Shown here in pieces: positions 1 through 34,595 of a stretch of 34,595 bases of DNA. This DNA comes from Terriglobales bacterium (GTDB lineage: Bacteria; Acidobacteriota; Terriglobia; Terriglobales; Acidobacteriaceae): NCBI GenBank assembly GCA_035624455.1, contig DASPRM010000091.1:1-34595 (forward strand), read 5' to 3'. Positions within the stretch are counted from its first letter, which is position 1. Every line of letters begins with the position of its first letter. The notes under the pieces are model-generated. The model made no database searches, was not told the origin of the DNA, and saw only the letters and a list, made by a program, of their open reading frames with translations. Made by a program: the position numbers and the translations under genes.

Positions 1-119
1 CCCATCTCAACCAGCATGGGTGGGGACCATAGAGAATCTTAGCGACCGCGCATGTGGTGTCCGGGTTTGGGCGCACGGCGTTCCGGACAGGGCGGTTTCT
101 ACCAGCCAAGGAGTGAAGC

Positions 120-1331
120 ATGAGGCAATCACAACAGCCGCTTTCCGCAGGCCTGATCCGTGCGCTGATTCTGGGTACAGTGTTCGTCCTCGCAACCCAC
201 ATCGCGCAATGTGAGCAGCCCGGAGTCAGCGACAAAGAGGTCAAGCTGGGTTCCTGCTCGGCTCTGGATGGACCAGCGCGCCAGCTCGGAATTCAGACCG
301 TAGTCGGTGCAACAGCCTACCTGAACTACATCAACGCGCAGGGCGGTGTGCACGGACGCAAAGTCCAGTTGCTGGCTTTCGACGACGGTTACGACCCGGA
401 GAAAACCACGCCGTGCTTCAAGCGCCTGGAGAAAGAAGGGGTGTTCGCCGCCGGATTTTTCGTCGGCACCCCCACAGCCGCCAAGTATGTGCCCATGGCT
501 CAAGCCGACAAGGTGCCGGTCGTCGGCCTGTTCACCGGTGCACAGATTCTCTACGAGCCGGTGAAACATTACATTCTCAACGTTCGTGCCTCGTACTACG
601 ACGAAACCCACGAGCAGATTGAAAACCTATGGGACATCGGTGTGCACAAAGTGGGCGTGATTTATCAGGATGACGCCTTCGGCAAAGCCGTGCTGGACGG
701 CGTAGAACTGGCGCTGGACAAGCATCACTCGAAGCCGGTGGCACTGGGCACATTTCCGCGCAACACTCTGAGCATTGACAGTGGCCTCACCAGGGTGCGC
801 CTGGCACATCCGGAGGCTGTAATTCTGGTTGGACCGTACGCGCCAGTGGCCGAAATTGTGAAGCGCGCGCATGCCGAGGGCTGGCATCCGATATTCGTGT
901 CTGTTTCTTTCGTGGGAACGGAAGCGTTCATCAAGGAAGCCGGAAAAGATGCTGAGGGTACAATCATCACGCAAGTGGTGCCTCCGGTTGACCGAATCGA
1001 TCTGCCCACCGTCCAGCTCTATCGTCAGGCCTTGGAAAAATATTTTCCTAACAATCAGCCCAGTTTCGTCAGCCTGGAGGGCTTTTTGGATGCCATGGTC
1101 GTCGTAGAGGGCTTAAAGCGCGCCGGCCAGAATGTGACGCGCGACAAGTTTATCGAGGGGATAGAAAGCATTCACAATCAGGACATCGGCCTCGGTCCAA
1201 AGCTGAAGCTGAACTATGGTCCCGAGGACCACAAGGGGCTGGACAAGGTTTATTCCACCGTCGTGCGCGATGGGAAGGCAGTGGTCATCAACGACTGGAA
1301 GACCGCGACGCACGCTTCCGGGGCACCGTAA
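120..1331 (+). CDS. ABC transporter substrate-binding protein, branched-chain amino acid (LivJ) type
   Basis: Periplasmic type I binding protein of 403 residues that should capture a small solute (amino acid, amide, urea or carboxylate class) for an ABC permease. The N-terminus is a signal peptide with a hydrophobic stretch at about residues 12-27. The mature part opens with the family pattern: a VKLGS strand, a gap-filled ligand loop, then AYLNYINAQGGVHGRK and LLAFDDGYDPEK. The ATG is preceded by AAGGAG at good spacing. No permease gene follows in the same direction; a terminator hairpin lies about 90 bases downstream. It may feed the leftward Liv permease at 4263-7590, whose own binding protein has the same length, or a permease elsewhere. 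The ligand cannot be read from sequence. Confidence 0.88.
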   Translation: MRQSQQPLSAGLIRALILGTVFVLATHIAQCEQPGVSDKEVKLGSCSALDGPARQLGIQTVVGATAYLNYINAQGGVHGRKVQLLAFDDGYDPEKTTPCFKRLEKEGVFAAGFFVGTPTAAKYVPMAQADKVPVVGLFTGAQILYEPVKHYILNVRASYYDETHEQIENLWDIGVHKVGVIYQDDAFGKAVLDGVELALDKHHSKPVALGTFPRNTLSIDSGLTRVRLAHPEAVILVGPYAPVAEIVKRAHAEGWHPIFVSVSFVGTEAFIKEAGKDAEGTIITQVVPPVDRIDLPTVQLYRQALEKYFPNNQPSFVSLEGFLDAMVVVEGLKRAGQNVTRDKFIEGIESIHNQDIGLGPKLKLNYGPEDHKGLDKVYSTVVRDGKAVVINDWKTATHASGAP

Positions 1332-1891
1332 AACAGTCGCATGCGCGACCTCCTGAGCTCTCGGTTTACTAGAGTTCATTATTTCTCAGTCATCGCGTCT
1401 GGCTGCTGTGGGTGCGTGCCCCACTCAAGCGCTGCTTGGTGGGGTTTTTTCCACTCTGGCGCCTCGCTCGTTCCTAATTCTCCGCCTTCAGCAAGCTTTT
1501 CCGTGCATTCTGCCTCAAAATGGCTTACCCTTTCCCGCCGCGAAGTAACCCGATGTGCTCGGCCCTGCCAGGCTCCTGCGAGCGTTCGGATATGAGTCTG
1601 AGGGCACAGTGGGATCACAAGCGAATGGTGATTTCAATCACTGACATTCGTTTACCGTCACGAGAACAATGCGCGCACCCGCGTTCGATTCGGAGACGGA
1701 GTTCGTGGCTTCGCTTGCATGATTCTGGCTGACCCAGGCCCCGTTCGTGCCACTCATACTCCTTCCTTGCGGGCCCACCGCCTTTTCGTGGGTGGCATCG
1801 GTTGCTCTTCGCAGCGGGCCAGAAATTCTACGCTTCTAGTCTCGAAACACCCGTAAGCGAGCCACCGTGACTTCTTGAGAGGAGAGAAAAC
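1332..1891. other. 560-base intergenic region
   Basis: No convincing gene. It holds the terminator at 1419-1450 and, near 1770-1795, a weaker hairpin with CCCAC/GTGGG arms. The ribosome-binding site of the next gene (AGAGGAGAG) is at its right end. The short frames here lack ribosome-binding sites and sensible composition. Confidence 0.6.
1419..1450 (+). terminator. Intrinsic terminator after the first binding-protein gene
   Basis: CCCCAC-T-CAAGC pairs with GCTTG-GTGGGG (11 base pairs, one bulged T, three-base loop) and is followed directly by six T residues. It also begins with the GTGCCCCAC opening of a repeat family seen elsewhere in the window, so a repeat may have been taken up as terminator. 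Confidence 0.75.
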
Positions 1892-4012
1892 GTGAGGTTC
1901 AAGAACGTAGTTGTGCTTTTGTCCTTGCTTCTGCTGTTAGGAGCCCCCTTGTTTGGCGGTGGAAGCAGTCCATCTGACTCCTCCGCCAATGACAGCGCAT
2001 TCGCCGCCAGCCCCGAGCCTGCGGCAGCGCCTGAACCAACCCCAGCCCCACCGCCGGTAGCCTCTGCAACCATGATGTATTCTCTGCTCGACCTCATGGT
2101 TACCAAAGGTGTCCTGACCTCGGCGGAGGTAGCCAACCTGAAAGCAGCACCTGCCAATCTGCAGATGTCGCAGATGCTGGCGCTCCTGAAATCAAAGGGA
2201 TTGCTTTCCGACGCCGATCTTGCAGCCATGAATCATCCCACCAACGCTTTCACGGCCAGCTATGCCGCTCCGGTCGCAGCCAGCGGTTACTCCACTACCG
2301 CGAGTCCGGTGCTCGTAGCCGAAGCCGTAGCCCCAACCAGCAACATGGAGGCTGACAGCCAAGCTGCCAAGCCACCTGGGCCAACGGTGGTTTCAGCCAT
2401 AGCTCCCGTCCGCGTCTTGCCTGTCGACGCACCCAAGCGTGAGGGCCTGGTGCCAGACCTCAAGATCGGACCGGTGCGCGTCAAGCCTTACGGATTCTTC
2501 AAGACTAGTGCGGTGTATGACAGCTCGCAGCCGCGCGGCGACGATTTCCCTCTGCCGCAATTCATATTTAACGGCAACGGTGACACTGGGCCTAATAAGT
2601 CGCCAGAGTTCCACATCAAGGCCCGCGCCACCCGCTTTGGCTCGAACTTCGAGTGGGTGGACATCTCGCCCAAGCTAACCATCACCGGACGCATCGAAGC
2701 CGACTTCGAAGGCAACTTCAGTGCCACGGATAACCGCAACATCTCTTCCATTCGTTCCAATGCTTTCCAATTGCGGCTGGCGTGGGGACGCCTGGACTAT
2801 GCGGCCTCCGATAAGACCGATCTCTTCGCGGTCTTTGGACAGGATTGGACGCCCTTCGGCTCCAGCACCCTGCCCAACACGCTGGAAACCACCGGTGTGG
2901 GCATCGCCTTCGGCAGCTTGTATGAACGGAATCCACAAATCCGCGGCGGCTTCATCCGCAACTTGGGCGGCAGCCGCAATTCGAAATGGCTGACCGAGTT
3001 TGCCGTGGTCCTGCCGGCGTTTGGCAACGTGCCTTCGGCTAGCAACTTCCAGATTCCTGGATCGGGAACGGGTCTGGCAAACAATGTGGTCACCGTTACC
3101 GGCTGCGCGACACCGCCGTGCGGTACCGTGACCGTCCCACTGACCGCCAACACCGGCTCGGGATTGGCAGAGCAGTTGGGATACGGCGAACGCCAGGGCG
3201 CCGACTCTGCCCGCCCGGAAGTCGAGGCTCGTGCCGTTCTCCAGTTCCAATTGGATAAGGCTCCGGGTGTAGCGCCCGCTCAGCTGATCGTCAGCGGAGT
3301 TCAGGGCGAGCGCGTCGCCACGGTCCTAAAAGCTAATGTGCCCACTGCCGCGGCGCCTCTGCCTGCTAACTTCTTCCAGGCTGCCTTCCCCAGGGGCGTC
3401 CAGGCAAGCAGCGACCGCTACGGCATTTCCACGCAAGCGCAGTTGCCTACGCGTTGGGCCACCTTCCTTGCCAGCTATTACCGTGGCGCTGACCTGCGCT
3501 ACTACTTCGCCAATCAGCTGTTTTCGTTCTACAACAACACCGCCGCTCAGGCTCTAACCAACACCGTGACCGTACCTTCGATTGACGGTTCGGCAGCGGT
3601 GGTGTTTGGCAATCACCTGGGCACTCCCACCGTGGCTGAACAGGAACCGATTCGCACCGCCGGCGGCTTCGCCGAAGTAGGGCTGCCGCTGTCGCGCTGG
3701 TTCAACGTCAATCCCTCGAGCCGTATGGCGGGATGGACCATGAACCTGCACTACGGCATCGACCAGGCAGTGGCTCGCGATGTCCGCAAAGCCGCTCCCG
3801 CCGGCGCCCGTCAGAAGAGTGATTGGACCTTCGGCAATGTTCAGTACAAGATGAACACCTGGGTGACGTTTGCTTTTGAAGAAGCGCTGTATCGCACGCG
3901 CTCGATCCCCAACGCCACCACCGGCTTGTTTACCGGCACGGTGTGGAAGGGCTTCCCGACGCGTGAGGCCAACGACGTCCGCTCCGAGTTCGCGACCATC
4001 TTTACCTTCTAG
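1892..4012 (+). CDS. Outer-membrane beta-barrel (porin-like) protein with N-terminal helical region
   Basis: Predicted outer-membrane protein of 706 residues. It starts at a GTG with a strong AGAGGAGAG site upstream and a signal peptide (hydrophobic residues 5-20). Residues 25-60 are rich in Pro, Ala and Ser. A short helical region at about 62-115 (SLLDLMVTKGVLTSAEVANL... and LLKSKGLLSDADLAAM) resembles two copies of a small helix-turn unit. From about residue 190 (KIGPVRVKPYGFFKTSAVYD) the chain shows alternating beta-strand composition. It ends FATIFTF; a terminal Phe is the usual recognition signal for barrel insertion. The layout resembles DcaP-type porins, but the family call is tentative. 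Its position next to solute-uptake genes suggests passage of the same class of solute. Confidence 0.72.
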   Translation: MRFKNVVVLLSLLLLLGAPLFGGGSSPSDSSANDSAFAASPEPAAAPEPTPAPPPVASATMMYSLLDLMVTKGVLTSAEVANLKAAPANLQMSQMLALLKSKGLLSDADLAAMNHPTNAFTASYAAPVAASGYSTTASPVLVAEAVAPTSNMEADSQAAKPPGPTVVSAIAPVRVLPVDAPKREGLVPDLKIGPVRVKPYGFFKTSAVYDSSQPRGDDFPLPQFIFNGNGDTGPNKSPEFHIKARATRFGSNFEWVDISPKLTITGRIEADFEGNFSATDNRNISSIRSNAFQLRLAWGRLDYAASDKTDLFAVFGQDWTPFGSSTLPNTLETTGVGIAFGSLYERNPQIRGGFIRNLGGSRNSKWLTEFAVVLPAFGNVPSASNFQIPGSGTGLANNVVTVTGCATPPCGTVTVPLTANTGSGLAEQLGYGERQGADSARPEVEARAVLQFQLDKAPGVAPAQLIVSGVQGERVATVLKANVPTAAAPLPANFFQAAFPRGVQASSDRYGISTQAQLPTRWATFLASYYRGADLRYYFANQLFSFYNNTAAQALTNTVTVPSIDGSAAVVFGNHLGTPTVAEQEPIRTAGGFAEVGLPLSRWFNVNPSSRMAGWTMNLHYGIDQAVARDVRKAAPAGARQKSDWTFGNVQYKMNTWVTFAFEEALYRTRSIPNATTGLFTGTVWKGFPTREANDVRSEFATIFTF

Positions 4013-4040
4013 CAGTCGGCGGACCAAGGTAGCCTGGTGC

Positions 4041-4077
4041 CCCAGGTTCGCGCCGTGCAGTTCGGCGTTAACCTGGG
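4041..4077 (+). repeat. Hairpin repeat with CCCAGGTT/AACCTGGG arms, copy 1
   Basis: CCCAGGTT at 4041-4048 pairs with AACCTGGG at 4070-4077. An inner CGCC/GGCG pair is separated by two-base internal loops. It lies 28 bases after the porin stop codon. A copy with the same architecture is at 26042-26077. Confidence 0.8.
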
Positions 4078-4100
4078 CTCGAAGAAGAAACCTAAAGGTG

Positions 4101-4138
4101 CCCCACTCCAGCCCGCTTTTGGCTAGGGTGGGGCTTTT
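4101..4138 (+). terminator. Terminator-like hairpin (GTGCCCCAC repeat family) after the porin gene
   Basis: CCCCACTCCAGCC pairs with GGCTAGGGTGGGG (13 positions, one mismatch, one wobble), then CTTTTC. It begins GGTGCCCCAC like the repeats at 11982, 14334 and 17942, so it is both a family member and a plausible terminator. Confidence 0.6.
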
Positions 4139-4190
4139 CGTCTCGAGCCACCGATCCTTTCAAAATCACGCTGAACTTGCGGAGGGAGCT

Positions 4191-4248
4191 TGCTGAGTAC
4201 TGAATTGCTGAGTACTGAATTGCTGAGTGCTGACTGCTGAGTGTTGAC
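4191..4248. repeat. Short tandem repeat, 15-base unit, four copies
   Basis: Two exact copies of TGCTGAGTACTGAAT at 4191-4205 and 4206-4220 are followed by two 14-base variants (TGCTGAGTGCTGAC, TGCTGAGTGTTGAC). The array lies between the ends of the convergent porin and livF genes. Related non-tandem sequence is at 10665-10697. Confidence 0.9.
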
Positions 4249-4262
4249 TGCCGGCCCCCAGG

Positions 4263-4979
4263 CTACAACCCCAAATACGCCTCCCTGACCTTCTCATTAC
4301 CCAGCAGCTCTTTCGAGGTTCCACTCATGGTGATGGCCCCGTTCTCAACCACGTAGCCGACATCGGACACACTCAGGCCATCGACCACATTCTGCTCAAC
4401 AATCAAAACCGTCACACCACTCTGCCCGACCTCGCGAATCTTTTCGAAAACTTCCTCCACAATCTTGGGCGCCAGCCCCAGTGAAGGCTCGTCGAGCAGG
4501 AGCAGCTTGGGTTTCGACATCAAACCGCGCGCGATCGCCACCATCTGCTGTTCGCCGCCGGAGAGCGTTCCCGCCAGCTGGTTGCGTCGCTCCTTGAGCC
4601 GGGGAAACAGACTGAATTGCTCTTCCAGAAGATCCTTGATTTTCGGCCGCACCCGTCCAACATAACCCCCGAGAATCAGATTCTCCTCCACACTCATGTA
4701 GGGAAACAGCTGCCGCCCCTCGGGAACGTGGCTGATTCCGAGCTCCACGATCTCATGAGGAGGAATTCGGGCGAGTGAATGGCCTTCGAACTTCAGCTCA
4801 CCATGCTTCAGCCGCACCAAGCCAGAGATCACGCGCAAAGTAGTCGTCTTGCCTGCACCGTTAGCGCCAATCAGCGTGACGATCTGCGCGGGATAGACTT
4901 TGAAGCTGATATTGAACAGCGCCTGAAAATCGCCATAGAACGCCCACACATCGTCGAGTTCGAGCAGTGGCTGGCTCAC
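4263..4979 (-). CDS. livF: ABC transporter ATP-binding protein LivF
   Basis: Second ATPase of a branched-chain-amino-acid-type importer, 238 residues, normal for LivF. The P-loop is GANGAGKTT at residues 38-46, the signature LSGGEQQM and Walker B LLLLDEPSLGL follow, and the H-loop region is VLIVEQN. The start chosen is a GTG at 4979 that overlaps the livG stop as GTGA, implying translational coupling. The frame stays open further upstream, but that stretch is Arg/Gly/Ala-rich and overlaps livG in another frame, so it is not coding. It is the last gene of the five-gene leftward operon. Confidence 0.9.
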   Translation of the reverse strand: MSQPLLELDDVWAFYGDFQALFNISFKVYPAQIVTLIGANGAGKTTTLRVISGLVRLKHGELKFEGHSLARIPPHEIVELGISHVPEGRQLFPYMSVEENLILGGYVGRVRPKIKDLLEEQFSLFPRLKERRNQLAGTLSGGEQQMVAIARGLMSKPKLLLLDEPSLGLAPKIVEEVFEKIREVGQSGVTVLIVEQNVVDGLSVSDVGYVVENGAITMSGTSKELLGNEKVREAYLGL

Positions 4980-5710
4980 AGGCCCAGCTCCTTGTACTTC
5001 GGTCCCAGGTAGGCTTCGATGACCTGCGGCAGCCGCACTACCTCCTGCGGCTTGCCTTCGGCGATCAGCGTGCCATGGTCGAGCACCACCACGCGGTCGG
5101 CAGCCCGCATCACGACCTGCATGACATGTTCGACGCCGCCGATGGACGACACTCCCCACTCCGGCAGCCGTTTCAGCAGCGCGGCCAGGCGGAGCGCCTC
5201 AGCTGTGGGCAATCCGGCCACGACTTCGTCCAGCAGGATGAGTTTGGGTCGCGTAGCCAGTGCCCGTGCGATCTCCAGGCGCTTCAGCATGGGTAGCGGC
5301 ATGCCGAGGGCGGGCAGAAACATGACGTGATCCATGCCCAAAAACTGCAGCACGTTCTTTGATTCCTCGGCGGCCCTCGCCAGGGAGGAGGTGTGCTGAA
5401 ACGCGCCCAGCATCACATTCTCCAGCACCGTCAAGTTGCGCAGGGGCTTCACGATCTGGAACGTACGCCCAATCCCCAGCCTCGCCGCACGATCCGGCGT
5501 GAGGCGCGAGATCTCCTGCCCTTGGAAACGGATGGAACCGCTGTCAGGATGAATGACTCCGGTGATCAGGTTGAAAAGCGTGGTCTTGCCTGCCCCGTTG
5601 GGCCCGACGATGAATGCCGTTTCAGCCTCGCCGATCGAGAAGGAAACGTTGTTCACGGCCAGCAATCCGCCAAACCGTTTCGAAACGTTCGTGATTTCCA
5701 GCAACGCCAT
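4976..5710 (-). CDS. livG: ABC transporter ATP-binding protein LivG
   Basis: First ATPase of the Liv-type importer, 244 residues. The P-loop GPNGAGKTT is at residues 36-44 and the Walker B region is KLILLDEVVAGL. The segment just before it, LPMLKRLEIARALA, replaces the canonical LSGGQ-type signature, and the Walker B Pro of DEP is Val; LivG proteins are often loose here, but this is further from consensus than LivF next door. The ATG at 5710 lies 9 bases after the livM stop with AGGA upstream. The 3' end overlaps livF. Confidence 0.88.
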   Translation of the reverse strand: MALLEITNVSKRFGGLLAVNNVSFSIGEAETAFIVGPNGAGKTTLFNLITGVIHPDSGSIRFQGQEISRLTPDRAARLGIGRTFQIVKPLRNLTVLENVMLGAFQHTSSLARAAEESKNVLQFLGMDHVMFLPALGMPLPMLKRLEIARALATRPKLILLDEVVAGLPTAEALRLAALLKRLPEWGVSSIGGVEHVMQVVMRAADRVVVLDHGTLIAEGKPQEVVRLPQVIEAYLGPKYKELGL

Positions 5711-5719
5711 TTCGAATTC

Positions 5720-6718
5720 CTACTCCGCCGGCACTCTCTCCGCTTCCTCCTTGGCGCCAGGCAACGGGCTCGCGGTCAACGGTACCGTTGGAGCTCTCTC
5801 GAACAAGTGCAACTTACGTGTAAGCGTTCCCACGATTCCCTCCGGCAGGAACAACACCACCAGGATCACCAGCGCTCCGTAAATCAGCAGATGTGCTTCC
5901 TGAAAGATGTTCTTGAACAGTTCAGCCGCGGTCTCGAGGATTCCCGATCCTATGATTGGCCCCAGCGCCGTTCCCGCCCCACCCAGCATGGCCACGATCG
6001 CGATCTCGGTCGAGATCTCCATGGCGATGACCTGGTCAGGCACGATGTATAAAAACAGGCTGGCGTACAGTGCGCCTCCAACCGCTGTAATCGCGGCACT
6101 GATCAGCAGCGCCAGGAGCTTGTAGCGTGGAGTATTGATTCCCACCGATAAAGCCGTATCCTCGTCTTCCCGGATCGCCATCAGGTAGTATCCGAAGCGC
6201 GACCGCTCCGTCCAGATGATGATGCCGAAGGCGATCATCGTCAGCGCCACCGCTGCATAATAAAAAGACCGGATGGTAGAGGTGGTGAACAACAGCGGCA
6301 CCTGTACGCCCACGTCTCCGCCGGTCACGTTGGGAAGATTCTTGACCACCAGGCGCACGACTTCCGCAAAGGCGATGGTACACAGCGCGAAGTAAGGCCC
6401 GCGCAGACGAAAGGAGACGCTGCCAATCACCGCCGCCGAAATGAGCGCCAACACGACCGCGATTACCAATGCCAGCCAGGGAGTTACGCCCAGCTTAGCG
6501 AACAGGGCCAGGCCATAGGCTCCCACGCCGAAGTAGGCGGCGTGTCCGAGCGACAGTTGACCGGTGTAGCCTCCTACGATGTTCCATGCCAATCCAAGCG
6601 CAGCAAAAAGAAAAACGCGAAACAACACCTGCATCGCGTAATCGGTGCGGATGATCAAGGGAAGGAACAGCGCCACCACAAAGATGCCAATCGCGATCAG
6701 GATCTGCCAGCGCTTCAT
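5720..6718 (-). CDS. livM: ABC transporter permease LivM
   Basis: Inner-membrane permease, 332 residues, with many hydrophobic segments starting at MKRWQILIAIGIFVVALFLP. The LivM hallmark is present: GLAWNIVGGYTGQLSLGHAAYFGVGAYG, followed by the LRGPYFALCTIAFAEVVR segment. The ATG at 6718 overlaps the livH stop as ATGA; a further-upstream start in the same frame would add 27 residues inside livH and is unlikely. It pairs with LivH to form the transport channel, driven by LivG and LivF. Confidence 0.9.
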   Translation of the reverse strand: MKRWQILIAIGIFVVALFLPLIIRTDYAMQVLFRVFLFAALGLAWNIVGGYTGQLSLGHAAYFGVGAYGLALFAKLGVTPWLALVIAVVLALISAAVIGSVSFRLRGPYFALCTIAFAEVVRLVVKNLPNVTGGDVGVQVPLLFTTSTIRSFYYAAVALTMIAFGIIIWTERSRFGYYLMAIREDEDTALSVGINTPRYKLLALLISAAITAVGGALYASLFLYIVPDQVIAMEISTEIAIVAMLGGAGTALGPIIGSGILETAAELFKNIFQEAHLLIYGALVILVVLFLPEGIVGTLTRKLHLFERAPTVPLTASPLPGAKEEAERVPAE

Positions 6719-7590
6719 ACTCGCTGGCTCCCGAAAATTCCGTTCGGCTTCAGTGAAAGCACCAGGATGAAAATCACAAAATCCACCGCCAGGGCCCACT
6801 CGTTGCCCCAGTAGAGGCTGGTCAGGCTCTCCACCACTCCGAGCACTAATCCTGCGAGCGCCGCGCCCTGGATCGATCCCATGCCCCCAAGCACGACCAT
6901 GACAAATGACTTCAAGCGGAACTGATTGCCAACTTCTGGAAACAGATAGAACACCGGCAGCAGCAGCCCGCCGGCAATGCCGGCGGCCGCGGCGCCAATT
7001 CCAAACGTCACGCCCTGCACACGATTGACATTGATGCCCATCAGTGGCGCCGAATAGCGATTCTGTGCAATCGCCCGCGCTGCCCGCCCGAACATGGTGT
7101 GCATCACGAAGAAATAAAGTGCGAAGGCCAAAAGCAATGCCAGCGCAAACGAAACCAGCCAGGGAGCGTTCAACGAGATCTGCGGACCTAGCCGCACATT
7201 CTTGCTGAGCAGCGCAATGTTGATTTGGTGATAGTCAGCGCCAAAAATGAGTTGTACGGCATCAATCAGCACCAGCGAGAGACCCATGGTGAGCAGGATC
7301 ACCATGAAGTCTACCTGGCCACGGATGGGACGCAGCAGACCGGCATAGGTCAGCCAGCCAAAAAGAAACAGGAACACACCAGCGCCGATGAAGCCCAGAT
7401 AAGGATTCATCCCGGCAGACTGGAAGAGTACATACGTCACGTACATGCCCAGCATGAGGAAGGCGCCGTGTGTAAAGTTGACGATGCGCATCACTCCGAA
7501 GATCAGCGCCATGCCCATGGCGATCAGGCCATACAGCGCACCTGTCAGAATGCCGTTGAGAATGGCCTGCAGCAATGCGAAGAAGTTCAC
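6715..7590 (-). CDS. livH: ABC transporter permease LivH
   Basis: Inner-membrane permease of 291 residues. The family pattern is clear: LNGILTGALYGLIAMGMALIFGVMRIVNFTHGAFLMLGMY at the N-terminus and GMGSIQGAALAGLVLGVVESL near the C-terminus. The start is a GTG with GGAG about 8 bases upstream. The binding-protein gene lies 134 bases upstream on the same strand, and that gap holds a hairpin repeat (7625-7682). The 3' end overlaps livM by four bases. Confidence 0.9.
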   Translation of the reverse strand: MNFFALLQAILNGILTGALYGLIAMGMALIFGVMRIVNFTHGAFLMLGMYVTYVLFQSAGMNPYLGFIGAGVFLFLFGWLTYAGLLRPIRGQVDFMVILLTMGLSLVLIDAVQLIFGADYHQINIALLSKNVRLGPQISLNAPWLVSFALALLLAFALYFFVMHTMFGRAARAIAQNRYSAPLMGINVNRVQGVTFGIGAAAAGIAGGLLLPVFYLFPEVGNQFRLKSFVMVVLGGMGSIQGAALAGLVLGVVESLTSLYWGNEWALAVDFVIFILVLSLKPNGIFGSQRV

Positions 7591-7624
7591 GGCTCGTCTC
7601 CACCGGCGTCCAGAAACTTTCTAT

Positions 7625-7682
7625 TGTTATCCTGAGCGAGGACAGGGAATAACCATCCCCGTCCGAGAAGGACCTGTTGTTT
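7625..7682. repeat. TCATCCTGAGCGA-type dispersed repeat, copy 1
   Basis: Starts GTTATCCTGAGCGAGG and ends with the CGAGAAGGACCTGTTGTTT tail shared with the copies at 11867, 18175 and 20174. An inner GGACAGGGA/TCCCCGTCC pairing gives a hairpin. It sits between the binding-protein gene and livH inside the operon. Confidence 0.75.
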
Positions 7683-7724
7683 CTCCGCTGAATTACAACT
7701 AAACCTCGGGTCGCCGCCGTCCCC

Positions 7725-8936
7725 CTACCGCTTCGACCACTCCGGCGTGGGAATGATGGGTTTGGTCTCTGCTGCATCCGGCGGCCACACCACTTTGTAC
7801 TGCCCACCCTGAACCTGTGTCACCAGCACCGGGTGCGCGTTCTGTCCCTTGGCATCGAATTTCACTGGACCAAAAGGCGTGTCCGACAGGTTCAAGTTCT
7901 TCAGCGCATCGCGAATCGCCTGTGGCTGCGCCGATTTCGCCGCATCGATTGCCGCCGCCGCCGTCAGCAACGCCGCATAAGCTTCCATGCCGTGATACGC
8001 CGGATGCGAGCCCACAAGCTGCACGTATTTCTGATCAAACTCCGCCGAGCCCTTCCACTTCGCCGAGGGCAGCCACTGCGACACCGAATATGTGTACTCG
8101 GCGTATTTGCCTGCGCCTTTGTCCTGCGTGGGGAACTCCGCCGCAGCAAATCCCGTTCCCGCCGACGTGTAGTACTTCGGGTTCAGGCTCACCTGCTCCG
8201 CCTGGCGCATCAGCGTGCTGGCATCGAGCAAATAGGACGCAAAGTAGATGACGTCCGGTTGTTTCGCCTTCACGCGCTGTAGCAGTGACTTGTAATCGGG
8301 CGAGCTTGCCTGATACGCCTCTTCATCCAGCAGCTTGATCCAGTCCGCCTTTTCCACTGTTGACTTCATCGACTTGTCATTGGACTGCCCGAAATTCGTG
8401 TTCTCATAAACAATGGCCAGCGTCTTGGGCGCGCCGTTCTTCTGCAGGAAATCCAGCGTCGAGCGGGCAAACGAACCCGATCCGGCACAGATGCGGAAGA
8501 TCCACGGCGAGCCCGTTTCCATTACGTTGTCCGCTACGGCCGTAGGAATGATCAGCGGCACATTCTTCTGCGTGACCACAGGCAGAATGGCGCGCGTGCT
8601 CTCACTCGAGTAAGCGCCCAGGATCACGGGCACGTGGTCCTGGTCCACCACCTTGGACACGCCTTGCACCGCCTGGTCGGGCTTACTCTGATCGTCGTAG
8701 TAATCCAGTTCCACCTGCTTGCCCAATATCCCGCCTTTGTCGTTGATCTCCTTCAATGCGATCGTGTAGCCATTTTTGTGCGCCTGACCAAAAGCCGCAT
8801 TGCTGCCTGTCAATGAAGTGATCACGCCGATGCGGATCGTGTTTCCAGATTCCGTCCGGCCTCCGCCCTTGCATCCGGCGAAGAGGAGAATGCTCCCGAG
8901 TGCCAGCCCAAGGCATCCACGAATGGTGCGGTTCAT
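7725..8936 (-). CDS. ABC transporter substrate-binding lipoprotein, branched-chain amino acid (LivK) type
   Basis: Solute-binding protein of 403 residues. The signal peptide ends in a lipobox (LLFAGC, Cys near residue 22), so the mature protein is probably membrane-anchored. The type I fold is evident: IRIGVITSLTGSNAAFGQAHKNG, then EINDKGGILGKQVELDYYDD, and VPVILGAYSSESTRAILPV for ligand contact. The ATG has a near-perfect GAGGAGG site 7 bases upstream. As first gene of the leftward operon it is the dedicated receptor of the LivHMGF complex. The ligand is unknown. Confidence 0.9.
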   Translation of the reverse strand: MNRTIRGCLGLALGSILLFAGCKGGGRTESGNTIRIGVITSLTGSNAAFGQAHKNGYTIALKEINDKGGILGKQVELDYYDDQSKPDQAVQGVSKVVDQDHVPVILGAYSSESTRAILPVVTQKNVPLIIPTAVADNVMETGSPWIFRICAGSGSFARSTLDFLQKNGAPKTLAIVYENTNFGQSNDKSMKSTVEKADWIKLLDEEAYQASSPDYKSLLQRVKAKQPDVIYFASYLLDASTLMRQAEQVSLNPKYYTSAGTGFAAAEFPTQDKGAGKYAEYTYSVSQWLPSAKWKGSAEFDQKYVQLVGSHPAYHGMEAYAALLTAAAAIDAAKSAQPQAIRDALKNLNLSDTPFGPVKFDAKGQNAHPVLVTQVQGGQYKVVWPPDAAETKPIIPTPEWSKR

Positions 8937-9033
8937 GACTGCGCCTCCTCAATCAGCCCGCGTGATAAGCGCGGCGCATTGTAGTAATTGCTGATCGCCG
9001 CCGACAAGTGCCACCATGGATGATAATCAGCAC

Positions 9034-9082
9034 GTGGAAACGGACGTCCCCCGTCCGTTCAGGTCGAGGCGCGACCTCGACA
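9034..9082 (+). repeat. Family A palindromic repeat, intergenic copy 1
   Basis: GTGGAAACGGACGTCC followed by CCCGTCCGTTCAGG, then the tail GGTCGAG...CTCGACA. Two consecutive hairpins are possible: ACGGACG/CGTCCGT and GTCGAGG/CCTCGAC. The same element occurs at 13149, 16903 and 18077. Confidence 0.85.
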
Positions 9083-9232
9083 GATGTGTGCCAGGACCCA
9101 GGGCCGCGCGAATCGACCTGCGGCGACCTTCGGATGATTGGTCGACCACGTCAATCGACGCTGTGATTAGGGTCACTTCCAGGCGTGATTGGCGCACGGA
9201 GAGAATTAACTCACATAGGAACGTCGGGTAGG

Positions 9233-9266
9233 CCCACCCTCCCGCCCGCTCTTGGCGGAGGGTGGG
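9233..9266. repeat. CCCACCCT/AGGGTGGG hairpin repeat
   Basis: CCCACCCTCC pairs with GGAGGGTGGG around a CCGCC..GGCGG inner region. It is related to the GTGCCCCAC family and is about 85 bases upstream of the amidohydrolase start. Confidence 0.75.
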
Positions 9267-9351
9267 ATCACGCGTCCTATCCCTCCAGACTCGAGCGCAG
9301 CCTCGACATAAACTTCCCAAAGCCTCATGCCATATATTAAAGAGGCTCACC

Positions 9352-10584
9352 ATGCTCGGCATTGCTGCCATCATGCTCCTTCTCTCCATCCTTCCGCCTC
9401 AAGACACTGCGAACGAATCCCTGGCCCTGGTCGGAGGGACCATCTACGCCAGTCCCACAGAAGAGCCCATACGCGACGGTGTAGTGCTCATCCAGGGAGA
9501 GAAGATTGCCGCGGTGGGCAGTAAAGCGGCGATGCCGATCCCCAAAGATGCTCGAGTAATCGATTGCTCAGGGCTCACGGTTACGGCAGGGTTCTGGAAC
9601 AGTCACGTGCACTTCTTCGAAAGAAAGTGGGCGAATGTGGCGGAAATTCCTGCGCCCGAGCTCAAACGCCAACTCGAAGACATGCTCACGCGTTATGGGT
9701 TCACCAGCGTGTTCGACCTGGGGTCGATGTGGGAGAACACGCGCCGCGTCCGCAACCGCATCGAGTCAGGCGAAGTGCCGGGCCCGCGAATTCGCTCCAC
9801 CGGAGAAGCCCTGGTTGCGCCGCACGCGGTTCCCTCAGACACAATCATCCGGATTCTCGGTTACATGACCTTTCCCGCTCCTGAGATCACCGACGCAGCT
9901 CAGGCTGGGGGAGCGGCGAGAAAGCTTCTCAATGAAGGTGTGGACGGAATCAAGGTGCACCTGCAGCCGCCTCCACCACCTAACCCGCCGTTTCCCGAGA
10001 GCGCAATTGCGGCCGCCGTAAACGAAGCCCATCTTGCCGGCAAGCCCGCCTTTGTTCATCCCAACAGCGGCGCGGATATTGTTACCGCGGTGCGCACTGG
10101 AGTGGACGTCATCGGGCACACCACTCCCCGCTCCGGCCCATGGGACGAAACCGTTCTGTCGGCGATGAAGGAACACCGAGTTGCTCTCACTCCCACACTT
10201 ACGCTGTGGAAATACTTCGCGCGCCATGATCGCTTATCGACGCAGGAGCAATTGGTCAATACCGCGGTGGGCCAGTTGCGGGCCTGGGCTTCCTCGGGCG
10301 GGACAGTGCTTTTCGGCACCGATCTCGGTGCCGTCGGCTACGATCCCAGCGAGGAGTACGTATTGATGTCTCAGGCAGGAATGAGCTTTCGCCAGATTCT
10401 TGCATCCCTGACCACTGCACCTACCGAGCGCTTCGGAGATTCAAAACGCCTGGGACGAGTGGCCCCGGAGTTCCAGGCAGATCTGGTCGTTTTCAGGGGC
10501 GATCCATCTGCCGATATCCAAGCGCTGGCTGCAGTCGAGTACACAATGCGGGCGGGAAGGATTATCTATCGGGCGGGCCATTGA
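9352..10584 (+). CDS. Secreted amidohydrolase (imidazolonepropionase-like family)
   Basis: Metal-dependent amidohydrolase of 410 residues, with a hydrophobic export segment at residues 1-16. The composite domain LALVGGTIYASPTEEPIRDGVVLIQGEKIAAVG is followed by the TIM-barrel metal ligands: H85-V-H87, a lysine at 201 (IKVHL) positioned for carbamylation, H236 (FVHPN), H256 (IGHTTP) and D324 (FGTDLG). The substrate is unknown; relatives act on peptides, hydantoin-like rings and other amides. The ATG at 9352 was chosen because AGAGG lies just upstream and the protein then starts with the signal segment. The in-frame extension back to 9262 is partly repeat-derived. Confidence 0.85.
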   Translation: MLGIAAIMLLLSILPPQDTANESLALVGGTIYASPTEEPIRDGVVLIQGEKIAAVGSKAAMPIPKDARVIDCSGLTVTAGFWNSHVHFFERKWANVAEIPAPELKRQLEDMLTRYGFTSVFDLGSMWENTRRVRNRIESGEVPGPRIRSTGEALVAPHAVPSDTIIRILGYMTFPAPEITDAAQAGGAARKLLNEGVDGIKVHLQPPPPPNPPFPESAIAAAVNEAHLAGKPAFVHPNSGADIVTAVRTGVDVIGHTTPRSGPWDETVLSAMKEHRVALTPTLTLWKYFARHDRLSTQEQLVNTAVGQLRAWASSGGTVLFGTDLGAVGYDPSEEYVLMSQAGMSFRQILASLTTAPTERFGDSKRLGRVAPEFQADLVVFRGDPSADIQALAAVEYTMRAGRIIYRAGH

Positions 10585-10664
10585 GTTTACAAAATGGAGC
10601 TCTTTCATTGCGTGCGAGCGCAGCCCGCCAGGGGCCTGCAATGGATTTCTGCAGTTTCGAGTCT

Positions 10665-10697
10665 TTACTGATTGCTGATTACTGAATGCCGATTGCT
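10665..10697. repeat. CTGATTGCTGATTACTGAAT-like short repeat
   Basis: Contains ACTGATTGCTGATTACTGAA followed by TGCCGATTGC. It is similar to the tandem unit at 4191-4248 but less regular. It follows the amidohydrolase gene. Confidence 0.6.
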
Positions 10698-10710
10698 TGT
10701 TTTCCACCCC

Positions 10711-10746
10711 TTGACAACCCCTCCCTGGCGTATCAGAATCTCATTC
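10711..10746 (+). promoter_or_regulatory. Candidate promoter and palindromic operator of imuA
   Basis: TTGACA at 10711-10716, a 17-base spacer and CAGAAT at 10734-10739 form a sigma-70-type promoter. An inverted repeat GAAT-CTC-ATTC at 10736-10746 overlaps the -10 and could be an operator, for example for an SOS repressor. The operator role is inference, because I do not recognise it as an established LexA box. Confidence 0.45.
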
Positions 10747-10851
10747 CTGTAGGCGAATAAAAAGCGAAAGATAGGTAGCCGTCGCTTACCAGCCCTGTGC
10801 GTCGGCTGCTTCCTTTCCTCTCCAACCGATTCGCCCTTCCGAGGTTTGCCT

Positions 10852-11853
10852 ATGAGCGCGGGCATCGCCGTCTCCATTTCCGAATATGTTCCTGACGAAT
10901 ACTGCCAGCTCCAGGAAGATATCGAGCCTGCCACTGTAATAACAAAGAAGCCGGCTCGCCGCCCTCAGCCCGTCGATTTTGAATCGGCGAATCCGCTGGC
11001 CACCCCCGGCGTAACTCCGGCCTCCCGAATGGAAATCCGCCCTCAGCCGGTGCTGGTTCCTTTCGGGATCTCCGCGCTCGACCGCCTCACAGGCGGTATT
11101 CCTCGCGGCGCTCTAACGGAAATTATTGGCCACGCCTCCAGCGGCCGCACCTCCCTCCTGCTTTCCTTGCTGGCCGCAATGACCCAGCGGCAGGAAGTCT
11201 GCGCCGTGGTCGATGTGAGCGACAATTTTGATCCTGCCTCCGCCCAGACAGCAGGATTGGATCTGCCGCGCCTGCTTTGGGTACGTTGCCGGAGCCATGT
11301 GTGGCGCGGACACTCTTGTCCGCGTGTTTCAGCGGGTTCTGAATCACACTCGGAGAAAATACTTACCCGCAATCGTTCTCGGCTGCACACCAAGCCCGAA
11401 TTCCGCGCCCTCGACCAGGCATTGAAAGCCACCGATCTGTTATTACAAAGCGGCGGATTCGGCCTGATTGTTATGGATCTGGGCAGCGTTCCCGCGGAAA
11501 TGGCGCGCCGCATTCCGCTGACCTCGTGGTTCCGTTTCCGCCGCGCGGTGGAGAAGACACCCACCATCCTGCTGGCCATCGAACGGGAATCCTGCGCCAA
11601 AACTTGTGCTTCACTGGTGTTGCATCTCGCGGCGCGGCATTCGGCTGCTAGCACGCAGCCCGAGCAGTCCTCAGAAACTGCGCATTCAGGACAATTGAAT
11701 CCCAGCGAACCACCCTCGCATGGAACTCTGCTGCGCGGCTTGGAAATCAAAGCGGAAGTCTTGCGCGCACCCGATCTCAGCTTTCAACGCAAACCGGTGC
11801 GCTCCGTGCGCACGGAATTTGAATCCAGGACACCATGGACCATCGCCGGCTAG
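10852..11853 (+). CDS. imuA: ImuA, RecA-like component of the mutagenic translesion cassette
   Basis: 333-residue RecA/SulA-like protein. In characterised systems ImuA works with ImuB and DnaE2 in damage-induced mutagenesis. The RecA-like core starts near residue 70 (GISALDRLTGGIPRGALTEI), with a degenerate P-loop, GHASSGRTSLL, at about residues 93-103, and continues to FGLIVMDLGSVPAEMARRIPLTSWFRFRRAV. The ATG at 10852 has GAGG 7 bases upstream. Residues from about 150 to 161 (VWRGHSCPRVSAG) are encoded by a dispersed repeat at 11299-11335, and the Ser/Arg-rich stretch up to about 182 also looks inserted between LLWVRC and the RALDQALKA helix. imuB and dnaE2 follow in order. Confidence is high for the cassette and moderate for activity. 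Confidence 0.85.
   Translation: MSAGIAVSISEYVPDEYCQLQEDIEPATVITKKPARRPQPVDFESANPLATPGVTPASRMEIRPQPVLVPFGISALDRLTGGIPRGALTEIIGHASSGRTSLLLSLLAAMTQRQEVCAVVDVSDNFDPASAQTAGLDLPRLLWVRCRSHVWRGHSCPRVSAGSESHSEKILTRNRSRLHTKPEFRALDQALKATDLLLQSGGFGLIVMDLGSVPAEMARRIPLTSWFRFRRAVEKTPTILLAIERESCAKTCASLVLHLAARHSAASTQPEQSSETAHSGQLNPSEPPSHGTLLRGLEIKAEVLRAPDLSFQRKPVRSVRTEFESRTPWTIAG
11299..11335 (+). repeat. Family A-prime repeat inside imuA
   Basis: GTGTGGCGCGGACACTCTTG followed by TCCGCG forms a GCGGACA/TGTCCGC hairpin. It is in frame within imuA and matches the shorter copy in dnaE2 at 16618 (TGGCGCGGGCGCCCTCGACC...). Confidence 0.75.
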
Positions 11854-11866
11854 CTATTTGTTGCAT

Positions 11867-11970
11867 TTGTCATCTTGAGCGAGGATCGGGCATACCAGTC
11901 CCGATCCGAGTCGAAAGACCTTGCGTTTATTTGTCATCACGAGACCGCCGTGCAGGTGAGGAATCTGCAG
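11867..11970. repeat. TCATCTTGAGCGA-type repeat, copy 2, with a second partial unit
   Basis: TTGTCATCTTGAGCGAGGAT ... ATCCGAGTCGAAAGACCT, with GGATCGGG/CCCGATCC arms. It is followed at 11930-11970 by a partial relative (GTCATCACGAGA ... GAGGAATCTGC). It lies in the imuA-imuB gap. Confidence 0.8.
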
Positions 11971-11981
11971 TTACTGCTTGA

Positions 11982-12040
11982 GGGTGCCCCATCCTAGCCT
12001 TCTTTGGGCTAGGGTGGGAGGTCGAGGCGCAGCCTCGACA
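11982..12040 (+). repeat. Family B repeat (GTGCCCCA...) with family A tail
   Basis: GGGTGCCCCATCCTAGCC pairs with GGGCTAGGGTGGG and is followed at 12020-12040 by GGTCGAGGCGCAGCCTCGACA, the same tail that ends family A copies. It is directly upstream of imuB. Confidence 0.85.
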
Positions 12041-12058
12041 GGTTAACAATCGATCACC

Positions 12059-14008
12059 ATGTTCGCCTGCTTCTACATCCCGGATTTCCCCGTCGCCGCG
12101 GTGACGCGCACCGAACCCGATTTGCGCACGCAGCCGCTGGCCATCACCGAAGGCACCCCGCCGCTGGTCCGCGTGATCGCACTCAACGAGAAAGCGCGCG
12201 AGGCGGGAGTCGAAATCGGAATGACGGAGTCGCAGGCCGAAGACCTGCTGGCTCTCACTCTTGGAAAAATTCCCGAACTCTCCGCAACAAAATTGCACTG
12301 GGCCTCCCAGACTCCGGAAACCTGCTATCAGGTTCGTCGCCGGTCATTACAACAAGAGTCATCAGCACATGCTGCGCTGCTCGATTGCGCCTGTGCTTTC
12401 TCGCCGCGCGTGGAAGCCACCGCGTCAGACACAGTAATCGCCGATCTCGCCGGCCTCGAATCTCTCTTCGGACCACCGGCTAAGATCGCCCGCGATGCGG
12501 CCCAGAGCTGCTCGAATGCAGGGCTCGAGGTGAACGTGGGTGTGGCCTCCAATCCCGACGCCGCTATGCATGCGGCTCGCGGATTTTCCGGCATCACTCT
12601 GATCGCTGCAGGCGAAGAGGGCGAGCGTCTGGGCGCATTGCCGATTGAAATCCTGCTGATGCCAAACAATCCCGTGCTGCCGAACCCGGGCGTGGAGCCC
12701 GGAGACGTCAAGCCCGTAAAGGGTACTCACGCACGGACAAATAAAGATCGGACGGAGGAGAAAACCTCCCAGGAATTGCTGGACACCTTCGATCGCTGGG
12801 GCGTGCGCAATTTTCGCGCGCTGGCCATCCTGCCTGAAATCGCTCTTGTCGAGCGACTGGGAGAACGCGGTTTGCACCTGCAACGCTTGGCACGTGGCAC
12901 TACTTCACGGCCGTTGGTTCCGGCAGAACTTCCGCTGCATTTCGAAGAATTTTGCGATCTGGAATATCCCATCGATCTGCTGGAGCCGCTGGCTTTCGTT
13001 CTCAGCCGTATGACGGAACAGCTCTGTGCCCGCCTGAGCGCACGCGCGCTGTCTACGCACCAGCTATCGCTCCGCCTGGAACTCGATCCGGATGTGACAA
13101 TAGATCGCGAAGGCCTGCCAATCGAAGAACCCTCACCGGCGATAGTCACGTGGGAACAGACGTCCCCGTCCGTTCAGGCGGAACGGAGCTCCGCATCACA
13201 GCATAGTCCGGCACGTGAGTGCCGGGATCCCGGCGCATTAGAGTCCGAGTCCCGACAGGGACGGCACACTAACGTGCACCCAGATGAGCACAGCAACAAG
13301 GAAGCTTCTCTTCATCCCCCAAAATTCCACCACTGCCTGCTCCGTCTGCCTGTGCCCATGCTCGATGCCAAAGTCTTTCTGAAACTGCTGCAACTGGAAT
13401 TGAAGTCGCACCCGCCGCAGGCTCCGGTATTGAAAATCTGGCTGACGGCCGAGCCAACCAAGCCGCGCACCGCGCAGCAAGGTCTCTTTCTCCCGCTGAC
13501 GCCACCACCGGAAAAGCTGGAACTGACGCTGGCGCGTCTGGGAAGAATTTCTGGAGACATGGAGAACGTCGGATCTCCCGAGGTGCTCGACACGCATCGT
13601 CGCGATGCCTTCGTCATGCAGCGCTTCGCCCCTCCCGCCCCCGATTTTGAGAAGTGCGTCCAGACAAATACTTCTGAGCATCCTTTAGTTGCCATGCGGC
13701 TGTTCCGCCCGCCGATTCCGGCAAGCGTCGAGCAAAACGGCGGCAAGCCAATGCGGATTTCGATCCTGCCCGCGAATTCAAAGATGGTGCCATTACTCTC
13801 CGGCCCGCTGGCCTGGTGCGCCGGCCCCTGGTACAACTCCGGCGAATGGTGGAACCACGATCGCTGGGAGCGGGAAGAGTGGGATATCGCCGTAGCCAGC
13901 TCGCAACAGCACTCGAGCCAGCTCGCGCGGGTGCACGACATTGCGTTGTACCGCATTTACCGCGACCTGTTGAGCGGCCATTGGTTCGTGGAAGGCGAAT
14001 ATGACTAA
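12059..14008 (+). CDS. imuB: ImuB, catalytically inactive Y-family polymerase-like protein
   Basis: 649-residue Y-family polymerase homologue. In studied systems ImuB is not a polymerase but links ImuA and DnaE2 to the sliding clamp. The N-terminus MFACFYIPDFPVAAV lacks the acidic pair of active Y polymerases, and the SIDE-type motif is replaced by ADLAGLESLFG near residue 129, consistent with an inactive site. QLSLRL at 335-340 fits a beta-clamp-binding motif. Residues from about 364 to 420 are foreign-looking (Ser, His, Arg, Glu-rich) and match repeat DNA at 13149-13300; the conserved part resumes at HHCLLRLPVPM. The ATG has no clear ribosome-binding site. The C-terminal part (AWCAGPWYNSGEWW, then WFVEGEYD) is typical of the family. 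Confidence 0.88.
   Translation: MFACFYIPDFPVAAVTRTEPDLRTQPLAITEGTPPLVRVIALNEKAREAGVEIGMTESQAEDLLALTLGKIPELSATKLHWASQTPETCYQVRRRSLQQESSAHAALLDCACAFSPRVEATASDTVIADLAGLESLFGPPAKIARDAAQSCSNAGLEVNVGVASNPDAAMHAARGFSGITLIAAGEEGERLGALPIEILLMPNNPVLPNPGVEPGDVKPVKGTHARTNKDRTEEKTSQELLDTFDRWGVRNFRALAILPEIALVERLGERGLHLQRLARGTTSRPLVPAELPLHFEEFCDLEYPIDLLEPLAFVLSRMTEQLCARLSARALSTHQLSLRLELDPDVTIDREGLPIEEPSPAIVTWEQTSPSVQAERSSASQHSPARECRDPGALESESRQGRHTNVHPDEHSNKEASLHPPKFHHCLLRLPVPMLDAKVFLKLLQLELKSHPPQAPVLKIWLTAEPTKPRTAQQGLFLPLTPPPEKLELTLARLGRISGDMENVGSPEVLDTHRRDAFVMQRFAPPAPDFEKCVQTNTSEHPLVAMRLFRPPIPASVEQNGGKPMRISILPANSKMVPLLSGPLAWCAGPWYNSGEWWNHDRWEREEWDIAVASSQQHSSQLARVHDIALYRIYRDLLSGHWFVEGEYD
13149..13300 (+). 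repeat. Family A repeat plus adjoining repeat sequence inside imuB
   Basis: 13149-13197 is a family A element (CGTGGGAACAGACGTCCCCG ... CGTTCAGGCGGAACGGAGCTCCG) with an altered tail. 13205-13300 adds further short palindromes (GGCACGTGAGTGCC, and GTCCCGACAGGGAC). The whole block keeps the imuB frame open. Confidence 0.8.
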
Positions 14009-14016
14009 TAGGTGGA

Positions 14017-14075
14017 GCAGGCCTTTAGGCCTGCATGAAGAGCTGCAAAGGATCCGGGCTTTAGCCCCTGAGGGG
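14017..14075. repeat. Palindrome cluster between imuB and dnaE2
   Basis: Three perfect short palindromes: GCAGGCCTTTAGGCCTGC at 14017-14034, GGGCTTTAGCCC at 14056-14067 and CCCCTGAGGGG at 14065-14075. They fill the 94-base gap, leaving no obvious ribosome-binding site for dnaE2. Confidence 0.85.
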
Positions 14076-14102
14076 ACTTGATGCAATCAGACATAGCATT
14101 CT

Positions 14103-17100
14103 ATGTACATTGAGCTTCACTCCCGTTCTGCTTTCAGCTTCCTCGAAGGCGCCAGCGTTCCCGAGGAACTGATACATGTCTGCGCCGCTCTCGGCATGCC
14201 GGCGATGGCCCTTCTCGACCGTGATGGCGTTTATGGTTCGCCGCGCTTCCACCTGGCAGCGAAAAAAGCAGGACTGCGTGCCCACATCGGCGCCGAAATC
14301 ACCACGCAGTCTGCAGTCGCCACCAAAATCTCGGGGGTGCCCCACCCTTCCGCCGCTTTGGGCGGAGAGTGGGGTAGTTTCCGTCTTCCACTATTAGTCG
14401 AAAGCCGCACCGGATATCAGAATCTCTGCCGCCTCATCACTCGCATGAAAATGCGTGGGCCCAAGAACTGCGATCCCTCGCTGATTGCTGCCCATCCCGA
14501 TGATTTTTCCGAATTCTCCAACGGTTTGATCTGCCTCACCGGCGACGAAAACGGTCCGCTTGCCGAAGCTTTGCATCGTGGCGGCATCGCAGAAGCCCGC
14601 CAAGCTGTGAGTTCTCTTATTGAAATCTTCGGCTCGAAGAACGTTTACGTCGAACTGCAACGCCACTTCGATCGCGACGAAGAGGCGCGCAATCAGGCGG
14701 CCATGCGCATCGCCGAGGACCTTCATCTCCCTCTCGTTGCCACCAACGGCGTCGCGTATGCAGCACGCAAGGAACGCGAACTCCTTGACCTGCTCACTTG
14801 CGTTCGCGAACACACCACCATCGACGAAGCCGGCCGGCGGCTGGCTCTGAACTCCGAGCGCCACCTGAAATCGTCGGCGCAAATGTCCGCCCTTTTCGCC
14901 GACTTGCCCCAGGCCATCCAAACCACTGTCGAGCTTTCCTCGCGGCTCGAATTCGCACTCGATGACCTCGGATACCAGTTCCCGAAATATCCGGTGCCCG
15001 CAGGCGAAACCATGAATTCCTTCCTGCGCACTATCGCGCGGCAAGGTTGCGAGGAGCGCTACGGCCGAGCTCCGCGCGAGATGCAGGCACGCGCCCGGAG
15101 GCAGATCGAGCGCGAACTGGCGCTGATCGAAAAGCTCGACCTGGCGGGCTATTTCCTGATTGTCTGGGACATCGTCCGCTTCTGTCGCGAACAAAAAATT
15201 CTTGCCCAGGGCCGCGGCTCAGCCGCCAACAGCGCCGTCTGCTACTCGCTCGGAATCACCGCTGTCGATCCGGTGAAGATGGATCTCTTGTTCGAGCGTT
15301 TTCTTTCCGAAGAGCGCGGCGAGTGGCCGGACATCGACATTGATCTGCCCAGCGGCGATCAGCGCGAACGCTCCATTCAATATGTCTACGAGCGTTATGG
15401 GAAGCTGGGCGCCGCCATGACGGCCAACGTCATCACTTATCGCGGGCGTCTGGCCGCGCGCGAGATCGGCAAAGCTCTCGCCTTCGACACCGAAACTCTG
15501 GACCGACTTTCCGCCATGGTCGGCACCTGGGAGTATCGCGATCCCAAGGAAACTCTGGAATATCGATTCGACCAATCCGGCTTCGATCTGCGCCATCCGC
15601 GCATGGCGAAGTTTCTCGATCTCTGCCTGGCGGTGCAGGATTTGCCCCGCCATCTCGGTCAGCACTCCGGAGGCATGGTGATCTGCCAGGGCCAACTCGA
15701 TTCGGTGGTTCCACTCGAGCCCGCCACCATGCCCGGCCGCGTCGTCGTGCAGTGGGATAAAGAAGATTGCGCCGACATGGGCATCATCAAGGTCGATCTG
15801 CTCGGATTGGGAATGATGGCGGTGCTGGAAGAATCGATCCAGCTCATCCGCGATCACTATAAAGAAGGAGTCGATCTCGGCCAGCTCCCGCCCGACGATC
15901 CCATCGTTTACGAAGCCCTCCAGAAAGCCGATACCGTGGGTCTCTTCCAGGTTGAGAGCCGAGCGCAGATGTCGTGTCTGCCGCGCCTGCGTCCGACAAA
16001 GTTCTACGACATCGTCGTGCAGGTGGCGCTGATCCGCCCCGGACCGATCGTGGGCGAGATGGTGAATCCCTTCATCAAGCGCCGCCAGGGACGCGAGCCG
16101 GTCACCTATCCTCACCCGTCTCTCGAGCCCATCCTCGAGCGCACTCTGGGAGTGCCTCTATTCCAGGAGCAGCTTCTGCGCATGGCGATGGTGGCCGCGG
16201 GATTCACCGGCGGCGAAGCCGAAGAGTTGCGCCGCGCCATGGGCTTCAAGCGGTCAGAAGCGCGTATGCGTGAGATCGAAACCAAGCTGCGCCGCGGTAT
16301 GGAACGCAACGGAATCCCGCAGCAGGCGCAGGAGTTGATCATTCAATCGATTGTCTCCTTTGCGCTCTACGGATTCCCTGAATCGCACGCTGCCAGCTTC
16401 GCGCTGATCGCTTATGCCAGCGCCTATCTCAAATATCACTACCTGCCGGCATTTCTGGCAGCCATCCTCAATAACCAGCCTATGGGTTTCTATCATCCCG
16501 CTACGCTCGTCAAAGATGCGCAACGGCACGGACTGAAGGTCAGGCCTATTGATGTGCTGAAATCAGATTGGTCATGCACGCTGGAGCCATTGGGTGATAC
16601 AGCATCGGCCAGCAGCCGTATGGCGCGGGCGCCCTCGACCGCGGGTCGCGTCGAAACCAAAACCTCCGGTGCCACCAGCGATCGTTTCGCGGTTCGCCTC
16701 GGATTGCGATATATTCGCGGCCTGCGCGAAGAAGCGGGACAGGCGATCGTGCGCGAGCGAAACCGCCGCCGCTTCATGTCCATCGACGATCTTGCTCTGC
16801 GCGTTCCCGAACTGCGCAAAAACGAACTGGTGATGCTGGCCAGCATCGGCGCCCTAAATAGCGTGGCATCTTGTGTGGGAACAGGCGTCCATGATGAAGA
16901 ACGTGTGGGAACGGGCGTCCCCGCCCGTTCAGGTCGAGGCAAAGCCTCGACAGCCTTCCACCGCCGCGACGCTCTCTGGCAGGTCGAGCGCGCCGCTCGT
17001 CCCTGCGGACCGCTACTGGAAGGTATCCAGGAATTCGATGGCCCATCTCCGCTCGCATGCATGACTCACGAGGAGCGCCTGGTTGCAGATTTCCGCGGTA

Positions 17101-17477
17101 CCGGACTCACAGTAGGCCCGCATCCAATGGCCTTCCGACGGGAGGAAATGTCGCGCCGCGGAATCACACCCGCCGCTGAGTTGCTCAAGTTGCCAAATGG
17201 AAAATTCGTCCGCACGGCAGGCTGCGTGATCACTCGCCAGCGTCCGGGCACCGCACACGGATTCGTCTTCCTCAGCCTGGAAGATGAGACGGGCATTTCC
17301 AATGCCATCGTCACGCCCGATTTATTCGACAAGTACCGTCTAATCCTGATGACGGAAAAATTCCTGCTGGTGGAGGGAAAACTGCAAAACTTGGACAACG
17401 TGATCTCAGTCAAAGCAGAGCGCCTGAAACCGCTGAATTTCAATCACATACAAACCAGCTCGCACGACTTTCACTGA
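14103..17477 (+). CDS. dnaE2: Error-prone DNA polymerase III alpha subunit DnaE2
   Basis: C-family replicative-type polymerase used for translesion synthesis, 1124 residues. The PHP domain is at the N-terminus (IELHSRSAFSFLEGAS). The palm motif GRGSAANSAVCYSLGI is followed by the catalytic acidic set PDIDID at 409-414. The fingers region carries QHSGGMVIC and DLLGLGMM. A C-terminal OB-fold runs from about GKFVRTAGCVITRQRPGTAHGFVFLSLEDETG to the end. Three segments look like repeat-encoded insertions: residues about 78-91 in the PHP domain, about 839-848, and about 924-950 before the FHRRDALWQVERA segment. None breaks the frame or touches a catalytic motif. The start is an ATG that begins directly at the conserved MYIELH. 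Confidence 0.93.
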   Translation: MYIELHSRSAFSFLEGASVPEELIHVCAALGMPAMALLDRDGVYGSPRFHLAAKKAGLRAHIGAEITTQSAVATKISGVPHPSAALGGEWGSFRLPLLVESRTGYQNLCRLITRMKMRGPKNCDPSLIAAHPDDFSEFSNGLICLTGDENGPLAEALHRGGIAEARQAVSSLIEIFGSKNVYVELQRHFDRDEEARNQAAMRIAEDLHLPLVATNGVAYAARKERELLDLLTCVREHTTIDEAGRRLALNSERHLKSSAQMSALFADLPQAIQTTVELSSRLEFALDDLGYQFPKYPVPAGETMNSFLRTIARQGCEERYGRAPREMQARARRQIERELALIEKLDLAGYFLIVWDIVRFCREQKILAQGRGSAANSAVCYSLGITAVDPVKMDLLFERFLSEERGEWPDIDIDLPSGDQRERSIQYVYERYGKLGAAMTANVITYRGRLAAREIGKALAFDTETLDRLSAMVGTWEYRDPKETLEYRFDQSGFDLRHPRMAKFLDLCLAVQDLPRHLGQHSGGMVICQGQLDSVVPLEPATMPGRVVVQWDKEDCADMGIIKVDLLGLGMMAVLEESIQLIRDHYKEGVDLGQLPPDDPIVYEALQKADTVGLFQVESRAQMSCLPRLRPTKFYDIVVQVALIRPGPIVGEMVNPFIKRRQGREPVTYPHPSLEPILERTLGVPLFQEQLLRMAMVAAGFTGGEAEELRRAMGFKRSEARMREIETKLRRGMERNGIPQQAQELIIQSIVSFALYGFPESHAASFALIAYASAYLKYHYLPAFLAAILNNQPMGFYHPATLVKDAQRHGLKVRPIDVLKSDWSCTLEPLGDTASASSRMARAPSTAGRVETKTSGATSDRFAVRLGLRYIRGLREEAGQAIVRERNRRRFMSIDDLALRVPELRKNELVMLASIGALNSVASCVGTGVHDEERVGTGVPARSGRGKASTAFHRRDALWQVERAARPCGPLLEGIQEFDGPSPLACMTHEERLVADFRGTGLTVGPHPMAFRREEMSRRGITPAAELLKLPNGKFVRTAGCVITRQRPGTAHGFVFLSLEDETGISNAIVTPDLFDKYRLILMTEKFLLVEGKLQNLDNVISVKAERLKPLNFNHIQTSSHDFH
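14334..14376 (+). repeat. Family B repeat inside dnaE2 (PHP domain)
   Basis: GGGTGCCCCACCCTTCCGCC pairs with GGGCGGAGAGTGGGG. It encodes GVPHPSAALGGEWGS between GAEITTQSAVATKIS and the conserved RLPLLVESRTGYQNL. Confidence 0.8.
16618..16646 (+). repeat. Family A-prime repeat inside dnaE2
   Basis: GTATGGCGCGGGCGCCCTCG followed by ACCGCGGGT. It aligns with the imuA copy at 11299 (GTGTGGCGCGGACACTCTTG) but is read in a different frame (MARAPSTAG here, VWRGHSCPR there). It lies between CTLEPLGD and the conserved RFAVRLGLRYIRGL. Confidence 0.6.
16873..16953 (+). repeat. Two family A repeats inside dnaE2
   Basis: A truncated unit at 16873-16890 (GTGTGGGAACAGGCGTCC) is followed by a full unit at 16903-16953 (GTGTGGGAACGGGCGTCCCC ... 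GGTCGAGGCAAAGCCTCGACA). The encoded peptide is CVGTGVHDEERVGTGVPARS and onward, in frame. Confidence 0.88.
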
Positions 17478-17514
17478 CTAAAAGCCGCTTCGCTCTATTC
17501 CATTTCCATTCCCG

Positions 17515-17594
17515 AACTATAAACATTTCTTATTCCTCCAATCTGATTTTTTTCCTTCTATTAACACCAATCCACGGCTAGACAGTTTATAGTT
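17515..17594. repeat. Perfect 10-base inverted repeat bounding an AT-rich segment
   Basis: AACTATAAAC at 17515-17524 and GTTTATAGTT at 17585-17594 are exact reverse complements, 60 bases apart. The segment is markedly more AT-rich than the flanks. It lies between dnaE2 and the DUF2934 gene. Confidence 0.7.
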
Positions 17595-17602
17595 GAAGAG
17601 AC

Positions 17603-17642
17603 GGAATGGGATTCTGCCGGGGCTGTACCCCGCACTTATTCC
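17603..17642 (+). promoter_or_regulatory. Possible structured leader of the DUF2934 gene
   Basis: GGGG-CTGTA-CCCC (17619-17631) is enclosed by GGAAT/ATTCC arms (17603-17607 and 17638-17642), 40 bases before the start codon. I see no match to a known riboswitch. Confidence 0.3.
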
Positions 17643-17681
17643 CCCATACCGGCAAATCTAATAAATGTAGGAGTTGTTAGG

Positions 17682-17912
17682 ATGGCAACGGTAAAACGGC
17701 CTCGCAGTACCTCTTCGGAAACCAAGAAGACCAGGAAGACGGATTCCGTTTCGGACGCGTCGCAGTACGAACACCTGACCAACGGAAATCTGGAAGAAGC
17801 GATTCGCACGCGAGCATACCTGCTGTGGGAGCAGGAAGGCCGAGTCCATGGCCAGGACGTAAACTACTGGCTGCGCGCGGAATCGGAACTCGTATCGCAC
17901 AACGTTCGCTAG
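17682..17912 (+). CDS. DUF2934 domain protein
   Basis: Small protein of 76 residues. The N-terminal third is basic and rich in Ser and Thr (KRPRSTSSETKKTRKTDS) and is probably disordered. The C-terminal half carries the DUF2934 pattern: EEAIRTRAYLLWEQEGRVHG followed by QDVNYWLRAESEL. Function is unknown; the family is common in Acidobacteriota and some Proteobacteria. The ATG is preceded by AGGAG at 8 bases. It stands alone between dnaE2 and typA. Confidence 0.85.
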   Translation: MATVKRPRSTSSETKKTRKTDSVSDASQYEHLTNGNLEEAIRTRAYLLWEQEGRVHGQDVNYWLRAESELVSHNVR

Positions 17913-17941
17913 CAGCCCGCACAATTCGAACCAGCCTTGAT

Positions 17942-17998
17942 GGTGCCCCAGCCTCGCCGTCCTTTGTTACGGTGGAAGGTCGAGGTGTGACCTCGAGG
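17942..17998 (+). repeat. Family B repeat with family A tail, copy upstream of typA
   Basis: GGTGCCCCAGCCTCGCCGTC ... ACGGTGGAA, then GGTCGAGGTGTGACCTCGAG. The arms are more diverged than in the copy at 11982, but the tail palindrome is intact. Confidence 0.75.
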
Positions 17999-18076
17999 GG
18001 AATCGAGCCTGAAATCGACACGCTTCGATGCGGTTGCGGCCCTGAAGAGTCCCAGATTGTATCTGAGAGGGATTGT

Positions 18077-18124
18077 ATGTGGGAACGGACGTCCCCGTCC
18101 GTTCAGGTCGAGTGCAGCTCGACG
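18077..18124 (+). repeat. Family A repeat, intergenic copy 2
   Basis: TATGTGGGAACGGACGTCCC, CGTCCGTTCAGG and the tail GGTCGAGTGCAGCTCGAC. This is the cleanest copy of the family in the window. Confidence 0.9.
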
Positions 18125-18174
18125 GCAATACGGGTAAACTTTCGGCTGCGCCATTCCATAAATCCTCTCCGCTC

Positions 18175-18280
18175 TGTCATCTTAAGCGAGGGCCGGGTCC
18201 GGGGTCCCCGGCAAGCCTGCTTTTGGTTTGCTGGGGTAGGAGTCCCGGCCCGAGTCGAAAGACCTGGTGTTTGTTTTTGT
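18175..18280. repeat. TCATCTTAAGCGA-type repeat, copy 3
   Basis: TGTCATCTTAAGCGAGGGCC ... GGCCCGAGTCGAAAGACCTG then GTGTTTGTTTTTGTC. The GGGCCGGG/CCCGGCCC arms enclose a second hairpin (CCCCGGCAAGC / GCTGGGG-like). Confidence 0.8.
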
Positions 18281-18318
18281 CTTCACGCGCGGCCGCATGC
18301 AGTACCCAGGATTCGCAC

Positions 18319-20145
18319 TTGACTAGACCTATTCGTAATATCGCCATCATTGCGCACGTGGACCACGGCAAGACCACGCTGGTCGATGCCATGCTCAAAC
18401 AGAGCGGCACGTTCCGCGCCAACGAGGTCGTCGTTGAGCGGGTGATGGACTCCAACGAACTCGAACGCGAGCGCGGCATCACCATCCTGGCCAAGAACAC
18501 CGCCGTCTTTTATCACGACGTCAAGATCAACATCGTGGATACCCCCGGTCACAGCGACTTCGGCGGCGAAGTCGAACGCGCATTGAAGATGGTGGACGGC
18601 GTGATGCTGCTGGTCGATGCCAGCGAAGGTCCGCTGCCGCAGACACGCTACGTGCTCAGCAAAGCGCTGGAAGCCAGGCTGCCGCCGATCCTGGTGATCA
18701 ACAAGATCGACCGCCCCGACGCGCGGCCACAGGAGGTGCTGAACGAAGTCTACGATCTGTTCATCGATCTCGATGCCACCGAAGAGCAACTCGAATTTCC
18801 CGTGCTCTACACAAACGCCAAGCTCGGCACGGCGACCGAGAACGTAAACAGTCCCGGCGACGATCTGCAACCGCTGTTTGAGGCCATCGTGAACACCATC
18901 CCCGCTCCATCCGGCGATCCCTCGGGCACGCTGCAAATTCTTGTCGCCAACCTCGACTACAGCGACTACCTGGGACGGTTGGCAATTGCCCGTGTGTTCA
19001 ATGGAACCTTGCATGTCGGCGACGAGGTCGCGATCGCGAAAATCGACGGCGCTTTCGAAAAGGTCAGGATCACCAAGTTGTTTTCCTTCAGCGGCCTTAA
19101 GCGCGTCGAAGTAGAACAAACCGAATTGGGCGATATCGTGGCCATTGCGGGCGTCACCGGCATCGCTATTGGCGACACCATTACTGGCGTCGAAAATCCC
19201 GCGCCGCTGCCACGCATCACTATCGACGAGCCCACGATCGCCATGCAATTCACTGTGAACACGTCGCCATTTGCTGGCCGCGAAGGCCAATACGTCACTT
19301 CGCGGCATTTGCGCGAGCGACTGGAGAAAGAACTGCTCACCAACGTCTCTCTCCGTGTCGAGGACACCGGCAGCACCGACACTTTTCTCGTCATGGGGCG
19401 CGGCGAACTGCAACTCTCGATCCTGATCGAGATGATGCGCCGCGAAGGCTACGAGCTAATGGTGGGCAAGCCCGAGATAGTTACCAAGACTGAAAATGGC
19501 CAGCGCATGGAGCCGGTCGAGCACCTTTTTGTCGACATTCCCGAGGAGTTCATCGGCGTCGTCATGGAAAAGCTCGGCATGCGCAAAGCTGAAACCCTGA
19601 AGATGCACAACCACGGCTACGGACGCGTGCGCATGGAGTTCCGCGTTCCCAGCCGCGGCCTGATCGGGTTGCGGAGCGAGCTACTCACCGACACGCGTGG
19701 CACTATCATCATGAATTCCATTTTCGATGGCCACACCGCCTGGCTTGGCGAAATTCCTCATCGCCTCACCGGCGCGCTCGTCGCCGATCGTCCAGGCACT
19801 ACCACTGCTTACGCTCTTTACAATCTGCAGGAGCGTGGGGAGCTGTTCACCGGCCCCGGAGTCGAGGTTTACGAAGGCATGGTGATCGGTGAGAACTCGC
19901 GGGAGAATGATCTCGATGTCAATGCCGTGCGCGAGAAGAAACTCACCAACATGCGCTCATCCACCGCCGATGAAGCCATCCGCCTGGTTCCGTTTCGCAC
20001 GCTGAACCTCGAGCAGGCCATCGAATTCATCGCTGAAGATGAATTTGTCGAGGTCACCCCGAAATCGCTGCGCCTCCGCAAAAAGATCCTGCAAGCCAAC
20101 AAGCGCCCCCGCAAGGGCGCTGTCCCCGCCAGCGTAGCCGAATAG
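18319..20145 (+). CDS. typA: Translational GTPase TypA/BipA
   Basis: Ribosome-associated GTPase of 608 residues, the normal length for BipA/TypA, involved in ribosome assembly and stress responses. The motifs are G1 AHVDHGKTT (residues 12-20), the switch I RGITI, G3 [10 protein letters not shown] and G4 [10 protein letters not shown]. The BipA-specific C-terminal region is present ([22 protein letters not shown] and [21 protein letters not shown]). The start is taken as TTG at 18319 with AGGA 7 bases upstream, because it gives the conserved [16 protein letters not shown]. The frame remains open upstream to 18073, but that part is repeat DNA. Confidence 0.93.
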
Positions 20146-20173
20146 CCTCAACTTAGAGCGCAGTCCATCCCCT

Positions 20174-20269
20174 GTCGTCATCCTGAGCGAAGCGCCTGCC
20201 CTGTTTTTCTGCCCCGGAGCTTTTGCGGGTCAGGCAGGCACACAGTCGAAGGATCTGGTGTTTGTTCTT
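20174..20269. repeat. TCATCCTGAGCGA-type repeat, copy 4
   Basis: GTCATCCTGAGCGAAGCGCC ... CAGTCGAAGGATCTGGTGTT, with GCCTGCC/GGCAGGC arms. It lies between typA and the decarboxylase gene. Confidence 0.85.
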
Positions 20270-20302
20270 TTGTGAACACGAGCGGCGCTTAAATCCGCCG
20301 TT

Positions 20303-20317
20303 TACAATCCCGACTCA
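20303..20317 (+). promoter_or_regulatory. Possible -10 element of a leaderless decarboxylase mRNA
   Basis: TACAAT at 20303-20308 lies 8 bases before the ATG at 20317, and no ribosome-binding site is visible. This arrangement would start transcription at or next to the start codon. No good -35 is seen at the standard spacing. Confidence 0.35.
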
Positions 20318-21720
20318 TGAGCCCGCTTGAAATCTCGCCAGACGATTTCCGCCGCCTTGCGGCCGAGGTCATGGAAATCGCCGCGAATTACCTCGCCACT
20401 CTCGACTCGCGCCCCATTTTCCAGAGCCGTGGTGAAGAAACGGAGCGCCTGTTCCACACGCCCCTTCCCGAGGAAGGCCTCGAGTCCGCCGCACTGACGG
20501 CGTTGCATGATGTGGTGGAGCACACGCGCACGCCCAACGGCCGCTTCTTCGGGTACGTGTTGGGTTCGGGCGAGCCCGTAGGTGCGACCGCCGATTTGCT
20601 GGCCAGCGTTCTCAATCAGAATCTCACGGCCTGGCGATCCGCGCCCGCCGGCGTCACTATCGAGCGCACCGTCGTCGAGTGGCTGGCGCAGGCGATCGGA
20701 TGTGCCGGTTTCACAGGCACGCTCACCTCGGGCGGATCGCTGGCCAATCTGATGGCCCTGGCCATGGCGCGCGAAGCCATAGCGCCCGCAAACGAGCCAG
20801 GCCTCGCCGGCCGCCGCTGTGTGGTTTACGCCTCCCAGGAAGTCCACATGTCGATCCCCAAGAGCGTCGCCCTGCTGGGGATCGGCCGAGAAAATCTGCG
20901 CCCACTCCCCGTCGGTCCAGACTTCCGCCTCATTCCTCCGGACCTGGAAAACGCCATTCAAGCCGACAAATCTGCGGGCAAGATTCCCATCGCCGTCGTC
21001 GCCTCGGCTGGAACCGTCAACACTGGCGCTGTCGATCCGCTCGCCGACATCGCTGCCATCGCGCGCCGTCATAATCTCTGGCTGCATGTTGACGGAGCCT
21101 ATGGCGCGCTCGCCGCCATTGCTGCTCCTGAAAAGTTCCCAGGCATCGCACTTGCGGACTCGATTTCACTCGACCCGCATAAGTGGCTGTTCCAGTCTCT
21201 CGATTGCGGCTGCCTGCTGTATCGCGATCCGGCAGCAGCCCGCCGCGCGTTCTCGCATACCGGAGATTATGCAAAGTCGCTGAGCACCGACCCCCTTGAG
21301 AGGTTCGCATTTTTTGAAGAATCAATCGAGCTATCGCGGCGCTTCCGCGCACTCAGGTTGTGGCTTTCCCTGCGCTATCACGGGATGGCGGCGTTCCGCG
21401 AGGCGATCCGCCGAGACCTGGAGCTGGCGCAAAGGCTGGCCGCGGCGATCTCCAATCACCCCGAATTCGAGTTGCTCGCGCCAGTGGAATTGAGCGCAGT
21501 CTGTTTCCGCCACAAGGTGCCGGGATGCGCTGCCGAGCAAGATTTGAATCAGCACAATGCGCGAATCCTGCAACGCCTGATCGAACGCGGCCGCGTGTAT
21601 TTGTCGAATGCCACCGTGCACGGACAATTCGCCCTGCGCGCCTGCATCGTGAACCACCGCACCACAGAGGCTCACGTCGATAGCGTGATCCCCGAGGTGC
21701 TGGCAGCGGCAGGCGCTTAG
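20317..21720 (+). CDS. PLP-dependent decarboxylase (aromatic amino acid / group II family)
   Basis: 467-residue fold-type I PLP enzyme of the group II decarboxylase family (DOPA, tyrosine, tryptophan and glutamate decarboxylases). The cofactor site is complete: LTSGGSLANLMALAMAREA for phosphate contact, HVDGAYGALAA with D259 for the pyridine nitrogen, and SLDPHKWLFQSLDCG with K289 as the Schiff-base lysine. The ATG at 20317 begins the conserved N-terminus (LEISPDDFRRLAAEVMEIAANYLATL). The substrate cannot be fixed by eye; the aromatic amino acid group is most likely. It is convergent with phoU, with only 43 bases between stops. Confidence 0.88.
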   Translation: MSPLEISPDDFRRLAAEVMEIAANYLATLDSRPIFQSRGEETERLFHTPLPEEGLESAALTALHDVVEHTRTPNGRFFGYVLGSGEPVGATADLLASVLNQNLTAWRSAPAGVTIERTVVEWLAQAIGCAGFTGTLTSGGSLANLMALAMAREAIAPANEPGLAGRRCVVYASQEVHMSIPKSVALLGIGRENLRPLPVGPDFRLIPPDLENAIQADKSAGKIPIAVVASAGTVNTGAVDPLADIAAIARRHNLWLHVDGAYGALAAIAAPEKFPGIALADSISLDPHKWLFQSLDCGCLLYRDPAAARRAFSHTGDYAKSLSTDPLERFAFFEESIELSRRFRALRLWLSLRYHGMAAFREAIRRDLELAQRLAAAISNHPEFELLAPVELSAVCFRHKVPGCAAEQDLNQHNARILQRLIERGRVYLSNATVHGQFALRACIVNHRTTEAHVDSVIPEVLAAAGA

Positions 21721-21763
21721 TTCGCGGAAGAGGGATGAAGCAGGAGAAATCGGAAGCTGATGT

Positions 21764-22483
21764 TTATTTCCGGTCCTGCTTCCGCATCCAGTCCAGGAAC
21801 ATTTCTTCGATGGGCTTGTCGTTAGCGCGCCGGAAGTGGCGCATGCTGCGGCCGCTTACCAATTGACAGATCTCTTCGGCGAGATTCTTAGCATGGTCGC
21901 CGGCACGCTCCAGCGTCTGCACCATAAACACCAGATGGAAGCCTTCCCGCCTCGGCTGATTGTCGGGATTTTCGATATGCCGGACAAACATCAGATTGCG
22001 TACCCGGTCCAGTTCGGCATCGGATCGCAAAATCTGTAACGTACGCTTCAAATCACGCTTCGAGAATGCTTCTTCCACATCGCTGAGCATGCGATGCAGG
22101 ATGGTTGCCATGGTCGTAAGATCCTTCACGTCCTGATCGCTCACCCGCGGCAGGATGGCGATCGCGCGATTGGCGAAATTCAGCAGCAGGTCGCCGATTC
22201 GCTCCAACTCGAGGATAAATTTCAAGCACGCCAGCAGTTCCCGCGCTTCCTTCTCATCCACATGTGTGATGGCTGCCGTAACTCCCTCATTGATCTCTCG
22301 ATCCAGGGTGTCAAGCTCCTCTTCGTAGCTGCGGACGGGCGTGAGCCTCTCCGGGGAACGGCTGGAAATGCCCTCGGCGGTGGCAGACGCGGCAGACTTA
22401 GCGATCTCGCAGGCACGCTGCGCCAATCGCAGCAGGCGGGAATAATCAGATTGCGGTGAGTCCAGCGCTTTGAGAGTTCCCAT
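21764..22483 (-). CDS. phoU: PhoU-type phosphate signalling regulator
   Basis: 239-residue helical protein of the PhoU family, which modulates PhoR and Pst-dependent phosphate sensing. Two PhoU repeats are recognisable, with the metal-site patterns LDREINEGVTAAI and ELERIGDLLLNFANRAI in the first, and VRNLMFVRHIENPDNQPRREGFHLVFMVQTLERAGDHAKNLAEEI in the second. The ATG at 22483 is chosen because GAGG lies 7 bases upstream; the frame also permits a TTG 54 bases earlier. It is downstream of phoR on the same strand with a 175-base gap. No pst transporter genes are in the window. Confidence 0.88.
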   Translation of the reverse strand: MGTLKALDSPQSDYSRLLRLAQRACEIAKSAASATAEGISSRSPERLTPVRSYEEELDTLDREINEGVTAAITHVDEKEARELLACLKFILELERIGDLLLNFANRAIAILPRVSDQDVKDLTTMATILHRMLSDVEEAFSKRDLKRTLQILRSDAELDRVRNLMFVRHIENPDNQPRREGFHLVFMVQTLERAGDHAKNLAEEICQLVSGRSMRHFRRANDKPIEEMFLDWMRKQDRK

Positions 22484-22658
22484 TACCCACCCTCTTCGCT
22501 CCGGAGGAAGACCCTCCAGCAGTCGGACGATCGCCAAGCACCGCTTCGAGGTGCTTACCGGAGATACAAATCTGTGCGCGAAACGATTTCTTTACGGGCG
22601 AGCCGGCTTCCTAAAGCATACGCGCTTTTCGGCCCGACTGAAAAACTACTTCTGCCCC

Positions 22659-24020
22659 TTAACCTGCTACCTCGACCGGGGCCGATGCCAAGGGTAGCGA
22701 GAAGACGAACTCCGATCCGTGATCTAGCTCACTCTCCGCGCGGACATTCCCTCCATGAACCAGAATGATGTGCTTGACGATGGCCAACCCCAGCCCGGTT
22801 CCACCCGACTCGCGCGAGCGCGCTTTGTCCACCCGGTAGAAGCGCTCGAAGAGACGGCTCAGATGCTCGGAAGCAATGCCGGGCCCGCTGTCGCGCACAT
22901 AAAACTCCAGCATATTGCCCGCTTCGCGCGCCCCAATCCAGATATGCGTGCCGGTGCCCGCATATTTGATGGCATTGTCGATCAGATTGGTGAATATCTG
23001 GTGAATGGCGTCGGGATCTGCATTCACACAACCGGCGGAATTCCGCTCGATCGCCAACTCCAGGCCCCGCGCTCGTGCCACCTCCTGGAAGTTCTGTTGC
23101 GCATCCTGCAACAGGCTATCGGCCGAAACCGGACGAAACTTAAAGCTCTGCTCGCCTGATTCCACGCGTGCCAGAACCAGCAAATCCTCGGTCAGGCGCG
23201 TCATGCGGGCGGCGTTCTTACGGATAATCTCGAGGAACTCGCGGGTTACCGCGGCGTCGCTGGGTGGTGAGTCGAGCAGAGTTTCTGCATAGCCCTGGAT
23301 GGACGTGAGCGGAGTTCGCAGCTCATGCGACACATTGGCAATAAAATCGCGCCGCGTCTTCTCCACCCGTTCGATATCCGTCAGATCGTGCAGTACGGCC
23401 ACCGCTCCGCCTCCCGGCATGGGAGCTGCTGTGACCTTAAAGGCGCGGCCCACTGCTGTCCATGACACACGTGCTGCCTGCACGGCGTGTGATTTGGCGG
23501 CAGAATCCACTGCCCGCAGAAAATCAGGATCCCGGATGGTTTCCGCCAGAGGCGCATCCAGACGAACGCCGCTGGGAATTAGCTTGATCATGCGCTCATT
23601 CGCCCATAGGACACGACTGTCCGCGGCAACGGCAATCACCGCCTCCTGCATGCTGTTCAGCAGGGTTTCCAATTCCTTGCGGCTGGTCTCCAGTTCTTCG
23701 AAGCCGCGCTCCAGTCGCCGCGCCGTTTTGTCGAGGAAGGCTGCCACGGTTGCAATCTCGTCGCTTGAACGCTGGTCGATACGGGCGGATAAATCGCCAG
23801 CGGCTACTCTCTGGGCAAAATCTACGATCGACTGCAGTCTGCTGCTGATGGAATGCGCCGCGAAGGTGGCAATGAGCACACCTACTAGCAATCCCAGCCC
23901 CCCACCAATGAGCAGGAAGTGTTCTCTGCCTCGGCGCGCGGCAAAATCAAAAGCAATGGTGGTGATAACGATCACCAGAACGAACAACACCAGCAGCTTG
24001 AAAAAAATTCGGCTTCTCAC
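22659..24020 (-). CDS. phoR: Sensor histidine kinase PhoR
   Basis: 453-residue membrane kinase. Two transmembrane helices (residues about 6-26 and 35-55) flank a very short periplasmic loop. Then come a HAMP-like linker (AAGDLSARIDQRSSDEIA), a PAS domain (LLNSMQEAVIAVAADSRVLWAN), a HisKA domain with phospho-acceptor H232 (FIANVSHELRTPLTSIQGY) and a HATPase domain (NLIDNAIKYAG, the G1 box DSGPGI and GGTGLGLAIVKHI). The missing sensor domain fits PhoR, which reads phosphate through Pst/PhoU rather than directly. The start is a GTG overlapping the phoB stop as GTGA, so the two are translationally coupled. Confidence 0.92.
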   Translation of the reverse strand: MRSRIFFKLLVLFVLVIVITTIAFDFAARRGREHFLLIGGGLGLLVGVLIATFAAHSISSRLQSIVDFAQRVAAGDLSARIDQRSSDEIATVAAFLDKTARRLERGFEELETSRKELETLLNSMQEAVIAVAADSRVLWANERMIKLIPSGVRLDAPLAETIRDPDFLRAVDSAAKSHAVQAARVSWTAVGRAFKVTAAPMPGGGAVAVLHDLTDIERVEKTRRDFIANVSHELRTPLTSIQGYAETLLDSPPSDAAVTREFLEIIRKNAARMTRLTEDLLVLARVESGEQSFKFRPVSADSLLQDAQQNFQEVARARGLELAIERNSAGCVNADPDAIHQIFTNLIDNAIKYAGTGTHIWIGAREAGNMLEFYVRDSGPGIASEHLSRLFERFYRVDKARSRESGGTGLGLAIVKHIILVHGGNVRAESELDHGSEFVFSLPLASAPVEVAG

Positions 24021-24709
24021 CTGGGAGCCTCAAACCGGTACCCGGCCCCGCGCACCGTCTTCAGCAGACGCGGATTCTCCGGATCCCGCTCGATCTTCTC
24101 CCGAATGCGGCGCACATAGACGTCCACCGAGCGGGGAGTTACAAATTGCGTGTCCCGCCAAACCGCATCCAGCAACTGATCGCGCGTGAACACTCGCCCG
24201 GGATGCCGCGCCAGATAATCGAGCAGACGGAATTCCGTTGCCGTCGTGGGAACCTTCTTCCCACGCACGCTCAAAGTCATCGCCCCGGTGTCGATCTCGA
24301 TATCACCCGCCTTCAGCAGCGCCGGAGCCAGGGGCCGCTCGAAGCGGCGCAGCACGGCCTTGACCCGCGCCACCAGTTCGCGTGGACTGAAGGGCTTAGT
24401 GATGTAATCGTCCGCTCCCAATTCCAGCCCGACGATGCGATCCGCCTCCGAGCTGCGCGCCGTAAGAAAGATAACCGGAATAGGGGCCAGGGTGGCTGTT
24501 TGCCGAATCTTACGGCAAAGATCCAGGCCGTCGCCGGCAGGAATCATAATGTCTAGAAGGAACAGCGCGGGCGGCTGCTTCTCTGCGTCATTCAGCACGC
24601 CTGCAGCCGTGGGAAAAGCTCGGACTGCATAGCCGGCTGCCTCCAGATGATGGCGCACCAGCCGGGAGATATCCAGGTCGTCTTCCACCAGATAGATCAT
24701 TCGCCGCAA
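24017..24709 (-). CDS. phoB: Response regulator PhoB (OmpR family)
   Basis: 230-residue two-component regulator. The receiver domain has the acidic pocket E9, D10 and D11, phospho-acceptor D53 (LFLLDIMIP), the TARSS switch threonine and the DDYITKPF lysine. The C-terminal winged helix is of OmpR type (EFRLLDYLARHPGRVFTRDQLLDAVW, then RSVDVYVRRIREKIE). The start is uncertain: TTG at 24709 has AGG 6 bases upstream and gives the usual few residues before the first strand, while ATG at 24700 is the alternative. It is first gene of the phoB-phoR-phoU operon. Confidence 0.92.
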   Translation of the reverse strand: MRRMIYLVEDDLDISRLVRHHLEAAGYAVRAFPTAAGVLNDAEKQPPALFLLDIMIPAGDGLDLCRKIRQTATLAPIPVIFLTARSSEADRIVGLELGADDYITKPFSPRELVARVKAVLRRFERPLAPALLKAGDIEIDTGAMTLSVRGKKVPTTATEFRLLDYLARHPGRVFTRDQLLDAVWRDTQFVTPRSVDVYVRRIREKIERDPENPRLLKTVRGAGYRFEAPR

Positions 24710-24782
24710 GATTAACCTACACCACCCATTGGAGGCTATCTTATTGAGAAGATGGAGCCTAAACAGCCCTCAGGACCGAAAA

Positions 24783-24800
24783 TTTTCATCAAACTGTAAC
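24783..24800 (+). promoter_or_regulatory. PHO-box-like site between phoB and ada
   Basis: TTTTCAT-CAAA-CTGTAAC follows the PHO-box plan of two 7-base direct repeats (CTGTCAT/CTGTAAC) separated by four A/T-rich bases. The second half is near-perfect and the first matches 5 of 7. It lies 74 bases before the phoB start and 71 before the ada start, so either or both could be controlled. Confidence 0.55.
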
Positions 24801-24859
24801 AATTTTTTGACCGCAAACCGCGGATAGCGGCCTCCCTCCACTGGCGCTAACTTAACTTT

Positions 24860-24868
24860 GGAGGTGAT
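24860..24868 (+). promoter_or_regulatory. Near-perfect ribosome-binding site deciding a TTG start
   Basis: GGAGGTGAT is complementary to nine bases at the 3' end of 16S rRNA and is two bases from TTG at 24871. It supports that rare start for ada over the ATG four codons later. Confidence 0.8.
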
Positions 24869-24870
24869 AC

Positions 24871-25968
24871 TTGATTAACGCAATGATTCCGGCCCCGACC
24901 AACGAATTCTGGAAGGCCGTGCTCGCCCGCGATCGCCGCTTCGATCGCATCTTTGTGTACGGCGTCGGGTCGACAGGAGTTTACTGCCGGCCCTCCTGCC
25001 CATCGCGGCGGCCGCGCCCTGAAAAAGTCGAATTCTTTGACGGACCGGATGCCGCCGAGCGCTCCGGCTTCCGTGCCTGCCAGCGTTGCCATCCGCGCGA
25101 TGTTAACCGCAGCGATCCCAAGGCACAGCTTGTGCAGAACCTCTGCGGTCTGATCGACCGCCACATCGACGAACCGCTAAGCTTGCAACTTCTCGCCGAT
25201 CAGGCCAAGCTCAGCCCATTTCATCTGCAGAAGACCTTCAAGCAGGTACTGGGCATCTCCCCGCGCGAGTACGCAGATGCTCGCCGCCTGCTGCTGCTGA
25301 AATCGAAGCTGAAGAACGGCGGCGATGTCACCACCGCTGTATACGACGCCGGCTATGGCTCGAGCAGTCGCGTTTATGAACGTGCGCCGTCTCATCTCGG
25401 CATGACGCCTGGTTCCTACCGGCAGGGTGCACCAGGAATTGCGATCAGCTACGCGATCACAGACTCCCCCTTGGGGCGCATGCTGGTGGCAACTACTGAT
25501 CGTGGCGTTTGCGCGGTGCGCTTCGGAGATTCGGACCGCGAACTTGAGTCCGGCTTGCGCCAGGAATTTCCCAAGGCCGACATCACAGCCGACAACCAAC
25601 GATTGCGCTCAGCCATAAGCACTCTGCTGGCGGAACTCGAAGGCAAGAATCTCGGCGGCACGAATGGGAACGCGAGCGCCCATCCTGACTTGCCTCTCGA
25701 TGTTCGCGCGACCGCATTTCAGTGGCGTGTCTGGAAGGCACTACGCGAAATTCCTCGCGGATTCACTCGCTCCTATGCCGAGATCGCGCGCGCCATCCGG
25801 CAGCCCACGGCGGTTCGGGCCGTGGCTCGCGCCTGCGCGACAAATCCGGTTGCTGTGCTGATTCCCTGTCATCGTGTGGTGCGCAGCGACGGTGAACCTG
25901 GCGGCTATCGCTGGGGAGCGGCCCGCAAACGCGCGCTATTAGAACGTGAGAAGAAAAACAAGGTCTAG
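24871..25968 (+). CDS. ada: Bifunctional Ada: alkylation-response regulator and O6-alkylguanine-DNA alkyltransferase
   Basis: 365 residues with three domains in order. An N-terminal zinc methyl-acceptor domain has four cysteines (C39, C43, C70 and C73, as YCRPSCPSR and CQRC). An AraC-type helix-turn-helix domain follows at about 90-185 (LSLQLLADQAKLSPFHLQKTFKQVLGISPREY). A C-terminal methyltransferase domain has the active-site PCHRVV (C333) and the preceding RAVARACATNP helix. In known Ada proteins, methylation of the N-terminal cysteine by methylphosphotriesters turns it into an activator. The TTG start is set by the strong ribosome-binding site. It is divergent from phoB and lies near, but not adjacent to, the mutagenic cassette. 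Confidence 0.93.
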   Translation: MINAMIPAPTNEFWKAVLARDRRFDRIFVYGVGSTGVYCRPSCPSRRPRPEKVEFFDGPDAAERSGFRACQRCHPRDVNRSDPKAQLVQNLCGLIDRHIDEPLSLQLLADQAKLSPFHLQKTFKQVLGISPREYADARRLLLLKSKLKNGGDVTTAVYDAGYGSSSRVYERAPSHLGMTPGSYRQGAPGIAISYAITDSPLGRMLVATTDRGVCAVRFGDSDRELESGLRQEFPKADITADNQRLRSAISTLLAELEGKNLGGTNGNASAHPDLPLDVRATAFQWRVWKALREIPRGFTRSYAEIARAIRQPTAVRAVARACATNPVAVLIPCHRVVRSDGEPGGYRWGAARKRALLEREKKNKV

Positions 25969-26041
25969 GTCAGCGCATGTTCTCGGCATGCATCCACCCT
26001 CTTAATTGTCACGATTGAATGTGATTGCGGTTGCGCCGGTG

Positions 26042-26083
26042 CCCAGGTTCGCGCCTTGCTTTCGGCGCTAACCTGGGTTTCTT
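26042..26083 (+). terminator. Hairpin with CCCAGGTT/AACCTGGG arms, copy 2, terminator-like
   Basis: CCCAGGTT (26042-26049), inner CGCC/GGCG, AACCTGGG (26070-26077), then TTTCTT. It has the same architecture as the hairpin at 4041-4077. It lies between the convergent ada and DinB-like genes, where it could end transcription of ada. Confidence 0.6.
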
Positions 26084-26110
26084 CCAACGCCCCCAAGCCG
26101 CCGATACGGC

Positions 26111-26619
26111 TTAGCTCCCCTCATCGGCTGACGGACCGTAAATCGCCGGAACCTTTTGGTCGTTCAGCCGCAAATACACTGTCAGTTGGCCGCGATGATG
26201 CGCCATGTGATTGAGGACACCGTCGCGAACCGCGACATAGCGGGGCTGTTCGCTCATCAGCTTGCCCCCGCCAACATGCGCCACTTCGTGTTCATCAAGT
26301 GATCGTCCGTTGTCTTCTGCAGAACCTCTCGTCCCTTCTTCAGGCTGGCCTCGAACTGCTCCAGCAGCTCGCGACGAGTCTTCCATCCTTGCGGCTTGAT
26401 CTTCGAGCCACCGGGCGGCCGGATATCTAATTCATCCATATTCACGATCATGTCAAGCCATGCCGGCATGGTGGCAACGATCGTCGCCAGCGAACCCAGA
26501 GTCATTGACTTCTCATGTGGCTTCCAGTCGTTCTTGCCTTCCGGGACCTTTTCCAGGGCCTTGCGGCTGGCAACCGCCTCGCGCTCTAGTTCAGCCAGCA
26601 GCATTTCCGTGATTTTCAT
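26111..26619 (-). pseudogene. DinB-like (DUF1569/damage-inducible hydrolase-fold) gene with a frameshift
   Basis: The first part, from ATG at 26619 (with GGGAGG upstream), reads MKITEMLLAELEREAVASRK through DDHLMNTKWRMLAGAS and stops at 26257. The second part, in another frame, continues as GGKLMSEQPRYVAVRDGVLN then HMAHHRGQLTVYLRLNDQKV. Joined, they make one four-helix DinB-family protein of about 170 residues, with the conserved HMAHHRGQ metal-ligand helix in the second part. The break falls in a run of five C on the plus strand (26265-26269); one extra base there restores the frame. It could be a true mutation or a homopolymer sequencing error. Confidence 0.8.
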
Positions 26620-26808
26620 CCGCGCCCTCCCTTGACATGTGTTAGATGACGGCCCTCGAAGATAGATCCTGAGTAAAATTTCTAACCTTCCGGATTGCAT
26701 GTCTCCAATTCCGTCAGTGCACAGGCCCAAGTTAATTGTGTAAGCAACAATGGAAGCGTAAGATTCTTGTCGTCAGGCACGAAGGAAAGGAATGCAGGAG
26801 ATTGATCA

Positions 26809-27002
26809 TGGCAGAGCCGATTATCATCGCCATGATGATTCTATGCTTCTTGCTAGGAGCGCTGAGGAGCCGCCACCGCCTCGGATCTCGGCAGGAAGTT
26901 CTTCAGCTTTTCAACTCTTTTTCCTGTAGTTCCCATCGTCAGGCTTTCCATTACGCGTTTCACGCGCGTCCGCGGAATAACTATCTCAACCATAACAGTT
27001 GA
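26809..27002 (+). CDS. Possible small membrane protein
   Basis: A 64-codon frame starting ATG with AGGAG 7 bases upstream. The N-terminus (MAEPIIIAMMILCFLLGALR) would form one transmembrane helix, and the rest is Arg, Ser and His-rich without recognised family. A competing 46-codon frame lies on the other strand (26853-26993, MVEIVIPRTRVKRVMESLTM...), beginning 10 bases after the CDF transporter stop. At most one is likely real, and neither is certain. Confidence 0.25.
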
Positions 27003-27003
27003 C

Positions 27004-27969
27004 TCACACGGAACCAGGCTTGCCCGTGTAGTGTTGCTCGTGGTGGACATCGGCGTGGTCTTCGAGCGACTCCAGATGAGTGATGACTTCGGCCGGCATT
27101 CCAAGTTCTGCCGGCAGGCGTTCTTCCAAAATTGTTGCCAGGCGGTGAGCCTCGCTGACCGAGGTCCGCGACGGGAATAACAGGTGTACTTCGATAATCT
27201 GACGATAGCCGGTAGTGCGGAAACGCACGCCGTGGTACTGGATCCCAAGTTCCGAACAGATTGCGTCCAGCTTGTCGCCAATTTTGCGACCGGCTTTGGG
27301 ATCAGAGTAATCCAGCAGGCCGACCGCCGAACGCCACACCAGATGCCCTCCAGACCAGAGAATATTCACGGCAACCACAATGGCCACCAGCGGATCGAAC
27401 GGTTTCCAGAGCGTCAGCAGCACCAGCACCAACCCGCTGACTACGCCGAAGCTGGTCCAGCTGTCGGTCAGGACGTGTTTGCCATTGGCTTCGAGAATCA
27501 GCGAATTAGCGCGCCTGCCGGTCCGCAGCAGATAGTAACCGAGAGCGGCGTTCAGTATTCCTGCGATCAGCACCAGCAGGGCTCCGGCTCCTACATGTTC
27601 CAACTGCAGCCCGGCGATCCACTTCCGGATCGATTCGTAGAGAATCGCCAGCGCGGCCACGATGATCATGGCTCCTTCAAATCCCGCGGAGAAGAAGGTG
27701 ATCCGCTCGTAGCCATAGAGGAAATGATCGGACGCAGGCTTGGTGCTGAGGCGAAGGCTGAAGCTGGCAAACGCCACCGCGATCACGTGAATCACCGATT
27801 CCGCTGCATCCGAAAAGATGGCCGCGGAATGGGTCATCAGGAAAGCGGTCGTTTTGGCGATGAGCATCGCCACGCCAAAGATCAGCGAGAGACGCATGGC
27901 GAATTGCGTATCGCGCAATTCCTGCTCGCTTCTCCTCGTCGCCCTAGCCGCTATAGGCGCTGGTGCCAT
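27004..27969 (-). CDS. Cation diffusion facilitator family metal transporter
   Basis: 321-residue inner-membrane antiporter expected to export a divalent metal such as zinc, iron, cobalt or manganese. It has about six hydrophobic segments. The family's metal-site helices are visible as IFSDAAESVIHVIAVAFASF (helix 2) and HVLTDSWTSFGVVSGLVLVLL (helix 5, H-x3-D). The helix 2 motif is D-x2-E-S rather than D-x3-D, and H replaces the second carboxylate region, so metal choice is uncertain. A soluble C-terminal domain follows (VRFRTTGYRQIIEVHLLFPSRTSVSEAH), ending in a His-rich tail (DHADVHHEQHY). The ATG at 27969 has AAGG close upstream. It is divergent from the acyltransferase gene. Confidence 0.87.
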   Translation of the reverse strand: MAPAPIAARATRRSEQELRDTQFAMRLSLIFGVAMLIAKTTAFLMTHSAAIFSDAAESVIHVIAVAFASFSLRLSTKPASDHFLYGYERITFFSAGFEGAMIIVAALAILYESIRKWIAGLQLEHVGAGALLVLIAGILNAALGYYLLRTGRRANSLILEANGKHVLTDSWTSFGVVSGLVLVLLTLWKPFDPLVAIVVAVNILWSGGHLVWRSAVGLLDYSDPKAGRKIGDKLDAICSELGIQYHGVRFRTTGYRQIIEVHLLFPSRTSVSEAHRLATILEERLPAELGMPAEVITHLESLEDHADVHHEQHYTGKPGSV

Positions 27970-28159
27970 TTCCTTATCTTCGCAGATCAGAAGCTACCTA
28001 CTTAACACACGGTTTATTACAGGATGTGACGTCGCTCACGCGGCGTCGGTTGATCCGCTTCTTTCGAACTGTACAGCCCATGTGTTGGGGGTCACTGACT
28101 TCAAGCTCCATGGCGCTTAGACTCACTTAGGGATTTCCGCGTCAGCGGGAAGGCCTGCC

Positions 28160-29356
28160 GTGAACGCTACCATCGAACAACTTTCCCGGATATCCGTAGC
28201 TGCGAAATCGCCTGCTGTTCTTGCCCTCACAAAGACACGCCCACGCGAGTATGGCCTGGACTGGCTCCGGGTCATCGCCTTTGTGATTCTCATCGGTTAT
28301 CACACGGGCATGTACTTTGTCCCCTGGCCCTGGATGGTCAAGAATCCTGAGAGTTGTCACTGGCTGCAGTGGGTTATGATCTTCTTCAACCGCTGGCGCC
28401 TCCCGTTGCTGTTCTTCATCTCGGGAGCCGGCACCTGGTTCAATCTTCAACGCCGCGGCGCGGGTGAGTTTGCCTTGGAACGCGTGCGCCGATTGCTGGT
28501 GCCTCTCGGGTTCGGTGTGTTCGTCATCGTTCCGCCGCAGATTTACATCGAGCGAATCCTTGCCGGAAGGCACTATTCGTCATATTTCGATTTTTGGGGA
28601 ACAGTCTTTACGCTGGTTCCCTACCCCCAGGGCAATCTCAGTTTTCATCATCTCTGGTTCATACCCTACATCTTCAGCTACTCGCTTCTGGGATTGCCGC
28701 TCTTTGTGCTGCTCCTTTCTTCTTCAGGACGCTCCGTCGTGGACCGCCTCGCGCGGCTCTGTGAACACCGCGGATTCATTTATCTGATAAATATTCCAAT
28801 CGTTGCCGCTGCACTCATGCTGGTACCCCACTGGCCCACCACCTACAACCTCATTTCCGATTGGGCCAACTTCACCGTCTCCCTGCTCTATTTCCTGATG
28901 GGCTTTGTTGTGTGTGGCTCACAGCGCTTCCTGAACCTGGTGGAGAGCCGCCGCCGCGAATTCCTGTTTGCATCGGCCATCATGTTGATCCTGTTCTACG
29001 GCATTCGGGTCGACAACTTCTTGAGCGCGTTCTCCGCGCCTACCCGTTATTGGGTATTCACAGTCGTTGACTCTTATTTTGCCCTGACCATGATCCTCAC
29101 CCTCGTGGCATGGAGCCGCGCGAAACTCAATCGCAACACTGCCACTCTTCGTCACGCCAACACTGCGGTCTACCCCTTCTACATCGTTCACCAGACCATC
29201 ACTGTCCTGCTCGGCTACATGTGGCTGCAGTGGCACATCCCCTTTGCGGTCAAATTCCCTTTCTTATTCGCCGGGACATTTCTGGGGAGTTGGGCTATAT
29301 ACGAGACCGTTCGGCGTCATCGGGTCACCCGCATGCTCTTCGGGATGAAAAGCTGA
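28160..29356 (+). CDS. Membrane acyltransferase, OpgC/acyltransferase 3 type
   Basis: 398-residue integral membrane protein with about ten hydrophobic segments. The opening GLDWLRVIAFVILIGYHTGM is the acyltransferase 3 signature (a helix-1 Arg and a His that is the likely catalytic base). It continues RLPLLFFISGAGTWFNLQRR and HHLWFIPYIFSYSLLG, as in OpgC/MdoC-type glucan-modifying enzymes. These transfer acyl groups such as succinyl or acetyl to surface carbohydrates; the substrate here is unknown. The start is a GTG with GGAAGG about 6 bases upstream. No glycan synthesis genes are adjacent. Confidence 0.82.
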   Translation: MNATIEQLSRISVAAKSPAVLALTKTRPREYGLDWLRVIAFVILIGYHTGMYFVPWPWMVKNPESCHWLQWVMIFFNRWRLPLLFFISGAGTWFNLQRRGAGEFALERVRRLLVPLGFGVFVIVPPQIYIERILAGRHYSSYFDFWGTVFTLVPYPQGNLSFHHLWFIPYIFSYSLLGLPLFVLLLSSSGRSVVDRLARLCEHRGFIYLINIPIVAAALMLVPHWPTTYNLISDWANFTVSLLYFLMGFVVCGSQRFLNLVESRRREFLFASAIMLILFYGIRVDNFLSAFSAPTRYWVFTVVDSYFALTMILTLVAWSRAKLNRNTATLRHANTAVYPFYIVHQTITVLLGYMWLQWHIPFAVKFPFLFAGTFLGSWAIYETVRRHRVTRMLFGMKS

Positions 29357-29645
29357 TCGCGCAATCCTGAGCACAGGCCTGCAATCAGGATTGAAAACGG
29401 GTTGCCGGCTTCTCCGCACTACTTCTGCTTGGGTGGGAAATCCGTGAGCAGTTTCTGCATGCCAGGACATATCCTTCCGCTGCGATCAGTTCGGCATTAA
29501 AAAGCTCGCACCGTGTTGTCACCGCGAAACATCTCATAAAAGGAGGCTTGGCACTTGCGCAACGCACGACCTGGTAGTGCGCAAAGAGTTTGCCAGACAG
29601 GAGCCTTAATGCCCGCTTCGTCCAATCTTCCAATCGGGGTTGTGC
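29357..29645. other. 289-base intergenic region upstream of the sigma factor
   Basis: No gene or clear repeat seen. It does not contain the GGGAATA-N13-CGTGTCT signature found twice downstream, so the sigma gene may be transcribed differently from its targets. Confidence 0.5.
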
Positions 29646-30233
29646 ATGAGATGGGGGCCCGCCAACGGCCAGCAGCAACAAAGACTCGACTTTACTGAAT
29701 ATCTGGATGGCCTGTACGGTTATGCCATGGTGTTGTCGAGAAACAGTGCCGAAGCAGAGGATCTGGTTCAGGAAACGTGTCTGCGGGCGTTACGAGGCAT
29801 GGGTGGACTGCGATCCGGCGACAGCGCAAAGAGCTGGCTATTTAAGATCCTGCGCAATACTTGGCTTAACCAATTGCGTCATCGGCGTACCGCACCTGAT
29901 GTCGTCGAGTTCGATTCTGACGTGAGCAAACCCAATGAGCCCGCCGACCCGAGGCAGGACCCCCTTTCCGTTTATATCGCTGAACTTGAGCGTGGACAGG
30001 TGCGGGCTGCGATCCAGCAGCTTCCTGTGGAATTCCGCGAAATCATCATCCTGCGCGAATACGAAGAGCTCTCATATCAGGAGATTGCAGGCGTTCTCGA
30101 TTGTCCACCTGGTACAGTCATGTCGCGGTTGGCAAGAGCGCGTGCCCGGCTCCGGGAGTTGCTTCCGGCGGAATTGATGTCTCCGCAATCGGGAAAAACG
30201 GAAGCAGCCAAGGTCAGCGAGGGCGCGGCATGA
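29646..30233 (+). CDS. ECF-type RNA polymerase sigma factor
   Basis: 195-residue sigma-70 family factor with only regions 2 and 4, hence extracytoplasmic-function type. Region 2 is FTEYLDGLYGYAMVLSRNSAEAEDLVQETCLRALRGM and region 4 is LPVEFREIIILREYEELSYQEIAGVLDCPPGTVMSRLARARARLRE. There is no SnoaL-like C-terminal extension. The start is taken as ATG at 29646 with GGGG upstream; a TTG two codons earlier is possible. The next gene is a zinc-finger anti-sigma factor 177 bases downstream, an unusually wide gap for such a pair. Confidence 0.88.
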   Translation: MRWGPANGQQQQRLDFTEYLDGLYGYAMVLSRNSAEAEDLVQETCLRALRGMGGLRSGDSAKSWLFKILRNTWLNQLRHRRTAPDVVEFDSDVSKPNEPADPRQDPLSVYIAELERGQVRAAIQQLPVEFREIIILREYEELSYQEIAGVLDCPPGTVMSRLARARARLRELLPAELMSPQSGKTEAAKVSEGAA

Positions 30234-30305
30234 GATTAGGACCCACGCCGCCCTGCAGCTAGCTCTAGCGCCAGCAAAAGTACAGAAACAATTTCCTCGG
30301 GCATC

Positions 30306-30332
30306 GGGAATATTTTGTTGCGTGACGTGTCT
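30306..30332 (+). promoter_or_regulatory. ECF-type promoter candidate upstream of the anti-sigma gene
   Basis: GGGAATA at 30306-30312, 13 bases, CGTGTCT at 30326-30332. This fits the ECF plan of a GGAA-type -35 and a CGTC-like -10. An element with identical boxes and spacing is at 31354-31380. Confidence 0.65.
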
Positions 30333-30410
30333 AACCAAGGGAACAACAGATACGGGCGAAACCGCTGGTCGTTTTCCGGCGTCCGCTACCCAAGCAGGAA
30401 GAACCGCTGA

Positions 30411-31256
30411 ATGAACCCTTGCGACGAATACGCTGACAGGATGCTTCGCTACCTTGACAATGACCTCAAGGGACAGGAACTTGAAGATTTTCGTTCGCAT
30501 CTGGAGTCTTGCGCCAACTGTAGAGCGCACTTGGAGGCGGAGAGAGCGCTCTCACAGACCCTGCAGCGATCTCGTCCCCTGTACTCGGCTCCCGCAGCGC
30601 TGCGCGACCGGGTTGCCATGGTGCTCCAGCACTCAGAACCCAATCGCGTTCAAAAAGTAGTGCCAGGCCTTCTCGAACGCCTTTCGAGTTGGCGAATCCT
30701 CGTCCCCGCGGCCGCTGTTCTCGCTCTGTGCCTTGCATTTGTTCCCGACATTCTGCGCGACGTACAGGCCGCAAGCTACGTCGAAACCGCAGTAGCGACG
30801 CATCGGAAGTACCTTAGTGGCAACCTTCCATCTGGGTTGCAATCGGATTCCCCAGACGCAGTCACCGCGTGGTTTGCCGGGAAAGTCCCTTTTGACTTTC
30901 GACTTCCCGTCGCTCAATCCGCTCCTGGGAAAAGTCCTGCCTACCGGCTCACCGGCGCCGCCTTGGTGAATTACAAAGGAAGCCCGGCGGCATTGGTCAT
31001 GTATGACACACTGAACGACAAAATCAGCCTTCTTGTCGATTCAGCCGAATCTGCCATAGTGGCCGGTGGGGACGAGCTCCGCTTTGGCAAGCTGATTTTT
31101 CACTATCACAACGCCGAAGGCTTCCGAGTAATCACTTGGACCAATCATGGTCTCTCGTATGCGTTGGTTTCCTCGGTGTCAGGCCCGGCGCGATCATCCT
31201 GTCTTGTCTGTCACCAGAACATGGCCGACCAGGGCGATTTCAAAACTCACCCTTAG
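30411..31256 (+). CDS. Zinc-finger anti-sigma factor with a C-terminal CxxCH motif
   Basis: 281-residue membrane protein. The cytoplasmic N-terminus carries the zinc anti-sigma pattern, H30-x3-C34-x2-C37 with an upstream C4, expected to bind the sigma factor encoded just upstream. One transmembrane helix follows at about residues 96-113 (ILVPAAAVLALCLAFVPDIL). The remaining 165 residues should be outside the cytoplasm and contain a compact domain (YRLTGAALVNYKGSPAALVMYDTLNDKISLLV...). Near the C-terminus is C264-L-V-C267-H268, the sequence of a c-type haem attachment site. Whether haem is bound is unknown; the cysteines could instead form a redox-sensitive disulfide. The start ATG has AGGAAG 9 bases upstream. 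Confidence 0.82.
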   Translation: MNPCDEYADRMLRYLDNDLKGQELEDFRSHLESCANCRAHLEAERALSQTLQRSRPLYSAPAALRDRVAMVLQHSEPNRVQKVVPGLLERLSSWRILVPAAAVLALCLAFVPDILRDVQAASYVETAVATHRKYLSGNLPSGLQSDSPDAVTAWFAGKVPFDFRLPVAQSAPGKSPAYRLTGAALVNYKGSPAALVMYDTLNDKISLLVDSAESAIVAGGDELRFGKLIFHYHNAEGFRVITWTNHGLSYALVSSVSGPARSSCLVCHQNMADQGDFKTHP

Positions 31257-31353
31257 GCAAGTGATGGCGCGCCTTATCTTCCTCGGTTTCGCCGGTTCAC
31301 CTCATCAGTCCGTTTAAGTCCAACCCCAGCCTTCGAAAGTTCTCCTGGGTTCT

Positions 31354-31380
31354 GGGAATAAACATGTCGTGCACGTGTCT
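31354..31380 (+). promoter_or_regulatory. ECF-type promoter candidate upstream of the NTF2-like gene
   Basis: GGGAATA at 31354-31360, 13 bases, CGTGTCT at 31374-31380, identical in boxes and spacing to the site at 30306. The predicted transcript would begin about 30 bases before the NTF2-like start codon and could run on through the methyltransferase and oxidase genes. Confidence 0.65.
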
Positions 31381-31415
31381 TGTCTTGTGTACGAAAAAAC
31401 AGTCAGGAGTAATCA

Positions 31416-31949
31416 ATGAGCGTGACGAATATCAATGTCAATTCGGAATCAACGATAGCGCATGAGTTGCCAGCCGGGATGCATGAAGGAATTGTATTGC
31501 CGGATGACGCGGACTCAACCTGGCTAAACGCACCGCGATCCATCTTGCAGTCGGCGTTGGCCGCTTTGAGTGATGGGCGAATTTCTGAAGCTGCCGCCCA
31601 CTTTGATGAGGGCTTCAAGTTCAATGACCATGCCCTCGCACTCGAATTTACGGACAAGCTCCGCTTGACCGAATTCTTTCAGAAAGCTCGGGAACAATTC
31701 CCGGATGCCGCGCTGAAACTGATTTCCCTCATGGAGAGTGGAGATCACGCCATTGCCGAATGGAAGCTCACCGCGACGCAAACCGTTCCTTACGGCTCGA
31801 TCAGTTGCCGATTCCCAGTTTCCTTGCAGGGGTCAACGATCGTGCGTGTCGAACGCGGAAGAATTGTGGAGTGGTCGGACTACTACGACCACGCTTCATC
31901 TCGACGCATGGGTTTGGCTTCACATTTCACAGACTGGATCGAGTATTGA
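31416..31949 (+). CDS. NTF2/SnoaL-like protein with an oxidase-derived N-terminus
   Basis: 177 residues. From about residue 40 the sequence has the cone-fold NTF2-like pattern: ILQSALAALSDGRISEAAAHFDEGFKFNDHALALEF, then AEWKLTATQTVPYG and the VRVERGRIVEWSDYYD ending. Such domains serve as small-molecule isomerases, hydrolases or binding modules; the activity here is unknown. Residues 1-33 do not belong to that fold: they align without gaps to the first 33 residues of the flavin oxidase at 33014 with 17 identities (M-x-VTNIN at the start, then EL, MH and VLP). The ribosome-binding site, AGGAGTAATC, is also the same. An ECF-type promoter lies just upstream. Confidence 0.78.
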   Translation: MSVTNINVNSESTIAHELPAGMHEGIVLPDDADSTWLNAPRSILQSALAALSDGRISEAAAHFDEGFKFNDHALALEFTDKLRLTEFFQKAREQFPDAALKLISLMESGDHAIAEWKLTATQTVPYGSISCRFPVSLQGSTIVRVERGRIVEWSDYYDHASSRRMGLASHFTDWIEY

Positions 31950-32036
31950 GTGTCGTCCTGTGCGCAACACCGAGCTTTGAGCAAGAACGGAGATAACGAA
32001 CGCGGGCTTCGACATCCACATATACAGAGGCAGACG

Positions 32037-32996
32037 ATGAGTTTCGAGTCTTTGATGGCCGTGTCGCAGCGCTTGACTATCTCGGTGGAGACATTGGCGG
32101 CCCTGGGTGCACAACTGCGGTTCCTGCAGGATGGGCTCGACGGGGATTCGCGTGTGCGCCCTCTCCTGAACGACGTGGTGCGGGCCATCGATCCAAAACT
32201 GCTTGAGGACGTCGAACGGAACCAGCAGGCGGCCGCCCTGGCTCTGATTCAGACAACGTTTCGCCAGGCGCTCGACCTGCTGGAGAATCCAGAGCGCGCT
32301 CCGGGCTGGTGCTACCAAGACCCGGACATCCTTCAGTCACAGGGACAGGTGTCACGTCTCATCGTCCGCTGGATTGAGACAACGGCCGCCCAACGACCGG
32401 AGCTTAGCGAGGTCCTGCGGCGCCCCGGCGCGTTTCTTGACGTTGGCACCGGGGTCGGCTCGCTCGCGATCGAAGCCGCACGTTCCTGGCCGGCGTTAAG
32501 AGTAGTCGGTATTGACCCGTGGGAGCCGGCTTTGACACTCGCACGGAAGAACCGCGTACAGAGCGGACTCGTCGAACGAGTCGAGCTTCGCCCGCAGCGC
32601 GTGGAGCAGCTTGAGGAGAGGGCAACTTTCACCCTGTCGTGGCTTCCGGGACCCTTCATCTCAGCCGAGGTCGTGGATCGCGCGCTCGAGCACGTCCACG
32701 GCGCCCTCGCCCCCGGCGGCTGGCTGATATTCGGATTGTATCCGCTGCCAAGCGCTCCGCTCGAGCACGCACTCACCAGCTTGCGGATTGTGCGCAGCGG
32801 CGGCCACCCCTGGACTTCAAAGGAGGTTGAGGAAAAGCTCAAGGCGCTCGATTTCGAGCGAATCGAAGCTTGCTCGCCCGCGCCGCCGGTCACGTTGGTG
32901 GTCGCGCAACGGCCGAACTCCGAGAGGGCATGGACGTCTGATGAACGATCTCGTGATCGCTCAACGGCCGGGTTTGTGAGTTCGCATCATTCGTAG
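32037..32996 (+). CDS. SAM-dependent methyltransferase, class I
   Basis: 319 residues. The N-terminal about 120 residues are helical (SFESLMAVSQRLTISVETLAALGAQLRFLQ) and may form a dimerisation or substrate-selecting domain, as in small-molecule methyltransferases. The Rossmann core starts at FLDVGTGVGSLAIEAA (motif I), then VVGIDPWEPALTLARKN (acidic residue for the ribose) and ALAPGGWLIFGLYPLP. The C-terminal about 25 residues are Ser- and Arg-rich and look disordered. The ATG at 32037 has AGAGG at good spacing and begins a sensible sequence; an in-frame extension to 31950 is unlikely. It sits between the NTF2-like and oxidase genes, suggesting a shared small-molecule pathway. Confidence 0.85.
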   Translation: MSFESLMAVSQRLTISVETLAALGAQLRFLQDGLDGDSRVRPLLNDVVRAIDPKLLEDVERNQQAAALALIQTTFRQALDLLENPERAPGWCYQDPDILQSQGQVSRLIVRWIETTAAQRPELSEVLRRPGAFLDVGTGVGSLAIEAARSWPALRVVGIDPWEPALTLARKNRVQSGLVERVELRPQRVEQLEERATFTLSWLPGPFISAEVVDRALEHVHGALAPGGWLIFGLYPLPSAPLEHALTSLRIVRSGGHPWTSKEVEEKLKALDFERIEACSPAPPVTLVVAQRPNSERAWTSDERSRDRSTAGFVSSHHS

Positions 32997-33013
32997 CGTG
33001 AAAAGGAGTAATC

Positions 33014-34420
33014 GTGACTGTAACGAACATCAATGCTGGAGCGGAGTTAGCTGCGGCCCGTGAACTACGATCTGCCATGCATGTAAGAGTTGTGTTGCCG
33101 GGCGATGACGACTATGTTCCGACACGACAGATATGGAACGGAGCGGTCCAACACCAGCCAGCGCTAATCGCAGTATGTGAGACGTCCGCCGATGTGCAGG
33201 CCGCGGTGCGGAGTGCGCGTGAACACCGACTCCCATTGTCTGTGCGTGGAGGCGGGCACGATTGGGCGGGAAGATCTCTTCGCCACGGCGGTCTCGTGAT
33301 CGACCTCTCCCATATGAGGCGAGTGGATGTCGATCCCAAGGCATCGGTCGCCATCGTCCAGGGCGGAGCGACGGCGGTAGATGTCACTTCCGCCGTCGAG
33401 CCGCACGGTTTGGTGGCAGCGACCGGCAACTGCGGCACCGTTGGCATGGTGGGACTGACGCTTGGCGGTGGGTATGGTCCATTGACAGCACGCTATGGCT
33501 TGGCATTGGACAACCTGCTCGGCGCCGAGGTGGTGCTTGCTGATGGCCGCCTCGTGCATTGCGACGACCGGGAGAATCCTGATCTGTTCTGGGCATTGCG
33601 TGGCGGAGGTGGCAACTTCGGGGCGGTCACTTCAATCCGCGTACGGCTACATCCGATTGGTCAGGTGCTTGCGGGCAGGATGCTGTTTCCGTGGTCCCAG
33701 GCGCAATCCGTGTTGCACGGTTATGCGGAAGTCATCGCTGACGCACCTGATGAACTCTCGGTCCTCAGCGGTGTACTACCGGCTCCCGATGGAAGCCCGG
33801 TGGCGTGCTTAGCTCCCATGTGGACTGGCCAGGACAAGCAGGGCAAGGAATTGATTGCCAGACTGCGCCAGTTTGGTACGCCCATTGTGGACCAGGTTGG
33901 GCCGATGAATTATCGCGACTGGCTCAGCATGTTTGCAGCCGGTGCGCCCGTTGGCCGCCATTATGCAGCGCAGACGCGCTCGCTGGCTCAGCTTACTCCC
34001 GAAGTCATTTCGACTGTGGTCGCTGGCGGGCAGCAGAGGTCGTCCCCTCTCTCGGCCATCATCCTGCATGATTTCCGCGGTGCGGGTACTCGGGTTCCGC
34101 TCCCTGCCACAGCGTTTGGCCTGCGCAAAGAACACTTCCTGGTGGAAATCATTGCCGCGTGGGAGGCCGCTGGTAAGGACGATGGCGATCGTCACCGTGA
34201 GTGGGCGCGAAGCCTATCCCACAACCTGGCGCCGCATGCGTTGCCCGGGGGCTATCCCAACATGCTGGGCCCGGACGACCACGAACAGACCGCGCAGGCC
34301 TACGGCACCAACACCGACCGATTGCAACAGGTCAAGCGGCTCTTTGATCCCGAAGGCGTCTTCACGTCGGCCATATCTTTGCCACTGCAAAGGGCTGCAG
34401 CTGGCTGGTCCGGGTCCTGA
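33014..34420 (+). CDS. FAD-linked oxidase, berberine-bridge-enzyme type with bicovalent flavin residues
   Basis: 468 residues. The FAD-binding (PCMH/VAO) domain runs from about residue 35 (PALIAVCETSADVQAAVRSAREHRLPLSVRGGGHDWAG). H82 in GGGHDWAG and C140 in ATGNCGTVGMVGLTLGGGYG occupy the positions that bind flavin at two points in this family. The C-terminal BBE segment is present (YPNMLGPDD, AYGTNTDRLQQVKRLFDPEGVF). Family members oxidise sugars, alkaloids and polyketide-type alcohols; no signal peptide is seen, so it is probably cytoplasmic. The start is a GTG with AAGGAG 6 bases upstream. The last gene of the putative ECF-controlled group. Confidence 0.9.
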   Translation: MTVTNINAGAELAAARELRSAMHVRVVLPGDDDYVPTRQIWNGAVQHQPALIAVCETSADVQAAVRSAREHRLPLSVRGGGHDWAGRSLRHGGLVIDLSHMRRVDVDPKASVAIVQGGATAVDVTSAVEPHGLVAATGNCGTVGMVGLTLGGGYGPLTARYGLALDNLLGAEVVLADGRLVHCDDRENPDLFWALRGGGGNFGAVTSIRVRLHPIGQVLAGRMLFPWSQAQSVLHGYAEVIADAPDELSVLSGVLPAPDGSPVACLAPMWTGQDKQGKELIARLRQFGTPIVDQVGPMNYRDWLSMFAAGAPVGRHYAAQTRSLAQLTPEVISTVVAGGQQRSSPLSAIILHDFRGAGTRVPLPATAFGLRKEHFLVEIIAAWEAAGKDDGDRHREWARSLSHNLAPHALPGGYPNMLGPDDHEQTAQAYGTNTDRLQQVKRLFDPEGVFTSAISLPLQRAAAGWSGS

Positions 34421-34567
34421 TTGATGAGGCTCTGGCCGTTCTCCCCGAGACGCAAGTAGGCGCTCGTGGCGAAATTAGCCTTGGAAGAGATTCTTTTGGA
34501 GCACGAAACCAAATGCACGAATACGAATTGGGCTGCTGAGAACAGCCACAGATGGGGAGTACTGAAA
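34421..34567. other. Short intergenic region at the right edge
   Basis: 147 bases without a recognised gene. No GGGAATA/CGTGTCT signature is present. Confidence 0.4.
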
Positions 34568-34595
34568 ATGTCCACTCAGCTATTAACGAAAAACA
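34568..34595 (+). CDS. Start of a further gene, cut by the window edge
   Basis: ATG preceded by GGGGAG at 8 bases begins MSTQLLTKN and runs off the end. Too little is present to identify a product. Confidence 0.4.

Follow-up and report, generated by a model that had tools for sequence, protein, structure and literature searches.

Dispersed repeats absorbed in frame by the ImuA-ImuB-DnaE2 mutasome of Acidobacteriota, with recurrent filling of three DnaE2 loops

The imuA-imuB-dnaE2 cassette and its repeat blocks

The stretch of DNA analysed here (34,595 nucleotides, hereafter the window) is one contig, C91 (DASPRM010000091.1), of a 4.39 Mb genome of 166 contigs assigned to the Terriglobales (GCA_035624455.1), the source organism being a soil bacterium. 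It carries imuA, imuB and dnaE2, each of which is a single open frame with its in-frame repeat blocks included. The three genes stand in an operon-like order, which was also seen in the relative G006 (the order was checked in these two). Pfam identifies RecA in imuA, IMS in imuB and PHP/DNA_pol3_alpha/finger/HHH_6/OB in dnaE2. Among named genomes, the closest DnaE2 matches are Acidobacteriales/Terriglobia bins; one genome of the source genus entered the comparison, and identity to the DnaE2 proteins of the nearest relatives is only ~70%. The genes, their repeat blocks and the repeats between genes are as follows.

9028..9084, + strand: intergenic E1 copy (repeat scan)
9231-9267: intergenic repeat block (repeat scan)
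10852..11853, + strand: imuA, encoding RecA-like ImuA (ORF; Pfam RecA)
11299..11330, + strand: hairpin repeat within imuA (23-mer at 11302 with intergenic copies)
11867..11972, + strand: intergenic repeat block in the imuA-imuB gap (repeat scan)
11980..12041, + strand: intergenic E2 and GTCGAGG hairpin block in the imuA-imuB gap (repeat scan)
12059..14008, + strand: imuB, encoding a Y-family polymerase homologue (ORF; Pfam IMS)
13100..13327, + strand: 76-residue insert after ImuB residue 347 (ImuB alignment)
13143..13194, + strand: E1 repeat block within imuB (intergenic repeat library)
14103..17477, + strand: dnaE2 (imuC), encoding a Pol III alpha paralogue (ORF; Pfam; Foldseek)
14319..14369, + strand: DnaE2 loop 1, residues 73-89, PHP domain (pLDDT < 50)
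14336..14373, + strand: E2-type hairpin in DnaE2 loop 1 (intergenic repeat library)
16599..16673, + strand: DnaE2 loop 2, residues 833-857, between finger and HhH (pLDDT < 50)
16623-16643: weak repeat within DnaE2 loop 2 (few whole-genome matches)
16878..16949, + strand: DnaE2 loop 3, residues 926-949, between HhH and OB (pLDDT < 50)
16897..16955, + strand: E1 double-hairpin repeat in DnaE2 loop 3 (intergenic repeat library)
17942..17996, + strand: intergenic E2-like copy (repeat scan)
18076..18129, + strand: intergenic E1 copy (repeat scan)
18174..18276, + strand: intergenic repeat block with one repeat in common with 11867-11972 (repeat scan)

A sequence-only reading of the window had proposed at least five in-frame blocks in the cassette; of the five that it named, four match intergenic repeats and the one at 16618 does so only weakly. 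Blocks were called with a repeat library drawn solely from intergenic DNA of the same genome, and this library flags 13143-13194 in imuB as well as 14336-14373 and 16897-16955 in dnaE2. It does not flag the imuA block at 11299; the 23-mer at 11302 within that block has 7 intergenic copies (≤4 mismatches) in the 1.08 Mb searched, where its reversed and two shuffled controls had 0 copies. Besides itself, this 23-mer has one further weak in-gene match in the same 1.08 Mb. The block at 16618 in dnaE2 has 5 whole-genome matches (≤3 mismatches, itself included), compared with 2 for its reversed control. Other local claims of the sequence-only reading held: the gap copies that it placed at 9034, 11982, 17942 and 18077 are real (9028-9084, 11980-12041, 17942-17996 and 18076-18129), the repeat scan found no block in any gene of the window besides those of the cassette, and the coding blocks do fall between conserved blocks, occupying positions that are variable in alignments and flanked by conserved ones. 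The imuA hairpin repeat is located close to residues 149-165, where the length of the protein varies. Many of the inserts that other lineages carry near these residues are non-repeat sequence.

The E1 double hairpin occurs in at least 42 places in the genome (40 of 83 candidates were scored), comprising 40 intergenic places, one in dnaE2 and one at the called start of a gene, upstream of its ribosome recycling factor domain. E1 is a REP-like dispersed palindrome, being short, palindromic, present in tens of copies and mostly intergenic. In gaps between tandem genes, three copies are oriented with transcription and four against it. The non-coding DNA of the window holds 12 intergenic blocks per 6.9 kb, which is ~2.3 times the density outside it, in the rest of the genome sample described below.

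Bias towards the mutasome and its limits

The genome sample consisted of the window and up to the first 20 kb of each even-numbered contig from C2 to C160, giving 979,495 bases, or 22%, with 768 genes called by a hexamer script. Intergenic DNA accounted for 152 of the 158 repeat blocks, and six fell in called genes. Three of these six are internal, all within imuB/dnaE2, while the remaining three lie at gene ends: one precedes the first domain of a sigma-70-type gene, one precedes the ribosome recycling factor domain, and one sits in the C-terminal tail of a Mur ligase, read as MurC. The first two of these end blocks probably reflect mis-called starts. A further 20 stretches, picked for E1 copies, yielded 64 blocks, all 64 intergenic. 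The cassette represents 6,318 of 788,335 coding bases, and the chance of all three internal blocks falling there is ~5e-7, a post hoc figure because the window was singled out for exactly this feature. Comparisons made without such selection count for more.

One such comparison is provided by a family alignment from 60 genomes, containing 39 DnaE2 and 31 DnaE1 proteins of the same genomes. The DnaE2 rows, one of which (L102) is partial, are the window, 29 loci of best matches and 9 from further down the ranking, some lower hits having been skipped. Inserts of ≥12 aa are found in 26 of 39 DnaE2 (13 have none) versus 1 of 31 DnaE1, and the summed length of inserts of ≥6 aa is 1,714 aa for DnaE2 and 54 aa for DnaE1, N-terminal extensions being included in both. 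Across the 31 paired genomes, DnaE2 varies in length from 1052 to 1366, and DnaE1 from 1155 to 1176, two short ones excepted. The DnaE2 core is nevertheless nearly as conserved as that of DnaE1, with median core identities of 0.723 and 0.753, respectively, and a DnaE2/DnaE1 distance ratio of 1.14 in the paired genomes. The available portions of an earlier study likewise describe DnaE2 conservation as strong as that of the replicative polymerases (DnaE1), together with a heterogeneous DnaE2 core length and a little-conserved epsilon-binding surface (PMC3919608). Nearly all dnaE2 copies examined are open; the exceptions are G035/L102, split near residue 1006, L031, with out-of-frame stretches, and the stop-bearing second copies of G342 and G202.

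Uptake of inserts is not common to all repair genes in this family, since full-length Mfd matches span 2,796-2,889 nt and the main UvrA matches about 2,700-2,870 nt, both narrow ranges in the family listing. The second UvrA copy does possess a variable Lys/Ala-rich linker, yet a repeat-like peptide was recognised, by eye, in only 1 of 20 (L365), and the G006 repeat library gave zero hits in these 20 linkers. A free linker alone is therefore insufficient to draw repeats at the rate seen in DnaE2.

The relative G006 marks the limits of the bias. Its survey covered 396 kb (19 systematic stretches and one over the cassette) and returned 31 blocks, of which 27 are intergenic. Two lie in dnaE2, and the other two are internal to genes that Pfam identifies as a hydantoinase and a class-V aminotransferase. 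Block density is 0.33 per kb in the cassette versus 0.0063 elsewhere, a comparison conditioned on the choice of G006 for its DnaE2 insert. Further copies lie close to the C-terminal end of a PD-(D/E)XK-like gene and within a fragment of a membrane protein with a weak resemblance to Lgt (below the Pfam cut-off). Strict exclusivity to the cassette was rejected, as other G006 genes hold internal blocks. The bias suspected from the sequence alone is thus strong (3 of 3 internal blocks in the source genome sample, and the excess in DnaE2 over DnaE1) but not absolute: absorption of repeats by proteins is rare but general, and the mutasome is the outlier.

Recurrent insert sites and the origin of the insert DNA

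Insert positions were surveyed in 101 DnaE2 proteins (80 relatives, the window and 20 chosen because of a long frame or a single-contig assembly). Inserts of ≥12 aa cluster after window residues 71 (46 proteins, a count that includes a conserved ~11-14 residue stretch of another lineage which is not a repeat), 831 (28) and 925 (28). Further sites at 888, 976 and 980 are used by 9, 7 and 7 proteins, mostly of other classes. The repeat-like DnaE2 inserts of the genomes G166 and G339 lie largely at other sites. Under a stricter length cut, the three main sites are filled in 25, 45 and 45 of 131 rows, and the fewest changes that account for their states number 14, 24 and 15 on a FastTree tree, which serves as a guide only. 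The three loops are common to the lineages, and their fillings differ between them. An attempt to define peptide families by regular expressions was abandoned: the expressions hit the three sites in 47 of 131 rows, yet they also hit the far longer rest of the protein in 49 of 131.

The partner proteins vary as well. ImuB has a comparable site, an insert of ≥12 aa following residue 347 in 18 of 62 rows (window included), ImuA is variable around 149-165 and 270, and the ImuA peptide of L003 and L020 is of a kind found in the DnaE2 of L106 and L166. The structure of the window DnaE2, predicted from a 47-sequence alignment (mean pLDDT 80.2), has the Pol III alpha fold, and Foldseek relates it to Pol III alpha of M. 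tuberculosis, Thermus and E. coli. Six segments of the model have pLDDT < 50, the longest three of which (73-89, 833-857 and 926-949) are the insert sites.

Alignment of relatives and matching of the extra segments to repeat DNA bore out the view, taken in the sequence-only reading, of the inserts as dispersed repeats rather than conserved protein, and revealed different fillings elsewhere. After removal of 16 of 110 inserts (N-terminal, duplicate or contained, or from L031), 34 of the 94 that remained (≥15 aa, internal, unique) have DNA matches outside dnaE at E ≤ 1e-3, compared with 1 of 94 core segments that were taken from the same genes and matched for length (p = 6.5e-11). The other 60 have no outside match in the DNA searched, which covers little of most relatives. 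Folding energy does not separate inserts from core segments (both medians -0.148 per nt, p 0.46), a result that argues against hairpins as the whole account. Furthermore, the inserts of relatives include non-palindromic tandem units, and this, together with the lack of excess folding, implies that one mechanism cannot cover every insert.

Individual inserts can be followed through their genomes. The loop-1 insert of G006 has at least 44 matches there, itself included (40 of 124 candidates were scored), and the L009 insert in loop 3 has 27 in its genome, spread over about a dozen locations; in both cases the matches lie mostly between genes. For G006, the match contexts (in which places may count repeatedly) are 31 intergenic, 1 mostly intergenic, 2 at ends and 4 internal, the last being dnaE2 itself twice and one endonuclease-like gene twice. 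The corresponding contexts in G060, again with places possibly counted repeatedly, are 54 intergenic, 8 mostly intergenic, 14 at ends and 9 internal, all nine in dnaE2. A library built from the intergenic DNA of 80 relatives, with too few repeats per genome, called 3 blocks, all intergenic and none in dnaE2. The inserts are RPE-like, in that they are in frame, absent from orthologues and derived from dispersed repeats; the peptides that they add to the proteins are predicted from open frames. Absorption of repeats into imuA-imuB-dnaE2 is real, strongly biased and phylum-wide.

The source genome contains four Y1 transposase matches, and one of the four loci has both flanks. At L349, a Y1_Tnp gene (48-581) lies between inverted 33-nt element copies at 6-38 and 610-642, an arrangement of the TIRYT type, with inverted copies flanking a Y1 transposase gene and the repeat dispersed. 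Both ends of the loop-1 block of dnaE2 (14336-14373) are common to these Y1-flanking inverted repeats, and the middle differs. An E2-type copy also lies 52 nt upstream of a shortened transposase gene (L352). Part of the dispersed elements is therefore probably transposase-driven, as judged from this gene arrangement. For E1, no transposase link was found in the source genome; the suggestion that the repeats are mobile or formerly mobile is reasonable for the Y1-flanking family and has no such backing for E1.

Possible explanations and relation to known systems

The best account, to which we assign a probability of roughly 0.55, is that dispersed elements are kept where disordered, partner-free loops tolerate them. 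Short hairpins (REP/TIR-like) and simple-sequence repeats would spread, possibly with the help of transposases, and land almost everywhere between genes. In-frame copies in ImuA-ImuB-DnaE2 would survive by landing in a few disordered surface loops, chiefly the three of DnaE2 (in the PHP domain, at the finger/HhH junction and at the HhH/OB junction), where they may be neutral. These loops would bear no needed contact: DnaE2, unlike DnaE1, acts independently of the replicative holoenzyme, binding to the proofreading subunit is improbable for it, and freedom from holoenzyme partners may be what leaves its loops without contacts and makes them tolerant. With the core under selection, the same loops would be filled separately in each lineage, by whichever repeat is available. 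The account is incomplete, as it explains only in part why this complex stands out from others. Tolerance alone falls short, given the rarely filled linker of the second UvrA, and the repeat-rich surroundings of the cassette mean that local supply may matter. The 60 of 94 inserts without an outside match, the lack of excess folding and the missing transposase link of E1 also weigh against the account.

Local supply is central to the main rival, a local insertion hot spot in which a repeat-dense neighbourhood, single-stranded DNA at damage and HUH-type transposition would bring repeats in, the loops being where survivors show. The ~2.3-fold repeat density of the non-coding DNA of the window relative to the rest of the sample speaks for it, as do the Y1 transposase genes, one of them flanked by inverted copies of the element type in dnaE2, and the rare filling of the comparably variable UvrA linker (1/20, by eye). 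However, the remaining window genes hold no blocks, and the concentration of inserts at three loops instead of over the whole gene requires selection anyway; we regard the hot spot as rather unlikely. The bold alternative holds that inserts are selected for altering mutasome activity, whether by weakening or tuning the mutagenic polymerase or by changing its contacts. The three DnaE2 loops would then be landing pads, refilled with unrelated repeats because disordered inserts tune the polymerase and, if this were true, junk repeats would be raw material setting the mutation rate under stress. Such selection would fit the inserts in all three cassette members here, the inserts that came or went more than once at a given site (a minimum of 14, 24 and 15 changes on the DnaE2 tree) and a speculation of 2013 on REP-tagged repair proteins (PMC3733652). 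It fits poorly with fillings that are unrelated in sequence and length and with the 13 of 39 family DnaE2 that do without an insert of ≥12 aa, while the low pLDDT of the segments in the model suits filler. Both the selection of inserts and the landing-pad idea thus strike us as doubtful.

Relaxed constraint on the whole gene, with a decaying or rarely used cassette that anything may enter, was raised in the sequence-only reading and fails in its general form: across 31 paired genomes the DnaE2 core distance is only ~1.14 times that of DnaE1, and nearly all examined copies are open. The broken-looking copies (G035 (L102) and L031) and the stops in the second copies of G342 and G202 speak for it, but we consider it very improbable. 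An assembly artefact of metagenome bins can be virtually dismissed; the insert-bearing relatives are mostly such bins, but open frames with inserts at the same sites recur in many separate assemblies, and the single-contig genomes G166 (7,480,314 bases) and G339 (6,468,984) encode DnaE2 proteins of ~1225 and ~1326 aa with repeat-like inserts.

The inserts show where a mutagenic polymerase accepts foreign sequence, and they allow a cheap test that would tell mere filler from absorbed repeats with an effect on damage-induced mutagenesis. The remark made in 2013 on REPs in DnaE2 and repair genes becomes a comparison with an internal control, the DnaE1 of the same genomes. For annotation, peptides such as VILSxxxASRSEAxxESKDP should be read as stemming from repeats, not as domains.

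Rickettsia palindromic elements occur in unrelated genes, whereas in the present case genes other than those of the mutasome rarely carry internal insertions. Those elements are palindromes that encode peptides within proteins while keeping the frame (PMC3733652, PMC5896051). The Coxiella QMITEs are similar in being miniature elements that at times lie in frame in ORFs, and the available text on them makes no mention of a mutagenesis operon (PMC5896051). Transposase genes of the TIRYT type, with terminal inverted repeats, are reported from Koribacter and other Acidobacteria (PMC3733652). The source genome resembles these in having a Y1 transposase gene between inverted repeats that belong to a dispersed kind, but the GGGGWSAS motif, as given in the accessible part of that report (PMC3733652), has no exact match, by eye.

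The nearest precedent lies in the same report, the available portions of which place REPs within coding sequences in several species. Many of the genes concerned serve DNA synthesis and repair, and DnaE2 is among them; in some species, the REP-tagged coding sequences are solely such genes, and the authors speculated about mutators (PMC3733652, 2013). The sequence-only reading, which knew of no such description for a translesion cassette, is corrected on this point, DnaE2 being named there. The likeness to these GTAG/CGTC REPs lies in short palindromic repeats absorbed in frame. The tag of that superfamily (unpaired, terminal and next to a short hairpin, as characterised in the portions available; PMC3733652) is absent from E1 and E2, by eye, and CGTC in E1 occurs within the stem only (by eye, from sequence and fold). 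REPs in genes of one functional category were placed at different sites, except in recB of two Xanthomonas species (PMC3733652). Here, in contrast, the same DnaE2 loops recur across a phylum, ImuA and ImuB are included, DnaE1 is almost clean, and several unrelated kinds of repeat are involved (hairpins, inverted-repeat elements and tandem units). Among open-licence papers, judged by title or abstract, we found no description of recurrent DnaE2 loop filling in Acidobacteriota, and such inserts go unmentioned in the accessible parts of PMC3919608 and PMC6511836. That repeats can enter such genes is known already; repeated refilling of the same loops across a phylum is what had no description among these papers.

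The DnaE2 insert after residue 888

Inspection by eye of the nine DnaE2 proteins with inserts after residue 888 (numbering of the window's DnaE2) revealed a zinc-ribbon-like CxxC...CxxC stretch (CPKCG...CNVCAHDW) in eight of them, at loci L309, L310, L314, L321, L323, L324, L325 and L328. These all derive from genomes of other classes, picked for long frames. The stretch is apparently a true inserted domain, not a repeat. Second DnaE2-like matches with an internal stop were observed at G342:C2:238917-241112 and G202:C1:1138266-1139774, two genomes that each also carry a longer open match.

Repeats in other proteins

In G006, a relative with a DnaE2 insert, repeat blocks lie inside two further genes identified by Pfam:

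L334 3889-3919, within a hydantoinase/oxoprolinase gene
L336 8308-8344, within a class-V aminotransferase gene

At the start of contig C1 of this genome, the repeat peptide VILSGAEASRSE lies within a membrane-protein fragment (L258 3-431), which bears a weak likeness to Lgt (Pfam LGT, below cut-off). Repeats also form C-terminal tails, namely that of a Mur ligase in the window's own genome (L199 17686-17749) and that of a prephenate dehydrogenase in G060 (L285, near 1451-1485). Of 20 genomes inspected by eye, one (L365; G009:C100:58150-58700) has a repeat-like peptide, SLRLGSGQA, in the linker of its second UvrA.

Intergenic repeats and a transposase as candidate driver

The library built from the genome's intergenic DNA marks further intergenic repeat blocks in the window:

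4041-4133, intergenic repeat block
7619-7682, intergenic repeat block
20177-20263, intergenic repeat block
26042-26077, intergenic repeat block

On contig C71 of the same genome (L349 1-660), inverted 33-nt repeats lie on either side of a Y1 transposase gene, and this transposase is a candidate driver of the E2-type hairpin elements.
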